From Halobaculum limi (GTDB lineage: Archaea; Halobacteriota; Halobacteria; Halobacteriales; Haloferacaceae): a stretch of DNA of 64,000 bases. Position numbers and translations under genes: made by a program. Positions 1-64,000 of the stretch are shown in pieces. The stretch spans positions 1,984,001 to 2,048,000 of the forward strand of contig NZ_CP120468.1 in assembly GCF_029490015.1 (NCBI RefSeq), given 5' to 3'. The notes beneath the pieces are model-generated. The model was not told the origin of the DNA. It did no database searches and saw only the letters and a list, made by a program, of their open reading frames with translations. Every line of letters starts with the position of its first letter. The stretch's first letter is position 1.

Positions 1-170
1 TGGACGCGGTCGAAACGCGCGCCCGAGAGCGTGGCCTCGACGAGGCGGTGTTACACGCGCAGGTGACCGCTCGCGGCTTCTACGAACGTCTCGGCTATGC
101 GGTCGACGACGCAGTGGGCGTCTTCGAGGAGGACGGAATCGACCACGTCAGGATGCGAAAGGCACTCTAG
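1..170 (+). CDS. GNAT family N-acetyltransferase, C-terminal fragment
   Basis: An open frame enters from the left edge and stops at TAG 168-170. The last 55 residues carry the end of a GNAT fold: a GFYERLGY segment, which in this family packs against the acetyl-CoA pantetheine arm, followed by a short strand and a terminal HVRMRKAL. The family moves an acetyl group from acetyl-CoA to an amine. The substrate cannot be told because the N-terminal half lies outside the window. The gene is partial only because of the window edge; I see no sign of damage. Confidence 0.8.
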   Translation, partial: DAVETRARERGLDEAVLHAQVTARGFYERLGYAVDDAVGVFEEDGIDHVRMRKAL

Positions 171-296
171 TTCGGCGTGACCGTGAACGCCGTGGGCGGC
201 GCTGGCGGTCGTCGGTCTGGTCTGCTCGCACGCCGGGCGCTTGGCCCCTGCCAGAGGCAGAAACTACAAACGGACGTGTGAAACATCCTCACACGA

Positions 297-1616
297 ATGT
301 CTCGACTCCGTCGCTACCGACGTCACCTGATGTGGGGGACGCTCGCGTTCGGATTCCTGTTCGTCAACTTCTTTCGCAACTCGACGGCGGTGCTGGCGGG
401 CGACTTGGCGGCGGTGTTCGACGCGACCGCCGCGGAGTTGGGACTGCTTCACTCGTCGTTCTTCTACATCTACGCGGCGGCGCAACTCCCCTCGGGACTG
501 CTCGTCGACCGCTACGGGCCGCGGCGGGTCGTCGCCGTCGGCCTCGCGGGGATGGGCATCGGCGTCGCTGCGTTCGCGGCCGCCGACACGTTCGCGATGG
601 GATTCGCCGCCCGCTTTCTCGCCGGGCTGAGCGGGGCGGCCATCTACGTCGCCGTCCTCCGCTTCTGTGCGAACTGGTACGCGCCCGAGGAGTTCGCGAC
701 GATGACCGGGTTCACCATCGCAGCCGCTGGGGTCGGCGGCGTGTTGGCGACGACGCCGCTGGCCGTCGCGGCGGGTGCGACCGGGTGGCGGACCGTCCTG
801 TACGCCTCCGCAGGTGGTGTGTTCGTCGCGGCCCTCGCCGTGGGTGTGTTCGTGCGCGACCGTCCGGCGAAGATGGAAGACCGCCCGGCGGGAGCCGACT
901 CGGGTAGCGACACCGACTCGTTCCGTGAGGTCATCTCGGGCGCACGGCGCGTCCTCTCGGACCCGGACACGTGGCTGATGGGCGTGCTCTTGTTTCTCGT
1001 CATCGGCCTCAACTTCACCGTCGTCGGCCTGTGGGGCGTGCCGTACATCGTTCACTCGTACGACGTGCCGGTGTCGACGGCGGCGACGACCGTGTTGGCC
1101 GCGAACGTCGGCTTCGCGCTCGGGTCGCCAGCGTTCGGTGCAATCTCCGACCGGACGGGACGACGGACCGAGGTTATCCTCGGATCGTGTGTCGTGTTCT
1201 TGCTCGCGTACGGTCTCATCTTCCTCACCGTGACACCGCCGCTCGTCGTCGTCGGACTCGCGCTGTTCGTCGGGATGGGCGTCACCGGCGGCGCGTCCGT
1301 CGCCTACACCGTCGCGAAGGAACGCCACGCGGTCGACAGCGGCGCAGCGACGGGCACCATCAACGGGATGGCGTACTTCGGCGCGGCCGTGTTCCCTGCG
1401 GTGATGGGGTTCGCCCTCGACGCCTACTGGACCGGTCGCATCGTCGACGGCGCACGCGCGTACACACCCGCCGGCTACCGAGTCGCGTTCGGCGTCGTGA
1501 CGCTGGGCGGCGTCGTCGCGGTGGTGTGTGCGGCGGCGCTCCACGTGCGCGAACGGCGTCGCGACCCGCGGCCGGACGCAGTTGCGGCGGCTGCCAGCGA
1601 CACCGGCGACGACTGA
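297..1616 (+). CDS. MFS transporter
   Basis: A 439-residue membrane protein of the major facilitator superfamily with about 12 hydrophobic segments. The loop-2 signature GLLVDRYGPRRV lies near residue 63, and its second-half counterpart GAISDRTGRRTEV lies near residue 280, as expected for two six-helix bundles. It should be a proton- or sodium-coupled carrier in the cytoplasmic membrane. The substrate is unknown; the overall look is that of the nitrate/organic-anion-like MFS branch rather than drug exporters. The ATG at 297 is the first start before the first helix. It faces the convergent cyclodeaminase gene downstream. Confidence 0.85.
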   Translation: MSRLRRYRRHLMWGTLAFGFLFVNFFRNSTAVLAGDLAAVFDATAAELGLLHSSFFYIYAAAQLPSGLLVDRYGPRRVVAVGLAGMGIGVAAFAAADTFAMGFAARFLAGLSGAAIYVAVLRFCANWYAPEEFATMTGFTIAAAGVGGVLATTPLAVAAGATGWRTVLYASAGGVFVAALAVGVFVRDRPAKMEDRPAGADSGSDTDSFREVISGARRVLSDPDTWLMGVLLFLVIGLNFTVVGLWGVPYIVHSYDVPVSTAATTVLAANVGFALGSPAFGAISDRTGRRTEVILGSCVVFLLAYGLIFLTVTPPLVVVGLALFVGMGVTGGASVAYTVAKERHAVDSGAATGTINGMAYFGAAVFPAVMGFALDAYWTGRIVDGARAYTPAGYRVAFGVVTLGGVVAVVCAAALHVRERRRDPRPDAVAAAASDTGDD

Positions 1617-1683
1617 CCGCTCGCGTCGGCAGGGAAGACACCACTGACGCGGAGAAAATCGGCGTGTCTACTGTCGGAGTTCG

Positions 1684-2682
1684 TCACTCGCCGGTGAGCG
1701 CCTCGCTCGCGGGCGCGAAGTCGATGTACTGGCCGAGGTCGCGGTCGAGTGCCTTCTCGTACAGCAGGTACGCGGCGGCGACGGTCTCGATGCCGGTGCC
1801 GCCGGAGTCGAAGACGGTGATTTCGTCGTCGTCCTCACGACCGGGTTCGACGCCGGCGACGACCTCGCCCAACTCGGCGTGGATGTGACTCTCGTCGACG
1901 ACGCCCGCCTCGAGTGCCGAGAGGAACGATCCGGCGTCACGCGTCGCTCGCGCTCGGAGGTCCGGGACGTACGTCGACCGCTCGATGGTCCTGTGGTCGA
2001 GTTCGCGCTTGCGCGGGTCGTACTGCCCCATCGCGGTGACGTGTGCGCCCGGTTCCAGATCGTCGCCGTCGAAGACGGGGTCGCTCGCGTTCGTCGCAGT
2101 GATGACGATGTCGGCGTCCTCGACTGCGGCGGCGGCGCTGGCGACGGCCGCCACCGACGCGTCTAACTCCTTGTTCATGTCGCCCGCGAACGCCTCACGA
2201 CTCTCCTTCGTCGGGGAGTACACCCACACCGTCTCCAGGTCGCGGACGGTCGCCGTCGCACGGAGTTGGCCGCGTGCCTGTGCGCCCGACCCGATGAGTG
2301 CGACGGAACTGGCGTCCTCGCGTGCGAGGGCGTCGACACCGACCGCACCCGCTGCACCCGTCTTGTACGGGTTCATCGACGCGCCGTCGAGCAACGCCAA
2401 CGGTTCGCCCGACTTCGCGTCGAACAGCGGCGTCATGAACCACGCGTCGAGTTCGCCGAACCCCGCGGAGTAGGTGTATCCACCCATCGCGCCCGTCTCT
2501 GGGAGGACGGCGGCGTACGTGGTCAGAAAGCCCGGTGGCTCTTCGTTCACCAGTTTCGTTCGTGGCTCCGCCGATCCCCCCTCACCGATCTGTCGGTAGG
2601 CGTCGCGCACGGCGTCGACGTACTCCGCCGGGTCCGCGAGTCCGGCGACTTCGTCGCTCGTGAGAAACAGCGTCTCAGTCAT
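1684..2682 (-). CDS. Ornithine cyclodeaminase / mu-crystallin family protein
   Basis: A 332-residue protein of the OCD/mu-crystallin family, close to the usual family length. An N-terminal dimerisation region is followed by a Rossmann NAD(P)-binding motif, ALIGSGAQARGQL, near residues 128-140. A conserved segment, NPYKTGAAGAVG, sits just before it. Members are ornithine cyclodeaminases, alanine dehydrogenases or imine reductases in the cytoplasm; sequence alone does not choose between these. The final ornithine-specific residues could not be verified. The gene stands alone, convergent with the MFS gene and with no partner that would define its pathway. Confidence 0.85.
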   Translation of the reverse strand: MTETLFLTSDEVAGLADPAEYVDAVRDAYRQIGEGGSAEPRTKLVNEEPPGFLTTYAAVLPETGAMGGYTYSAGFGELDAWFMTPLFDAKSGEPLALLDGASMNPYKTGAAGAVGVDALAREDASSVALIGSGAQARGQLRATATVRDLETVWVYSPTKESREAFAGDMNKELDASVAAVASAAAAVEDADIVITATNASDPVFDGDDLEPGAHVTAMGQYDPRKRELDHRTIERSTYVPDLRARATRDAGSFLSALEAGVVDESHIHAELGEVVAGVEPGREDDDEITVFDSGGTGIETVAAAYLLYEKALDRDLGQYIDFAPASEALTGE

Positions 2683-2765
2683 ACCTCCGCGTTCGGTGGC
2701 GAGGGTGAAAAGCGTGGGCAGACCTGTCGTGTGTGAGGGCTGAAAAGGGGTGGCAGCGAGGCGAT

Positions 2766-3017
2766 TTAGTCGGCGTTCTGTGCGGGAGCAGTGCCAGCAT
2801 CCGGGCCGACGTGCGTCGCGGGGGCGTCCCGAACCGGGCGACTGGTCACCGGGCCGCGCACGAACATCGCGTGCCCGACCAGTCCCGCGGCGACGAGTCC
2901 GCCGACGGGCACGGCCACGCGCAACGACCAGCCTACCGATTCCATCAGCAGCGTAATTCCGAGGAGTGCGATGGGAATGAGGCCGAGCACGTAGTCGTGA
3001 TATCCAGTCATAGACAA
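2766..3017 (-). CDS. Small membrane protein (83 aa), unknown function
   Basis: Two predicted membrane spans (about residues 8-27 and 32-53) are followed by a polar C-terminal tail of about 30 residues. I do not recognise a named domain. Support for a real gene: an AT-rich TATA-like element on the minus strand at 3038-3046 lies about 25 nt before the ATG at 3017, giving a leaderless start as is common in haloarchaea. It lies downstream of the OFA-type transporter in the same orientation, but has its own promoter region of about 220 bp. Confidence 0.6.
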   Translation of the reverse strand: MSMTGYHDYVLGLIPIALLGITLLMESVGWSLRVAVPVGGLVAAGLVGHAMFVRGPVTSRPVRDAPATHVGPDAGTAPAQNAD

Positions 3018-3024
3018 TGCATAC

Positions 3025-3100
3025 TATGGATAGGGATCATATAATTGTTTCCCGTACCTGTTCGGGAGGTAATGGAGAAGAAATGAAAATCCTATCCATA
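3025..3100. promoter_or_regulatory. Promoter with a pair of inverted TATGGATAGG motifs
   Basis: TATGGATAGG occurs at 3025-3034 and its exact reverse complement CCTATCCATA at 3091-3100. The first copy lies between the TATA-like CATATAATT (3038-3046) and the start codon at 3017 of the small membrane protein; the second lies about 45 bp upstream of that box. This arrangement suggests a dimeric or looping regulator. The region is distinctly AT-rich against its surroundings. The cognate regulator is not identifiable here. Confidence 0.5.
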
Positions 3101-3240
3101 ACTTATAAGGGGGAACTCTGTACCACAGCGTCTCTCACGGCCGCTCATCGGAGATAACCGCTGTTCCGTCCATCGGAAGCCACTGACTATCTGGGATAGT
3201 GACACATTTTCGAACGTTGCCGTGCTCGCACGGCCGTCAG

Positions 3241-4494
3241 TTAGCGTGGCGAGGACAACACGAGTGCGGCCGCACCCGACCCGAGTGCGAGCACACCACC
3301 GACCACGAACGCGGTCGGCCAAGAGGTGACGCCGACGAGCCATCCCACGACAGCGCCGCCGAAGACGCCGCCCCACATCTTCCCCGAGTACAAGAGCGCG
3401 TAGTTCGCCGAGGAGTGCTCGTGTCCGTAGTAGTCGCCGACGACGCTCGGGAACAGCGTGTACTGCGGGGACCAGAAGAACGTCGCGACGACGACCGCCG
3501 CGAGGAACAGGAGCGACGACCCCTGCTGGGCGAAGTAGACGACGCCGAGGACGCCGAGACCACACAGCAGGAACGACGCCGCCATCGCTCGCTCGCGGTC
3601 AACGCGGTCGGAGAGGTCGCCGATGACGAGTCGTCCGATGCCGCCCGCAATGGGCAACAGCGTCGCCGACGCAGTCACGGTGACAGCCGTGAGGTCGAGG
3701 GCGTCCGCGAACGACACGATCTGTGCGGTCAACATCAGGCCCGCCGCAGAGACGCCGACGAACATCGCGTACATCAGCCAAAACTGCCACGTCCCCAGCA
3801 TCTCGCGCCAGGTGAACTGCTTGCCCTGCGCAGTCTCCGGTTCGTCGTCGTCGCCGCCGTCGGTCGCGGCTGCGTCGTCGAGCCACCCGCTCGGCGGGTC
3901 ACGGAGGACGAGCGCACCCACGAGGATGCCGACCCCGATGACGATGCCGAGGTTCTGAAGCACGGTCGGATACCCCGAGACCGTGGCGTTCGCCCGGACG
4001 TACGGGACGACCAGCGCCGACCCGCCGGCGAACGCCATCGTCCCGAAGCCGGTGGTGAGGCCGCGGCGGTCGGGGAACCACTTCAGCGCCGTGTTGACGG
4101 CGACGGTGTAGACGATGCCGACGCCGATCGCACCCAGCGAGTACAGCACGTACACGTGCCACACCTCGGTCGCGAACGCGAGGCCGAGGTAGCCGCCGCC
4201 CGCGAGGACGCCCGCGACGAGGGTCAGTTCGCGAGGACCGTGGCGGTCGCGAAGCCAGCCGACCGGCGTCTGTGACCCCGCCTGGAAGATGACGAACAGG
4301 GTGAAGACGAGACCGATGGCCTCGGGAGAGACGCCGAGACCGCCGGCGACGGGCGACTGGATCGACGAGTAGACGTACTGGTACGGGCTGACGAGCGCCA
4401 TCATCACCGCGGCGGCGATGACCTGCCACCAGCGCGAGAACCCCAACTCCTCGCGGGCGCGGGCGGCGTGGTCGACGCCGGCGTCGCTGCTCAT
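3241..4494 (-). CDS. OFA-type MFS transporter (oxalate/formate antiporter-like)
   Basis: A 417-residue MFS carrier with 12 predicted spans. It contains a loop-2 motif, GWLRDRHGPREL, near residue 98, and a second-half motif, LVIGDLSDRVDRERAM. The helix 1-2 arrangement and the GFGTMAFAGGSALVVP segment resemble the oxalate/formate antiporter (OFA) family. Such proteins exchange or import small monocarboxylates across the cytoplasmic membrane; the actual substrate is not determined. A charged cytoplasmic loop between halves (rich in Asp/Glu, about residues 205-225) is typical of a halophilic MFS protein. It lies downstream of and parallel to the peptidase/hydrolase pair but has its own short intergenic gap. 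Confidence 0.85.
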   Translation of the reverse strand: MSSDAGVDHAARAREELGFSRWWQVIAAAVMMALVSPYQYVYSSIQSPVAGGLGVSPEAIGLVFTLFVIFQAGSQTPVGWLRDRHGPRELTLVAGVLAGGGYLGLAFATEVWHVYVLYSLGAIGVGIVYTVAVNTALKWFPDRRGLTTGFGTMAFAGGSALVVPYVRANATVSGYPTVLQNLGIVIGVGILVGALVLRDPPSGWLDDAAATDGGDDDEPETAQGKQFTWREMLGTWQFWLMYAMFVGVSAAGLMLTAQIVSFADALDLTAVTVTASATLLPIAGGIGRLVIGDLSDRVDRERAMAASFLLCGLGVLGVVYFAQQGSSLLFLAAVVVATFFWSPQYTLFPSVVGDYYGHEHSSANYALLYSGKMWGGVFGGAVVGWLVGVTSWPTAFVVGGVLALGSGAAALVLSSPR

Positions 4495-4563
4495 AGGTCG
4501 CCGTTCGGAGCCGCGCGATTCAACGTTACGTTCCCCGGTTGACTCCGCCGGTCCGCTCGTTGC

Positions 4564-5439
4564 TCAGAGGCCTACCTCGTCGAGGAACGCTCGGGCCTCT
4601 GCTAGCCACTCCTCCGACTGGTCGAGGTGGGGGTTGTGACCGCTCTCCTCGTAGATGCGCAGTTCCGCGTTCGGGAGGAGTTCTGCAATCTCCTCGCTTG
4701 CTTCAGGCGGCGTGATCCAGTCGTGGCGACCGACTGTAACGAGCGCTGGCACGCCCACGTCGGGCAGGTCGTCGGTGTAGTCCATTGCGGGGAATACCTC
4801 GCTGAACACGTGGTTGTGCGTCTCTGCGTGGAACTGGAGCGACTCGATACTCTCGCGTGTGGCCTCGGCGTCGAACTCGTCGAGCGACGGCGCGTACAAC
4901 GGGAGCATTCCGTGGAACAGGCGGGCAAACTGCTCGTCGGACTCGACGGTCCCGTCCATCACGCGGTCCAGTTCCGCCTCCGTGATGTGGGGAACGTCCA
5001 TCCCGCGTGTTCTCACCTCGGGGAGTCGCTCGCGGGCGATGTTTCGTGCCTTCCGGTCGTACTCCGGCGTCGCCGCGGTGTCGCGAAGGACGAACGCGTG
5101 GAGATGGTCGCCGTGACGGGTCGCGTACTCTTGGGTGATGAATCCGCCGTAGGAGCCACCGATCAAGACGACCGCTCCCAGGTCGAGACGCTGGCGAAGT
5201 GCCTCCACGTCGTCGGCGAACTGTTCGTTCGTGTACGGCGGAGCGAGTTCCGAGCGACCACACCCGCGGTGGTCGGGGACGACGAGGTAGTAGTCGTCCG
5301 CGAGCGACTCGAACGCCGACAGCGGCTTGCGCCCGTCGCCAATTCCGGGGCCACCGTGGAGTGCGAGGATCGCCGGGTCGTCGGGGTCGCCCCGGGTTTC
5401 GTAGTAAATGGTCGCGCCGTTGAGGTCGGCCGTCGGCAT
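4564..5439 (-). CDS. Alpha/beta hydrolase, proline iminopeptidase-like (S33)
   Basis: A 291-residue alpha/beta hydrolase. The oxyanion-hole segment LHGGPGIGDG is characteristic of S33 proline iminopeptidases. The nucleophile elbow GGSYGG, an Asp in GRHDWITPPEA and the His in EESGHNPH complete the triad in the expected order. Family members remove N-terminal proline from peptides, or hydrolyse esters and epoxides. Its ATG overlaps the stop of the upstream M28-like gene by one base (TGATG), so the two are translationally coupled. This points to a joint role in peptide breakdown, although the exact substrate is inferred. Confidence 0.88.
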   Translation of the reverse strand: MPTADLNGATIYYETRGDPDDPAILALHGGPGIGDGRKPLSAFESLADDYYLVVPDHRGCGRSELAPPYTNEQFADDVEALRQRLDLGAVVLIGGSYGGFITQEYATRHGDHLHAFVLRDTAATPEYDRKARNIARERLPEVRTRGMDVPHITEAELDRVMDGTVESDEQFARLFHGMLPLYAPSLDEFDAEATRESIESLQFHAETHNHVFSEVFPAMDYTDDLPDVGVPALVTVGRHDWITPPEASEEIAELLPNAELRIYEESGHNPHLDQSEEWLAEARAFLDEVGL

Positions 5440-7283
5440 CAGCGCTCACCTGCCAGCGGTTCGCGAGCGATCCGACGCGCCCGGCGGAGGTGGTCGACCG
5501 CCCGGGTCCGCTCGCGTCGCAGTTCGGTCTTCAGGAACTTCGCCTCGTCATCGTCCAGGTCCGAGAGGGCGTCGACCGGCGCGAGTCCGGGGTACGGCGG
5601 GCGGTCGTAGGCGGGGTCCTGCTCGAAGGTGCCCTCCGTGGTGTAGTTGACCGCGACGAGTTCCCGCGACAGGCGTTTCAGCCGGTCGGTCGCCTCACTG
5701 TCTGCGATTCGGCCGGAGTTGACGGCGGCGTAGAAGTCGTCGAGCGCCTCAGCGAGGTCGGCGGCGGCGTCTCGGACCTTCGAGAGGTCGAACTCGCTGG
5801 CGTCGTCGTACGCTGCGAGTGTCTCGCGGTGGGACGCGACCGTGTGTCGGAAGTCGAGCGGCACCGGCGTCTCGCGGAGCAGTCGCGCGACAGCGATGGC
5901 GTACACCCGGATGTCGCGCACGAGCACCTCGGGGTCGGCCTTGTCGAGCGTGTCGGTCGTGACGTGCCAGGCGTCGGCGTTGCCGCCACACCCGCCGACA
6001 GCGTGGTAACCGCGTTCGTCCCGTACCGCGCGGGGGATGTTCGAGGAGAGCATGAACGCCCCCGTGACGCCGAGATTCGAGAACGAGTAGTCGCCCGCAC
6101 GCGGCGGTCGCACCTCGGTCGATGCCTTCCCACAGACGTCTGCGATGGCCTGTCGGCAGACGGCGTCGGCCTCGCCCATCCACGCCAGCATATCCTCGAA
6201 CTCGGTGGCGTCGGCGGCGCCCGGCGAGTCGACGTTCACCTCCGCGACACAGCGTTCGCGGATGTCGAGCGCGTGTTCGTCGGCGTACCACGTCGACCCC
6301 GCGTACCGGCCCGTCGAGTGGCCCGGCCACCAGCACACTCGGAGGTCACGCTTGAGGTCTTCACAGTGGTCGTCGAACACGCGGGCCAGTTCCAACAGCG
6401 CCCCGTCGCCAGTGGCGTTGTCTGCGACGCCGACGTGCCAGGAGTCGTAGTGACCGTGCAGGAGGACGAAGTCGTCGTCCGCGGGGTCGCCCTCGCCGGG
6501 GATGTGCGCCTCGACGAGTGGGCACTCCATCCACCCGGTCGTCGTCTCCGCCGACACCGACACGGTCGCCCCCTCGTTCGCACGGAGTTCTCGGCCAACT
6601 GGGTCTGCCACGGTCACGATGGGGATGTCCGGCGCGTCGACCGGCGAACTCGGTGTCGGGGCGCCGCCCCACACCGGGGTCGCGATGCCCTCGTGTGGTT
6701 CCTTCGGGTGGGGGTGGTGGACGACGACGGCGGCAGCGCCCGCCGCCTGTACCTCCTCGATGGCCTCGATGGGGAGGATGCCGCCGAGGACGGCGACCTT
6801 CCCCTCGACGTCGCCGAGGTCGTGGAGGTCCGCCGACAGCAACGCCTCGATGTCGCCACCGCCAGCCTCGGGCGGGTCGTCGACGGCGACGACGTCGCCG
6901 CTGGCCTCGCCACCGCCGAATGCGACCGTCTTGACGCCCGCCTTCGACTCGCCGTCGAGCGTGAGCGACGCTGACTCCGGGATCGAGAGGTACAGTTCGG
7001 AGTCGTGTCGGTCGTACGACACTCCGAGGCGGTCGAGTCGCGCGGTGAGTTCCCGCGCGGCCTCCCGTTCGCCTGCGCTTCCCGAGACGCGTTCGATGTC
7101 GGCGAATCGATCGACCAGCGACCACGGTTCCTCGGCGGAGACGGCGTCGTACAGGTCGCGCTCGACGCCCGACAGCGCCGGTTTCTCGCGGTCGTACAGC
7201 GCGTACTCGGCCGCGTCTCCCTCCCGTTCGTCGAACGGGCTGTCGTCGTCGCCGATACGCACGGCGGCGTCCTCGCCTGACAT
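5439..7283 (-). CDS. M28-fold peptidase-like protein with altered active site
   Basis: A 614-residue protein with the M28 layout: a protease-associated insert (about residues 125-245), then HGHYDSW (276-282) and ADNATGDG (287-294), matching the first zinc-ligand His/Asp and bridging Asp regions. A later WHVTTDT supplies the last His. At the position where active M28 peptidases carry a Glu-Glu pair (general base and metal ligand), it has GHSTGRYAGS (321-330). Either this is a subfamily with different chemistry or the enzyme does not hydrolyse peptides in the usual way. A helical C-terminal extension of about 110 residues follows. It is coupled by overlap to the S33 hydrolase. Confidence 0.8.
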   Translation of the reverse strand: MSGEDAAVRIGDDDSPFDEREGDAAEYALYDREKPALSGVERDLYDAVSAEEPWSLVDRFADIERVSGSAGEREAARELTARLDRLGVSYDRHDSELYLSIPESASLTLDGESKAGVKTVAFGGGEASGDVVAVDDPPEAGGGDIEALLSADLHDLGDVEGKVAVLGGILPIEAIEEVQAAGAAAVVVHHPHPKEPHEGIATPVWGGAPTPSSPVDAPDIPIVTVADPVGRELRANEGATVSVSAETTTGWMECPLVEAHIPGEGDPADDDFVLLHGHYDSWHVGVADNATGDGALLELARVFDDHCEDLKRDLRVCWWPGHSTGRYAGSTWYADEHALDIRERCVAEVNVDSPGAADATEFEDMLAWMGEADAVCRQAIADVCGKASTEVRPPRAGDYSFSNLGVTGAFMLSSNIPRAVRDERGYHAVGGCGGNADAWHVTTDTLDKADPEVLVRDIRVYAIAVARLLRETPVPLDFRHTVASHRETLAAYDDASEFDLSKVRDAAADLAEALDDFYAAVNSGRIADSEATDRLKRLSRELVAVNYTTEGTFEQDPAYDRPPYPGLAPVDALSDLDDDEAKFLKTELRRERTRAVDHLRRARRIAREPLAGER

Positions 7284-7348
7284 GTACGCCGGGTTGGGGC
7301 ACAGTGGTATGAGGGTTGGGCTCGCGGCACACGCCGTGAGCGGGGAGG

Positions 7349-8356
7349 ATGACCGATACCAACGGTTTTGGCCCCCGACGGACAGGGGCAGTCGTGCGAC
7401 GTCCTCTCGGCTACGCCTCGCTGGTCGCAGCGGTCGTCACCGCCATCGCCGCGGCGGTCGTTCGGACGACGACCCCGCTCGCAGACATCGAGGTGCCGGC
7501 GCTCGGATCGACCCCGCCCGACGCGGCCGCGGCGACGACGCTGCTCGCGGTCGCGGTCGTCCTCGCGGCCAACGGCGCGTACTTCGTCGTGTACAGTTTC
7601 GCGACGCGCCGGGCGACGAAACGACGTGCTCACGACCTTCGAAACGTGTTGCGGCTGACGTTCGGCGCACTCGCAGTCGTCGGCGTCCTCGGGGTTTTCA
7701 CCGACCGCTGGGTCGGCCTCCTCGTCTCACTGGGCGTCGTCGGGTTCGCGATCACCTTCGCGCTCCAGCAACCCCTGCTGTCGCTGGTCGGGTGGTTCTA
7801 CCTGCTGGTGAAACGACCCTACACCGTCGGCGACCGTGTCCAACTCGGCGAGGTGAACGGCGACGTGATCGAGGTGGACTTCCTCGTGACGACGCTGTGG
7901 GAGATAAACGGCCCACTCGTCTCGTCGAATCAACCCTCCGGGCGAACCGTCACCGTCCCCAACAGTCAGGTGCTCTCCTCGGAGGTGGTCAACTTCGCCG
8001 GCGAGGAGTTCCCGTACGTATGGAACGAACTGACGATACAGGTGGCCTACGAGACGGACCTGGTCTTCGCTCGCGAGCAGATGATCGGCGTGGCCGACGA
8101 CTATCTCGGCGACGAGATGGCCACCGCAGTCGATCGGTATCGTGACCGTCTCGCTGAGACCGCGGTCGAACTGGAGGTGGCCGAGCGACCGTCAGTCAAC
8201 GTCGTCCAACAGGAGTCGTGGGTCGAACTCCGCCTGCGGTATCTCGTTCACCACCGGCGGGCGACGCGCGTTCGGAACCACCTGTACGAACGCATCTTGG
8301 AGGCGTTCAACGACGAACCCGACCGGGTCGCGTTCCCCGTCAGTCGCAACCGCTGA
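7349..8356 (+). CDS. MscS family mechanosensitive ion channel
   Basis: A 335-residue protein with four hydrophobic segments. The pore/beta core follows near residues 127-160, ending in the conserved PYTVGDRVQLGEVNGDVIEVD stretch (143-163; cited by position), which forms the MscS beta domain. A VPNSQVLSSEVVNF element next to it is also diagnostic. The protein should act as a tension-gated channel that releases solutes on osmotic downshift. The ATG at 7349 follows a GGAGG at 7344-7348 that is too close to work as a normal ribosome site. The gene diverges from the M28-like gene across 65 bp. Confidence 0.88.
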   Translation: MTDTNGFGPRRTGAVVRRPLGYASLVAAVVTAIAAAVVRTTTPLADIEVPALGSTPPDAAAATTLLAVAVVLAANGAYFVVYSFATRRATKRRAHDLRNVLRLTFGALAVVGVLGVFTDRWVGLLVSLGVVGFAITFALQQPLLSLVGWFYLLVKRPYTVGDRVQLGEVNGDVIEVDFLVTTLWEINGPLVSSNQPSGRTVTVPNSQVLSSEVVNFAGEEFPYVWNELTIQVAYETDLVFAREQMIGVADDYLGDEMATAVDRYRDRLAETAVELEVAERPSVNVVQQESWVELRLRYLVHHRRATRVRNHLYERILEAFNDEPDRVAFPVSRNR

Positions 8357-8447
8357 CCCAGCGCTCGCCGACACCCACCGACTGCCGGCCACGACCCCGA
8401 CGCACGACCGCCCGCGGACTTTTGCTACCACGTGACACACGCACAGT

Positions 8448-10037
8448 ATGGACACGGGTCGACTCGCCGCCGCCGCAGGTGTCGCCCGGCGGACGGCGCT
8501 CCCGGCGGGAGTCGGTCTCGCCGCGGCTATCGGCGGTGGCCTGTTGTACGTTCCCGCGGGCGTCGCGGCGGGAACCGGGCCGCAAGCACCGCTGGCGTAT
8601 CTGCTCGCCGGCGGCGGCATCACCTGTCTCGCCGTCGCGTTCGCCGTCGTCGTCGGCGGCCCGTTTGCCGACCGCGGCCCGGTGTACGGGGCCGTCACCC
8701 GGGTGTGGGGGTCACGGCGCGCCGGTGCGCTGGCGGCGTGGCCAGCGTTGGCGGCGTACGTCGCCCTACTCGCGCTGTTCGCAGAGTGGTTCGGTCGGTT
8801 CGCGCCGCTCCCGCGTAGTACCGGCGCGTACGTGAGTGGGGCCCTCGACGCGCCCACCGGCCTCGCGGCGATTCTTGGCGTCTCGTCGGCGACTCCACTG
8901 TTGGAGAATGCGGTCGCCGTCGGCGTCTGTCTCGTCGCACTCGCGGTCCACCTCGCTGGCCGCCGCGTCGCGATGGGGTGGGCGGCCGCGCTGTCGTGGA
9001 CCGTCGTCGCGGTGCTCGCGGGCCTGCTCGGCGTCGCCTTCTTCCCCGGCGTCGGCGAGTTCGTCGCCGGTAACTTCGACCCACTGTATCCGACGTCCGG
9101 GCTGCAGGACGCACCCGTTCGGAGTCTCGTCGGGGGCGTCGGAGCCGCACTGTTCGCACTCGTCGGCGTCGAGGCGGCGGCGTACGCCGCCGAGGGTGAG
9201 GAGGGAAGCGAGACCGCTGCGCCGGTCGTCGCCGCCGTCGTCGTCGCCGGCCTCCTCACGCTCACCTCACTCGTCGCCCTCGGCGTCGTCGACTGGGTTC
9301 GGCTGAACCTCGCGGACATCCCCGCAGCGGACGCTATCGGCGCGTACCTCCCGATCGATCCGCTGACGCTGACGGTCGCCGTCTCGGTCGTCGCCGGGCT
9401 CGCAGCAATCGTCGCCGTCGGCGTCCCCGCCTCGCGAACGCTCGCCGGTCTCGCGGAACTGTACCCGCCGCTGGCCGACGACCCGGCGGGACAGCCGACG
9501 CGGTCGCTGGTCGTCGTCTACCTCGTGGCGGCGGCGCTGGCGGTCGCCGACCTCGTCGCACCCGCGCTGTACGTCGCCGTGCCCGGTCTCGCACTCTCGT
9601 ATCTCGCCGTCGCGGTGACGGTAGTCGCGATGCCGTCTCGTCGGCCCGACCTCTGGCGAGCGGGTTCGATCCGTCCGACGTCTGTCGGAGGAAGGCTCAC
9701 GCGCTACGCCGCAGTCGGGGTCGCGGCGACGATGTTCGGGATGGCGCTGACGAGCGACCCCGCGACGACGCTCGGCCTGACGCTGCATCGTGTCTCACTG
9801 TCGGTGTTCGAGTTCCAGTTGGTGTCGGACCCATTGGGCGGGCACGTTCCGGCGCTGGTGGCGTGGGAACTCCTCGGTGCGGGGCTGTACGTCGTCCTCC
9901 GCGACTACCGCGCGTCCGTCGGCGCGACGCTCACACCGTTGGAGGTCGAGGAAGAAGCCGACGGCGATACGTCCGACGCCGACCGCGAGGACACCGACCA
10001 CGATGACGCCGACTCGGGTCGCGCGGCGGAACCGTAA
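8448..10037 (+). CDS. APC-superfamily amino acid permease-like protein
   Basis: A 529-residue integral membrane protein with about 12 hydrophobic spans. The first helix carries a glycine-rich unwound stretch (GLAAAIGGGLLYVPAGVA, residues 23-40), as in APC transporters where the substrate backbone binds. The tail of about 45 residues is highly acidic (Glu/Asp-rich) and cytoplasmic. It probably imports amino acids or other organic cations by ion coupling; the substrate is not inferable. It follows the MscS gene by about 90 bp in the same direction and precedes the glycosylase gene by 33 bp. Confidence 0.75.
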   Translation: MDTGRLAAAAGVARRTALPAGVGLAAAIGGGLLYVPAGVAAGTGPQAPLAYLLAGGGITCLAVAFAVVVGGPFADRGPVYGAVTRVWGSRRAGALAAWPALAAYVALLALFAEWFGRFAPLPRSTGAYVSGALDAPTGLAAILGVSSATPLLENAVAVGVCLVALAVHLAGRRVAMGWAAALSWTVVAVLAGLLGVAFFPGVGEFVAGNFDPLYPTSGLQDAPVRSLVGGVGAALFALVGVEAAAYAAEGEEGSETAAPVVAAVVVAGLLTLTSLVALGVVDWVRLNLADIPAADAIGAYLPIDPLTLTVAVSVVAGLAAIVAVGVPASRTLAGLAELYPPLADDPAGQPTRSLVVVYLVAAALAVADLVAPALYVAVPGLALSYLAVAVTVVAMPSRRPDLWRAGSIRPTSVGGRLTRYAAVGVAATMFGMALTSDPATTLGLTLHRVSLSVFEFQLVSDPLGGHVPALVAWELLGAGLYVVLRDYRASVGATLTPLEVEEEADGDTSDADREDTDHDDADSGRAAEP

Positions 10038-10070
10038 CCCGCAACCCCGTCGGGTCCGAGTGAACCGATA

Positions 10071-10982
10071 ATGGAATCCGGGGCGATCCCGCTGGAGTCG
10101 GTCGGACCGTTCGACCTGCAGGCGACCGTCGAGAGCGGCCAGACGTATCTCTGGGACCGCGCCGACGGCAACATGTACGAGTCGATGTCCGCCCACGGCG
10201 GCGACCACTGGTACGAGACGGTCGTGCCACCGATCGACGGCGTCAGCGACGACCGCGCGGTCGTCCGCGTTCGGCAGACCGACGACCGACTGGAGTGGGA
10301 GTCGACGACCGACGCCGTCCCCATCCTCACGCACCTCCTGCGTCTCGACGACGACCTCGACGCCATCCTCGACGCGACGCCAGACCTCCCGTTGCTCGAC
10401 CGCGCCTACGAGGAGTACCGCGGGATGCGCCTCGTTCGCGACCCGCCGTTCCCGTGTCTCGTCTCGTTCATCTGCTCGGCACAGATGCGCGTCAGTCGGA
10501 TCCACGGGATGCAGATGGCTATGGCCGAGACGTTCGGCGACGCCGTCACCTTCGACGGTCGGACGGTCCACGCGTTCCCGACGCCCGAACAACTAGCCGC
10601 CCGAACCGAGGCGGAACTGCGAGACCTCTCGTTGGGGTATCGAGCACCGTACGTCCAGCGAACCGCCGAGATGGTCGCGGACGGCGAAGCAGACCCGAGC
10701 GCGGCTCGCGGGATGGCCTACGAGGACGCCCGCGAGTACCTCACCCGGTTCGTCGGCGTCGGCGACAAGGTGGCCGACTGCGTCCTGTTGTTCTCGCTGG
10801 ACTTTCTGGAAGCGGTTCCGCTGGATACGTGGATCCAGACTGCGATTGCAGACTACTACCCCGAGTGTGACGTGGGCAACTACGCCGAGACGAGCCGAGC
10901 GATCCGAGAGCGATTCGGCGGTCAGTACGCTGGCTACGCGCAGACGTACGTGTTCTACTACCTCCGCGCCGGCGGTGAGTAG
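10071..10982 (+). CDS. ogg: 8-oxoguanine DNA glycosylase/AP lyase (OGG1 type)
   Basis: A 303-residue DNA repair enzyme that removes 8-oxoguanine. The N-terminal beta domain ends in a PFPCLVSFICSAQM segment resembling the eukaryotic OGG1 PIECLFSFICSSNN helix. The helix-hairpin-helix GPD motif follows: GVGDKVADCVLLFSLD with the Schiff-base lysine at about residue 233, then PLDTW with the catalytic aspartate at about residue 252. These align with human Lys249 and Asp268 from family knowledge. The length matches archaeal OGG1-like enzymes. The ATG at 10071 lies 33 bp after the permease stop, so the two may be cotranscribed. Confidence 0.9.
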   Translation: MESGAIPLESVGPFDLQATVESGQTYLWDRADGNMYESMSAHGGDHWYETVVPPIDGVSDDRAVVRVRQTDDRLEWESTTDAVPILTHLLRLDDDLDAILDATPDLPLLDRAYEEYRGMRLVRDPPFPCLVSFICSAQMRVSRIHGMQMAMAETFGDAVTFDGRTVHAFPTPEQLAARTEAELRDLSLGYRAPYVQRTAEMVADGEADPSAARGMAYEDAREYLTRFVGVGDKVADCVLLFSLDFLEAVPLDTWIQTAIADYYPECDVGNYAETSRAIRERFGGQYAGYAQTYVFYYLRAGGE

Positions 10983-11094
10983 TCGGCGATACCGGCGACC
11001 GTACCGAGCGTGACGAGGCCAGTGACCTCTTCAATATCGCGGCGCTGACGCGAGCGGCCGAAGTTTCATACCTTCAGCAATGCTACGTGTTCGT

Positions 11095-11544
11095 ATGGAC
11101 TGTAGGGTCGTCGTCGAGGCCGCGGTGCCGGTGTACGACGTGGAGACGGCCGACGAAGCGGTCCGGATCGCCATCTCGAAAACCGGCGAGATGCTCAATC
11201 CCGACCTCAACTACGTCGAGATATCGATGGGTGAGCGCACGTCCCCGGACGGCGAGCAGTTGATCCCCGCGTTCGTCGCTGCCGACGAGGCACTCGTGGC
11301 ACTCGAACTGGAGATGACCGTGTTCAACGTCGAGCGTGACGAACACGCCTCCCGCATCGCTCGCAAAGAAATCGGGCAACGCCTCCAGAACATCCCGCTG
11401 AAAGTGCTTCGCGTCGAAGAGATCGTCGAGGGCGACGACGTGGCCGACGGCGGCGAAGCAACTACCGACACAGATCGAAGCGACGGGACAGACGGCGAGG
11501 ACCTCCTCCCAGAGTTCGAAGAGATGGTCGACGACGAGCGCTAA
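11095..11544 (+). CDS. UPF0212 (DUF555) family protein
   Basis: A conserved archaeal protein of unknown function. It shows the UPF0212 pattern: an N-terminal RVVVEAA strand, a DEAVRIAISK helix, and an IARKEIGQRLQ/IPLKVL segment. The C-terminal 40 residues are an acidic haloarchaeal extension. I chose the ATG at 11095 because homologues start at this MDCRVV point; an in-frame ATG at 11080 would add only five residues. It is convergent with the UPF0058 gene. Confidence 0.8.
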   Translation: MDCRVVVEAAVPVYDVETADEAVRIAISKTGEMLNPDLNYVEISMGERTSPDGEQLIPAFVAADEALVALELEMTVFNVERDEHASRIARKEIGQRLQNIPLKVLRVEEIVEGDDVADGGEATTDTDRSDGTDGEDLLPEFEEMVDDER

Positions 11545-11638
11545 TCTGACGCGGCAGACGCTGACGGGTTCTCTCTGCCTCTGACGAACGGAGCCGCCGC
11601 TCTAGGGTGATTGCTTCGGGAGGGTGTACGAGACTGTG

Positions 11639-11881
11639 TTAGTCTGCGGTGGCGGGAACCGGCTCGGTCTGTTCTTCTTCCGTCTCTTCGACGGAGGAGG
11701 TGATACCAGATGCCAGTTTGAAAACGGCCGCCTTGTGGTCAGTCTTGGATCGGTGGATCGACGTCGGTTTGACGCCCAGTTCCTTGTACTCGGTCAGATC
11801 GAGGTCTGTTCCCCACTCGTCATACTCGCTGCGTACCTCGCTAAGAAGGCCGTGCAGGTGAATGAGCTCCTGCTTCTTCAT
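11639..11881 (-). CDS. UPF0058 family protein
   Basis: An 80-residue protein that begins MKKQELIHLHGLLSEV, the recognisable start of the archaeal UPF0058 (PF01893) family. The helical core is followed by a charged Glu-rich tail. The function is not established. Upstream on the minus strand a TTTAACC/ATAAG-rich patch at about 11908-11922 could serve as promoter, giving a short leader. The intergenic region 11882-12147 is shared with the divergent aIF2-beta gene. Confidence 0.85.
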   Translation of the reverse strand: MKKQELIHLHGLLSEVRSEYDEWGTDLDLTEYKELGVKPTSIHRSKTDHKAAVFKLASGITSSVEETEEEQTEPVPATAD

Positions 11882-12147
11882 GGACGAATCCGGCTTGAAA
11901 CCCGAGGGTTAAAGACTTATCTTGAGTCTCGTTAGCACGCCGGCCGACGGATTTAGATAGGAAGATGCAATCAGATGAGACGGTTGACACGAATCCTGTT
12001 TTCCTTCCATCTAAACGGCCCCGAAACGACGATTTCAGGTACGTCGAGACGCGTCGCGCGCCGCGCCTGAGCGTGTGTCGCGTGTTCACAAGAGTACACG
12101 TATTGGGGCGTGAACGTTTTTGTCCAATCGGCCACGTATGCTCGCGT

Positions 12148-12552
12148 ATGGAGTACGACGATATGCTCGACCGCGCCATCGACGAGACGCCGGACATCGA
12201 GGAGCGAGGCTCTCGCTTCGAGGTGCCCGACCCCGAGGTGCGCCCGGAGGGCAACGTAACCGTCGTCGAGAACTTTCAGGAGTTGGTCGACCGCCTCAAC
12301 CGCGAGGAGTCGGCGCTGTTGAAGTTCCTGCAAGACGAGTTGGGGACGGCCGCCCGCATCGACGAGTCGGGGCGGGCGCGTCTCACCGGTGACTTCAAAC
12401 AGCGACGCGTTGCGAACGCCGTCGAGGCGTACACCGACGGCTACGTCATCTGCTCGGAGTGCGGCCTGCCCGACACGCGTATCGTCGAACAGGGCGGCGC
12501 AGACGTGTTGAAGTGCGACGCCTGCGGTGCGATCACCAGTCTCGGCGAGTGA
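12148..12552 (+). CDS. Translation initiation factor aIF2 subunit beta
   Basis: A 134-residue beta subunit of the archaeal heterotrimeric aIF2, which brings initiator Met-tRNA to the ribosome. The core domain is at residues 30-95. The C-terminal C4 zinc ribbon is complete: CSECG and, 19 residues later, CDACG. The GTPase-binding N-terminal helix of longer homologues is short here. I chose the ATG at 12148, which gives the usual haloarchaeal length and the MEYDDML start; the upstream in-frame extension has non-coding composition. The stop lies three bases from the convergent zinc-finger gene. Confidence 0.9.
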   Translation: MEYDDMLDRAIDETPDIEERGSRFEVPDPEVRPEGNVTVVENFQELVDRLNREESALLKFLQDELGTAARIDESGRARLTGDFKQRRVANAVEAYTDGYVICSECGLPDTRIVEQGGADVLKCDACGAITSLGE

Positions 12553-12555
12553 GCG

Positions 12556-12735
12556 TCACTCGAACTGTTTGAGGGTGTCCAGGTCCCGTTCCGTCCGCAT
12601 AAACTCGGCGAGGCGACGGGTGGCGTGACACGACGGACACGAGAAGTTCTGCCGGTGGTCAGGCAGGTCGTGCGGCCCCTCTTCCCAGTCTTTCCCACAC
12701 TCAGGACACATCAGTCGAACGAAGGCCTCGACCAT
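12556..12735 (-). CDS. Small zinc-ribbon protein (59 aa), haloarchaeal conserved
   Basis: A short cytoplasmic protein with two CxxC knuckles, CPECGKDW near residue 9 and CPSCHAT near residue 32, forming one zinc ribbon, followed by a charged helix. I recognise the type as a conserved haloarchaeal small zinc-finger protein without assigned function. I chose the ATG at 12735 (MVEAFVRL); an upstream in-frame start at 12762 would add nine poorly conserved-looking residues. It is convergent with aIF2-beta. Confidence 0.75.
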   Translation of the reverse strand: MVEAFVRLMCPECGKDWEEGPHDLPDHRQNFSCPSCHATRRLAEFMRTERDLDTLKQFE

Positions 12736-12926
12736 ACGCCGACTCGTCGCTCCGCTGACCATAAAGCCTTGCGGGGGTTTCCGGGGACCGTGGGGATTCG
12801 CCGCCCGAGCGTCGGGGAGTTCGGTCTCCCCGGTGCGACCGCTCGGGCGAACTACGCATTGGAAAAATCGGACCGTCGGACGGGCGCAGTCAAGAGCGCG
12901 TCACCGTCACGGGAGCGAGCGTCGCC

Positions 12927-13943
12927 TTAGGCCTGTGCGCGGTCGCCGGGGTTCGGCGCGTCGCCCACGACTTCGGCGGCGTCCAGCAACTCTTTGTAGC
13001 GGTTGCGGATCGTCACTTCGCTGACGCCCGCGACGTCGCTCACTTGGCTCTGCGTCAGTGCCTCGTTGGTGAGGAGGGCGGCGGCGTAGACGGCCGCGGC
13101 GGCGAGACCGACTGGCGACTTCCCGCTGGTGACGCCCGTCTCTTGGGCCGTCTTCAGGAGTTCACGCGCCCGCCACTCGCCCTCGTCGGAGAGGTCGAGT
13201 TGCGAGGCGAACCGCGCGAGGTACTGCGCGGGGTCTGCGGGCGCGACCTCCAATTTCAGTTCGCGGACGATGTAGCGGTACGTCCGAGTGAGTTCCATGC
13301 GGTCGACGCGTGCGACCGCGGTCAACTCGTCGAGACTGCGCGGCGTGTTCGCCTGTCGCGCGGCGGCGTACAGGCTCGCAGAGGCGACGCCCTCGATGGA
13401 GCGGCCGGGGAGGAGGTTCTCCGAGAGGGCGCGGCGGTAGATGACCGACGCAGTCTCGCGAACCGTCTCGGGCAGGCCCAGCGCCGAGGCCATCCGGTCG
13501 ATCTCGCCGAGCGCCTGCTTGAGGTTGCGCTCCTTGGAGTCACGCGTCCGGAACCGCTCGTGCCACGTCCGGAGGCGCTGCATCTGCTGGCGACGCTCCG
13601 CCGAGAGTGTCTTCCCGTAGGCGTCTTTGTTCTGCCAGCCGATGTTCGTCGACAGGCCCTTGTCGTGCATCATCTTCGTCGTCGGCGCGCCGACGCGCGA
13701 CTTGCTCTCGCCGTCGCGGTTGAACGACCGCCACTCGGGGCCGCGGTCGATGGCGTCTTCCTCGAGGACGAGGCCGCAGTCGGCACAGACGGTCTCGCCG
13801 TGTTCCTCGTCGACGCGGACGTTCCCGCCGCACTCGGGACACAGGCGGACCGACTCGCTCTCTTCGAGTTTCTCGCCGGGTCGTTCTTTCGCCTTCTTCT
13901 CTCGCTCGGTGTAGCTGCTGATGGTGTGTTCTGACTCGCTCAT
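12927..13943 (-). CDS. tfb: Transcription initiation factor TFB (TFIIB homologue)
   Basis: A 338-residue general transcription factor. It binds the BRE beside the TATA box and recruits RNA polymerase. The N-terminal zinc ribbon (CPECGGN and CADCGLV, about residues 35-58) is followed by the B-reader/linker segment DRGPEWRSF. Two cyclin-like repeats (about residues 135-225 and 230-325) follow, with the recognition helix AGVSEVTIRNRYKEL near the C terminus. Haloarchaea have several TFB paralogues that respond to different conditions, so this may not be the housekeeping copy. An inverted repeat sits in its promoter. Confidence 0.92.
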   Translation of the reverse strand: MSESEHTISSYTEREKKAKERPGEKLEESESVRLCPECGGNVRVDEEHGETVCADCGLVLEEDAIDRGPEWRSFNRDGESKSRVGAPTTKMMHDKGLSTNIGWQNKDAYGKTLSAERRQQMQRLRTWHERFRTRDSKERNLKQALGEIDRMASALGLPETVRETASVIYRRALSENLLPGRSIEGVASASLYAAARQANTPRSLDELTAVARVDRMELTRTYRYIVRELKLEVAPADPAQYLARFASQLDLSDEGEWRARELLKTAQETGVTSGKSPVGLAAAAVYAAALLTNEALTQSQVSDVAGVSEVTIRNRYKELLDAAEVVGDAPNPGDRAQA

Positions 13944-14015
13944 GGGTGCTCCCGGATCGACGGCGAAGCGGAGGGTAAAATGGGCCGCCAGTGGCTGTCG
14001 TCCTTACCAGTCGTT

Positions 14016-14036
14016 ACGTGGAACCACGTATTAAGT
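14016..14036 (-). promoter_or_regulatory. Inverted repeat in the tfb promoter
   Basis: ACGTGG-AA-CCACGT occupies 14016-14029 and directly abuts a TATA-like element (CTTAATA on the minus strand, about 14030-14036). The repeat lies on the gene-proximal side of the box, about 75 bp before the tfb start. That is a classical place for a repressor. The regulator is unknown. Confidence 0.45.
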
Positions 14037-14371
14037 GTTTCGCAGGCGTGAATGGCCCTCGCACACCGGATACGGCAGCAAATTCGCTGGAATAGCGCGT
14101 TTTCGAGACGGCCATTCGACACAACTTGAGTATGATAAACCGTTCGGTACTGATTCCGATGGGGAATATGTACGTTACGGTCACCCGATGCAGGCGAGAT
14201 ATCGCCAGTCATCTGTGCCTCGTGGACCGGGGTGTGCATTCCACACGCGTACCTCTGACACCCCGGATAAAGGAGATTTTCCGAACTCAGTCCAAAATTC
14301 GTCCCGAGTGCGTCTCAGGTTCGACACGCCGACCGGCAACACTTACCACCACAGCGTGGCCCTTCTCGGCT
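14037..14371. other. AT-richer intergenic region, no gene recognised
   Basis: About 330 bp between tfb and the thiolase gene with noticeably lower GC than the flanks. Open frames cross it on both strands, but none has a credible start, composition or recognisable domain. It probably holds the thiolase promoter: an ATAAAGGAGATTTT patch at about 14267-14281 is the nearest AT-rich element. A decayed gene remnant cannot be excluded. Confidence 0.5.
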
Positions 14372-15544
14372 ATGACGGACGCGTACATCGTGGGGGCGGG
14401 CCAGTCGTCGTTCGGGTCGTTCCCCGAGGAGACGTATCGAACGCTGTTTCAGGAGGCGTACGAGGCGGCCGCGCCCGACGACATCGACGCCGCCGACGTC
14501 GACGAGGCGTACGTCGGAACCCTCGGCGTCGGCGGGCGACAGATCGGCCTCGCTGGCCCCGCAGTCACCGAGTTCGTCGGCCTCCACGGCGTCCCTTGCA
14601 CCCGCGTCGAGAACGCCTGCGCCGCCTCGGGATACGCGCTTCGACAGGCGGTGATGGCTGTCGAGTCGGGGATGGCAGACCTCGTCCTCGCCGGCGGCGT
14701 CGAGGTGATGACCGACACCTCGACGGAGGCGACGAAGTACTGGCTTGGCGTCTCGGGGGAGACGGAGTGGGAGCGCATGGCCGGCACGACGTTCTCGGGC
14801 GTGTACGCACAGATGGCCGACGCATACCTCCGCGAGTACGATGCCCCACGTCGCGCTTTATCCGAGGTCGCGGCCAAGAACCACGCCAACGGCGCACGCA
14901 ACCCGAAGGCACATCTCGGCTTCGAGTGCTCCGTCGAGGACGCCGAGGCCGCGAGCGTCGTCGCCGACCCGCTCACCCTGTTTCACTGCTGTCCGACGAC
15001 CGACGGCGCGGCCGCCGTCTTCGTCGCCAGCGAGGAGGTGGCGGCCTCCTTCGCCGACCGCGTCCGTGTGGCGGGCGTCGGTGCGGCGTCCGACCGCGTC
15101 GGCCTGTTCCAGCGTGACACCTACACGAGCGTCCCCGCCAGCGTCGACGCCGGCGAGGGTGCCTACGAGATGGCCGGCGTCGACGACCCGCGCCGGGAGT
15201 TGGACTTCGCGGAGGTGCACGACTGCTTCGCCATCGCAGAGTTGCTCGCCTACGAGGACCTCGGGTTCTGCGACCGCGGTGAGGCGGCCGACCTCGTCGC
15301 CGACGGCGTCACCGCCGCCGACGGCGCGTTGCCGGTGAACACCTCCGGCGGCCTGAAGTCGAAGGGCCACCCCATCGGTGCGACCGGGGCTGGACAGGCG
15401 GTGGAGGCGTTCGACCAACTGACCGGCGGCGCGGGCGACCGACAACTCGACGACCCGGAACGCGGCCTGACGCACAACGTCGGTGGCTCCGGCGGCGCAG
15501 CCGTCGTTCACGTTCTCGAAGCTGAGGGGGTGACCGGCGCGTGA
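14372..15544 (+). CDS. Thiolase family protein (acetyl-CoA C-acyltransferase-like)
   Basis: A 390-residue SCP2/archaeal-type thiolase. The nucleophilic Cys lies in NACAASGYAL near residue 88. The GHPIGATGAGQA motif with its catalytic His is near residue 333. The usual C-terminal Cys motif appears as HNVGGSGG, as in archaeal thiolases that lack the second cysteine. I chose the ATG at 14372 (MTDAYIVGAGQS), the normal start of the family. It ends in a GTGA overlap with the next gene, so the two products are almost certainly made together. In archaea this thiolase type forms a complex with an HMG-CoA synthase and a DUF35 protein. Confidence 0.88.
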   Translation: MTDAYIVGAGQSSFGSFPEETYRTLFQEAYEAAAPDDIDAADVDEAYVGTLGVGGRQIGLAGPAVTEFVGLHGVPCTRVENACAASGYALRQAVMAVESGMADLVLAGGVEVMTDTSTEATKYWLGVSGETEWERMAGTTFSGVYAQMADAYLREYDAPRRALSEVAAKNHANGARNPKAHLGFECSVEDAEAASVVADPLTLFHCCPTTDGAAAVFVASEEVAASFADRVRVAGVGAASDRVGLFQRDTYTSVPASVDAGEGAYEMAGVDDPRRELDFAEVHDCFAIAELLAYEDLGFCDRGEAADLVADGVTAADGALPVNTSGGLKSKGHPIGATGAGQAVEAFDQLTGGAGDRQLDDPERGLTHNVGGSGGAAVVHVLEAEGVTGA

Positions 15545-17028
15545 GCGCACCGGAACCGGGCTCTGGCCCCGCACAGGAGCGACCCGAGGCGGACGCGCGA
15601 ATCGTCGGCGTCGGCACCTACGCGCCGACCGCACGGCTCTCTAGCGAGGCCGTCGCGGAGGCGTGGGGACGCTCGAAGGCGCGAGGTGTCGACTCGGTCG
15701 CGATCCCAGCGCCCGACGAAGACACGCTCACGATGGGCGTCGCCGCGGGGCGGCGCGCGCTCGACGCCGCCGGTGTCAACGCCGCCGACCTGTCGGGACT
15801 CGCATTCGCGACGACGACGCCGCCGTTGGCAGAAGAGGACCTCACACCGCGGCTGGGTGCGGCGCTAGGGGTTCCCGCCGACGCGACCACCCGGTACGCC
15901 GGGCGAAGCACGCGAGCAGCCACGCGGGCGCTGCGGGCCGCACGCGACGCCGGAGCGTTCCCCGCACTCGTTGTCGCCGCCGACGCCCCACGAGGCGACC
16001 CGACCACCGTCGAAGGGCACGCTGCCGGCGCAGGTGCGGCGGCCGTCGTCCTCACGGGCGACCACGGCACGGGTGCGGGCCTGCACGGCGACGCGGAGGC
16101 TGCGGCCGACTACCCGGGGACGCGCTTCCGACGGCCCGACAGCGAGGCCGTCGAAGGGCTCGGGGTGACGACCTACGACCGTTCGGCGTTCACCCGCCCC
16201 ATCGAGGCGGCCGTCGCCGGTTTGGACGCCGACGCGACCGTCCCAGCGTTCGACGGAGCGACTCTGGCCGTCACCGCACCCGACGGCGACCGTCCGCGGC
16301 GCGCCGCCTCGGCCCTCGGCCTCGACGCCGTGCAGACGCCCGTTCGGACACTCGGAGACACGGGAGCGGCGGGTCCGCTGCTCGGACTGGCTGAGGCGCT
16401 GCGCGGGGGCGCGACGCGAACGCTCGTCGTCGGGTGGGGGAGTGGCGCGGGCGCAGACGCTCTCCTCGTCGACGGCCTCGCGCCGGTCGCGGGAGACCTC
16501 GGCGGCGACCGCGAAGTGACGTACACAGAGGCGCTCAGACTGCGTGGCGAGGTCACGAGCGACGACCCGCCCGCGGGCGGCGGCGCGGCGGTGTCGGTGC
16601 CGACGTGGCGGCGGGCAACGGCCGCGCGATACCGTTTGCTCGCCGGTCAGTGTCCCGAGTGCGAGGCGCTCGCGTTCCCGCCCGAGGGTGCGTGTCCGAA
16701 CTGTCACGACCTCGTCGAGTACGAGTCGGTTCGACTTCCGCAGACCGGAACCGTCGAGACGGTCACCGGCGTCTCACCGGGTGGTGCACCGCCGGAGTTC
16801 GCTCGGCAGGCCGAACGCGGCGGCGACTACGCGGTCGCTATCGTCTCGTTCGAGCGTGCTGGTGCGTCGGTGAGCGTCCCGATGCAGGTGTGTGACGCCG
16901 CGCCCGACGCGGTGACGGCGGGCGATGCCGTGCGTGCGACGTTCAGGCGCGTGTACGAACAGGAGGGCGTCGTCCGCTACGGGAGTAAGGCACGCCTCCT
17001 CGACGACGCGACTGACGGGGAGTCGTAA
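15541..17028 (+). CDS. HMG-CoA synthase-like protein fused to a DUF35 zinc-ribbon/OB domain; catalytic residues missing
   Basis: A 495-residue two-domain protein starting at GTG 15541, four bases inside the thiolase gene. Residues 20-315 follow the archaeal HMG-CoA synthase fold, including GWGSGAGADALL near 298. Residues 360-490 are a DUF35 module with a C4 zinc ribbon (Cys371, 374, 385, 388) and an OB fold that in related complexes carries acyl-CoA. At the synthase active site the usual A-C-K-A-G-T becomes S-T-R-A-A-T (residues 123-128), and the FHQPNG histidine region reads VTAPDG (244-249). Both Cys and His are therefore absent. A structural or lipid-transfer role with the thiolase is likelier than HMG-CoA synthesis. 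Confidence 0.8.
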   Translation: MSAPEPGSGPAQERPEADARIVGVGTYAPTARLSSEAVAEAWGRSKARGVDSVAIPAPDEDTLTMGVAAGRRALDAAGVNAADLSGLAFATTTPPLAEEDLTPRLGAALGVPADATTRYAGRSTRAATRALRAARDAGAFPALVVAADAPRGDPTTVEGHAAGAGAAAVVLTGDHGTGAGLHGDAEAAADYPGTRFRRPDSEAVEGLGVTTYDRSAFTRPIEAAVAGLDADATVPAFDGATLAVTAPDGDRPRRAASALGLDAVQTPVRTLGDTGAAGPLLGLAEALRGGATRTLVVGWGSGAGADALLVDGLAPVAGDLGGDREVTYTEALRLRGEVTSDDPPAGGGAAVSVPTWRRATAARYRLLAGQCPECEALAFPPEGACPNCHDLVEYESVRLPQTGTVETVTGVSPGGAPPEFARQAERGGDYAVAIVSFERAGASVSVPMQVCDAAPDAVTAGDAVRATFRRVYEQEGVVRYGSKARLLDDATDGES

Positions 17029-17350
17029 CGGCCGGAAGACGGCGACGTGGCGCCTGCGGTGGCGATGTAGGAAAATGCCCACGGGGGCCACGTCGTACCT
17101 GGGGGGGATGAGAGAGGCACACGACGGGACGGCCGTCCGTAGGCAAACGAACCTATACGAGTTCTATGATATCAGCGTTACGACTCCGGCGCACCCCTCG
17201 GTTCTCTCGTATCGCCGTCGACAGGTCGGCTAAACGCGGGTGATTCGGTCCCGGCTAGCAGTCGAATCGCCTGACGGTAGGGCGATGACTGCTTATCGTC
17301 CTCGCCGTACTGCGTCGATAGCGTGACATACCGTGTCAGCCTCACCCACA
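17029..17350. other. Intergenic region, no gene recognised
   Basis: About 320 bp between the thiolase operon and cspA. There are no convincing open frames or stable hairpins. A TATA-like ACCTATACGAG at about 17150-17160 is not followed by a recognisable gene, so a short non-coding transcript could be present but is not supported further. Confidence 0.4.
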
Positions 17351-17360
17351 GATATATATG
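17351..17360 (+). promoter_or_regulatory. TATA box of the cold-shock gene
   Basis: GATATATATG is the clearest TATA element in this part of the window, 37 bp before the cspA ATG. It predicts a short leader of about 10-20 nt. Confidence 0.6.
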
Positions 17361-17396
17361 CCGGAATTGCATAACAGTCGGTTGAGGTATACGCGA

Positions 17397-17591
17397 ATGG
17401 CGAAAGGGAAGGTCGCATTCTTCAACGACACTGGCGGTTACGGATTCATCGAGAGTGAGGACGCGGACGAAGACGTGTTCTTCCATATGGAAGACGTCGG
17501 CGGTCCAGACCTCGAAGAAGGGCAGGAAGTCGAATTCGACATCGAGGAGGCTGAGAAAGGTCCCCGAGCGAAGAACCTGCAGCGCCTGTAA
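17397..17591 (+). CDS. cspA: Cold-shock domain protein
   Basis: A 64-residue single-stranded nucleic-acid-binding OB-fold protein. Both RNA-binding motifs are visible: GYGFIE (RNP1-like, residues 14-19) and DVFFHM (RNP2-like, residues 26-31). It is acidic like other haloarchaeal Csp proteins. It is expected to keep mRNA unfolded during growth or cold stress. I chose the ATG at 17397, giving the standard MAKGKVAFF start. The next gene on the other strand ends five bases after its stop. Confidence 0.95.
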   Translation: MAKGKVAFFNDTGGYGFIESEDADEDVFFHMEDVGGPDLEEGQEVEFDIEEAEKGPRAKNLQRL

Positions 17592-17595
17592 GGCG

Positions 17596-17955
17596 CTATC
17601 CGAGGTATCGAACCCGGACCGTCAGCGGTCCGTCGCAACTCTCGATTTCGATCTGTTCTTGGAGCGAGTCACGCGCCAACGAGCGCCAGGTGTCCGCACC
17701 GGTTCCTGGGAATCGTGGGAACTCCTCGGGGAGGAACGCCCGCGGCTGGATGTGGATCGGTTCGGTCTCGTCGTACGAACCCTCGCTGCCTTCGACGTGT
17801 AGTCGCGCACGCATCCGGCCCGCGAATGGTGGCGTGATGCGGAGGACGGCCGCTCGGCGTCCGCGGTCGGCGGCTTCGAGGGCCGCGACGACGTCGTCGG
17901 TGGTCACTGCCAGTATCCGAATTGCGGACGGACCTGTCTCGTCAGCCTGCACCAC
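17596..17955 (-). CDS. Conserved haloarchaeal hypothetical protein (119 aa)
   Basis: An alpha/beta protein with no recognised domain. The N-terminal third (AIRILAVTTDDVVAALEAADRG, cited as residues 9-30) looks like a strand-helix unit, and the C-terminal half is strand-rich with a PFAGRMRARLHV segment. I chose GTG 17955 because it starts six bases after the stop of the upstream zinc-ribbon gene, which implies coupled translation. A longer ATG start at 18012 would overlap that gene completely out of frame. The function is unknown. Confidence 0.55.
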   Translation of the reverse strand: MVQADETGPSAIRILAVTTDDVVAALEAADRGRRAAVLRITPPFAGRMRARLHVEGSEGSYDETEPIHIQPRAFLPEEFPRFPGTGADTWRSLARDSLQEQIEIESCDGPLTVRVRYLG

Positions 17956-17960
17956 GGAGT

Positions 17961-18080
17961 CTACGTTCCCGTGTGTGTGACCTGTTCGAGCGGTCCCGCG
18001 CACTCCGGGCACGTCGCCCGGTACGAGAGGACGCTGACGCTCTGTTCACACTTTCGGCAGACGAATGACCGTCCAACCAT
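17961..18080 (-). CDS. Zinc-ribbon microprotein (39 aa)
   Basis: A very short gene with ATG at 18080 and TAG at 17961-17963. The product has two zinc knuckles, CRKCEQS (about residues 8-14) and CPECAGP (about residues 24-30), the pattern of the CPxCG-type zinc microproteins that are abundant in haloarchaea. The knuckles are spaced as in rubredoxin-like or rubrerythrin-like zinc sites. It stands at the head of a two-gene unit with the 119-residue protein. The role is unknown; metal-dependent regulation or a structural adaptor are possibilities. Confidence 0.65.
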   Translation of the reverse strand: MVGRSFVCRKCEQSVSVLSYRATCPECAGPLEQVTHTGT

Positions 18081-18208
18081 TGACAGACCGTTCGGCGTCT
18101 ATTGTGTTAAACGTTATCGTGGATCGTCATCGGGACACGTTCCAACGGCTGCCGAGACTGGAACAGATGAAAACCGGTGTGTTGTGGGTGTGAAACCCCG
18201 AGGACGAA

Positions 18209-20143
<1,935 letters not shown>

Positions 20144-20275
20144 ACGCGTTCGGTGCCGTGGGGCGCGAATAAGTCTTGTCGAAGCGTGCGACGGAGACGC
20201 ACCCTGTGACCTGCTTGCGCGACGCACACCGCCGCTTCGGAAAGAGCCAACACCTGGCGGTCCCACTCGCCGAGT

Positions 20276-21535
20276 ATGACGCTCACCGTCGACACCGACC
20301 GCCTTCACGACGACATCGACGCCACCGCGGCCTTCGGCGACATCGACGCCACAGAGGGCCGCGGGCGAACCGTCCTCGTCGGCACCGACGCGAACCGCCG
20401 CGCCCGCGAGTACCTCGTCGACCGAATGGAAGCCGCCGACCTCGACGTGACCGTCGACGCCGTCGGCAACGTCGCCGGAACCTGGGCACCCGACGGTGTC
20501 GACGCCAACGCCGCGCCCGTCGCCGCCGGGAGCCACCTCGACTCGGTTCCCGAGGGCGGCATCTTCGACGGTCCACTCGGGGTGTACGCCGCGCTTGAGG
20601 CCGTCCGTACCATGCAGGACGCAGGCGTGACGCCGGACCGTCCGATCACCGTCGTCTCGTTCACCGAGGAGGAGGGCCAGCGGTTCGCGGACGGCCTGCT
20701 CGGGTCGTCTGTCGCCGTCGGCCAGCGTTCCGTCGAGGAAGCACTCGCGTTGACCGACGACGAGGGGACGACGCTCGCGGAGGCGCTGGAAGCGACGGGG
20801 TTCGCGGGCGAGGGTCGACTCGACGCGAGCCAGTGGGATGCTTGGTACGAACTCCACATCGAACAGGACACGACGCTGGAGGAAGCCGGGGTTCCGGTCG
20901 GCGTCGTCACGACCATCACGGGCATCACCCACTGCGACGTGGAGATACTGGGCGAAGCGAACCACGCGGGTGCGACCCATATGCACGACCGGACGGACGC
21001 GCTCGCGGCCGCCGCAGAACTCGTCTTAGACGTCGAAACGGCCGCGAACGATGTCGTCGACACGAGTAGCGACTCGGCGGTGGGGACCGTCGGATCGCTG
21101 GACGTCTCGCCGAACGCGACGAACGTCGTCCCCGGTCGCGTCGAGGCCGGTATCGACGTTCGCGACGTGGAGTACGAGTCGATGGAGACTATCGTGGGCG
21201 CCGTCAGCGACACACTCGACCGCCTCGAATCGGAGCGGGGCGTCGAGACGACGTTCGAGCGGCCGTTCGACCTCCACCCGACGCCGATGGCCGAGCGACT
21301 GCGCGAGGCGGCCCACCGCGCGGGCGAGGCCGCCGGTCTCGACACGATGGACCTGCACTCCGGCGCCGCTCACGACACGATGCACGTCGCGGACGTGACC
21401 GACGCGAGCCTCCTGTTTGCACCCTCGAAGAACGGCATCAGCCACAACCCGCGCGAGTGGACCGACTGGGACGACTGCGCGGCGGCGACGCGGGTGCTCG
21501 CGGGCGCGATGGCGGAGACGGCGGCCGCGGAGTAA
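20276..21535 (+). CDS. M20 amidohydrolase, hydantoinase/carbamoylase type
   Basis: A 419-residue metal-dependent amidase of the Zn-carbamoylase family (N-carbamoyl-L-amino-acid hydrolase, beta-ureidopropionase, allantoate amidohydrolase). Metal-site motifs appear in order: [31 protein letters not shown] and [10 protein letters not shown]. The dimerisation domain lies between the HIEQ and HSGAAHD motifs (about residues 212-338). Substrates range over N-carbamoyl amino acids and ureides; none is implied by the neighbours, which are thrS (divergent) and a ZIP transporter (convergent). Confidence 0.88.
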
Positions 21536-21573
21536 CGAGGCGAGACTGGGTGTGATGTGCCGGCGGCCGTCGC

Positions 21574-22413
21574 TCAGGCCGCCAGCGCCACGTCCAGATA
21601 CAGCATAATCACGACGCCGACCATCGTCCCGAGCGTCGCCTCGCGTTCGTGCCCGCGTGAGTGGGTCTCGGGGAGAATCTCGTCGGAGATGACGAACAGC
21701 ATCGCGCCGGCGGCGAAGCCCATCGCGTACGGGAGCGCTGGTTCGACGAGGACGACGGCGACCGCGCCGAGGACGGTCAGTGGAATCTCGACGAGTCCCG
21801 ACCGAATTCCGGTGAGGACGGCGTACGTCCGTCGCTGGAACCCCGCGTTGATCGCGGCGATAGACACTGCCAGTCCTTCGGGGATGTTCTGGATGCCGAT
21901 GGCGAGCATCAACGCGATGCCGTTCGCGACGTTGCCGGACCCGAAGCCGACGCCGACGGCGAGACCCTCGGGCATATTGTGGATGGTGATGGCGACGATG
22001 AACAGGATGACTGAGGCCACCTTAGCGTCGGTCACAGTCTGGTCGTCCCGCTGTCGCCCAGTGATGAGAACGTGGACGTGCGGCACCCAGTGGTCTGCCT
22101 GGTCGAGGAACGCCGCGCCGAGGAGAATACCGGTGAGGACGGGCACCGGCGAGAGCAGGCCGGTGGCGGGAACGCCCGGCACGACGACCTCGGTGAGGTC
22201 GATTCCGGGGACGATGAGGGACGTGAACGACGCCGCGAGCATCACGCCGGCGGCGAACCCGAGCGCCGTGTCGAGTGCGCGTTCGCTCGGGTCGCGATAC
22301 ACGAGGACCGACAGCGCGCCGACCATGTTCAGGCCCGCGATGACGACGCCGCCGACGAACGCCTGCACGACCGGGTTCTCACCGACGAGGTCGACGAACA
22401 GTCCCTCGAGCAT
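21574..22413 (-). CDS. ZIP family divalent metal transporter
   Basis: A 279-residue membrane protein with about eight spans. The binuclear metal site motifs are present: HNMPEGLAVGVG in TM4 and QNIPEGLAVS in TM5. This matches the GufA/ZIP branch that imports zinc, iron or manganese into the cytoplasm. A histidine-containing loop (HWVPHVHVL) precedes TM4 and may act as a metal sensor. The gene is single, with no metalloregulator beside it. Confidence 0.9.
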   Translation of the reverse strand: MLEGLFVDLVGENPVVQAFVGGVVIAGLNMVGALSVLVYRDPSERALDTALGFAAGVMLAASFTSLIVPGIDLTEVVVPGVPATGLLSPVPVLTGILLGAAFLDQADHWVPHVHVLITGRQRDDQTVTDAKVASVILFIVAITIHNMPEGLAVGVGFGSGNVANGIALMLAIGIQNIPEGLAVSIAAINAGFQRRTYAVLTGIRSGLVEIPLTVLGAVAVVLVEPALPYAMGFAAGAMLFVISDEILPETHSRGHEREATLGTMVGVVIMLYLDVALAA

Positions 22414-22501
22414 AGATGCACTCCCACCGGCGGGCGTCCAAAACGTACCGATCTGTCACCCGGCGAGTCGATCTGCCGCGCAGCCCGGTGGCGACCGTCC
22501 G

Positions 22502-23710
22502 TCAGTCGTCGCCCGACGGGTTCGTGACGGTCTGTGCCTCGGGCCGCTGGTCCCGTTGTGACGCGACGCGGAACCCGTCGGTCTCCTCGCGCCCGGACAG
22601 TTCACGCTGCGGGTACGGGATCGTGATGTCGGCGTCGTCGAGCGCACGCTTCACCTCGCGGACGACCGAGGCTTTCGTCCGCGCGCGCAACGGCGCACTT
22701 GGGTTCGTGATCCAGACGCGACACTCCAAGACGACCGACGAGTCGCCGAGTGCCTTGGGCACCACCTGCGGCGCGGGGTTTGACGCGATCCCAGAGACCG
22801 TGTCCAGCGCCTCCCGTGCGACTGCTTCCGCCCGTTCGAGGTCGGCGTCGTAGTCGACGCCCACGTCCACCGACAGGCGGAGTTGCCCCAGACGCGTTCG
22901 GTTCGACACCGTCGCGTTCGCCACGCGGTCGTTGGGGATGACGACGACCTCACCGTTTGCCGCTCGAATCCGCGTGTTGATGACGGTGATGTCGGAGACG
23001 ATACCCTCCTTGCCGTCGATTTCGACCCAGTCGCCCAACTCGAACGGCCGGGAGAACATCAAAACGAACCCGGCGATGAGCGACCCGATGGTCGACCGCG
23101 CGGCCGTCCCGACGACGATGCCGAGAAAGCCCGCACCGACGAGGAGGCCGCCGAGATTGACGCCCCACACGGTGAGGCTCCCGACGACTGCTCCCGCGAG
23201 GACGGCCAACTGGAGGACGCGAAAGACGATCCCCTTCTGGTGTTGGTTGATCGCGTCCGACTCGGCGGCGTACGCGTCCAGGCGCGTCTCCAACACGTCG
23301 ATGCCGATGAGCGCGCCCCCGACGATGCCGACGGTCACGACCAGTTGGACGAGTCGCGGGACGGTCGCGGCCATCGCGCCTACGGCGAGCACCGCCACGT
23401 CGACGAACCCCCACACCACCAGCACCGCGAGTCCACACGCGATCAGGACGGCGAACTGGAGCGTGCGGACGATGACCTCCACCGGCAGTCGCCAGTCGAA
23501 CTCGGTCACTTCGATAGGGACGCGGTCGTTCCCGAGTACTCGGTCGCGGACGACTCGGTGGGTAACCCTGACGACGCGCGGCGCGAACAACAGCGCTGTG
23601 ACGGCCGCGGCCGTGAGTAAGACGACCGTGACCGCGACTCGCGCCTCCGTCGTCACGAACCCTTCGAGGGTCCGTCGCAGTTGCACGAGAACGGATTGCT
23701 GCACACTCAC
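22502..23710 (-). CDS. MscS family mechanosensitive channel (second copy)
   Basis: A 402-residue channel protein with about five predicted spans. The pore-lining glycine/alanine helix (GGLLVGAGFLGIVVGTAA, residues 207-224) is followed by the beta domain with PFELGDWVEIDGKEG and VVIPNDRVAN. The domain arrangement differs from the MscS protein at 7349-8356: this one has more N-terminal helices and a standard cytoplasmic cage. The two are therefore divergent paralogues, not a recent duplication. It is expected to protect against hypo-osmotic shock. Confidence 0.88.
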   Translation of the reverse strand: MSVQQSVLVQLRRTLEGFVTTEARVAVTVVLLTAAAVTALLFAPRVVRVTHRVVRDRVLGNDRVPIEVTEFDWRLPVEVIVRTLQFAVLIACGLAVLVVWGFVDVAVLAVGAMAATVPRLVQLVVTVGIVGGALIGIDVLETRLDAYAAESDAINQHQKGIVFRVLQLAVLAGAVVGSLTVWGVNLGGLLVGAGFLGIVVGTAARSTIGSLIAGFVLMFSRPFELGDWVEIDGKEGIVSDITVINTRIRAANGEVVVIPNDRVANATVSNRTRLGQLRLSVDVGVDYDADLERAEAVAREALDTVSGIASNPAPQVVPKALGDSSVVLECRVWITNPSAPLRARTKASVVREVKRALDDADITIPYPQRELSGREETDGFRVASQRDQRPEAQTVTNPSGDD

Positions 23711-23791
23711 AGCAACAGATCTGAATGCAAAAACACGGCGATGACGGCGTGGTACCCGCGCGATGAGCGTATGGTCTCGCCCGGCGAGTCG

Positions 23792-25513
23792 CTACAGGCG
23801 CTTGCTCACGTACGGGCCGTCCTGGTGGTAGCCGAGTTTGTCGCGGTAGTAGCCGCGCACGCCGATGCCGGAGATGACCGACAGTTTCGAGAAGCCCGCG
23901 TCAGCGGCGCGGTCCTCGGCCTCCCGTAACAGACGGCGACCGTACCCTTGGTGTTGCCAGTCGCCCTCGTCGCCGTCGAACGTCGCGGGCGACCCGTACA
24001 CGTGGAGTTCACGCACCAGCGCCGCATCCTCCAGTTCGCGGCGAACCGCGTCGCCGTCGGCGGCCGGCCCCGCGCCGGATGCGGCGTGCGAGTAGGAGGG
24101 GAATCGGAGGCGACAGAAGCCCACCAACAGGTCCTGTTCGGTGTCTTCGAACGAGATGAACTGTTCGAGGCCGCCGCCCGCCTCGTACTCGACGACGTCG
24201 AGTTCCACGTCGCTCGGGTCGGGGTCCGCGTCGTTGTGGCCAACCTCCCGCGAGCGGATGTCCTGCAGGGTGTACCCCTTCTCCTCGGCGCGTTTCTCGG
24301 CCAACTGTCGGAGGTTCGACTTCCACACGCCGGCGTCGATGAAGTCCGCGGGGATGTCGCGTTGAACTCGCTGGAGGCGGCAGTACTTCGGGATCTGGTC
24401 CATCGCGTCGGCGACGAGGTCGGCGGCCTCCTCGTTGGAGAGTGGCTCGAACTCATCGCGCCGCCACGAGTCGTACACGCGGGTGCCGCGGACGACGAGC
24501 GTCGGGTAGATCTTCAGGTAGTCCGGCCGCCAGTCGGGGTTCTCGAACAGTTGCCGGAAGTCCTCGCGGCACATCTCCGCGCTCATCCCCGGTTGCCCCG
24601 GCATCATATGGAAGCCCACCTTGAACGCCGAGTCGCGGAGGCGGCGGTTGGCGTCGATGGAGGCCTGGTTACCGTGGCCGCGGTGCATCTCGCGGTTCAC
24701 CCGCTCGTAGGTGGTCTGGACGCCCACCTCGACTTTCGTCCCGCCCAAGTCGAGCATCCGGTCGATCTGTTCGGGGTCACACCAGTCGGGCTTGGTCTCG
24801 AAGGTGATGCCGACACAGCGCACGTCCGACGACTCGTTTCGGCTCTTGACGTCTTCGAGGTACTCGAAGTCGTACTCGGCAGGGTCCTGTGCGAAACTTC
24901 GCCCCTCCGCGGGGTTCGGGCGGGCGTCGGTGTCGTACTCGTTCATTGCCTGCAGCGCCCGCTTGACGAACCACTCCTGGTAGTCGTGTGAGCGGGCGGT
25001 CATCGTCCCGCCCATCAGGATGAGTTCCGCCTTGTCCACCGGGTGGCCGATGTGGCGCAGTTGTTCGAGGCGGAGCGTCACCTGGCCGTACGGGTCGTAG
25101 TCGTTCTGCTTCCCACGGGCGGCGGCGGGTTCGTGGCCCGTGTAACTCTGTGAGGAGTCGAACTCCGAGGCGGGGCCACCGGGGCAGTAGAGACACTTCC
25201 CGTGCGGGCAGGTGTGTGGCGAGGTCATAATCGCCACCGGCGAGACGCCGGAGGCGGTGCGGACGGGCTTGCGCATCACGACCTCGCGAACTTCCTCGCG
25301 GCGGCCATCCGGCGCACGCTGGAGGAGGTCGGTGTTCTGCGGCACCTTCGGCGAGGACACCGCCGAACAGGCGTCGAGTTTCGCGGACTCGAGACTGTCG
25401 CGGTCCACGTCGCCGTCGAGGATGCGCTGGACGAGCAGTCGGCACGCCTCCTCGAATGCCTCCGGTTCCTCCGAGTCGGCGGACTCGCCGTCCGGTTCCG
25501 CGGTGCCGCTCAT
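23792..25513 (-). CDS. elp3: tRNA uridine-34 carboxymethyl transferase Elp3 (radical SAM/GNAT)
   Basis: A 573-residue enzyme that modifies wobble uridine with an acetyl-CoA-derived carboxymethyl group. The radical SAM domain has its 4Fe-4S cysteines in CPHGKCLYC near residues 102-110, followed by GGTMTARS and the rest of the barrel. A short zinc-binding region and a C-terminal GNAT acetyltransferase domain (about residues 440-573, with WQHQGYGRRLL) follow. Archaeal Elp3 acts alone, without other Elongator subunits. The length agrees with family members. Confidence 0.93.
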   Translation of the reverse strand: MSGTAEPDGESADSEEPEAFEEACRLLVQRILDGDVDRDSLESAKLDACSAVSSPKVPQNTDLLQRAPDGRREEVREVVMRKPVRTASGVSPVAIMTSPHTCPHGKCLYCPGGPASEFDSSQSYTGHEPAAARGKQNDYDPYGQVTLRLEQLRHIGHPVDKAELILMGGTMTARSHDYQEWFVKRALQAMNEYDTDARPNPAEGRSFAQDPAEYDFEYLEDVKSRNESSDVRCVGITFETKPDWCDPEQIDRMLDLGGTKVEVGVQTTYERVNREMHRGHGNQASIDANRRLRDSAFKVGFHMMPGQPGMSAEMCREDFRQLFENPDWRPDYLKIYPTLVVRGTRVYDSWRRDEFEPLSNEEAADLVADAMDQIPKYCRLQRVQRDIPADFIDAGVWKSNLRQLAEKRAEEKGYTLQDIRSREVGHNDADPDPSDVELDVVEYEAGGGLEQFISFEDTEQDLLVGFCRLRFPSYSHAASGAGPAADGDAVRRELEDAALVRELHVYGSPATFDGDEGDWQHQGYGRRLLREAEDRAADAGFSKLSVISGIGVRGYYRDKLGYHQDGPYVSKRL

Positions 25514-25694
25514 TGCGTGTGAGTGGTCGCGTTCGGCGGGTAAGCGTTTCGTTCGTCAGAGTCTCTCGACGGTCACGAGAGCGTAGCGTCGGGTTGTTCT
25601 CGGCTGCTGCACACAGCGCCCGCTGGGCGTCAGACACTCGGGAAAACTGGTGTGGTCGAACGGGCAATCGGTCAGCGCAAACCGTGCTGTCGGC

Positions 25695-27845
25695 TTACTC
25701 CAACTGGCCAGCGACGGCGTCGACGACGGCGTCGGTCACCTGGTCGCGACGGCCCGCGAGGAACTCGACGCGGCCCTGGCGGACGCCGACGGCGGTGACG
25801 CCCGCGTCGGGCACCGCCATCGCGGCGTCGCCGGCGGCCGAGCGCACGTCCACGTCGCTGTCGGCGCGGATGTACAGTTCGTCCGTGCCGTACACGACGG
25901 TCGCGTCACGGTCGCCACGACGCTGGAGTTCGTCCGCGAGCAGCGTCGTCGACGGGAAGTCGAAGCGGTGACTGTACGCGTCGGCGTCGAGCGTCGCGAA
26001 CGTGTGGCCGTCGACTTCGCGTTCCTCGATGTTCGCCTCCGCCGTCTCCAGTTCCGTCTCCAACTTCTCGCGGAACTGACCGGCGATGTGGCCCGCGAGT
26101 TCGCTCCCCTCAGAGTCGAACAGGATGTCCGTGATGAGTTCGCGCTTGTCCTGGTAGCTCTGGTAGTACGCCTCCAGCGCGACTGCTTCGCGCAGGTCGG
26201 TCACGCGGTCGGCGTCGACGCCGGCGTCCTCCGCCAGCGCCGTGTACGTGTCGGGCGTGTCCTCCCAGTAACTCACCGCCGGGAGGTGCGCCAAGTCGTC
26301 GGCCACGTCCCCGTTGACCGTCGCGCCGAGGACCGAGGCGAGTGCACCAGTCGTCAGGTCGCTGGCGTCGGCACCGGCGAGACCGGGATTGACCAGCGTC
26401 GCGACGGTGTCTGCGATTTCGGGGTCGGCGGTCGCCGCGTCGACGACGACGCGCTCTGCGCCGTACACGCCGAGCAGGTCGAGACCGTCGTTCGACTCCT
26501 TCGTCGACCCGGTGCCGACGAGGAGAACGAGCGGCAGTTGCTCGCCGTGGCGGTCGCGGTCCTGCAGCATCCGCGTGGCGTCTTTCGTCGCCGCGTCCAT
26601 GTCGTACACCGGTTCGTCGAGCGGACGACGAGTGAAGTAGTGGTACTCGGCGTCGCTCTTGGCGTGTTCCTCGCGGATGAGTGGGAGGACGGCACGCTCG
26701 ATGGCCGCGCCGGCGACGTACCCGTCTGCGGTCGCGGCGTGGCGGACGACGATGGGGCGCGACTCGATGACGGCGCGGCGAACCGACTCGGCAGCCTCCA
26801 GCAAGTCGTCTCCGACGGCGTCGACCGCGTCGTGGTCGCCCAGCGTCGCGAGTTCGTCCGGTCGAGCCTCGTCGCTCACGGCGTCTGCGAGTCGTCGCTG
26901 GACGGCCTCCGCCTGGTCACCGTCGAGTGCGGCGAGTGCGTCCGTCTCGACCTGAATCTCGTTGCGGCGTACCTCGACCTCGCCGTCGAGACGAACGATG
27001 TCGCCGACGTCGATTTCGGGGTACGCGCGGACGCCAGCCTGCACGAACGCCGCGCAGTCGACGACGCCCGTCTCGTCGCGCAGTTCGAACACGGTGGGGC
27101 CGCCGGTCTGACGCGCGCCGACGACTTCGCCCTCGATGCGGACGCTCTCGCCCACGCGGTTCGAGAGGCTGCCGATGCCGACGCGTTCGTGTTCGCCCTC
27201 GGGCGTCGCCTGATTGCGGTCGCGAACGGCGTCGAGGTCGTCTTCAGCGCTCTCGTCGTCGCCCTCGTCGGCGCTTTCGTCAGCACTCGACGAGTCGACG
27301 TCGGCCGATTGCTCGGCCTCGGTCGACTGCTCGTGCTGTGCGTCGTCGGCGCTCTCGTCTCCCGCGTCAGCGCCCCCGTTTCCCTCGTCGCTTTCGCTCT
27401 CACCGGGCTTGTCGGGCGTCGGCTTGTGCGTCACGCCGCCGCTGTCGTCGTCATCGTCGTCCTCGGGTTCGCGGTCGAGTTCGGTCGTCCCTTCCTGGAT
27501 GAGCGCACCGCGGAACTCACGTTCGGACTGCCGAATCGACCACGCGAGGTCGACGTCGCCGTTGTCGCGGACGTTCTTGACCTGCACGAACACTTCGTCG
27601 CCTGGTTCCCAGTCGAGCGATTCGAGGCGACGGTCCAACTCCGAGCGGTGGAGGAGGCCGGTGACGTTCGACGACAGGTCGATGAACACGCCGAAGTCGG
27701 CGTAGCCGTCGACGATACCGGTGTAGAAACGGTTCTGGACGAGTTGGTGAGGGTCGTTGCCACGGAACTCGAAGACCACGTCCTCTTCGTGGGAGGAACA
27801 GATGCGTCCGTCCACGGACGCACCACAGATGATACACTTACCCAT
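25695..27845 (-). CDS. DHH/RecJ-like protein with Zn finger, S1 and OB domains; catalytic motifs lost
   Basis: A 716-residue protein. Domain order: zinc knuckle CIICGAS (4-10), S1 RNA-binding domain (about 38-108), an acidic low-complexity linker (120-210), an OB fold (about 220-305), a DHH phosphoesterase domain (about 350-560) and a DHHA1-like C terminus. In active RecJ proteins the first motif is HxDxDG, the second has an Asp and the third is DHH. Here these read RHAATADG (368-375), VGTGST (443-448) and VDAAT (468-472), so nearly all metal ligands are gone. It resembles the haloarchaeal RecJ-like paralogues related to eukaryotic Cdc45 and is probably a structural partner in replication or RNA metabolism. 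Confidence 0.8.
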   Translation of the reverse strand: MGKCIICGASVDGRICSSHEEDVVFEFRGNDPHQLVQNRFYTGIVDGYADFGVFIDLSSNVTGLLHRSELDRRLESLDWEPGDEVFVQVKNVRDNGDVDLAWSIRQSEREFRGALIQEGTTELDREPEDDDDDDSGGVTHKPTPDKPGESESDEGNGGADAGDESADDAQHEQSTEAEQSADVDSSSADESADEGDDESAEDDLDAVRDRNQATPEGEHERVGIGSLSNRVGESVRIEGEVVGARQTGGPTVFELRDETGVVDCAAFVQAGVRAYPEIDVGDIVRLDGEVEVRRNEIQVETDALAALDGDQAEAVQRRLADAVSDEARPDELATLGDHDAVDAVGDDLLEAAESVRRAVIESRPIVVRHAATADGYVAGAAIERAVLPLIREEHAKSDAEYHYFTRRPLDEPVYDMDAATKDATRMLQDRDRHGEQLPLVLLVGTGSTKESNDGLDLLGVYGAERVVVDAATADPEIADTVATLVNPGLAGADASDLTTGALASVLGATVNGDVADDLAHLPAVSYWEDTPDTYTALAEDAGVDADRVTDLREAVALEAYYQSYQDKRELITDILFDSEGSELAGHIAGQFREKLETELETAEANIEEREVDGHTFATLDADAYSHRFDFPSTTLLADELQRRGDRDATVVYGTDELYIRADSDVDVRSAAGDAAMAVPDAGVTAVGVRQGRVEFLAGRRDQVTDAVVDAVAGQLE

Positions 27846-27949
27846 TTGTGTGAAGCCAGTGGCCCCTTCCTAAAACGGTTGTCGAAACGCCGACGAACGT
27901 CCACTCGTCTCGGCCGTGTACTCGCCGGTCAGGCTGCAGCGTCGCCCAG

Positions 27950-28552
27950 TCAGATGATGTACCACTGTGCGAGCAGCGTGCCGATGGCGTCGAAGCCGCG
28001 GAAGCCGTAGCCGAACACCAACGCGGCCGGAATCGCGGTCGCAGCGGCTGCACGGGCCGTCGAGGTGTCGTGGACCTCGCGGATGCCGAGGACGAGGAGG
28101 CTAGCTCCGTACAGCGCACACGCCGCACGCAGTTCGGGAATCGGCGGTCCAGCGAGCGCACACGGCGCGCTCGCGTACGCGAGCACCTGCACCGTCTCGC
28201 TGATGCCCGCGCGGTCTCTGACGAACGCGATAAGCAGGACGGTCTGGAGCGCGGCCGTCAGGTGGAGTGCGGCGGGCGCGACGAACACGGCGACGAATAA
28301 CAGCGAGATGGCCGCCGAGACGCCCGGCCCACCGAACGCCGTCGGGATGGTCGCCGGGTCGAGGACGAACCGGACGCCTGCGAACGCGACGGCGACACAG
28401 ACGGCGAACACTAGTCCAGGTGCTTGATCGCCGGGTGCGATGCCGGAGTGGAAGAATCGCGTCGGGCGAACCAGTACCTCCGCCCACGCGCGAGCGACCG
28501 CGACCGGCCCGCGTGCGCGCCCGCCCTCGGGTGAGTCGACCCACGTGGTCAC
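27950..28552 (-). CDS. YIP1 family membrane protein
   Basis: A 200-residue protein with five predicted spans. The N-terminal segment with LVRPTRFFHSGI just before the first helix is typical of haloarchaeal Yip1 proteins. The function in archaea is not known; in eukaryotes this family organises membrane traffic. It lies between the DHH-like gene and thymidine kinase in the same direction, with gaps of about 100 and 54 bp. Confidence 0.75.
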   Translation of the reverse strand: MTTWVDSPEGGRARGPVAVARAWAEVLVRPTRFFHSGIAPGDQAPGLVFAVCVAVAFAGVRFVLDPATIPTAFGGPGVSAAISLLFVAVFVAPAALHLTAALQTVLLIAFVRDRAGISETVQVLAYASAPCALAGPPIPELRAACALYGASLLVLGIREVHDTSTARAAAATAIPAALVFGYGFRGFDAIGTLLAQWYII

Positions 28553-28606
28553 AGCCGACGTAGTGGCGGATGGACAATCACGGTTCCGATAGCGGCCCGG
28601 AGTCAG

Positions 28607-29194
28607 TCAGTCTCGCCGGACGACGTGGCAACTCCGACAGCGTGCCTGATAGCTCTCTTCTGCGCCGACGAGGATGGTCGGGTCGTCGACGTGTGCCGGT
28701 TCGCCCTCGATGAGACGCTGGTTGCGCGTCGCGGGTTCGCCACACTCCGCACAGATGGCTTGGAGTTTGTCGACGTACTCCGCGACGGCCATCAGGTCCG
28801 GGAGCGGGTCGAACGGTTCGCCGCGGTACGTCTGGTCGGTGCCCGAGACAATGACGCGCCGGTCGTCCTCCGCGAGCGACTGACAGACGTCAACGAGCGT
28901 CTCCGAGAAGAAGTTGGCCTCGTCGATGGCGACGACCTGTTCGCCGTTGAGGTGGTCGAGGACGTCCCACGGCCCGTCGCCCTCGTTCTCGACGACGGTC
29001 GCCTCCCACGTCCGGCCGTTGTGCGACCCGATGCTCGTCGTCCCGAAGCGGTCGTCGAGCGCGGGCGTGTAGACGGCGGTCTCTTGGCCCGCGATCTGCG
29101 CGCGCCGCAGGCGACGGAGGAGTTCCTCGGTCTTCCCCGAGAACATCGACCCCGAGATGACCTCGATCCACCCGGAGCCGGTGATCTGATGCAT
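28607..29194 (-). CDS. tdk: Thymidine kinase (type II)
   Basis: A 195-residue salvage enzyme that phosphorylates thymidine with ATP. The P-loop GSMFSGKTEELLRR is at residues 15-28, and the Mg-binding VVAIDEANFF lies mid-protein. The C-terminal zinc site is built by CAECGE and CRSCHVV, the normal type II lasso. I chose the ATG at 29194 (MHQITGSGW); an upstream frame extension would run through non-coding sequence towards the tRNA gene. Confidence 0.93.
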   Translation of the reverse strand: MHQITGSGWIEVISGSMFSGKTEELLRRLRRAQIAGQETAVYTPALDDRFGTTSIGSHNGRTWEATVVENEGDGPWDVLDHLNGEQVVAIDEANFFSETLVDVCQSLAEDDRRVIVSGTDQTYRGEPFDPLPDLMAVAEYVDKLQAICAECGEPATRNQRLIEGEPAHVDDPTILVGAEESYQARCRSCHVVRRD

Positions 29195-29332
29195 ACCAGT
29201 CGAAGTCGTTGCTCGGCGGAAAACCGTTACTCTCTGTCGCTGTGACTCGCAGACGGCGACTGAGCCGAACGGTAGCACCGCTGCTGACTGGTGTAGCGGT
29301 CGGAAGGATTGTGCGTGGGTGCTGTCTGTAGG

Positions 29333-29373
29333 GCACCCCGAAGGGTGCACAGCACCTGCATCCGTGTGGATGC
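29333..29373 (-). terminator. Two tandem hairpins at the 3' end of tRNA-Leu
   Basis: On the minus strand GCATCC-ACAC-GGATGC (29373-29358) begins within the last three bases of the tRNA, and GCACCC-TTCG-GGGTGC (29348-29333) follows ten bases later. The second is a UUCG tetraloop, which is exceptionally stable in RNA. They may stop transcription or guide 3' trimming of the tRNA precursor. No T-rich tract follows, so the terminator label is tentative. Confidence 0.4.
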
Positions 29374-29455
29374 GTGGGACCGGATTTGAACCGGCGGACC
29401 TCTACAGGACAGCGCCCTCAACGCTGCGCCGTTGGCCTGGCTTGGCTACCCACGC
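29371..29455 (-). tRNA. tRNA-Leu (anticodon GAG)
   Basis: An 85-nt class II tRNA. The acceptor stem GCGTGGG pairs with CCCACGC and the discriminator is A. The anticodon stem CAGCG/CGCTG encloses the loop TTGAGGG, which puts GAG at positions 34-36. A long variable arm follows, and the T-arm CCGG-TTCAAAT-CCGG is intact. There is no intron and the CCA is not encoded. It reads CUC and CUU leucine codons. Confidence 0.95.
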
Positions 29456-29613
29456 ATCGTGCGTCAGTACGCACTCCGTTGTATCCCGGTTACAGATAAA
29501 GGGCTTTCCATTCCGGGAGGCGTCCGTGGGGGAGTCGCATACCACGGACAATCACCCGACACCGGCCGCTCGTTCGGGCAACTGCTTTGGGCCTGCCGCT
29601 CCTTCCACCGACA

Positions 29614-30201
29614 ATGAGTTCTGATACACCGACGAGTGGACCACGTGGGTTCGCGAGAGACCACAGTGCCGGCGTCGCCGGCGTCGTCTCGGCGCTGGCA
29701 CTTGGAGTCGTCTTCGCGACGGCCGGCGGACTCGTTCCGGCGGGATTGCTCCCACGTGCGCCCACGTCCGTCGTCGAGGCCATTCCGACTGCGAACGCTG
29801 TCGTCTCGTTGACGGCTATCGGGACCATCCTGGCGGGCGTTCGTGCCGCTCGGAATCGCGACTTCGAGGCACATCAGCGGTTTATGATCGCGTCGACTGG
29901 TTTGTTCGGGGTGTTTCTGGTGTTGTACCTCTACCGCATCGCACTCGTGGGGACCACCGACTTCGGCGGCCCCGCCGCAGTCGAGCGGTTCGTCTACCTC
30001 CCCCTGCTGGCGATTCACATCCTCCTCGCGGTCGTCTGCGTCCCACTCGTCGTCTACGTGTTGACGCTGGCGGCGAGCCGCCCGCGGCGTGACCTGTTCG
30101 ACACCGCGCACGCACGAGTCGGCCGACTGGCCGCGTCGTTGTGGGTCGTCTCCTTCTCGCTCGGTATCGTGGTGTACCTCATCCTGTACCACGTGTACTG
30201 A
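29614..30201 (+). CDS. DUF420 family membrane protein
   Basis: A 195-residue protein with five predicted spans. The family knowledge is that DUF420 (CtaM-like) proteins assist assembly of haem-copper oxidases. Conserved-looking features here are an HQRFMI segment near residue 89 and an HILLAVVCVPLVVYV segment near residue 138, each supplying a membrane-edge histidine. I chose the ATG at 29614; a start nine codons upstream is possible. No oxidase genes are in the window. Confidence 0.8.
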   Translation: MSSDTPTSGPRGFARDHSAGVAGVVSALALGVVFATAGGLVPAGLLPRAPTSVVEAIPTANAVVSLTAIGTILAGVRAARNRDFEAHQRFMIASTGLFGVFLVLYLYRIALVGTTDFGGPAAVERFVYLPLLAIHILLAVVCVPLVVYVLTLAASRPRRDLFDTAHARVGRLAASLWVVSFSLGIVVYLILYHVY

Positions 30202-30409
30202 CCGGACGACACTCTTCAGCAGTCGTCGCCGCCGAAGGTTTACGTACCGTACCGTGACCAGCGCCCAGGAGTGACGCGGACCGCACAGCGGGTGTGCGAC
30301 GAAGCGGTTCGTGAACGAGGGCGTCGCCTGTTCGCACCATACCGAGCGTCGCTGCTGGGTGAGGACGGCAAGAACGGGGTCTGGTGGAGGGCTGCTGGTC
30401 GCTACTGGC

Positions 30410-31948
30410 TCAGTCGTCGGCGGGCGACGGTTCGCCGACCGTGGGACGGGTGACGTCGCGGTCGGTCGCCTCACCGTCGATGTCGTACGGGTACTCGCCG
30501 GTCACACAGCCGAGACAGAGGTCGGCCTTCGACTTCGAGAGCGAGTCGGCAACGGCGTCGACCGACAGGTACGACAGCGAGTCGGCGCCCACCTCCTCGC
30601 GAACCTCCTCGACGGAGCGGTCGGCGGCGATGAGTTCCTCCCGCGTCGCCATGTCGATGCCCATGTAACACGGCGCGATGATGGCCGGCGCGCCGATGCG
30701 GACGTGGACCTCCTCGGCGCCCGCGTCGCGGAGCAACTGCACCAACTGCGTCGAGGTAGTCCCGCGCACGATGGAGTCGTCGATGAGCGTGACCGTCTTC
30801 CCCTCGACGGTCGAGCGGATCGGATTCAGTTTGAGTCGCACCGCTCGCTCTCGTTCGTCTTGCGTGGGCATAATGAACGTCCGGCCGACGTAGCGGTTCT
30901 TCATCAGCCCCTCCGCGAACTCCACGCCGGCGTCGTCTTCCGCCGCAGCGTCAGCGTACCCCGAGGCGAACGCCCGACCGGAGTCGGGAACCGGCATCAC
31001 CACGTCGGAGTCGACGCCGGCCTCGGCCCACAGCGCCCGGCCGAGGTTGCGGCGCGCCTCGTACACGAGCGTGTCGTCCATTACAGAGTCCGGGCGCGCG
31101 AAGTAGACGTGTTCGAAGAAACAGTGAGCGGAGTTGTCTTCCTCGAACAGTCGATACGAGTCGAAGCCGCTCCCGTCGCTCTCTAAGACGACGAGTTCGC
31201 CCGGTCGAACGTCGCGGACGAGTTCGCCGTCGAGGGTGTCGATGGCCGCCGACTCCGAGGCGATGACGTAGCCGTCGTCGAGTTCGCCGATACACAGCGG
31301 CCGGTTCCCCTGCGGGTCGCGCACGCCGATGACGGTGTCGTCGTGCATCACCGTCAGCGAGTACGACCCGTGGATCCGACTCATTGTGCGCTTGACCGCG
31401 CGGATGAGGTCTGACTCGAGGAGGTTCCGTGCCAGGTCGTGGGCGATGACTTCGGTGTCGCCCTGCGAAGTGAACGCGTGGCCGCTGGCGGCGAGTTCGT
31501 CGCGAATCTCGTCGGCGTTGACGAGGTTGCCGTTGTGCGCGAGGCCGAGCGCCCCGGACTTGAACGACACCGAGAACGGCTGAGCACAGCAGGCGTTGAC
31601 GCCGCCGGCGGTCGGGTAGCGGACGTGGCCGATGCCCGCCGACCCGGCGAGACTGTCGAGGTCGTCTTGCGAGAAGGCGTCGCCGACGAGACCCATCTCG
31701 ACGTGGCTGTGCTGTTGGAAGCCGTCGTGGGTGGCGATCCCCGCGGAGTCCTGCCCGCGGTGTTGCAGGGCGTACAGCGAGTAGTACAGCGGCCGTGCGG
31801 CCTCACGCTCGGACAGCGAGACGCCGACGACACCGCACTTCTCGGTCGGTCCGTCTGTCGGCGTCGACCCGCGCGCGTCCTCACGCAGCGGTTCGGTGAG
31901 CGATGTGACCGGTGCCCCCGAACCCTCCCCGGAGTCGCCGTGTGGCAT
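30410..31948 (-). CDS. purF: Amidophosphoribosyltransferase (glutamine PRPP amidotransferase)
   Basis: A 512-residue enzyme for the first committed step of purine synthesis: PRPP plus glutamine gives phosphoribosylamine. The N-terminal nucleophile glutaminase begins at CGVVGVSLSE, about 38 residues in, so a propeptide must be cleaved. The PRPP-binding motif is seen as VTLIDDSIVRGTTS, and the Cys residues near LCLGCVTGEYPY may bind an Fe-S cluster as in the Bacillus-type enzyme. The ATG at 31948 is preferred; another nine codons upstream is possible. Confidence 0.93.
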   Translation of the reverse strand: MPHGDSGEGSGAPVTSLTEPLREDARGSTPTDGPTEKCGVVGVSLSEREAARPLYYSLYALQHRGQDSAGIATHDGFQQHSHVEMGLVGDAFSQDDLDSLAGSAGIGHVRYPTAGGVNACCAQPFSVSFKSGALGLAHNGNLVNADEIRDELAASGHAFTSQGDTEVIAHDLARNLLESDLIRAVKRTMSRIHGSYSLTVMHDDTVIGVRDPQGNRPLCIGELDDGYVIASESAAIDTLDGELVRDVRPGELVVLESDGSGFDSYRLFEEDNSAHCFFEHVYFARPDSVMDDTLVYEARRNLGRALWAEAGVDSDVVMPVPDSGRAFASGYADAAAEDDAGVEFAEGLMKNRYVGRTFIMPTQDERERAVRLKLNPIRSTVEGKTVTLIDDSIVRGTTSTQLVQLLRDAGAEEVHVRIGAPAIIAPCYMGIDMATREELIAADRSVEEVREEVGADSLSYLSVDAVADSLSKSKADLCLGCVTGEYPYDIDGEATDRDVTRPTVGEPSPADD

Positions 31949-32020
31949 AGGGGATACTGAAACGTCGTTCCACAAAAACCCTCGTTATCGTGCGTAGGTC
32001 GCCGCAGGATATGTCCGTGT

Positions 32021-32038
32021 TATACGTATTCGTGTATA
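32021..32038. promoter_or_regulatory. Inverted repeat upstream of purF
   Basis: TATAC-N8-GTATA lies about 75 bp before the purF start and overlaps AT-rich promoter-like sequence. It could be the purF TATA region, a regulator site, or both. No purine regulator can be named from this sequence. Confidence 0.3.
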
Positions 32039-32167
32039 TGGAAGCGTGATCGAGACACACCTCCACCGGCATCGGGCGACGGCCGACGCTACTGGGCGGT
32101 CACAGTCGACGCGAGAGACTTCGAGCGCAGTCGCTCGGAGTCGTGCAAAACGTGAGAGGAGAAAGCG

Positions 32168-32344
32168 TCAGTTGTCGCCGGCCTTCGACTTCCACTCGTA
32201 GTCGCGTCGCTTCGCGGACTTCCCGAAGCCACACGACGAGCACTTCTTCTTCTTCACGTGGTAGGACTTCTCACCGCAGCGTCGACATTTGACGTGCGTC
32301 GTCTTGTTCTTCTTCCCCTGAGACGGCGTTCCGGCTCCGGTCAT
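32168..32344 (-). CDS. rpl37e: Ribosomal protein L37e
   Basis: A 58-residue large-subunit protein with ATG at 32344 and TGA at 32168-32170. The C4 zinc ribbon CRRCG/CSSCG sits mid-protein, followed by the basic [11 protein letters not shown] tail that contacts 23S rRNA. The ATG is shared with the stop of the upstream lsm gene (ATGA), so lsm and rpl37e form one translationally coupled unit. This pairing is known from haloarchaea. Confidence 0.95.
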
Positions 32345-32556
32345 ACGTTAATCGAGACGACGTTGTCGCCACGGATAATCGTTGTGTCTTCCACTTCCTC
32401 GTCGGTCGATCCCTCCAGTTCGGTGGGATCGAGGACGACGTTCATGTGCTGGTCGTACCCGGCGAGGACGCCGAAGTGTGCGGTGTCGTCCTTGAGGTGG
32501 ACGGTTACCGGCGTGTCGAGGGCCTCCTCGAGTACGTCGAGCGGACGGCCTGGCAT
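32341..32556 (-). CDS. lsm: Archaeal Sm-like protein (Lsm)
   Basis: A 71-residue Sm-fold protein that forms a heptameric ring binding U-rich RNA. The Sm1 motif spans the first two thirds, and the Sm2 motif appears as [10 protein letters not shown] at the end. It is expected to act as an Hfq-like RNA chaperone. A TTTAA at 32581-32585 (minus-strand TTAAACC) gives a leaderless start. It is divergent from the RNase J gene. Confidence 0.95.
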
Positions 32557-32677
32557 AGTCGGTTCGTCGGCCGATTCGGGTTTAACAGTACCGGACGAGC
32601 GGCGCCGCCGGGCGTCGAGTCGCTCAGTCCGCGGTCACGGGCGAGTGCGTTTGTACTCGGCGAGTGAACCCGCACAG

Positions 32678-32683
32678 TTTTAA
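32678..32683 (+). promoter_or_regulatory. TATA-like box of the RNase J leader
   Basis: TTTTAA predicts a transcript start near 32706. This is far from the RNase J start at 32879, so a leader of about 170 nt would be made. Confidence 0.5.
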
Positions 32684-32705
32684 CAGATGACCTGTACCGT
32701 ACAGA

Positions 32706-32878
32706 CACCACGAGCCCGCGGGTAAGTACGGGGAATCGGCCCCGTATTGCGGGAGAGCGGACCGACGCGCTGTAAGACGCCGGGGTCCCCAGCGACCCGT
32801 ACCGGGGCTTTCCGTACGAGCATCGGCCGCGCACGACGCGCGGGTTTCACGCTCGCAACACCGAACGAATACGAACCT
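32706..32878 (+). ncRNA. Structured leader or small RNA upstream of RNase J
   Basis: A run of hairpins follows the TATA box: TACGGGG (32727-32733) pairs with CCCCGTA (32740-32746) below an AATCGG loop, with an outer CCCGC/GCGGG clamp (32715-32719 with 32749-32753). Further hairpins are GGGTC-CCCAGC-GACCC (32783-32798) and CGTAC/GTACG (32798-32802 with 32814-32818). No good protein frame is present in this stretch. It could be a regulatory 5' leader, or an independent RNA such as an H/ACA guide, though I could not fit a guide pocket. Confidence 0.45.
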
Positions 32879-34231
32879 ATGGAAGTAGAAATCGCGACAA
32901 TCGGCGGCTACGAGGAAGTTGGCCGCCAAATGACGGCAGTCCGAGCGGGAGACGACATCGTCGTGTTCGACATGGGCCTCAACCTGAGTCAGGTCCTGAT
33001 CCACGACAACGTCGAGACCGAGAAGATGCACAGCCTCGACCTGATCGATATGGGTGCCATCCCGGACGACCGGGTGATGAGCGATATGGAGGGCGACGTG
33101 CAGGCCATCGTGCCGACGCACGGTCACCTCGACCACATCGGCGCCATCTCGAAACTGGCCCACCGCTACGACGCGCCCGTCGTGGCGTCACCGTTCACCA
33201 TCGAACTGGTGAAACAGCAGGTCCAGAGCGAGAACAAGTTCAACGTCGACAACGACCTCGTCAAGATGGAAGCCGGCGAGACGATGGAGATTGGCGACTC
33301 CGGGAACGTCCAGTTGGAGTTCGTCCACGTCACTCACTCCATCATCGACGCCATCAACCCGGTCGTCCACACGCCCGAGGGCGCGGTCGTCTACGGCCTC
33401 GACAAGCGGATGGACCACTCGCCGGTCCTCGAGGACCCCATCGACATGAAGCGGTTCCGTGAGATCGGTCGCGAGGGCAACGGCGTCCTCGCGTACATCG
33501 AGGACTGTACCAACGCTGGCCGGAAGGGCCGCACGCCCTCCGAGTCGGTCGCACGACGCCACCTGAAGGACGTGCTCACGTCCGTCGAGGACTACGACGG
33601 CGGCATCGTCGCCACCACGTTCTCCTCGCACGTCTCGCGTGTCTCCTCGCTCGTCGAGTTCGCACAAGAGATTGGACGCGAGCCAGTACTCCTGGGTCGC
33701 TCGATGGAGAAGTACTCCGGCACCGCCGAACGCCTGAACTTCGTCGACTTCCCGGACGACCTGGGAATGTACGGCCACCGCAAGTCCGTCGACCGGACGT
33801 TCAAGCGGATTATGCAGGAGGGCAAGGAGAACTACCTCCCCATCGTCACGGGTCACCAGGGCGAACCGCGCGCGATGCTCACTCGGATGGGTCGCGGCGA
33901 GACGCCGTACGAACTGGACGACGGCGACAAGGTCGTCTTCTCGGCACGGGTCATCCCAGAGCCGACGAACGAGGGCCAGCGCTACCAGTCCGAGCGCCTC
34001 CTGAAGATGCAGGGCGCGCGCATCTACGACGACATCCACGTGTCGGGCCACCTCCGCGAGGAGGGGCACTACCAGATGCTCGACGCGCTGGAGCCCCAGC
34101 ACGTCATCCCGGCCCACCAGGATATGAAGGGCTTCGCCCCGTACGTCGACCTCGCCGGTCGCAAGGGGTACACGCTCGGTCGTGACATCCACGTCACGCA
34201 GAACGGCAACATGATCCAACTCACGGAGTGA
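32879..34231 (+). CDS. rnj: Ribonuclease J (metallo-beta-lactamase/beta-CASP)
   Basis: A 450-residue 5'-to-3' exonuclease of the archaeal RNase J group. The zinc-binding motif [12 protein letters not shown] is near residue 80, and the beta-CASP domain spans the middle part. The C-terminal metallo-beta-lactamase segment includes [12 protein letters not shown] and [11 protein letters not shown] chose the ATG at 32879 ([15 protein letters not shown]), the standard archaeal start; an upstream in-frame extension lies in the structured leader. The stop is two bases before the next gene, so rnj and idsA form an operon. Confidence 0.93.
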
Positions 34232-34233
34232 CG

Positions 34234-35283
34234 ATGTCGCAGGACGCGACGGAAGAACGGGTGCTCGCGGCGGTCGAACAGCGCCGCGACCGAGTCAACG
34301 CCGCCATCGACGAAGAGCTCCCGATGGCCGAGCCAGAGCGCCTCTACGAGGCGACGCGGTACATTCTGGAGGCCGGTGGCAAGCGCCTCCGACCGACCGC
34401 CGCGTTGCTCGTCGCCGAGGCACTCGCTGGCGTCGACGCCGACGCCGAGACGAACTACCGCTCGTTCGAGCCACTCGACGGCGAACCCTTCGACCTGATG
34501 CGTGCGGCGGTGAGCGTCGAGGTCATCCAGTCGTTCACGCTCATCCACGACGACATTATGGACGAGGACGACCTCCGGCGCGGCGAACCCGCCGTTCACC
34601 GAGCGTACGACACGGAGACGGCTATCCTCGCGGGCGACACGCTGTACGCCAAAGCGTTCGAACTACTCTCGGACACCGGGGCTGACCCGGCGAATACGGT
34701 CGAGGCCGTCAACCGACTCGCCTCCGCGTGCACGCGTATCTGCGAGGGTCAGTCGCTCGACGTCGACTTCGAGAACCGCGACGACGTCACGCCCGAGGAG
34801 TACCTCGAGATGGTCGAACTCAAGACCGCCGTGCTGTACGGCGCGTCGGCGGCCATCCCTGCCGTCCTTATGGGCGCGGACGAACAGACGGTGCAGGCGC
34901 TGTACGAGTACGGCGTCGACTCCGGGCGCGCGTTCCAGATTCAAGACGACGTGCTCGACTTGACCGTCCCCTCGGAGAAACTCGGGAAACAGCGCGGCTC
35001 CGACCTCGTCGAGGACAAGGAGACGCTCATCACGCTCCACGCCCGTCAGCAGGGCGTCGACGTGGACTCGCTGGTGTCGGCGGACACGCCCGCCGAGGTC
35101 AGCGAGGCGGAAGTCGACGAGGCGGTTGCCGTCCTCGAAGACGCTGGTTCGATCGCGTACGCCCGCGAGATGGCCGAAGACCTCACCGAACGGTCGAAGC
35201 AGCGACTCGACGTCCTCCCGGAGGGTCCCGCACGCGACCTACTCGCGGACTTGGCGGACTACCTCATCACTCGCGGCTACTGA
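34234..35283 (+). CDS. idsA: Polyprenyl diphosphate synthase (geranylgeranyl type)
   Basis: A 349-residue chain-elongating prenyltransferase that supplies C20/C25 precursors of archaeal ether lipids. The first aspartate-rich motif DDIMDEDD is near residue 109, and the second is FQIQDDVLDL near residue 233. The GGKRLRP substrate motif is near residue 50. I chose the ATG at 34234, two codons after an alternative GTG. The RNase J-idsA pairing is a typical haloarchaeal order. A T5 tract at about 35302-35306 after the stop may end the transcript. Confidence 0.93.
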   Translation: MSQDATEERVLAAVEQRRDRVNAAIDEELPMAEPERLYEATRYILEAGGKRLRPTAALLVAEALAGVDADAETNYRSFEPLDGEPFDLMRAAVSVEVIQSFTLIHDDIMDEDDLRRGEPAVHRAYDTETAILAGDTLYAKAFELLSDTGADPANTVEAVNRLASACTRICEGQSLDVDFENRDDVTPEEYLEMVELKTAVLYGASAAIPAVLMGADEQTVQALYEYGVDSGRAFQIQDDVLDLTVPSEKLGKQRGSDLVEDKETLITLHARQQGVDVDSLVSADTPAEVSEAEVDEAVAVLEDAGSIAYAREMAEDLTERSKQRLDVLPEGPARDLLADLADYLITRGY

Positions 35284-35332
35284 GGACTGCGGTGCGGCCG
35301 CTTTTTGACGCGCCGACCGATAGCGACAGGCG

Positions 35333-35620
35333 ATGCCCGACGACGGCGATACGAACGACCCGGCGAGTCGAATCCCCGACGACGAACGCTTCACTGTCCA
35401 GAGTCGTTCCGACCGCCGCCGCCGTGCGGTCAGGCAGTTACTGTTCGTCGTCGCCGGGTCGCACACCGGGGCATTTCTCGGGTCGTCGCTGCCGACTCGG
35501 TTCGGCCTCCCCGGCGATTTCTCCGGCGTGTTGCTCGTCGTGATTCTGTTCGCCCTCCCGTTTGCGGTCGACGCCAAGTGGGAGCGCATCGAAGCCGCCG
35601 CCGACCGGGTGGGACTGTAA
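35333..35620 (+). CDS. Small membrane protein (95 aa), unknown function
   Basis: An acidic N-terminal 30 residues are followed by two predicted spans (about 34-52 and 63-80) and a short charged helix. I recognise no domain. The gene sits in a run of plus-strand genes with haloarchaeal composition, which supports it being real. Confidence 0.55.
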   Translation: MPDDGDTNDPASRIPDDERFTVQSRSDRRRRAVRQLLFVVAGSHTGAFLGSSLPTRFGLPGDFSGVLLVVILFALPFAVDAKWERIEAAADRVGL

Positions 35621-35699
35621 TGTCCTCGGTCACGACGGCGCGGCGGCGAACGGAAACGCCGAAGTCGCCCGCGGCCGCCAGTCTGCCTGTGAGACGTCA

Positions 35700-36617
35700 G
35701 TGAGTTCGCTTCGAAACGCCGCGTTGTTCCTCGGACTCGGCCTGTGTTGGGGCGGCAGTTTCCCGGCAATCGAGGTCACGTTGACGCAGTTGGACCCATT
35801 GTTGCTCGGCGCGTACCGCTTCGACGTCGGCGCGCTGGTCGCGCTTGCGTACGTGTTCTGGCGCTCGGACGTCCCCATCCCAACCTCGCGGGCCGATCTG
35901 GGGTCGGTCGCGGTTGGCGGGCTACTGTTCGTTGTCGCCAACATCGCGTTTCTCGCGTACGGGCAGCAGTACACGACCGGCGGCGTCGCGGCCATCGTCT
36001 ACAGCCTCAACCCAATCTTGACGACGTTCTTCACGGTCGCCCTGCTGAACGAGGGGAGCCTCGACCTCCGTGGCTACGTCGGTGTCGTCCTCGGCGTCCT
36101 CGGCGTCGGCCTCGTCGCCCAGCCGTCGCCCGAGAACTTCGGCGCGACCACCATCGGCGTGGCGTTGGTGTTCGTCGCCGCCGTCGCCGTCTCGTTCGGG
36201 AGCGTCGCGATCCGCTGGCTGGACCCCGACTCGGACGCGCTTCCCCGCACCGCGTGGGGGATGGCGCTCGGCGCGGTGGTGCTCCACCTCGGGAGCATCG
36301 CCATCGGTGAGCCACAGGTCGCACCGGCAGCGCTGTCGCCGTCCGTCGTCGCCTCGCTTCTGTTTCTCGGCGTGTTCTCCTCGGCGGTCGCGTACGCCAT
36401 CTACTTCGGCCTGCTCGATCTGCTGGGGCCGTTCGAGATCAACCTCGTGAGCTACGTCGTCCCGATCGTCGCGACGGTGCTCGGTGCGATCCTCCTCGAC
36501 GAACCGGTGACGCCGCTGACGGTCGTCGGCTTTCTCGTCGTCGTCGCCGGGTTCGCGCTGGTGAAACGCGATGCGATTCGGCGAGAACTCGCACGGCGGT
36601 CGGTCGGCTTCACGTAA
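35700..36617 (+). CDS. EamA/DMT family exporter
   Basis: A 305-residue membrane protein with ten predicted spans made of two EamA repeats. The first repeat begins GLCWGGSFPAIEV, and the second ends LGAILLDEPVTPLTVVGF. The family exports amino acids, metabolites or drugs; the substrate is not known. The GTG at 35700 is preferred because it puts the first helix at the N terminus with the usual family length. Confidence 0.82.
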   Translation: MSSLRNAALFLGLGLCWGGSFPAIEVTLTQLDPLLLGAYRFDVGALVALAYVFWRSDVPIPTSRADLGSVAVGGLLFVVANIAFLAYGQQYTTGGVAAIVYSLNPILTTFFTVALLNEGSLDLRGYVGVVLGVLGVGLVAQPSPENFGATTIGVALVFVAAVAVSFGSVAIRWLDPDSDALPRTAWGMALGAVVLHLGSIAIGEPQVAPAALSPSVVASLLFLGVFSSAVAYAIYFGLLDLLGPFEINLVSYVVPIVATVLGAILLDEPVTPLTVVGFLVVVAGFALVKRDAIRRELARRSVGFT

Positions 36618-36639
36618 GTGGCTGTCCGCGGTCGCGCCG

Positions 36640-37113
36640 TCACTCGGCGTCGGCCAACTCGTCGATGTCCGCGAGTAGTTCCTCGGCGTGTTCTTCCGGT
36701 GAGACGCCCTCGTACACCCGCTCGATTTCCCCGTCGGGGCCGATGAGGTACGTGTTGCGGAAGACGCCCTCTACCGTGTTGCCGAAGACGTTCTTCTCGC
36801 CGTAGGAGTCGTATGCCGCCGACACGCTGCCGTCCTCGTCCGAGAGCAGCGAGAACGGGAGGTCGTGTTTTCGGGCGAACGCGGTCAGGTCGTCGACTGG
36901 GTCGTCGCTGACGCCGAGGATGGCGACGTCCCGCTCTTGAAACTCGTCGTAAGCGTCGCGGAAGCCGCACGCCTCGGTCGTACAGCCGGGGGTGTCGGCA
37001 CGAGGGTAGAAGTACAGGACGACGCGGCGGCCCTCGAACTCCGAGAGCGACACCTCGCGGCCGACGTGGTCTGGAAGCGTGAACTCGGGAGCCTCGGTTC
37101 CGGGGTCGAGCAT
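36640..37113 (-). CDS. bcp: Peroxiredoxin (BCP/PrxQ type)
   Basis: A 157-residue thiol peroxidase. The peroxidatic Cys is in TPGCTTEACGF near residue 44, and a second Cys five residues on is the resolving Cys characteristic of the BCP/PrxQ class. It reduces H2O2 and alkyl hydroperoxides in the cytoplasm using thioredoxin. It lies 48 bp downstream of the GINS gene on the same strand and might share its transcript. Confidence 0.93.
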   Translation of the reverse strand: MLDPGTEAPEFTLPDHVGREVSLSEFEGRRVVLYFYPRADTPGCTTEACGFRDAYDEFQERDVAILGVSDDPVDDLTAFARKHDLPFSLLSDEDGSVSAAYDSYGEKNVFGNTVEGVFRNTYLIGPDGEIERVYEGVSPEEHAEELLADIDELADAE

Positions 37114-37161
37114 ACACGTGCCTGCGACGGCGGCGTGAAAAGTGGTGTTGGTACCGGTCGG

Positions 37162-38223
37162 TCAGTCGATGGGTTCTGCGGCGTCGCGTTCGAGGAGTGG
37201 AGCGACGTTGTCCGCGGGGAGCGACACCACGTCCTCGCTCGCGAGGTCGTACTCCACGTCGTCGACGCCGAGGATCGACCCGACGTCTTGGGTGATGCGG
37301 ACGGTCCGGCGAGATGGCGAATCGGCCTCCGCCGCGCTCGCATCGGCCGCTTCCGGTGCCTGTTCGCTCGTGGACTCGGTCGCCGTCTCGGGTGTGGACG
37401 GTGTGGAGGACGCGTCGCCGACGGCGTCCGGCGTCGGTTCCTCCTGTGACGCTGTTCCCGCACGGTCCGGTTCCGAACCGGGGACGAACTCGTCTGGCGC
37501 GTCGACCGCGTCTGCCGCGTCTGCTGACGTACTCGCGTCGACCGCAACGTCCGGTGTCTCGGGTGGCGTCGGCGGCGCGGTGTCAGCGCTCCCGGCACTG
37601 GCGTCCGCGCCCGGTCCGTCGCCGTCGGATTCGCCGCCGCCCATCGCGTCGGCGAGAACGCCGCCGCCACCGCTGTCAGCGCCTGTCCCGGGCGCTGACG
37701 GCGCGGACGACGCCGACTCTGCCTCGGTAGTGGCGTCGGCAACGGGGCTCGGCGCTTCGCCCCCACCGCTCCCGGTGGCAGGCGCCGCGGTCGCGGCTTC
37801 CTGTTGCGGAGTCTCGACGCCCACGTCGACGTCCGCGCCGGTCTCCAACACGTTCAGCACGCGGTCTTTGTTCTGCTCGATGCGGACGACTAGGTCCTCG
37901 AACAGTTCCGCCTCTTGAATCGTCATCCCCTCCGTGTCGGTGGGTGCGCCCGCCGCCGCGAACGACGACAGTTTCACCACCTTGCCGACGCGGCGCTCGT
38001 ACAGCGACTCGACGACCTCCTCGGCCGTCTCGATCTCGTCTGAGAGTTTCCGCACTTGTTCGTCGGAGAAGGGCTGGTCGACGCTGGCGGCGCGTTCGTC
38101 GCGCTGGCGTTTCCGCTCCGTGAGATACGCCGCCACGTCCTCGTAGAAGGAGTCCCGCAGGTGCTGGAGGCTATCTTTCCTGCGCTCCTTCGACTGCACC
38201 GATCGTAGTTCGTCTAGATCCAT
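37162..38223 (-). CDS. gins: GINS replication complex protein
   Basis: A 353-residue haloarchaeal GINS homologue. The N-terminal alpha domain (1-110) begins MDLDELRSVQSKERR. A long acidic, Ala/Ser/Pro-rich linker (about 135-295) separates it from the small C-terminal beta domain (TVRITQDVGSILGVDDVEY). The domain order fits Gins51. It bridges MCM helicase and RecJ/Cdc45-like proteins in the replisome. It starts six bases after the PriS stop, a linkage that strongly supports the assignment. Confidence 0.88.
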   Translation of the reverse strand: MDLDELRSVQSKERRKDSLQHLRDSFYEDVAAYLTERKRQRDERAASVDQPFSDEQVRKLSDEIETAEEVVESLYERRVGKVVKLSSFAAAGAPTDTEGMTIQEAELFEDLVVRIEQNKDRVLNVLETGADVDVGVETPQQEAATAAPATGSGGGEAPSPVADATTEAESASSAPSAPGTGADSGGGGVLADAMGGGESDGDGPGADASAGSADTAPPTPPETPDVAVDASTSADAADAVDAPDEFVPGSEPDRAGTASQEEPTPDAVGDASSTPSTPETATESTSEQAPEAADASAAEADSPSRRTVRITQDVGSILGVDDVEYDLASEDVVSLPADNVAPLLERDAAEPID

Positions 38224-38229
38224 CCTGAG

Positions 38230-39396
38230 TTACTCCCTCGCCTTCTCCGCGCGTCCGCGTGCCAGCAGAAACACGCCGACGTACTCGGGTACAGACACGA
38301 TACCCTCCTCCACCTTATCTCTGTCGTCACCCACGTCGACTGGCCCCGGATCGTGGACGTCGACGAGGACGTCACGCCCCCGGAATCGCTCCGGAATCGC
38401 GTCTCGAAGCGGGTCGAAGTCGTCGAGTTCGTCGAACGCGAGCGGTTCCACCAGCAGGCCGCTCCCGCCGTGGATGGTCCCCGGCAGGCGGATGAGTCGC
38501 CGGAGGTCCGTCGTCACGGGTTCGTCGATGGGTGCGGTCTGCTCGGCGGTGACGCGCTCTGCGATGGCCCGTACGAGCGTCGACGCGCCAGGCCCCAACT
38601 CGACGTTGCCCGACTTCACTCCCTCGGGGTTGCGGTCGAGAACGCCGTGGATGGTCCGGGCCGTCTTCTCGCCAACGCCGTCGAGTTCCTGAAGTTCCGC
38701 CAGCGCGTCCGCCTCGTCCATCTCCCGGAGACGGTCGGCGTACGCGACGAGTTCCTCGTGGACGCGCCGGCCCCACCCGCCCTCAGTGCGGAGCGTCTTC
38801 TGCAAGGTTCCACGCTCGTTTGGTCGCTTCTCGATGAGGCCGTCGTAGTTGAGGTCGACCGCGCGAACGTAGTCGACGATCTCTCGGCGCGCGGTCGAGT
38901 CGAGGTCCGCCACCCTGTCGTCGCGGACGTGGACGTGGTAGCCGCGGCCGCCGGAGAACACCACCTGCATATCCGACTTCGCGAAGCCGAAGTCGGCTTC
39001 GAGGAGGTCGAGTAACGCGAGCAGTTCCTCCTTACAGGCGGCGAGCATCTCCGCGTACGACACCGCCTCGGGGTCGACGCCGGGGAGATGGTCGGCGTCG
39101 AGGTCGAAGACGAGGTCCGCCGAGCGCCACCCCTTGTCGCTCATACTGCCGTTGGCGGGGTCGTCGTACCGCGCGGCCGAGAAGTAGGCGTGCCGCGGTG
39201 ACTCGCGGGCGAGGAACTCGCTCACCTCGCCGATATCGAGCAGCGACTGGTGGCGAACCATCGTCGTGCCGTCGCCCGCGGTGAAGGGGATATGTCCCCA
39301 CTCGCGTTCGTTCGCCTGCGGCGGCGGGGAGACGCTCGCGCTCCGGTAGTAGTCGCCGAAGCGGCCCTTCAGATACTCGCGGGTGCGGCGGTTCAT
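38230..39396 (-). CDS. priS: DNA primase small (catalytic) subunit PriS
   Basis: A 388-residue primase catalytic subunit. The metal-binding acidic motif is ADLVFDLDADH near residue 97. The nucleotide-binding SGGRGYHVHV is near residue 149. A third acidic motif is probable later. It works with PriL, which is not in the window. I chose the ATG at 39396 (MNRRTREYLKGRFG), the typical start. It forms an operon with GINS and diverges from the eIF2B-like gene. Confidence 0.93.
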   Translation of the reverse strand: MNRRTREYLKGRFGDYYRSASVSPPPQANEREWGHIPFTAGDGTTMVRHQSLLDIGEVSEFLARESPRHAYFSAARYDDPANGSMSDKGWRSADLVFDLDADHLPGVDPEAVSYAEMLAACKEELLALLDLLEADFGFAKSDMQVVFSGGRGYHVHVRDDRVADLDSTARREIVDYVRAVDLNYDGLIEKRPNERGTLQKTLRTEGGWGRRVHEELVAYADRLREMDEADALAELQELDGVGEKTARTIHGVLDRNPEGVKSGNVELGPGASTLVRAIAERVTAEQTAPIDEPVTTDLRRLIRLPGTIHGGSGLLVEPLAFDELDDFDPLRDAIPERFRGRDVLVDVHDPGPVDVGDDRDKVEEGIVSVPEYVGVFLLARGRAEKARE

Positions 39397-39541
39397 TCGT
39401 CGGGCAACTGGTAACGGGGTCGGCGGTATGAGTGTTGTCGTTGTCGCCGACGCGAGCGGTTGGCGACGCCACCCGCAGCGACGCTGCCCAGTCCACTCGG
39501 GTCCCGGAACACCTAACCCCGAAACCGACGACCGCACACCT

Positions 39542-40396
39542 ATGATAGACGAGACGGTCGCCGAGATTCGCGAGATGCAGACGCACTCCTCGTCTGTCGT
39601 CGCGGTGAAAGCCGCCCGCGCACTGGGCGACTTGCTCGACCGCGAGTACGCGACGCTCGACGACTTCGAACGCGACCTCGAACACAACGCCGGCGCGCTC
39701 AGACGCGCGAACCCCTCTCACGCCAGTCTCCACCGGACGATGCGTGCCATCGCCGCCGACGTCCTCGGCGGCGCACAGACCGTCGAAGGCGGCAAGCAAC
39801 TGCTGGAGACTGCGATCGAACAGGAGACGGAACGGGTCGAGACGGGCAAGCGCGAGGCGGCCGCCAACGCCGCCGCGACGTTCGACGACGGCGAGACGTT
39901 CCTCACCCACGACTACTCCTCGACCGTGTTGGAGGCGGTCGAAGACGCCGCCATCGGCGGCGCACACCTCACCGCCTACGTCACCGAGGCGCGACCGCGC
40001 TACCTCGGGCGAAAGACCGCCCGAACGCTCGCGGCGATGGACCGCGTCGACCCACACCTCGCGGTCGACGCTGCCGCCGGGCACTTCCTCCGAGAAGCCG
40101 ACCCCGACCGCGTCATCATCGGGATGGACTGCATCGTCGAGGACACCCTCTACAACCGCGTCGGCACGTTCCCCATCGCCGCTGCCGCCCGCGAAGTGGG
40201 CGTCCCGGTCGTCGTCGTCGGCTCTGGAACGAAGATCATCACCGACGAGTTCCGCTTCGAGAACGAGTTCCGCCCGCCCAGCGAGGTGATGCTCGAACCC
40301 GCCGACGGTATCACGCTGGAGAACCCCGCATACGACGCCACGCCGATGTCGCTCGTCGACGAGGTCATCACCGACGAGGGCGTCCACGAGTGGTGA
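39542..40396 (+). CDS. eIF2B-alpha/R15P isomerase-like protein without catalytic Cys
   Basis: A 284-residue member of the MtnA/eIF2B-alpha/ribose-1,5-bisphosphate isomerase superfamily. The C-terminal Rossmann-like domain has GMDCIVEDTLYNRVGT with the Asp of the family. In active isomerases the other catalytic residue is a Cys in a THCxxG/S motif; here the equivalent segment reads LTHDYSSTVLEA, so the Cys is lost. This is how regulatory eIF2B subunits look. It may be an initiation-factor regulator or a non-catalytic sugar-phosphate sensor. I chose the ATG at 39542. Confidence 0.75.
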   Translation: MIDETVAEIREMQTHSSSVVAVKAARALGDLLDREYATLDDFERDLEHNAGALRRANPSHASLHRTMRAIAADVLGGAQTVEGGKQLLETAIEQETERVETGKREAAANAAATFDDGETFLTHDYSSTVLEAVEDAAIGGAHLTAYVTEARPRYLGRKTARTLAAMDRVDPHLAVDAAAGHFLREADPDRVIIGMDCIVEDTLYNRVGTFPIAAAAREVGVPVVVVGSGTKIITDEFRFENEFRPPSEVMLEPADGITLENPAYDATPMSLVDEVITDEGVHEW

Positions 40397-40443
40397 CAGT
40401 GAGAGATACAGCGGGCGGCGTTACGGTGTTGAGTTCGACGGTC

Positions 40444-40914
40444 TCACAGCCATCCGACGACCGTCACGACCGCGAGTTCGCCGACCAGTAACGCCACGGT
40501 CGCTACGAAGACGCCAGCCGCGTCGTCGACAGACAGTTGTGCCCGTACCCCTGCGAAGAGTGAGGAGTGTCGCGGGTCCGAGACGTCGCCGTCGGTGACC
40601 GCCTGAGCGACCGCGACGGCCGCCAGTAGCGGAACAGCCGCGACGACGGCGTACGTCCCCAGAACGTTCCCGACCACGTCGACGACGGCGTACGTCCCCA
40701 GAACGTTCCCGACCACGTCGACGACGGGTGCGAGGAGCCCGAGACCGAGCGCGCCGAACACGACGAACGGGAACGTGAGGGCAAGCGCCAATCCGCCCGC
40801 GACGACGCGGACCGGCCGCAGTGGTCGGTTCGCCGCGCCAGCGCAGAGGGCGACCGCGACGAGACACGCGAGCACGTGACCGACGGCACGGGCCACCAAC
40901 GCGAGTTCGTTCAC
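40444..40914 (-). CDS. Membrane protein with internal tandem duplication, unknown function
   Basis: A 156-residue protein from GTG 40914 with about four to five hydrophobic spans; weakly like the YIP1 group. A 13-residue unit, VVDVVGNVLGTYA, is repeated back to back in the middle, encoded by a perfect 39-bp tandem repeat at 40643-40720. A minus-strand CATAAGACC at about 40975-40983 could be the promoter. A longer frame to 41034 exists but has non-coding composition. The function is unknown. Confidence 0.6.
   Translation of the reverse strand: MNELALVARAVGHVLACLVAVALCAGAANRPLRPVRVVAGGLALALTFPFVVFGALGLGLLAPVVDVVGNVLGTYAVVDVVGNVLGTYAVVAAVPLLAAVAVAQAVTDGDVSDPRHSSLFAGVRAQLSVDDAAGVFVATVALLVGELAVVTVVGWL
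40643..40720. repeat. Perfect 39-bp tandem duplication
   Basis: Two identical 39-bp units (40643-40681 and 40682-40720) sit inside the membrane-protein gene and preserve its frame by adding 13 codons. Eight further bases of a third unit follow. Perfect identity suggests a recent event, such as slippage. Confidence 0.95.
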
Positions 40915-41274
40915 GCCCGGCGATCCGGTCTGGAGGGGAGACACGTGCTGTTGGACCGACGTGTGTGAGATAGGTCTTATGGGCCGGGCCGACTCTCGGG
41001 CGGACGACGCGACGACGACCCGCACGGGGGGCACACCGGGGACCGCTCCAGACTCGCACGCCGTCGCCCCCGATACCTCGTCGATCTGACCGCGAGTACG
41101 GTGTTCGCTCGTTCACTGACCGACGCCGTTCACGGTCGAGGTCGGACCCACGACGTGGTCGCTGTCGGGTATCGACAGCCAGATTCCATAGCGGCGTGGC
41201 GTGTCGCAGACGACACTGGGTAGCGAACGCGGTAGCGGAGCGCCCAGCTACCGACGCGATTCGATGTTGGTGAG
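40915..41274. other. Intergenic region with small hairpins, no gene recognised
   Basis: About 360 bp. A hairpin GCTGTCG-GGTAT-CGACAGC is at 41161-41179. No frame has credible coding content. The right part follows the solute-binding gene stop, the left part probably holds the promoter of the membrane protein. Confidence 0.4.
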
Positions 41275-42510
41275 TTAGACGTCGCCGTCGATGACGGCTG
41301 CCACGCGCTCTCGATCGAACAGTCGTGCCGATTCGGGCGGAGCCTCCATTCCGGTCGGTTCGCCGAACCTCTCTGGGTACAGCGCCTTCGCGAGGAGTTC
41401 GGTGTTGAACAGGTTCATCACCGGTCCTTGCTCGAACTCGTGGTACGGGTAGACGCGACCGTTCGCGACCGCCGTCACTTCGCTCGCGACGGGGTGGTCG
41501 CGAAGCGGACCGAGGATGTCGTCCTCGAAGTCCTTCTCGGAGTCGCGCAAGACGTTCATCCCGGCGTGGTAGACGATTGCGTCCGGGTCGACGTCGAGGA
41601 GTAACTCGTAGTCTCCCTGGATGAAGTTGCTGTCGTCGGGGTACTGGCCCGCGAACGGGTCGTGACTCGGAATCTCCAAATCGCGAAGCGGCTTCGTCTG
41701 GTAGCCGGGAGCACTCGGGTCTCGAACGTACACCGTCTTCCCGTCACCCCAGTAGTTCGTGTTCAGGTACGCCACCGTCGGGCGCTCCTCGACGGGCGGA
41801 AGTTCAGCAGTGATCTCTGCGACCAGTTCGTCGTGCATCGTTCGGAACGCGTCGCCGCGTTCCTGTGTCTGAAACACGTCCGCGTACTTGTCGAGTCCCT
41901 CGTAGAGCCCGTAGTACGGGTGTCCGTCCGTGTAGTCTGGCCGACGCATCCAACTGCCGTGGAACGGTGCGACGTTCTCTTCGAGTTCTGCGAGGTCCGA
42001 CTCGTCTAACTCGAAGTACTCCATCGCGGGGTGGTGACCGATGAGGTGCGCGTCGACGTCGAGTTCGTAGAACAGTTCTTTGTCCGGTGTGCCGTCCTCG
42101 CTGAGCGCCGTGACTCCATCCATCTCGACAGACACACCCGGAATCTGGTCGTAGTACTGCGTCGGGAACGTCGAGGGGAACGCAGAGGCGACCAACCCGT
42201 CGAGTTGTCCCAGTGCGATTACTATGTCGACCGGCCCCTGGTGGTACACGGCGAACTCCTCGGGGACGGAGTCGAACGAGTGACAGCCGTTGGGCTTCAT
42301 ACACACTTGGTACTCGTCGGCTTCCGCTGTCGTGGCCGCCGAATCGGTCGGAGATGCCGTGTCACTCGGCTCCGATTCCGGCGTCGCGGTGGCGCTGGAC
42401 TCGCTGTTCCCCACACATCCGGCCAGCAATCCCCCACCGATGATCGCTCCACCGTACTTCAGCCAGTCGCGCCGCGTCGGTTCGTCTTCCGCTCCGGTAT
42501 CTCGCATCAC
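41275..42510 (-). CDS. Iron/siderophore-type ABC substrate-binding lipoprotein
   Basis: A 411-residue exported lipoprotein. The N-terminal twin-arginine motif TRRDWLKYGG leads to a lipobox LLAGC at residues 28-32, so it is Tat-exported and lipid-anchored. A Thr/Ser-rich linker follows. The rest has the class III periplasmic-binding fold used for siderophores, haem or cobalamin, with a GQLDGLV segment and a long alpha backbone. No permease or ATPase gene is adjacent, so it works with components elsewhere. TTAGGC-type half-sites lie in its promoter, which fits metal control. The ligand is inferred, not shown. Confidence 0.75.
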   Translation of the reverse strand: MMRDTGAEDEPTRRDWLKYGGAIIGGGLLAGCVGNSESSATATPESEPSDTASPTDSAATTAEADEYQVCMKPNGCHSFDSVPEEFAVYHQGPVDIVIALGQLDGLVASAFPSTFPTQYYDQIPGVSVEMDGVTALSEDGTPDKELFYELDVDAHLIGHHPAMEYFELDESDLAELEENVAPFHGSWMRRPDYTDGHPYYGLYEGLDKYADVFQTQERGDAFRTMHDELVAEITAELPPVEERPTVAYLNTNYWGDGKTVYVRDPSAPGYQTKPLRDLEIPSHDPFAGQYPDDSNFIQGDYELLLDVDPDAIVYHAGMNVLRDSEKDFEDDILGPLRDHPVASEVTAVANGRVYPYHEFEQGPVMNLFNTELLAKALYPERFGEPTGMEAPPESARLFDRERVAAVIDGDV

Positions 42511-42518
42511 GCTTTTCG

Positions 42519-42562
42519 GTCAGCCTAAAACATACAAAACGGTTACGAACTTTAGGCGGGCC
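42519..42562 (-). promoter_or_regulatory. Candidate metal-regulator sites in the binding-protein promoter
   Basis: GCCTAAAA at 42523-42530 and TTTAGGCGGGCC at 42551-42562 are oppositely oriented TTAGGC half-sites that flank the TATA-like TTTGTATG (minus strand, about 42532-42539). TTAGG-CCTAA half-sites are typical of DtxR/IdeR family iron regulators. Spacing is unusual, with one half-site on each side of the box. Confidence 0.45.
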
Positions 42563-42711
42563 AAAACTGTTCGGGGAGCCGCTTCGACACCGACACTGGC
42601 TCTCGATTGCCCGTTCCCTCGGCTTGTCAGTACACTCGGTGTACACGCTTGACCCCGTGACTGGTTCGCCGCTTCGGTGTACCCACGCCGTAGACCGGTC
42701 GCCGACTGACG

Positions 42712-45700
42712 TCAGTCGTCGCTTGCGGCCTCGTCAGCTCCGGTCGCCGTCTCGTCTCGAGCGAGCGGTTCGACGCGGACGCTCGACACCTTGTACTCGG
42801 GGATGCCGCTCGTGGGGTCGAAGTGCTCGCCGGTGAGACGGTTTACCGCCCCGTCGGCGAAGTGCATCGGAATGAACACGACACCGTCGCCCGGGCGGTC
42901 GCTCACCGTCGCCCGGACTTCGATCGCACCCCGCGGCGACGACACGCGAACCAGTTCACCGTCTTCGACTCCGAGTCGTTCGGCGGTCGCCGGATTCACC
43001 TCAACGAACGCCTCGCCGACGTGGTCCATCAGGCCGTCCACTTTCCGGGTGAGCGTCCCCGTGTGCCAGTGGTACAGCACCCGCCCGGTCGTGAGCGTGA
43101 GCGGGAACTCCTCGGTTGGGAGGTCGCCGGGTTCGCCCGTGTCGGCGGGGACAAACCGCGCCTTCCCGTCGGGGAAGTTGAACGACTCGTCGTAGAGGTA
43201 CGGCGTTCCCGGGTCGTCGGCGTCGCGGCACGGCCACTGTAGGCCGCCCTCCTCACGCAGTCGCTCGTGACTGATGCCGCCGTAGATTGGCGCGAGTTCG
43301 GCTACCTCGTCCATCACCGCCGCTGGATGCCGGTAGTCCCAGTCGTGGCCCATCCGCCGCGCGAGCGACTGGATGATGGTCCAGTCCTGTCGCGCCTCGC
43401 CCGGCGGGTCGGTCGCCTTCCCGACCAACTGGACGCGGCGCTCGGTGTTGGTGAACGTCCCCTCCTTCTCGGAGAACGTCGCGGCGGGCAACACCACGTC
43501 GGCGTACGCGGTCGTCTCCGTCTCGAAGATGTCCTGCACGACGAGAAACTCCAGCGCCTCCAACGCCTCCTCTGCGTGGCTGATGTCGGGTTCCGACAGC
43601 GCCGGGTTCTCGCCCATCACGTACAGGCCCTCGACGTTGCCCGCGAGCGCTTCCGTGAACACTTCTGGGACTTTCAGCCCCTCCTCGCTGGGCGGGCGCA
43701 CGCCCCAGGCAGACTCGAACTCGTCGAGTACGTCCAGGTCCGTCGGATCGCGGTACCCCGGGAGGGAGTTGGGGAGCGTTCCCATGTCGCCGCCGCCGCC
43801 CTGGACGTTGTTGTGGCCGCGGAACGGCGAGACGCCCGCGCCGGGCTTGCCGACGTTGCCGGTGACGAGCGCCAGATCCGCCAGCGCGAGGACGTTCTGC
43901 GTGCCGTGGCTGTGCTGGGTCATCCCCATCGCCCACCCGAACACGACCGAGTCGGCGGTCGCGATGGTCTCGGCCGCCCGCTTCAGGTCGTCGGGCGCGA
44001 CGCCCGCGAGTCGCTCGACCTCCTCGGGCGTGAACGGCTCCACCTTCTCGCGGAGGGCCTCGAAGTTGCGCGTGCGCTCTTCGATGAACGCCCCGTCGTG
44101 GAGATCCTCCTCGACGATGTAACGGATCAGGCCGTTAATCCACGCCACGTCGTATCCCGGGGTCGTACGGACGTACTGACTCGCGTGTTCGGCGATTTCG
44201 ACTTTCCGGGGGTCGAAGACGACCAGATCCGCACCGTCGTCGACGTTGCGCTTGATCCGGGTCGACAACACCGGGTGGCTCTCGGTGGTGTTCGACCCCG
44301 TGATGAGGTAGGCATCGGCCTCGGCGATGTCCTCGTTGATGCGGTTCGACATCGCACCGAAGCCGAGCGTCTGTTTCAGGGCCGCGACCGTCGAGGAGTG
44401 ACACAGGCGGGCGCAGTTGTCGATGTTCTTCGTACCGAGCACCGCCCGCGCGAACTTCTGCATCAGGTAATCCTCCTCGTTCGTACACTTCGAGGAGGCG
44501 AACGCCGCCAGCGCGTCCGGTCCCGAGCGGTCACGGATCGACTCGAACTCCTCGACGACCCGCGACAGCGCCTCGTCCCACGTCGCCTCATGTAACTCGC
44601 CGTCGTCGCCGCGAACGAGCGGCGTCGTCAGGCGGTCGTCGCTGTTGGCGAACTCGTAGCCGAACTTCCCCTTCACGCACGTCGAGAAGTCGTTGACCGG
44701 GGCGTCGGCGGGGTCGTCCGTCGGCACCGCACCCAACACCTCGTCGTCTTTCGAGACCAACTGGAAGCGACACCCGACCGCACAGAAGCCGCAGGTGGTC
44801 TCGGTGAACTCCACGTCGTCGAGTCTGCGGTCGGCGACGCGGCGGGCCACGTCGAACAGCCACCCCTCTTTCATCGTCCGCGCGGCGACCGACTCGGCGG
44901 CGTGTTCGCCCGCGAGCAACGCCGAGTGGCCGGCATCGCTCGCCGTCTGTTTCGCCCATCGGAGCGCCGACGCGAGACCGTCGGATTCCGCGCGTTCGCG
45001 GGTCGGCGACGGACCGTCGCGGTCGCCGACGTGGCTCCCGCCGGACCCACCGCCACGCTGCCGCCCGCTCGGTTCGCTCGTCGCTCTCCCCGCACGCTCG
45101 GCGTCGCGTTTCATCGATCTCCCGACGCTGTTAGCGTGGTTGAACCCCGGAATCGGCAGCGTCGCGATGCCAGCCATCCCCTGCTCCGTCAGCGACCCCG
45201 TCGGGCAGACGGTCGCGCAGTGGCCACAGGAGACGCACGCCGAGTCGGCCATCGTCTCGGCGTCCGACTGGAACCCGATCTCGGTGTCCTCGCCGGTCCC
45301 CTCGACGCGCAACACGCCCGACACCTGCACGTCGTTGCAGGCGTCGACACAGCGAGTGCAGGTGATGCACTTGTTGCGGTCGATCTGGATGAACGGCGAG
45401 GTGTCGTCGAGCGGTTCGTACTCGCTGCGCTCGTCGAAGACGCCGAACCGTGGCTCCTCCACCTCGGTGTCGATGGCGGCGTCTTGGAGTTCACAGCGGC
45501 CGTTCTGGTTGCAGGTGGTACACCGAAGATTGTGGTCGGAGAGGACTAGATCGAGGTTCACCTCCCGCGTCTCCCGGGCCGCCGCCGCGTCGGTCGCCAC
45601 CCTGACGCCGTCGCTGACGGGGTGTGAGCAGGCCGGAACCACCTCTCCGTCGGCCTCGACCGTGCAGGTGCGACACGTCGACCGAGGGCCGATGTCGTCG

Positions 45701-46026
45701 GAGCAGTCGCCGCCGTTGCGGTCGTACGAACACAGCGCCGGGACCGTCCCCTCGTACTCCACCTGCTCCATCGCGTCGAGCAGCGTCGCACCCGCAGGAA
45801 CGGTCACCGACTGCCCGTCGACGGACACCGTCACCGTGTCGTCGCCGTCGTCGTGCGCGGCAGTCGAGACTCCCGCAGCCATCGGCGGGTCGGCTGCTGT
45901 CCCGGGCGTGAACGACTCTGTCAGCGGCGTCGACGTTCGCGGGTCTGTCACGCGCGAGGAGTCGGGGACGCGCGGTAGCGGGGTGTCTCCGTCGCCGTCG
46001 GTGTCCACGCGGTCGTCGGTGCTCAC
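42712..46026 (-). CDS. fdhA: Formate dehydrogenase-like molybdopterin oxidoreductase, alpha subunit
   Basis: A 1104-residue soluble enzyme. The N-terminal NuoG-like part carries a [2Fe-2S] domain (about 65-145), HxxxCxxC-type Fe-S residues (HNLRCTTCNQNGRC) and two 4Fe-4S clusters (CITCTRC, CVSCGHC). A Gly/Arg-rich spacer (about 305-345) precedes the molybdopterin part, whose own 4Fe-4S begins TTCGFCAVGC. The Mo ligand is Cys in CARLCHSST near residue 542, where some relatives use selenocysteine. The NNVQGGGGDMG motif agrees with formate dehydrogenases. It should oxidise formate or reduce CO2, passing electrons to the overlapping NuoF-like gene. Confidence 0.88.
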   Translation of the reverse strand: MSTDDRVDTDGDGDTPLPRVPDSSRVTDPRTSTPLTESFTPGTAADPPMAAGVSTAAHDDGDDTVTVSVDGQSVTVPAGATLLDAMEQVEYEGTVPALCSYDRNGGDCSDDIGPRSTCRTCTVEADGEVVPACSHPVSDGVRVATDAAAARETREVNLDLVLSDHNLRCTTCNQNGRCELQDAAIDTEVEEPRFGVFDERSEYEPLDDTSPFIQIDRNKCITCTRCVDACNDVQVSGVLRVEGTGEDTEIGFQSDAETMADSACVSCGHCATVCPTGSLTEQGMAGIATLPIPGFNHANSVGRSMKRDAERAGRATSEPSGRQRGGGSGGSHVGDRDGPSPTRERAESDGLASALRWAKQTASDAGHSALLAGEHAAESVAARTMKEGWLFDVARRVADRRLDDVEFTETTCGFCAVGCRFQLVSKDDEVLGAVPTDDPADAPVNDFSTCVKGKFGYEFANSDDRLTTPLVRGDDGELHEATWDEALSRVVEEFESIRDRSGPDALAAFASSKCTNEEDYLMQKFARAVLGTKNIDNCARLCHSSTVAALKQTLGFGAMSNRINEDIAEADAYLITGSNTTESHPVLSTRIKRNVDDGADLVVFDPRKVEIAEHASQYVRTTPGYDVAWINGLIRYIVEEDLHDGAFIEERTRNFEALREKVEPFTPEEVERLAGVAPDDLKRAAETIATADSVVFGWAMGMTQHSHGTQNVLALADLALVTGNVGKPGAGVSPFRGHNNVQGGGGDMGTLPNSLPGYRDPTDLDVLDEFESAWGVRPPSEEGLKVPEVFTEALAGNVEGLYVMGENPALSEPDISHAEEALEALEFLVVQDIFETETTAYADVVLPAATFSEKEGTFTNTERRVQLVGKATDPPGEARQDWTIIQSLARRMGHDWDYRHPAAVMDEVAELAPIYGGISHERLREEGGLQWPCRDADDPGTPYLYDESFNFPDGKARFVPADTGEPGDLPTEEFPLTLTTGRVLYHWHTGTLTRKVDGLMDHVGEAFVEVNPATAERLGVEDGELVRVSSPRGAIEVRATVSDRPGDGVVFIPMHFADGAVNRLTGEHFDPTSGIPEYKVSSVRVEPLARDETATGADEAASDD

Positions 46027-47525
46027 AGGTCACACACCCCCGCTGGGCAGCGGCCATCGGCGTGTGCCCGCAGGTCGGCTTCGAACTCCGACAGCACAGA
46101 CGCGAGCGGACGGGCGGCGTCGCGGCCGAATCCACACAGCGACGTTCGGCGCATCGTCCGCGCGAGTTCTCTGAGCCGTGTGGTCGAGAGGTCACCATTG
46201 TACACCGCCCGCAGGCGTTCGTGTGCCTGCGTGCTCCCCTCTCGGCACGGTACGCAGCGCCCGCAGTTCTCCTCGCGAGCGGTCGCGATGCGACGGCCCG
46301 CGACCGCGACCGCGCACGCGCCGTCCTCGCCCGTCGAGAACGGTTCGACCGACCCGTTCGTGCCGAGTCCCGCGCCACGAAGCGCTGGTGCCGCGACCGG
46401 CGTGTCGAGGTCGCGGGTCACCCCGCCGAAGCGACCGCCAACGCAGGCGAACGCGCCGCACTCTCCCTCGACGAGCGCTCGCGAGAGACTCGCGTCCGTC
46501 GGGAGTTCGACCGTCCGCCGACGGTCGCCGACGACCGTGACGAGTCTGGTTCCGGGGTCGGCAGCGCCTGCGTCGTACGCCGCGGGGTCTGCCACCGCTC
46601 GCTCGATTGCCGCGAGCGTCCGCGGCGTGTGGACGAGCGTCGGCCGCTCGAACAGGCCCCACGCCGCCGGGGCGGGTGGTCGTCGCCGCGCCTCGATGCG
46701 GTCGTTGCCCTCCAGCGATTCCAGCAGGGCCGTCGGCTCGGCGGTCATGTACGCCGCTTGCGCGGCGGTCACCTCGACCGTCAGCCTCGTCTCGTCTTCG
46801 ACCACGTCTGCGACGGCGCGAACTCGCTCGGCTACGACCGGGTCGTCCTCGGGCAGGGCGACGACGACCTCGCTCACGTCGACGGCGCGGGCGGCGACGA
46901 CCACACCGGCGAACACGCGACCCGTGAGACTCGACAGGAGGAGGCGGTCGGCGTCGACCTTCGGGTCGGCGTCGAGGCCATTCACGACGACGACTGGGTC
47001 GCCTTCTGCGGCGCGAGCGGTGCGCCACTCCGCTGCGACGGGGTCGTCCTGTGCGGCGTCGCCCCAGCCACGACCGCGGAGGCCGAGCGTGGAGAGCGTC
47101 GACAGTCCCGTGTCGCCGGCGTCGCCATCGGTCGGCGGGTCGAAGGCGGTCGGGTCGAGCCAGCCTGCCCCGACCAGCGTTCGGCGGACGCCGACCGAGA
47201 GCGGCCCCTCGGGGAACGGGAACTCCATCGTTTCGGGGTCGTGGTCGACGACGCCGACTGCCTCGTCGTTCGGAAATTCGCCGGCGTCGACGCTCGCCAC
47301 GAGTGCTGCCGCCTCGTCAGTGTCGACGCCGGTGAGAAGCGCCGTTCGCCCGTCACGCGTCACCGCGACCGCTGGCAGGTCGGCCGTCCCTGGCGACCCG
47401 ACCCGGCGGACCACGATACCGTCGGCATCGGCGGCCGCCCGTTCGGCCGCCTCTGCGGCCGCTTCGCCGTCGGCGTCGTCGAACGCGACGCGGACGGTCG
47501 CCGTGGTCGCGTGTGATGTAGACAT
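46023..47525 (-). CDS. NuoF/FdhB-like Fe-S subunit with degenerate FMN site
   Basis: A 500-residue partner of the FDH alpha subunit, overlapping its start by four bases. The C terminus keeps the 4Fe-4S binding region of NuoF: ENCGRCVPCREGS plus LCGFG and a last CPAGVCDL. The middle part follows the NuoF fold, but the FMN-binding loop GRGGAGFPTG has become GRGWGDAAQD (151-160), and the NADEGDPG segment reads VNGLDADP (181-188). The N-terminal NuoE-like region has no cysteines. FMN, and thus direct NAD reduction, is doubtful; the electron acceptor is unknown. Confidence 0.78.
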   Translation of the reverse strand: MSTSHATTATVRVAFDDADGEAAAEAAERAAADADGIVVRRVGSPGTADLPAVAVTRDGRTALLTGVDTDEAAALVASVDAGEFPNDEAVGVVDHDPETMEFPFPEGPLSVGVRRTLVGAGWLDPTAFDPPTDGDAGDTGLSTLSTLGLRGRGWGDAAQDDPVAAEWRTARAAEGDPVVVVNGLDADPKVDADRLLLSSLTGRVFAGVVVAARAVDVSEVVVALPEDDPVVAERVRAVADVVEDETRLTVEVTAAQAAYMTAEPTALLESLEGNDRIEARRRPPAPAAWGLFERPTLVHTPRTLAAIERAVADPAAYDAGAADPGTRLVTVVGDRRRTVELPTDASLSRALVEGECGAFACVGGRFGGVTRDLDTPVAAPALRGAGLGTNGSVEPFSTGEDGACAVAVAGRRIATAREENCGRCVPCREGSTQAHERLRAVYNGDLSTTRLRELARTMRRTSLCGFGRDAARPLASVLSEFEADLRAHADGRCPAGVCDL

Positions 47526-47584
47526 AGCTCACGGTTCCGCGGATTCGTGCAAAAGCGTTCGGGGGTGAACGGACCCGACGCCGT

Positions 47585-48703
47585 TCAGTCCAGTTCGACC
47601 CAGGCCCCGTTCGCGTCAGACCGCTCGACGGCGTCGAGGACGCGCTGTACCTCGTAGGCGTCCGCGAAGTTCGGGTGGAACGCCGTTCCATCGCGCACGC
47701 TCGACAGGAACTCGTAGTTCTCGTGGACGAACGTGTGCTCCCAGCCGATGACGTGGCCCGGCGGCCACCAGTGGTCGACGTACGGGTCGTCCGCGTCCGT
47801 GACGAGGACCGTCTCGTAGCCGCGGTTGTCGCCGGTCATCACCCGGAGTTCGTTCAGCCGTTCCAGCGAGAACTCGACGCTCCCCTCGGTGCCGTGGACT
47901 GCGATGGTGTGGTCGTTCTTGTGCCCCTCGGTCACGCGGGAGGCTTCAAACGTGCCCATCGCGCCGTTCTCGAACTCGACCTGTGCGGAGTAGGCGTCGT
48001 CGACGGTGACAGGCCGCGTCTCGTCGCTGCCCTCGACGGGTCGCTCCTCAGTGAACGTCTGCAGGTGGCCGGAGATACGCTTCATCTCGCCCGCGTGGTC
48101 GCCGACGAGGAAACGCGCGAGGTCGACCGTGTGCGCGCCGAGGTCACCGAGTGCGCCCGACCCGGCCGCCTCCTCGTCGTTGCGCCAACTCCACGGCGCG
48201 TCGGGGTCCGAGAGCCAGTCTTGGAGGTAGCGTCCGCGGACCTGACGGATCGCACCGAGTTCGCCCGCGTCGATGAGCCGTTTCGCGTAGCGGATGGCGG
48301 GGACGAACCGATAGTTGAACGCGCAGGCGGCGGGCACGTCGGCGGCTTGTGCGGCCCCGTGCATCTCGCGTGCACCCTCCAGCGTCGGTGCGAGCGGCTT
48401 CTCACAGAGGACAGGCGTCCCTGCCTCCAGCGCCGCGATGGAGGGGTCGACGTGGAGGTGGTTCGGCCCGAGGTTGTAGAAGACGTCCACCTCGTCGACC
48501 ACCTCGCGCCAGTCGGTCGCGGTGTGCTGGAAGCCGAGCGTGTCGGCAGCCTCAGCGAGTGCCTCCTCGTCGCGGCCGATGATGGTGTGTCGGTTCGTCT
48601 CCGGGGCGTCGTCGAAGAACATCGGCAGGCGGTCGAGTGCGTTCGCGTGCGCCTTCCCCATAAAGCGGTAGCCGAGGACGCCGATGTCGAGTGGGTCACT
48701 CAT
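47585..48703 (-). CDS. Gfo/Idh/MocA family oxidoreductase (1)
   Basis: A 372-residue NAD(P)-dependent sugar dehydrogenase-type enzyme. The Rossmann start IGVLGYRFMGKAH is followed by the CEKPL motif (residues near 98) and the catalytic GDLGAHTVDLA with the Asp/His pair near residue 186. Typical substrates are inositols, glucose derivatives, 1,5-anhydro sugars and amino sugars. It follows the isomerase/epimerase by six bases, so they are cotranscribed. A leaderless promoter is at 49701-49710. Confidence 0.9.
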   Translation of the reverse strand: MSDPLDIGVLGYRFMGKAHANALDRLPMFFDDAPETNRHTIIGRDEEALAEAADTLGFQHTATDWREVVDEVDVFYNLGPNHLHVDPSIAALEAGTPVLCEKPLAPTLEGAREMHGAAQAADVPAACAFNYRFVPAIRYAKRLIDAGELGAIRQVRGRYLQDWLSDPDAPWSWRNDEEAAGSGALGDLGAHTVDLARFLVGDHAGEMKRISGHLQTFTEERPVEGSDETRPVTVDDAYSAQVEFENGAMGTFEASRVTEGHKNDHTIAVHGTEGSVEFSLERLNELRVMTGDNRGYETVLVTDADDPYVDHWWPPGHVIGWEHTFVHENYEFLSSVRDGTAFHPNFADAYEVQRVLDAVERSDANGAWVELD

Positions 48704-48709
48704 CGTCGA

Positions 48710-49678
48710 TCACTCCGCCCAGTAGGCGTCGCCGGGAGTCGTCTCGAAGACGGCGCGGTCGAGGAGGTCGACCGCCTTCTCCAGGCCCTCCCGCGAGGAG
48801 GTGAGCGAGTCCTCGTGTTCGATGGAGAGTGCGCCGTCGTAGCCGACCATCCGCAGCGTGGAGACGACGTCTTTCCAGTGTTCCTCGCCGTGGCCGTAGC
48901 CGACCGAGCGGAACAGCCACGAGCGGTCGCCCTCCTCGGTGTAGTCGGTCGTGTCGAGGACGCCCTTCTCGCGGGCCTGTGACTCGTACACCTTCGTGTC
49001 CTTCGCGTGGACGTGGTGGATGGCGTCGTGGTCGCCGAGCACGCGGATGGCCTCCGTCACGTCGATGCCCTGCCAGTAGAGGTGCGATGGGTCGAAGTTC
49101 GCACCGACTCGCTCGTTCGTGAGTTCGCGCAGGCGCAACATTCCGTGGGGTTCGTACACGAGCATGTTCGGGTGCATCTCGATGGCCAGGTCGACGCCGT
49201 GGTGGTCGGCGTGTGCGGCCAAGTCAGTCCAGTACTCTTCGGCGACCTCCCACTGGTAGTCGTGGGCGTCGGAGTGCTCGGTCGGCCACGGCGCGGTGAC
49301 CCAGTTGGGAACCTCGTCGTTCGGGCCGCCTGCGGGCAGGCCGGAGAAGCAGGTGACGGTGTCGACGCCGAACTCGTCGGCGAGTTCGACCGCCTCACGG
49401 AGTTCGCGGTCGGCCTCGGCCGCGCGCTCTTCGTCGGGGTGGAGGGGGTTGTTGTGGGTCGCGAACGCGCTCACGCGGAGGTCGTACTCCTCCAAGTCCG
49501 AGCGAAGCGTCTCGCGGGCGTCCTCGTCGGCGAGCAACGCCTCACGGTCGGTGTGTGCCTGACCGGGCCACCCACCCACGCCCAGTTCGACTGCGCTCAC
49601 GCCGATGCTCGAGAGGTACTCGAACGCGTCGGCCCGCGATTCTCCGCCCAACGGAACGGTCAGTACGCCGATATCCAT
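48710..49678 (-). CDS. Sugar phosphate isomerase/epimerase (xylose isomerase-like TIM barrel)
   Basis: A 322-residue TIM-barrel protein of the AP-endonuclease-2 superfamily. Metal-binding residues are seen as E in AIEMHPN, D in NFDPSHL, H in HHVHAKD and E in LSIEHED. Such enzymes isomerise or epimerise ketoses, inosose or 3-keto sugars, often beside Gfo/Idh dehydrogenases. The pairing here supports a sugar oxidation-isomerisation route. I chose the ATG at 49678, about 25 bp after the TATA-like box. Confidence 0.88.
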   Translation of the reverse strand: MDIGVLTVPLGGESRADAFEYLSSIGVSAVELGVGGWPGQAHTDREALLADEDARETLRSDLEEYDLRVSAFATHNNPLHPDEERAAEADRELREAVELADEFGVDTVTCFSGLPAGGPNDEVPNWVTAPWPTEHSDAHDYQWEVAEEYWTDLAAHADHHGVDLAIEMHPNMLVYEPHGMLRLRELTNERVGANFDPSHLYWQGIDVTEAIRVLGDHDAIHHVHAKDTKVYESQAREKGVLDTTDYTEEGDRSWLFRSVGYGHGEEHWKDVVSTLRMVGYDGALSIEHEDSLTSSREGLEKAVDLLDRAVFETTPGDAYWAE

Positions 49679-49700
49679 ACTCGCGAATTGAACTACGGAC

Positions 49701-49710
49701 CGAATAAATC
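49701..49710 (-). promoter_or_regulatory. Promoter of the isomerase-dehydrogenase pair
   Basis: GATTTATTCG on the minus strand sits 23-32 bp before the ATG at 49678, the spacing expected for a leaderless haloarchaeal transcript. Confidence 0.5.
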
Positions 49711-49788
49711 TGTATGTCCCGAGGGTGGAGTCGTCGCGCGAACACGCCGACCCGGAGGAGGTTCGTGTCCCTGTAACGCGGCGCTGGG

Positions 49789-50868
49789 TCAGGCGTCGCC
49801 GTCGCGGCGGTCGAGTGGGTCTTCGAGTTCGCCCATCACCTCTTCGAAGGCGTCGGTCGCCGTGAGGAGGCCGCGTATCTCGCCGTCGGAGACGACGAGT
49901 GCGAGTTCCTGCCCCTCCAACTGGAAGCGGTCGATGGCGTCCGCGACGGTGGTGTCGGGCGACAGCGTCATCGGTGGGGCCGCCGCAGCCGTGAGGTCGA
50001 GGCCGTCGTCCGTGAGGTCGTCTGTCTCCCGAATGATCGATGGGACGTACACGATGCCGACGAACTCTCCGCCGTCTTCGTCCAACAGGGGGAACCGCGT
50101 GTGCGGCGACCCACGCATCCGTTCGAGGTTCTCGACCGTCGACGCGCCCGTCGACAGCGTCACCATCTCCTCGGCGGGCACCATCACGTCCTCGACGGTT
50201 CGTTCGCCGACTTTCAGCGCATTGACCACCTCCTCTTGGCGCTCGTCGGCCACTGCTCCCTCCTCCAGCGTCGACGACACCCGCTGGCGGAGTTCCGCAC
50301 GCGTCTCGATAGCGTCCTGTTCGGTCTCCAACCACGCGCCGGTCATCTCGACGCCGAACAGTTTCAGCGTCGCCTTCGCGATCCAGTCGCCGAAGGTGAT
50401 GACCGGTGAGATGAGTTTGTGGAAGTAGTACAGCGGCGTCGCCCCATAGCGGGAGACGAACCGCGACCGCTCCACACCGAGGTACGTCGGCGTCTGCTCG
50501 CCGTGCGTGAGGTGGACGAGGTTGATAATCAGGAAGCCGAGCAGCGCGCCGGCCCCGACCGACGCGAACCTCGTGTCGGCGAACAGCGGTTCGAACAGCG
50601 CCGCAAGCGCCGGTTCCGCGACGATGCCGACCGCGATACTCGACGCCGTGATGCCAACCTGGCAGGTCGTGAGATACAGTTCGAGGCTCTGCGTCATCTC
50701 CCACGCGCGTTCGAGTGCGGGGCTGCCGTCGACGAACTCCTGTTCGGTGAACTGGCGCGCCCGCGTCAACGCGAACTCGATAGCGACGAAGAACCCGTTC
50801 GCGAGGATGAGTGCGACGCCCGCGAGGAGCCTGAACACGACCTCCGGCGTAGCCATCGTCGTAACCAT
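49789..50868 (-). CDS. CNNM/hemolysin C family membrane protein (DUF21 + CBS pair)
   Basis: A 359-residue protein. The DUF21 transmembrane part (about 1-195) contains SSIAVGIVAEPA and GFLIINLVHLTHGE. A CBS domain pair follows at about 205-340 and should bind an adenine nucleotide. Proteins of this type handle Mg2+ or Co2+ export or resistance. Its place inside the carbohydrate locus looks incidental, since it has its own flanking gaps of about 110 and 80 bp. Confidence 0.85.
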   Translation of the reverse strand: MVTTMATPEVVFRLLAGVALILANGFFVAIEFALTRARQFTEQEFVDGSPALERAWEMTQSLELYLTTCQVGITASSIAVGIVAEPALAALFEPLFADTRFASVGAGALLGFLIINLVHLTHGEQTPTYLGVERSRFVSRYGATPLYYFHKLISPVITFGDWIAKATLKLFGVEMTGAWLETEQDAIETRAELRQRVSSTLEEGAVADERQEEVVNALKVGERTVEDVMVPAEEMVTLSTGASTVENLERMRGSPHTRFPLLDEDGGEFVGIVYVPSIIRETDDLTDDGLDLTAAAAPPMTLSPDTTVADAIDRFQLEGQELALVVSDGEIRGLLTATDAFEEVMGELEDPLDRRDGDA

Positions 50869-50949
50869 CGGCCCGTCGTTGCTGGCGAACCGACAAAAAG
50901 CGGACGGCCGTCCAGCCGCTTCGGGTGACCACGAAGCGTCTTTCGGGGC

Positions 50950-52032
50950 CTACTCGTCGAGGCGAACCGCCGCTCCCGACTCGGTCGACCGGTAGATGCC
51001 GTCGATCACTCGCTGAACGGCCAGCGCCTGATCGATGGTGTTCCGACTCGGTTCGACGCCGGTCGCGACCGCTTCGAGGAACGTCGCCTGTTCGGCGCGG
51101 TGGGTGTCGACGTCGCGCGTCTCGACGTCCGTGTCGGTGAGATGGTGGCCCCCGCCGACGCCGTTCTCGTAGATGGTGAGGTCGCCGCTGCCGCGGTCGA
51201 AGTGAGCACCGGCATCGGTGCCGCGGACGAAGAAGTCGTTGTTCGCGGGCCGGTTTGTCGCCCACGCCGCCTCCAGCGAGACGGTCGTGCCGTCGGCCGT
51301 CCGGATAAACGCCGAGACGGAGTCGTCCACGTCGAAGTCGCCCGGTCCGGAGTCGTCGCCCCACATATCAATGTAGGTGTAGTCGTCGCGACCGCCGAAC
51401 TCCGAGCGTGCGACGCCCGACACCTCGACGATCTCGGGGAAGTCGAGGAAGTACAGCGCCAGGTCGATGGCGTGGACGCCGATGTCGATGAGGCTGCCAC
51501 CGCCGGCGACCTCCTTGCTCGTGAACCACGACCCGCGGCCGGGAACGCCGCGCCGGCGGATGAAGTTCGCCTCGACGTGGGAGACGTCGCCGAAGCGGCC
51601 CTCGTCTTGGTAGTGTTTGATCACTTCGACGGGCGCGGCGAAGCGGTTGTTGAACCCGACCATACAGATGCCGTCGGCGTCGCGTGCGGCGTCTGCGATC
51701 CGCTGGGCCGACTCCAACGAGTGGGCAAGCGGTTTCTCCAGCATCACGTCGAGTCCCCACTCCAGCGCCGAGACGGCGTACTCTTCGTGGAAACGGTTGG
51801 GCGTCGTCACCAGCACCGCGTCGACGATGTCGTACAGTTCGCCGGGGTCCTCGAAGCCCTGGGCGTCGAACCGGTGGATGAAGCGCTCCCGGGCGTCGGC
51901 GTCCACGTCCATCCCGCCGACGAGGTCGGCCCCGAGCGACTCCAGTCGTTCGGCGTGGTGGTGACCGATACCCCCTAGGCCGACGATACCGACGCGTACG
52001 CCAGACGGGTCGAAGCCATCGACGAGACTCAT
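50950..52032 (-). CDS. Gfo/Idh/MocA family oxidoreductase (2)
   Basis: A 360-residue paralogue of the enzyme at 47585-48703. The Rossmann start VGIVGLGGIGHHHAERL, the EKPLAHS motif near residue 96 and GGSLIDIGVHAIDLALY with the active-site pair near residue 179 are all intact. It lies at the 3' end of the sugar ABC gene run, after a 64-bp gap that contains a TACT-N7-GAGTA site. It probably oxidises the imported sugar or its derivative. Confidence 0.9.
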   Translation of the reverse strand: MSLVDGFDPSGVRVGIVGLGGIGHHHAERLESLGADLVGGMDVDADARERFIHRFDAQGFEDPGELYDIVDAVLVTTPNRFHEEYAVSALEWGLDVMLEKPLAHSLESAQRIADAARDADGICMVGFNNRFAAPVEVIKHYQDEGRFGDVSHVEANFIRRRGVPGRGSWFTSKEVAGGGSLIDIGVHAIDLALYFLDFPEIVEVSGVARSEFGGRDDYTYIDMWGDDSGPGDFDVDDSVSAFIRTADGTTVSLEAAWATNRPANNDFFVRGTDAGAHFDRGSGDLTIYENGVGGGHHLTDTDVETRDVDTHRAEQATFLEAVATGVEPSRNTIDQALAVQRVIDGIYRSTESGAAVRLDE

Positions 52033-52048
52033 CTTGCCACCTCGCTAG

Positions 52049-52064
52049 TACTCAAATCTGAGTA
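52049..52064. promoter_or_regulatory. TrmB-type operator, TACT-N7-GAGTA
   Basis: TACTCAAATCTGAGTA matches the published Halobacterium TrmB consensus TACT-N7/8-GAGTA exactly and is palindromic at its ends. It lies 17-32 bp before the ATG of the second Gfo/Idh gene. With a TrmB-family gene 5 kb away in the same locus this is a credible target, though the paralogue there may read a different site. Confidence 0.6.
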
Positions 52065-52096
52065 ACACATTCCTACCCCGTGAAACGAGGAGGGTA

Positions 52097-52291
52097 TCAG
52101 TATAGTTGTCGTTCCTTCTCCTCGCGTTCGCGCTCGGCTTCCTCCTGCTCTTTCTGCTGGCGGCGACCGCGGAGATACTGCCGCGCCAGCGGCAGGAACT
52201 TGTTTTTCCCGTCCCGTACCAGCGCGTACAGCCCGTACGCCCACGGGATGAACAGCGCCGTCACCGCCGCGAGGTACAGGACTTCGACCAT
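52097..52291 (-). CDS. Single-span small protein linked to the sugar ABC transporter (64 aa)
   Basis: Residues 1-26 form one membrane helix (VEVLYLAAVTALFIPWAYGL). A KNKFLPLARQYLRGRR basic stretch and a highly charged, probably coiled-coil tail rich in Glu/Gln/Arg/Lys follow. The gene begins one base after the stop of the ATPase gene, so it is in the transporter operon. I recognise no family. A role as an accessory subunit, assembly factor or regulator of the transporter is inferred purely from position. Confidence 0.65.
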   Translation of the reverse strand: MVEVLYLAAVTALFIPWAYGLYALVRDGKNKFLPLARQYLRGRRQQKEQEEAEREREEKERQLY

Positions 52292-52292
52292 C

Positions 52293-53471
52293 CTACTCGG
52301 CCTCCTCGCTTGCCGCGTCCGCGGTCGTCTCGGCCACTCGCGAGACGCCGTGGACCAACGCTTGTGAGGTGGCGTCGTCGAACAGGTGGATCTTCGCGCG
52401 GTCGAGGACCACTTCCAGTTTGTCTCCCTCTGCGAGTTCGCTGTCGGGGGAGACGCTCATCAGCAGACTGTCGTCGCCGACGGCGCTGCCGCCCATCCCC
52501 GTATCGACGTCCTCGTCGAGCAAGAGGTAGACGAAGATCTCGTCGCCCATCGGCTCCAGCACGTCCACCTCGACCTCCATCGTCTCGGTCGGGTCGGTGG
52601 CGTCGTCGATGAACTCCGTCGGGTAGACGTCTTCCGGTCGGACGCCGAGCGTCACGGTGTCGCCCGGCGACGCGCCGACGTTGTTGACGTCGAAGCTCAC
52701 GTCGTAGTACTCAGAGGAGAACCCGGTAGTGGTGAGTTCGCCGCTCGTGAAGTTCATCGATGGCGACCCGATGAAGCCGGCGACGAACTCGTTTGCCGGC
52801 TCGTTGTAACACGTCAGCGGCGGGGCGAACTGCTGGAGTTCACCCTCGTTGAGGACCGCGATGCGGTCGGACATCGTCATCGCCTCCGCCTGGTCGTGCG
52901 TGACGTAGATGATGGTCGTCTCCAGTTCCTTGTGGAGGCGCTGGAGTTCCGTCCGCATGTGGACGCGGAGCTTTGCGTCGAGGTTCGCCAGTGGCTCGTC
53001 CATCAGGAACACGTCCGGTTCGCGCACGATTGCGCGGGCGATGGCGACGCGCTGGCGCTGGCCACCGGACATCTCGTCGGGCATCCGGTCGAGCATCCCC
53101 TCCATCTGGACGATGCGGGCCGCGTTCTCGACGCGGCGGTCGATCTCCTCCTTCTCGTAGTTGCGCAGGCGCAACCCGAAGGAGATGTTGTCGTACACGT
53201 CCATGTGGGGGAACAGCGCGATGTTCTGGAACACCATCGAGATGCCCCGGTCTTTCGGTGGGAGGTACGTCACGTCGCGCTCCCCGATGGTCACGGTCCC
53301 ACTGCTGGGCGTGGTCAGCCCCGCGATCATCTCCATCGTCGTGGACTTCCCACACCCCGAGGGACCGACGAGCGTGATGAACTCGCCGTCCTCGATGTCG
53401 AGGTTCATATCCTCGACGGCGGTCACATCCCCGTACTGCTTCGTTACGTCTGTTAAGTGTACTCGTGCCAT
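52293..53471 (-). CDS. Carbohydrate ABC transporter ATP-binding protein (MalK/UgpC-like)
   Basis: A 392-residue ATPase of the CUT1 class. Walker A GPSGCGKST is near residue 37, the signature MSGGQRQR near residue 135 and Walker B VFLMDEPLANLDAK near residue 155. The C-terminal MOBE/TOBE region from about 240 on is the regulatory domain of MalK-like proteins. It energises the two permeases encoded upstream. The stop is one base from the small membrane protein. Confidence 0.93.
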   Translation of the reverse strand: MARVHLTDVTKQYGDVTAVEDMNLDIEDGEFITLVGPSGCGKSTTMEMIAGLTTPSSGTVTIGERDVTYLPPKDRGISMVFQNIALFPHMDVYDNISFGLRLRNYEKEEIDRRVENAARIVQMEGMLDRMPDEMSGGQRQRVAIARAIVREPDVFLMDEPLANLDAKLRVHMRTELQRLHKELETTIIYVTHDQAEAMTMSDRIAVLNEGELQQFAPPLTCYNEPANEFVAGFIGSPSMNFTSGELTTTGFSSEYYDVSFDVNNVGASPGDTVTLGVRPEDVYPTEFIDDATDPTETMEVEVDVLEPMGDEIFVYLLLDEDVDTGMGGSAVGDDSLLMSVSPDSELAEGDKLEVVLDRAKIHLFDDATSQALVHGVSRVAETTADAASEEAE

Positions 53472-53484
53472 TGTTGTGTCCTGA

Positions 53485-54420
53485 TTATTCCTTCAGTGCG
53501 CCCGCGGTCAGTCCGCTGACGATACGTTCCTGTGCGACGACGACGAGGATCGCGACCGGCAGCACCGCGATGATGCTGCCCGCGGCCATCACGCCGTAGG
53601 TGATCTGGAACTGGCCCGCGCGTTGCAGGCTCAGCAGGCCGCCCACGATGGGGGCCCAGTTGGCCGGTTGCCCGTTGTTCATCAACTGGCTGAAGAAGAA
53701 CTCGTTGTACACAGAGATGAACGTGAGCACGCCCGCGGTGGCGACGCCGGGTGCCGACAGCGGGATGATGACCCGGAACAGCGCCCCCAGCCGGGTCGTC
53801 CCCTCGACGCGAGCGGCGTCCTCCAGTCCGTCTGGAATCTGCCCGTAGAACGTCGTGAGGATGAAGATAGACAGCGGCATAAACAGCGAACTGAACGGGA
53901 GGATCATCGCGCCGGGCGTGTTGTACAGATTCAGCCCCGGAATGACGTTCCCGGTGAACAGCTGGTACAGCGGCACGAAGAAGGCCGCCGGCGGGAAGTA
54001 ACTGATCGCGAGGACCAGGAGCATGAGCGGTGCCCGGCCGGGGAACTCCAAGCGACCGAACACGTACCCCGCGAGACTCGCGAGCAGCAGCACGACGACG
54101 GTCGTCGACAGCGCGAGCACGAGGCTGTTGAACATGTACCGCAGGAAGTTGACCTTCTCGAACACCTCGATGAACACGCCGAACTGCGGTGTCGCTGGCA
54201 GCATCGACAGCGGCGCGTTCTCCGGTGTCACGGCCAACACCAGCAGGAAGTAGAACGGGAACAGTGTCGTCGCGAGGAAGAACACCGTCGCGACGTAGAA
54301 CATCGCTCTGTACACCCGCTCTGGGTCGTCGATGGACCTCGCGACCCACCGCTGGAGCGGTCCGCGTTTCAGTTCCGGTTCCGCGCTCACGCCACCGTCC
54401 GTTCGTGTGTCGTCGCTCAT
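53485..54420 (-). CDS. Carbohydrate ABC transporter permease (MalG-like)
   Basis: A 311-residue permease with six main spans. The EAA loop that contacts the ATPase appears as EDAARVEGTTRLGALFRVIIP (about residues 211-231; cited by position). It overlaps the first permease gene by four bases and precedes the ATPase gene by 13 bp. With MalF-like it forms the membrane channel. Confidence 0.92.
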   Translation of the reverse strand: MSDDTRTDGGVSAEPELKRGPLQRWVARSIDDPERVYRAMFYVATVFFLATTLFPFYFLLVLAVTPENAPLSMLPATPQFGVFIEVFEKVNFLRYMFNSLVLALSTTVVVLLLASLAGYVFGRLEFPGRAPLMLLVLAISYFPPAAFFVPLYQLFTGNVIPGLNLYNTPGAMILPFSSLFMPLSIFILTTFYGQIPDGLEDAARVEGTTRLGALFRVIIPLSAPGVATAGVLTFISVYNEFFFSQLMNNGQPANWAPIVGGLLSLQRAGQFQITYGVMAAGSIIAVLPVAILVVVAQERIVSGLTAGALKE

Positions 54421-55427
54421 GCCATATCACCACGTGCGTACCCGACGATGTACACCGAGACGACGACCCCGATGATCGCCGCCGTGATGAACGCGATGGT
54501 CGCCGAGGAGCCGAGCAGTCGGTTGTTGAACGTCGTCACCACCAGACACGACAGCGACGGAACCGTCGTACACCCGGCGACCGTCTCGATGAGTCCGTAG
54601 ATGCGCATCGCCTGGATGGTGCGGAACAGCATCGCGACCAGCACCGTCGGCAGGATGATGGGCAGGGTGATGTACTTGAACCGCTGCCACGGCGACGCAC
54701 CTGCGACCTTCGCGACGTCGAAGAGGCTGCGGTCGATGGACTGCATCCCTGCGAGGATGAGCAGCGCCATGAACGCCGTCGTCTTCCAGATGTCGGCCAC
54801 GATGGTGATCATCGTTGCGTCCTGTGCGTTCGCGAGCGGCGTCACCGACAGTAGCCCGATCTGGTTGAGGAATGCCGGATTTTCGGCGGTCCCGACGAGG
54901 AACCCGATGTTCGGCTGGAACATCAGGTAGAAGATCATCCCCTGGACGACGATGGGAATCGCCCACGGGAGGATGATTGCAACCCGGATCCAGCGCCGCC
55001 CGCGGAAGTCCTGGTCGAGGATCAGTGCCTGTGCGAATCCGATCACCGTCTCGAAGGAGACGCTGATGATGGTGAACAGCAGGGTCACGGCGACCGCACT
55101 GTTGAACATCGCCTGCACGGTCAGTTCCTGTGGAAGGAACGGCGACGGCAACAGCGCCGTCCGCTGACCGGTGAGGATCGCGATGTAGTTGTCGAGTGCT
55201 ACGAATCCTCCGACGCTCGCCGCACCCAGGCTGTCGGCGAACAGCGAGATACGGAACGTCGAGAGGAGCGGCCAGAACGCGATGACACCGAGCAACAGCA
55301 GTGCTGGTGTCAACAGCAGGTACGCGTACTGGGTTTCCGAGAGGTTCTCCATCCACCGGACAGCACTCGCGTATGCTCCGTCCCGTGTGCCGGCGGCCGG
55401 ATCACCTCGTTGGGATTCTGTACTCAT
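54417..55427 (-). CDS. Carbohydrate ABC transporter permease (MalF-like)
   Basis: A 336-residue permease with six to seven predicted spans. The EAA-type loop reads DVAKVAGASPWQRFKYITLP (near residue 242). It is the first permease after the binding-protein gene, 66 bp downstream. The N-terminal cytoplasmic part is longer than in MalG, as in CUT1 MalF proteins. Confidence 0.92.
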   Translation of the reverse strand: MSTESQRGDPAAGTRDGAYASAVRWMENLSETQYAYLLLTPALLLLGVIAFWPLLSTFRISLFADSLGAASVGGFVALDNYIAILTGQRTALLPSPFLPQELTVQAMFNSAVAVTLLFTIISVSFETVIGFAQALILDQDFRGRRWIRVAIILPWAIPIVVQGMIFYLMFQPNIGFLVGTAENPAFLNQIGLLSVTPLANAQDATMITIVADIWKTTAFMALLILAGMQSIDRSLFDVAKVAGASPWQRFKYITLPIILPTVLVAMLFRTIQAMRIYGLIETVAGCTTVPSLSCLVVTTFNNRLLGSSATIAFITAAIIGVVVSVYIVGYARGDMA

Positions 55428-55493
55428 GCTTCTTGCTAACTATTGTGTATGACTGTGATAAATGTGCTGTGAATCGAGGGCGGGCTTGCGCTT

Positions 55494-56975
55494 TTACGCC
55501 GAGCTCTCGATCTCTTCGATGGAACTCTTCAGGTCGCTCATCGCCTGGGTTGCGGTCTTCTCCTGCCGCAGGGCAGCGTTGACCTCCCGGGCGATCTGCG
55601 TGGACTGCTGGCCCCACACCGTCGTCACGGGGCGCGGCAGCGCATTGTCGGCAGCGACAGCGAGGCTGTCGACGTAGCGACCGATGAGATCCAGCGAGCG
55701 GGTCTGCTCGGTGTCGATAAGGTCCGGAATCGGCGGGATCCAGCCACCAATCTCGGCCATCCGCAGGCGGACGGACTCCTCCTGCAGCGCCTGGAACACC
55801 TGCAGCGCCGCGCGCTTGCGCAAGTCGCTCGCGTTCGGGTTGAGGGTGAGGTGCCAGCCGCCCATCGCGGCGGTGGTGCCGCCGATGGAACTGTACTCGG
55901 ACTCCTCCTCGGTGACCGCGTACGGGATTGGCATCACGCCCAGGTCCTCGCCGAAGACGTCCTCTGCGCCGTTGATGTTGATCGAGTACGGCCAGTTGCG
56001 GAGTGCGACCGCGTTGCCGTTCGTGAAGGGTTCACGAGCCGGCTCTTCGGTGTACTGGACGACGGCCTGCGGGGAGATGTTCTCGTAGCCCTCCAGCGCG
56101 GTGTCGTCGTTCTGCCCGTAGATGAACGTCCGCAGCATGCGGATGGCGTTGATGACGCCCTCGCCGTCGACGGTGATCGGCCGGTCGCCGATGGGGCCGA
56201 AGTAGTTCTCGAACTCGCCGAAGTAGGAGCCGCCGTGCGAGCCCATGAACTCGATGAACGAACAGCACGACAGCCCCTCGTAGGAGGAGCCCTGCCACAG
56301 GAAGCCGTTGTCGACGTCCGTGGCGTCCATCGTCTCTCGGACGACCGACGAGAAGTCGCTCCACGTCATCGCCTCGGTGGCCCACGTGTCGAAGTCGTCG
56401 TCGGTGTACCCTGCCTCACGCAGCAGGTCCTTGCGGTACTGAATGGTCGGCAGGTCGATGAACAGCGGGATGCCGAAGAGGTCGCCGTCAGTGTTTTGCG
56501 CCGTCGCGACCATATTGTCGACGTAGTTCTCCTCGACGTTCGAGGTGATGGAGTCCGGCAGCGCCGTGCTGAGGTTCGCGATCTGCTCGCGGGCGATGAA
56601 CGGGATCGTCCACCCGTTGTCCATCATCATGATCGTCGGGCGCTCCTGGCCCGCCGAGAGGATCTGCTGGTACTGGGAGCGTCGGTCGCCGGTCGTGAAC
56701 GAACCGGCGAGGAACTCGATATCGATGTTCTCCGGGAGGCCACCGTCCTCGCGGAGCGTCTGGATGATATCGTCTGCCGCGTTGCTGAAGTTGGAGTCGG
56801 CCGCGATCTGGATCGTCACGTCCTCGGACGGAGGCTCGGTGTTGATCTGCTCGGAGCCGCCACCGCCACCACCGCCGCCGAGGCAGCCAGCTAATCCGAG
56901 TGCCGCGCCCGAAGCGCCTGCGGCCGCGAGATACTCGCGACGCGAAACGCCGTTCCGTGTGCTATCGTCAGACAT
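55494..56975 (-). CDS. Carbohydrate ABC transporter solute-binding lipoprotein
   Basis: A 493-residue binding protein. The Tat motif SRREYLAAAG and the lipobox GLAGC (near residue 31) followed by a run of glycines mark a lipid-anchored protein exported folded, as is usual in haloarchaea. The rest has the cluster D sugar-binding fold (family 1 type). Two adjacent Cys (LSCCSF) in the mature part are unusual. The ATG at 56975 lies 24-32 bp after TATA-like CTATATTAA, so the message is leaderless. It heads the binding protein-permease-permease-ATPase operon. The sugar is unknown. Confidence 0.9.
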   Translation of the reverse strand: MSDDSTRNGVSRREYLAAAGASGAALGLAGCLGGGGGGGGSEQINTEPPSEDVTIQIAADSNFSNAADDIIQTLREDGGLPENIDIEFLAGSFTTGDRRSQYQQILSAGQERPTIMMMDNGWTIPFIAREQIANLSTALPDSITSNVEENYVDNMVATAQNTDGDLFGIPLFIDLPTIQYRKDLLREAGYTDDDFDTWATEAMTWSDFSSVVRETMDATDVDNGFLWQGSSYEGLSCCSFIEFMGSHGGSYFGEFENYFGPIGDRPITVDGEGVINAIRMLRTFIYGQNDDTALEGYENISPQAVVQYTEEPAREPFTNGNAVALRNWPYSININGAEDVFGEDLGVMPIPYAVTEEESEYSSIGGTTAAMGGWHLTLNPNASDLRKRAALQVFQALQEESVRLRMAEIGGWIPPIPDLIDTEQTRSLDLIGRYVDSLAVAADNALPRPVTTVWGQQSTQIAREVNAALRQEKTATQAMSDLKSSIEEIESSA

Positions 56976-56998
56976 CGCGCTGTGATAGGGAACGATCG

Positions 56999-57036
56999 TT
57001 AATATAGCCCACGGGTTTAACAACAGCTGTTGTTAA
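56999..57036 (-). promoter_or_regulatory. Promoter and 20-bp palindromic operator of the sugar ABC operon
   Basis: CTATATTAA on the minus strand (57007-56999) is the TATA box. Just upstream lies a perfect palindrome, TTAACAACAG followed directly by CTGTTGTTAA (57017-57036). Sitting upstream of the BRE/TATA it is placed for activation rather than blocking. The natural binder is the TrmB-family protein encoded next to it. Confidence 0.7.
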
Positions 57037-57123
57037 CCTATTTCGAGGGACGTAGACCCCTTAGAGAGCCGTACAACTCAAATTGGCTGCTAGAATGAGC
57101 CTGATCCGACGGGCGACCCCCGA

Positions 57124-58188
57124 TCAGCGCTCCGGTGACTCGACCATCGTCAACCGCGTGGCCTCGATGTCCTCGACGAGTGCGCCCCACCCCCCGATGC
57201 TGACGAAGTCGCCGTCCACGTCGAGGTCGACCGTCACCTGTCCGGCCAACTCGAAGCCCATCTCCGCTTCCGACCCGAACGGAACCCGCACATCGACGAC
57301 GGTCCCCTCGACGGTGCACTCCTCGCCCGTGTCGGTCCACTGCCCCTCGACTTTGATCCGGACGGGCGACTGTTCCCAGGCGATGTCGTCTAGCGCACGC
57401 ACGAGATGACGGACGTCGAGGAACTCGGCCGGAAGTCCGTCGCCGGTCGCGTCGTACACCGTCCCCCACGGCTCCCACAGGCAGGTGAGGAAGTACCAGT
57501 AGAAGACGTACGTGTGTGTGCGATCGTTTACTAATACCCCGTAGCGATCGTACGAGTCCGGGTGGTGAGCGAACGACGCTCGTCGACGGTCGGCCAACGC
57601 GACGAACGGCGCCGGTAGCGGCCGATGCCGCGCCTCGAGACACACGCCCTCGAACAGGTCACGCGTCGGCGGCAAGTCCTCTTTCTCGGTGTGGACTGAC
57701 ACGCGCACGGAGACGCCTCGCTCGGTCGCCCGGCGGAGCGCCGGCGTGAGTTCCTGCAGGTGCTCGACCGTCGTCGACAGCAGGATCTGGTGGGTCGCCT
57801 CGTCGATGAACGACTCCGCCCGTTCGACGACGGTACGAAAGCGCGTGACGATGCTCGCGTCTCCCGCTTCCAGTTCGGGCTCTTCCCACCGCTGTTCGAC
57901 CTCTTCGGCGGCTTCCTCCAATCGAGTCGCCCGTCGTCGGAGGTCGTCGAGGACAATGGATGGACTGTGTGCGCGTGCGCGAAGGGACCCCTGTTCGTAC
58001 GTCTCGATGTAATCGAGGTCTTCGAGCGAGCGCAACACGTCGTAGATTCGCGGGGCGGGAACGCCGCTTGCGTCGGCCACGTCGGTCGCCGACGCTGTCC
58101 CCAGGTTCAACAGCGCGACGTACGCCTCGGCCTGATACGGGGACAGGCCAGCAGCCTCCAGGGTCTCGACGAGCGACTCCGTTTCCAT
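57124..58188 (-). CDS. TrmB family transcriptional regulator
   Basis: A 354-residue sugar-responsive regulator. The N-terminal winged helix (about 5-75) contains TASATDVADASGVPAPRIYDVL. A coiled-coil segment near 80-115 helps dimerisation. The rest contains a TrmB sensor domain with a phospholipase-D-like part and a C-terminal beta domain that binds sugars. It lies immediately upstream of the binding-protein operon in the same direction. It should control that operon and perhaps the linked dehydrogenases. Confidence 0.9.
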   Translation of the reverse strand: METESLVETLEAAGLSPYQAEAYVALLNLGTASATDVADASGVPAPRIYDVLRSLEDLDYIETYEQGSLRARAHSPSIVLDDLRRRATRLEEAAEEVEQRWEEPELEAGDASIVTRFRTVVERAESFIDEATHQILLSTTVEHLQELTPALRRATERGVSVRVSVHTEKEDLPPTRDLFEGVCLEARHRPLPAPFVALADRRRASFAHHPDSYDRYGVLVNDRTHTYVFYWYFLTCLWEPWGTVYDATGDGLPAEFLDVRHLVRALDDIAWEQSPVRIKVEGQWTDTGEECTVEGTVVDVRVPFGSEAEMGFELAGQVTVDLDVDGDFVSIGGWGALVEDIEATRLTMVESPER

Positions 58189-58252
58189 ACGTGGTGACGA
58201 GTAGGCACCGGCAAAACCGTACCGTCTGTCGTACTGACAACACGTCGACAGG

Positions 58253-59248
58253 TTAGTCCTTGCCGGGTGCTGGCCATCTAGGCGTCTTCGGTTCGGCGAT
58301 TCGGGCGACTTGGTCGGGGGACAGGTCGAGCGACACGGCGTCGACGTTCTCGCGGAGGTGCTCGCTCGACCGCGGGCCGATGATAGGCGCCGTGACCACG
58401 TCCTGTTCGAGCAGCCACGCCAGCGCCACCTGTGCGGGGGTCGCGTCTTCCTCGTCGGCGACAGCGCGTATCTCGTCGAGAACCGCCCAGTTCTCGTCGG
58501 TGAAGCGGTTCCGAGTGTACTCGTCGCTTTCCGCGCGCAGGCCCTCGGCGGGCGCTTCTCCCCGTTCGTACTTGCCGGTGAGGAAGCCGCCCGCGAGCGG
58601 CGACCACGGGATGACGCCGACGCCCTCCGCTTCACACACTTCCAGCAGGTTCGCCTCCTCGTGGCGGTCGACGGCGCTGTACTCCGGTTGCATACAGGTG
58701 AATCGCTCGTAGTCTTCGATGTCGCTGGTGTAGAGTGCCTTCGTGAACTGATAGGCAGTCATCGTCGACGCGCCGATGTAGCGCACCCGTCCGCTCTCGA
58801 CCAGCGAATCGAGCGCAGAGAGCGTCTCCTCGATGGGTGTCTCGTCGTCCCAGCGGTGGATCTGGTAGAGGTCGATGTAGTCGGTGCCCAGGCGGTCGAG
58901 ACTGGCGTCGACTTGGTCGAGAATGTGCTTGCGCGAGAGGCCCTGTCCGTTTGGGCCGTCGAACATGTCTCCGTACACCTTCGTCGCCAGCACCAACTCC
59001 TCCCGACGGGCCGACGAGACGGCGTCGCCGACGATGGACTCCGACTCTCCGCGCGAGTAGACGTTGGCGGTGTCGAGGAAGTTGATGCCCAGATCCATCG
59101 CCTCGTGGATGAGGTCGACGCTGGCGTCGCGGTCGTTCATCATCCACGGCTCGCCGGAGCCGAAGTTCATACAGCCGAGACACAGTTGCGACACCTCCAG
59201 TCCGGTGTCGCCCAATCGTGTGTACGTCATCCCGTCTTTGTCGACCAT
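58253..59248 (-). CDS. Aldo/keto reductase (1 of tandem pair)
   Basis: A 331-residue NADPH-dependent oxidoreductase with TIM-barrel fold. The catalytic tetrad is visible: Asp in NFLDTANVYS with its Tyr, Lys in VLATKVYG and His in LYQIHRWD. The C-terminal cofactor motif is IIGPRSSEHLREN. It resembles the YajO/GSP69-like group. It is very similar to the gene at 59341-60327, with long identical stretches at the DNA level. It might reduce or oxidise sugar aldehydes in this locus. Confidence 0.9.
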   Translation of the reverse strand: MVDKDGMTYTRLGDTGLEVSQLCLGCMNFGSGEPWMMNDRDASVDLIHEAMDLGINFLDTANVYSRGESESIVGDAVSSARREELVLATKVYGDMFDGPNGQGLSRKHILDQVDASLDRLGTDYIDLYQIHRWDDETPIEETLSALDSLVESGRVRYIGASTMTAYQFTKALYTSDIEDYERFTCMQPEYSAVDRHEEANLLEVCEAEGVGVIPWSPLAGGFLTGKYERGEAPAEGLRAESDEYTRNRFTDENWAVLDEIRAVADEEDATPAQVALAWLLEQDVVTAPIIGPRSSEHLRENVDAVSLDLSPDQVARIAEPKTPRWPAPGKD

Positions 59249-59340
59249 ACGCAACGCTCTCGGCGAGCGTCGATAAGCCTCGGGGACAGCAGAATCCGGG
59301 TGCGGAGGTATCGCGCGGCGCGGTCGGCGAGGCTGACGCG

Positions 59341-60327
59341 CTACGCCTTGGGGTACTGCGGCGTCTTCGGCGCTGCGATCCGGTCGACCTGCGATTCGCT
59401 CAACTCGACGCCGAGTGCCGCGACATTTTCGTGGAGGTGTTCGCTCGTGCGTGGCCCGATGATGGGTGCCGTGACCACGTCCTGTTCGAGTAGCCACGCC
59501 AGCGCCACCTGTGCAGGTGAGGCGTCTTCCTCCGCGGCGACCGCTCGGACCGCGTCGAGGACGTCCCAGTTCTCGTCGGTGAAGTAGCCACGGACCGACT
59601 CGGAGGCCGCGCCGCGTGTCCCGTCTTCGGGGTCGCCGTCTCGTTCGTACTTGCCGGTGAGGAAGCCGCCTGCGAGCGGTGACCACGGGATAACACCCAC
59701 GCCCTCTGCCTCACACACGTCCAGCAGGTTCGCCTCCTCGTAGCGGGCGACCGCGGAGTACTCCGGTTGCATACACGCGAACCGCTCGTAGTCTTCGATG
59801 TCACTGGTGTACAGCGCCTTCGTGAACTGGTAGGCGGTCATCGTCGACGCGCCGATGTAGCGGACGCGCCCCGTCTCGACGAGGTGATCCAGCGCCGAGA
59901 GCGTCTCCTCGATGGGCGTATGCTCGTCCCAGCGGTGGATCTGGTAGAGGTCGACATAGTCGGTGCCGAGGCGGTCGAGACTGGCGTCGACCTGGTCGAG
60001 AATATGCTTGCGCGAGAGCCCCTGCCCGTTGGGACCGTCGCGCATCTCGCCGTACACCTTCGTCGCGAGGACGAGTTCGTCGCGGCTCGCACTCTCGACG
60101 GCGTCGCCGACGATATCCTCGCTCTCGCCGGTCGAGTAGACGTTGGCGGTGTCGAGGAAGTTGATGCCCAGATCCATCGCCTCGTGGATGAGGTCGATGC
60201 TGGCGTCGCGGTCGTTCATCATCCACGGCTGTTCGCTCCCGAAGTTCATACAGCCGAGACACAGTTGCGACACCTCCAGTCCGGTGTCGCCCAACCGCGT
60301 GTACGCCATCGTCTCGTCGTCACTCAT
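59341..60327 (-). CDS. Aldo/keto reductase (2 of tandem pair)
   Basis: A 328-residue paralogue of the neighbouring gene with all tetrad residues conserved (NFLDTANVYS, VLATKVYG, LYQIHRWD). The cofactor motif reads IIGPRTSEHLHEN. The two differ mainly around residues 240-260 and at the C terminus, so the substrate may differ. It is 92 bp upstream of the first copy and ends the carbohydrate locus next to ribosomal genes. Confidence 0.9.
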   Translation of the reverse strand: MSDDETMAYTRLGDTGLEVSQLCLGCMNFGSEQPWMMNDRDASIDLIHEAMDLGINFLDTANVYSTGESEDIVGDAVESASRDELVLATKVYGEMRDGPNGQGLSRKHILDQVDASLDRLGTDYVDLYQIHRWDEHTPIEETLSALDHLVETGRVRYIGASTMTAYQFTKALYTSDIEDYERFACMQPEYSAVARYEEANLLDVCEAEGVGVIPWSPLAGGFLTGKYERDGDPEDGTRGAASESVRGYFTDENWDVLDAVRAVAAEEDASPAQVALAWLLEQDVVTAPIIGPRTSEHLHENVAALGVELSESQVDRIAAPKTPQYPKA

Positions 60328-60448
60328 ACACGACGGCGCGGCGGCGAGCCGATTAACTCCCGGTGATCCGACGCGGACGACCCTCGTTCGCCGCTCGTCT
60401 GTGTGCAGATCACACGCACAGCGCCGCGGAATCGCTCGCAAAGACAAT

Positions 60449-60456
60449 CCTTAAAC
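60449..60456 (+). promoter_or_regulatory. TATA box of rpl11
   Basis: CCTTAAAC lies 24-31 bp before the L11 ATG, so the transcript is essentially leaderless. Confidence 0.6.
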
Positions 60457-60479
60457 GACGCGACGGGGAATTCGCGGGT

Positions 60480-60968
60480 ATGGCTGGAACCATCGAAGTG
60501 CTCGTTCCCGGCGGCCAGGCCAACCCCGGCCCGCCGCTCGGTCCCGAGCTCGGCCCGACGCCCGTCGACGTGCAGGCGGTCGTCTCCGACATTAACGAAC
60601 AGACTGCCGCGTTCGACGGGATGGAAGTCCCCATCACCGTCGAGTACGAGGACGACGGCTCGTTCACCATCGAGGTCGGTGTCCCGCCGACGGCAGAACT
60701 GATCAAAGACGAAGTCGGCTTCGACACCGGGTCGGGCGAACCCCAGAAGAACTTCGTCGCCGACATGAGCGTCGAACAGGTGAAGAAGGTCGCCGAGCAG
60801 AAGATGTCTGACCTGCTCGCGTACGACGTGAAAGCCGCCGCCAAAGAGGTCGGCGGTACCTGCGCCAGTCTCGGTGTCACCATCGACGGCGAGGACGCGC
60901 GGACGTTCGACGACCGCGTCGATGCCGGTGAGTACGACGACATCCTCGCCGACGAAGCGGCAGCGTAA
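60480..60968 (+). CDS. rpl11: Ribosomal protein L11
   Basis: A 162-residue protein of the factor-binding stalk base. The N-terminal domain contains GGQANPGPPLGPELGP (residues 11-26), the signature linked to thiostrepton and 23S rRNA. The C-terminal rRNA-binding domain extends to about 140 and is followed by an acidic tail. I chose the ATG at 60480. It is separated from L1 by the PHP gene; in Halobacterium L11 is likewise transcribed apart from L1-L10-L12. Confidence 0.97.
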   Translation: MAGTIEVLVPGGQANPGPPLGPELGPTPVDVQAVVSDINEQTAAFDGMEVPITVEYEDDGSFTIEVGVPPTAELIKDEVGFDTGSGEPQKNFVADMSVEQVKKVAEQKMSDLLAYDVKAAAKEVGGTCASLGVTIDGEDARTFDDRVDAGEYDDILADEAAA

Positions 60969-61157
60969 CGCCGGGTTCCACACCTCGTTTCACGGCCGCC
61001 GATGCTCGGCGGTCGCGTCTACTTCTCCAGGAGCGGTAGCGCTGCCGGTCACCACTCGACCGCCGAGTCGCGATAGCGCGTTCGCCGATGCGACCGCGTA
61101 TTTCACGACCGCTGTGACGGGCAGAGCGGTTATCTTCCGACAGACCCGTCAGGACGT

Positions 61158-61979
61158 ATGCACGATTACCACGCCCACTCCGTGTACTCGGACGGGAGCA
61201 ACCTCAGGCGGATGCTCGATGCCGCCACCGAGGCCGGACTCGACGGCGTGGGCTTTGCAGATCACTGTACGCTCACTCGCGACCCACAGTGGCGACGGCA
61301 GCGTAATCGTTACGCCCGAAACTTCGACCGGACGTACGACCGCCGGAGGGCCGTGCTATCGTCGCTCCGTGCCGACTACGACGTCGACATCTACGACGCC
61401 GTCGAGGTGGACTACGAACCCGGGTTGGAGGAGCGAATCCGGTCGTTTCTCGACGAGGCTGGATTCGACTACGCACTCGGGAGCGTCCACTACGTCGGCG
61501 AGTACTCCGTCTTCTCGTTTCAGGACTTCTCGACGCCCGACACGCCGTCGCCCGAGGTGATGGTCGCGGACTACTACGAGACGGTCGCCTCGCTGGTCGA
61601 GTCGGAACTGTTCAACGTCGCCGCACACGTCGACGTCGTCGAGGCACACCCACAACTGACCGGCCTGCGAACGCCCGACCAAATCGAACGAGTTGCCGAC
61701 GCGTTCACACGCTCGCGGACGATTCCCGAAGTGAACGCCAAGCGCGTGGGTCGGAGCGGGGGGCCAGACTTCCACCCGTCCGGTGACTTGCTGGACGCGC
61801 TCGTGGATCGAGGGGTACCGTTCACGCTCGGGACCGACGCCCACGACCCCAGTGAATACGACGTTCGCTCGAACGCGCTGTCCCGTTTCTGTGCTGCCCA
61901 CGACCTCGAGGTGGTGTCGCCGTTCGACGTGCCGCCGCGTCGGCAGTCGGCCGATGAACGGCCACAGGCCGCCGAGTAA
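61158..61979 (+). CDS. PHP domain phosphoesterase (histidinol-phosphatase-like)
   Basis: A 273-residue metal-dependent phosphoesterase. The PHP motifs are all present: HAHSVYSDGS (5-14), ADHC near 34, the EVDYE segment near 83, GSVHYVGE near 110, VAAHVDVVEAH near 156 and GTDAHDPSEYD near 229. The family includes histidinol phosphatase and phosphoesterases for nucleotides; which one is not clear. It sits between L11 and the L1 operon without an obvious link to translation. Confidence 0.85.
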   Translation: MHDYHAHSVYSDGSNLRRMLDAATEAGLDGVGFADHCTLTRDPQWRRQRNRYARNFDRTYDRRRAVLSSLRADYDVDIYDAVEVDYEPGLEERIRSFLDEAGFDYALGSVHYVGEYSVFSFQDFSTPDTPSPEVMVADYYETVASLVESELFNVAAHVDVVEAHPQLTGLRTPDQIERVADAFTRSRTIPEVNAKRVGRSGGPDFHPSGDLLDALVDRGVPFTLGTDAHDPSEYDVRSNALSRFCAAHDLEVVSPFDVPPRRQSADERPQAAE

Positions 61980-62021
61980 CGACCGTGTGAACGGCACGCG
62001 AGGGGGCGGTTCCTTCGACGG

Positions 62022-62116
62022 CCTTAAGTGTCGCGTGGGCGGACGAGACGGTGAGACAGGCGTACGCCTGTTTCACTGACCCGTAGGAGCATTCCTGCGT
62101 ACTACGGAGGTGAAAA
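62022..62116 (+). promoter_or_regulatory. Promoter and structured leader of the L1-L10-L12 operon
   Basis: CCTTAAGTG (62022-62030) is the TATA box and predicts a start near 62051. The leader opens with a stem, GTGAGACAGGC-GTAC-GCCTGTTTCAC (62051-62076), then a second, CCGTAG (62081-62086) with CTACGG (62102-62107). The second stem overlaps the strong ribosome site GGAGGTG (62106-62112) before the L1 ATG. In Halobacterium the L1 leader mimics the L1 site on 23S rRNA for autogenous control, and this leader has about the same length. Confidence 0.65.
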
Positions 62117-62755
62117 ATGGCAGATTCAATCGAGGACGCAGTAACCCAAGCACTGGAGAACGCCCCCGCTCGCAACTTCCGCGAGACCGTGGATTTAGCG
62201 ATCAATCTCCGGGACTTGGACCTCAACGACCCGTCGAATCGAGTTGACGACGAAGTTGTGCTTCCGGCCGGAACCGGCCAGGAGACACAGATCGTCGTCA
62301 TTGCGGAGGGTGAGACAGCCCTCCGTGCGGAAGACGTCGCAGACGACGTCCTGTCGGGTGACGACCTCTCGGAGTTAGCCTCCGACGAGGACGCCGCCAA
62401 AGACCTCGCAGAGGAGACCGACTTCTTCATCGCCGAGGCCGATATGATGCAGGACGTTGCGTCCAATCTCGGGCGCATTCTGGGGCCGCGCGGCAAGATG
62501 CCGACGCCGCTCCAGCCTGACGACGACGTCGTCGAGACCGTCAACCGCATGAAAAACACCGTCCAGATTCGCTCTCGCGACCGCCGCACGTTCCACACGC
62601 GCGTCGGCGCACAAGATATGAGCGCGGATGAGATCGCCGACAACATCGACGTGATCATCCGGCGGCTGGAAGCGGACCTCGAGAAGGGGCCGCTCAACAT
62701 CGACGCGATCTACGTCAAGACGACGATGGGTCCGTCCGTGGAGGTGCCCGTATGA
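62117..62755 (+). CDS. rpl1: Ribosomal protein L1
   Basis: A 212-residue protein that forms the mobile L1 stalk and represses its own operon in archaea. The two-domain pattern is complete, with [13 protein letters not shown] near residue 120 and [10 protein letters not shown] at the end. It has a Shine-Dalgarno sequence, unlike most nearby leaderless genes. Its stop overlaps the L10 start by four bases (ATGA). Confidence 0.97.
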
Positions 62756-63795
62756 GCAGTTCCGCACAGGAGCGCAAGACGGAGACGATTCCGGAGTGGA
62801 AGCGCGAGGAGGTCGACGCACTCACGACGTTCGTCGACTCGTACGACGCCGTCGGCGTCGTCGACCTCACTGGCATCCCGAGCCGTCAGCTCCAGGATAT
62901 GCGCCGCGACCTGCACGGGCAGGCCGAACTGCGGATGTCCCGGAACACGCTCATCCAGCGCACGCTGGACGAGGTCGACGCCGGCGTCGAGGAACTCGAC
63001 GAGTTCGTCTCCGGCCACGTCGGCCTCATCGGGACGAACGACAACCCCTTCGGGCTGTACAAACAGCTCGAGGCGTCGAAGACCTCCGCGCCCATCGGCG
63101 CGGGTGAGGTCGCCCCGAACGACATCGTCATCCCCGCGGGTGACACGGGGGTCGACCCCGGGCCGTTCGTCGGCGAACTCCAACAGGTCGGCGCTGACGC
63201 ACGCATTCAGGAGGGCTCCATCCAGGTGCTCTCCGATTCGCACGTGCTCGACGCTGGGGAAGTCGTCTCCGACGAACTCTCCAACGTGCTGGGCGAACTC
63301 GGCATCGAGCCGAAGGAAGTCGGGCTGGACCTGCGCGCCGTCTTCGCGGACGGCGTGCTGTTCGAGCCCGAGGAACTCGCCATCGACGTGGACGAGTACC
63401 GCGCGGACGTGCAGTCCGCCGCGGCGGCGGCGCGCAACCTCTCGGTCAACGCCGCCTACCCGACCGCCCGCACCGCGGGCACCCTGCTCGGCAAGGCCGC
63501 TGGCGACGCGAAGGCCGTCGGCCTGTACGCGGCCATCGAGGACGAGGAGCTCATCCCCGACCTCGTTGCCCGCGCGGACGCACAGCTGCGTTCGCTTGCG
63601 GCCGTCATCGACGACGACGAGGCGCTCCCCGAGGAGCTCCGCGGCGTCGAGGCGGCACCAGAGCCGGCTGCCGAGGAGGAGACGGATGAATCGAGCGACG
63701 ACGAGGACACGGAAGCCGAGCCTGCTGACGACGACGCCGACGACGATGACGACGACGGCGACGGCGCAGAAGGCCTCGGCGCGATGTTCGGATAA
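62752..63795 (+). CDS. rpl10: Ribosomal protein L10 (P0)
   Basis: A 347-residue P0-type stalk protein that anchors L12 dimers. The rRNA-binding N-terminal domain spans about 1-110. The central insertion typical of archaea and eukaryotes follows, then helical L12-docking spines near 215-300. The extremely acidic tail ends in the conserved EGLGAMFG. It is coupled to L1 by overlap and precedes L12 by 18 bp. Confidence 0.97.
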
Positions 63796-63813
63796 ACACA
63801 ACTACACAGGACA

Positions 63814-64000
63814 ATGGAATACGTTTACGCAGCACTCATCCTGAACGAGACGGGCGAGGAGATCAACGAGGACAACATCACGTCGGTGCTCGAAGCCGCC
63901 GGCGTCGACGTCGAGGAATCCCGCGTGAAGGCCCTGGTGGCCGCGCTGGAGGACGTCGACATCGAGGAGGCCATCGACACGGCCGCCGCAGCGCCCGCCG
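63814..64000 (+). CDS. rpl12: Ribosomal protein L12 (P1), N-terminal part
   Basis: The first 62 residues of the archaeal P1-type stalk protein, beginning [20 protein letters not shown]. The helical dimerisation and P0-binding domain is complete; the hinge and acidic C terminus lie beyond the window edge. It is the last gene of the L1-L10-L12 operon. The truncation is due only to the window. Confidence 0.95.

Follow-up and report, generated by a model that had tools for sequence, protein, structure and literature searches.

A predicted operator before a haloarchaeal sugar-transporter operon and a neighbouring TrmB paralog as its proposed reader

A perfect 20-bp palindrome lying between a trmB-family gene and a sugar ABC-transporter operon of Halobaculum raises the question of whether it is a genuine regulatory site and, if so, which protein reads it. 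Comparison of the 64-kb stretch of DNA analysed here (hereafter the window) with related genomes leads us to propose, with a probability of about 0.76, that the palindrome serves the transporter operon as its operator and that its reader would be the TrmB-family protein encoded immediately upstream.

The palindrome and its promoter

The palindrome TTAACAACAGCTGTTGTTAA occupies positions 57017-57036 exactly as claimed in the initial annotation, reads with the minus-strand genes and is the longest in the window, being the sole perfect palindrome of at least 20 bp, followed by two GC-rich 18-mers. Pattern searches, on which all genome-wide motif counts given here are based, find it only once in the 3.48-Mb Halobaculum genome, even allowing 3 mismatches. 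The chance expectation, first put at about 0.06 per 64 kb, was too low: recalculation with the window's GC content of 66.7% gives 0.18 perfect 20-bp palindromes per 64 kb, a first-order Markov model gives 0.38, and none with at least 12 A/T, i.e. as AT-rich as TTAACAACAGCTGTTGTTAA, was found in 60 simulated windows. The features of the locus are the following:

57124..58188, minus strand: local TrmB-family regulator with winged-helix and sugar-binding domains (Pfam PF01978 and PF11495), the proposed reader of the operator
57017..57036, minus strand: predicted operator, inverted repeat TTAACAAC-AGCT-GTTGTTAA, spanning -61 to -42 relative to the ATG of the solute-binding protein (SBP) gene; in orthologous promoters its arms are kept while its centre varies
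57007..57012, minus strand: putative BRE GTGGGC, separated by 4 bp from the operator upstream of it, inferred from its position relative to the TATA box
56999..57006, minus strand: TATA-like box TATATTAA, conserved in Halobaculum and Halobellus, beginning 31 bp before the ATG at 56973-56975
55494..56975, minus strand: sugar ABC transporter SBP (SBP_bac_1, Pfam PF01547), first gene of the operon
54417..55427, minus strand: ABC transporter permease 1 (Pfam PF00528)
53485..54420, minus strand: ABC transporter permease 2 (Pfam PF00528)
52293..53471, minus strand: MalK/UgpC-type ATP-binding protein (Pfam PF00005 and OB_MalK; NCBIfam)
52049..52064, minus strand: predicted second operator TACTCA-GATT-TGAGTA, of core TrmB type, at -32 to -17 of the dehydrogenase start; intact in 8/10 Halobaculum
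50950..52032, minus strand: Gfo/Idh/MocA dehydrogenase, with DgpA as nearest solved structure; its Halorubrum ortholog bears the TTAACAAC operator

The minus-strand gene order is trmB, then SBP, the two permeases and the MalK/UgpC-type ATPase, and then the Gfo/Idh dehydrogenase. Two further elements of the initial description agree with this layout, as the TATA-like box starts 10 bp away from the palindrome and trmB adjoins the latter, upstream and on the same strand. The downstream gene had also been called leaderless, which for the SBP gene is plausible, because the TATA-like box begins 31 bp before its ATG. The block that follows this box (56983-56998, minus strand), AAYGATYGTTCCCTAT, is conserved in Halobaculum and also, in altered form, before the transporters of Halobellus and Halorubrum; it may represent either another half-operator or an element of the core promoter. 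Upstream of trmB, the window comprises two tandem, near-alike aldo/keto-reductase-like genes (58253-60447), and a gene for a PHP-like protein (61158-61979) is situated between apparent ribosomal L11 (60363-60968) and L1 (62117-62755) genes.

Conservation at the transporter and dehydrogenase promoters

The results obtained for Halobaculum evidence a conserved form TTWACAAC-N4-GTTGTWAA, with arms kept and centre free, in 9 of 11 genomes, each of these nine having exactly one TTAACAAC-N4-GTTGTWAA match, located between the trmB ortholog and the transporter. The operator centres in orthologous promoters include AGCT, TACT, TGTC, AGCC, TCCT and AGGT, among others. Since the arms are constant while the central four bases are free across Halobaculum, and since the right arm is GTTGTAAA in most species, the perfection of the palindrome (its AGCT centre and perfectly matching arms) is incidental, the conserved element being an inverted repeat whose four central bases are free. 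G017 and G019, the two Halobaculum genomes in which the motif is missing, keep trmB, lack the transporter and have the dehydrogenase directly after trmB; a search for SBP homologs in both returned no close homolog (best E about 4e-6). In a locus of Halobaculum saliterrae (L124, 10001-12456) the dehydrogenase directly follows trmB and the transporter operon of other species is missing.

Beyond Halobaculum, the motif is present in four genomes of the genus that includes Halobellus rarus, those with the closest trmB orthologs, and most other genomes of that genus have neither. The motif or its variants precede the orthologous transporter across the Haloferacaceae and, outside this family, in Halomarina and other genomes; Halorubrum, Haloferax (TACTACAACAGCGGTAGTA) and Halohasta have such forms, and metagenome-derived genomes are also positive. 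In many motif-bearing genomes trmB is adjacent to or near the transporter, sometimes in convergent orientation, and in Haloferax it is found elsewhere in the genome. A lack of conservation in relatives that keep the operon had been named among the findings that would speak against the site; when this was checked, the arms were seen to be conserved with the transporter promoter. The palindrome is thus very probably a real conserved operator before a haloarchaeal sugar-transporter operon. A literature search for the motif string in open-access papers yielded nothing relevant.

Two explanations that dispense with a regulator are difficult to reconcile with this distribution. Regardless of composition, chance should produce 0.2-0.4 perfect 20-bp palindromes per window, but a chance origin without function is extremely improbable in view of arms that are conserved over dozens of species in orthologous promoters, and of a motif found in 52 genomes versus 6 for the reversed-pattern control. 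Only marginally less improbable is a role at the RNA level, as a hairpin or terminator for the upstream trmB. The palindrome lies 87 bp past the stop codon of that gene, on its strand, and has the potential for an 8-bp stem; however, the motif persists before transporters whose trmB is convergent and also at an unlinked dehydrogenase promoter, on which grounds the terminator was rejected, and arm changes are uncompensated, with GTTGTAAA facing TTAACAAC in most species.

A distinct picture resulted from the dehydrogenase promoter. The form TTAACAAC-N4-GTTGTGAA, or a variant of it with GTAGT, is found at the dehydrogenase ortholog of Halorubrum and several other genera, where it covers the expected TATA/start region at about -28 to -9 relative to the ATG; in Halorubrum this position is fixed at -28..-9 and the gene is unlinked to the local trmB. 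Halobaculum has there TACTCR-N4-YGAGTA, intact in the eight species already mentioned, and this site has decayed in G017 and G019, the same two genomes that are without the transporter. The palindrome does not contain the core-TrmB operator TACT-N7-8-GAGTA, an exact match to which is found at 52049-52064. It had indeed been noted that the palindrome differs from a TACT-N7-GAGTA site 5 kb away, and the latter proves to be a separate conserved element of the dehydrogenase promoter. The form TACTC-N6-GAGTA occurs six times in this genome versus once in the control, including sites at KDPG aldolase and ppsA. The published motif of core TrmB is TACT-N7-8-GAGTA (PMC4158304), and ppsA is a TrmB-bound gene in Har. 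hispanica (PMC10817205); the sites at the dehydrogenase, KDPG aldolase and ppsA fit core TrmB as their predicted reader. Given the match of the dehydrogenase site to the published motif and the binding of ppsA in Har. hispanica, two TrmB paralogs probably share the locus in Halobaculum. A new motif for the local TrmB and two regulators at one locus had been offered as alternatives, and the comparative evidence supports both together.

In many Halorubrum (L186 and similar loci) about 7 kb separate the core TrmB gene from the dehydrogenase, and in Haloferax (G028, G030) about 1-2 kb. The general regulator and the dehydrogenase pathway form a conserved neighbourhood in Halorubrum and Haloferax.

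The local TrmB and other candidate readers

The N-terminal winged helix of the local TrmB scores 60.1 bits against PF01978 (cut-off 25.6), its best solved relatives being TrmBL2 and TrmB, and the C-terminal sugar-binding domain scores 169.9 bits against PF11495. The DNA-contacting Tyr-Asp pair of the recognition helix (Y49-D50) is invariant in 11 aligned orthologs, and G333 and E339 are also invariant, with the spacing of the G320/E326 pair (PMC4158304). Against the NF047392 equivalog the protein reaches 141.3 bits, below the 500-bit cut-off, whereas core TrmB orthologs in relatives score 568-612 bits, and the two fall in separate clades (support 100/99). On account of this, the local TrmB is classified as a two-domain TrmB-family paralog distinct from the core haloarchaeal TrmB (VNG1451C type).

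Three lines of evidence make the local TrmB the best candidate reader, namely its linkage to the motif through rearrangements, the loss or decay of the motif in the absence of the clade, and the covariation of residue 46, in the recognition helix, with the half-site. Using a Halorubrum-specific motif scoring that was chosen after inspection, the dehydrogenase motif was scored as intact in 29 of the 39 Halorubrum genomes that possess the local clade or its 43% relative, versus 2 of the 10 that possess neither (Fisher p 0.0027), a count inflated by shared ancestry. In clade-lacking genomes of other genera (G021, G101-103, G056-059 and G159) the dehydrogenase is present and the motif absent there, and in G021, G102 and G103 the transporter is likewise present without the motif, as read by eye. 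With Pro46 in the local TrmB, all 20 classified transporter sites are GTTGT/ATTGT, and with Ala46, 28 of 34 are GTAGT/ATAGT, counts that omit G095 and G099 (Pro46 with other half-sites) and are again inflated by common descent. Tree-controlled pairs gave 3.3 concordant and 0 discordant of 5 for clade versus motif, and 1.9 concordant and 0 discordant of 3 for residue 46 versus half-site, in both cases too few for significance.

Other observations run counter to this assignment. Four genomes (G134, G138 and the drafts G158 and G161) carry the motif with no clade member detected, in assemblies that are 74-94% complete; 10 Halorubrum with the TrmB or the 43% relative have a degenerate dehydrogenase site; and the Halobaculum dehydrogenase promoters are without the motif despite the presence of the TrmB. 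G109 was considered as a further counter-example without TrmB and rejected, as the 43% relative is present, its gene being split by an assembly gap. Adapter-like sequence and N surround this gap inside the trmB-like gene (L210, G109:C36), and the split is probably an assembly artefact.

The operator could be real and yet be read by core TrmB or another transcription factor, the neighbouring TrmB controlling something else, which we regard as unlikely. The core gene is a near neighbour of the dehydrogenase in Haloferax and Halorubrum, in G004/G005 it stands beside the transporter, and the four incomplete genomes just mentioned are in line with such a reader; however, core TrmB is also present in genomes that lack both the local clade and the motif, so that it cannot alone explain the motif and was rejected as sole reader. 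Moreover, the TACTC-N6-GAGTA sites in this genome fit core TrmB, and the presence of no more than one or two TTAACAAC sites in each genome points to a reader of their own. It is a little less likely still that both paralogs bind either type of site, with partly shared and competing operators. Orthologous dehydrogenase promoters do have TACTCG-N4-CGAGTA in Halobaculum versus TTAACAAC-N4-GTTGTGAA in Halorubrum at a similar distance from the ATG, and Haloferax transporters show an intermediate TACTAC...GTAGTA form, but in eight Halobaculum species the letters of the two motifs stay distinct, on promoters that are 5 kb apart. With the local TrmB as the preferred reader, this protein would most likely have a binding motif unlike the known haloarchaeal TrmB motif.

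Proposed mechanism and relation to known TrmB systems

In the mechanism that we propose, a dimer of the local TrmB would use its winged-helix domain to bind TTWACAAC-N4-GTTGTWAA immediately upstream of BRE/TATA, and a sugar ligand on the C-terminal domain would make it release the operator or change its action. For TrmBL1, Tgr and haloarchaeal TrmB, a site upstream of BRE corresponds to activation and a site on TATA/start to repression (PMC4158304, PMC10817205). From this position rule, the local TrmB would be expected to repress the Halorubrum dehydrogenase, and activation of the transporter is moderately favoured over its repression; repression by occlusion is possible at the transporter since no more than 4 bp separate the operator from the putative BRE. 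Autoregulation of trmB through the motif was considered and rejected, as inspection of 23 loci by eye revealed no copy in the 110 bp that precede trmB. In respect to the ligand, the solved structure nearest to the dehydrogenase is that of DgpA, which we take to be a glycoside oxidoreductase, and this suggests by analogy a glycoside or related sugar.

The predicted element, an inverted repeat next to the BRE/TATA of sugar genes and conserved in orthologous promoters, resembles TrmB-type operators. The TrmB of Halobacterium salinarum (VNG1451C) and Haloarcula hispanica (HAH_1548), NF047392, has the same two-domain architecture as the local TrmB, and combines a short inverted-repeat operator near BRE/TATA, sugar metabolism and a dual position rule, as likewise proposed here (PMC4158304, PMC10817205). 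Its motif, however, is TACT-N7-8-GAGTA, against TTAACAAC-N4-GTTGTTAA in the present case, and the VNG1451C gene, unlike the local trmB, is not beside sugar-transporter genes (PMC4158304). In this last respect the closer parallel is the TrmB of the trehalose/maltose operon of Pyrococcus furiosus and Thermococcus litoralis, whose gene is beside a MalEFGK-type ABC transporter and whose palindromic operator sits at the binding-protein gene's promoter (PMC4158304), although that operator, TACT-N3-AGTA, lies on BRE/TATA and represses, whereas the local site is upstream of BRE and has different letters. TrmBL1/Tgr uses one motif that activates upstream of BRE/TATA and represses downstream (PMC4158304), which resembles the transporter versus dehydrogenase placement; its motif TATCAC-N5-GTGATA (the Thermococcales glycolytic motif) differs from the local one, and it has tens of global targets versus one or two sites per genome.

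Most two-domain TrmB homologs are in Halobacteria, and the two-domain haloarchaeal proteins are described as functionally uncharacterised except for VNG_1451C, to which the same work adds the Har. hispanica ortholog (PMC10817205). The local TrmB would be a dedicated paralog, for which we predict an operator, a regulon of two promoters and a residue that may set specificity. Tentatively, and at somewhat below even odds, we suggest that the two TrmB paralogs may partition one catabolic locus whose operators were exchanged in evolution, the dehydrogenase having a core-TrmB site in Halobaculum and a local-TrmB site in Halorubrum and relatives, with residue 46 helping to set the half-site (Pro for GTTGT, Ala mostly for GTAGT). 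The locus offers a natural example of paralogous archaeal regulators that may have exchanged operators.
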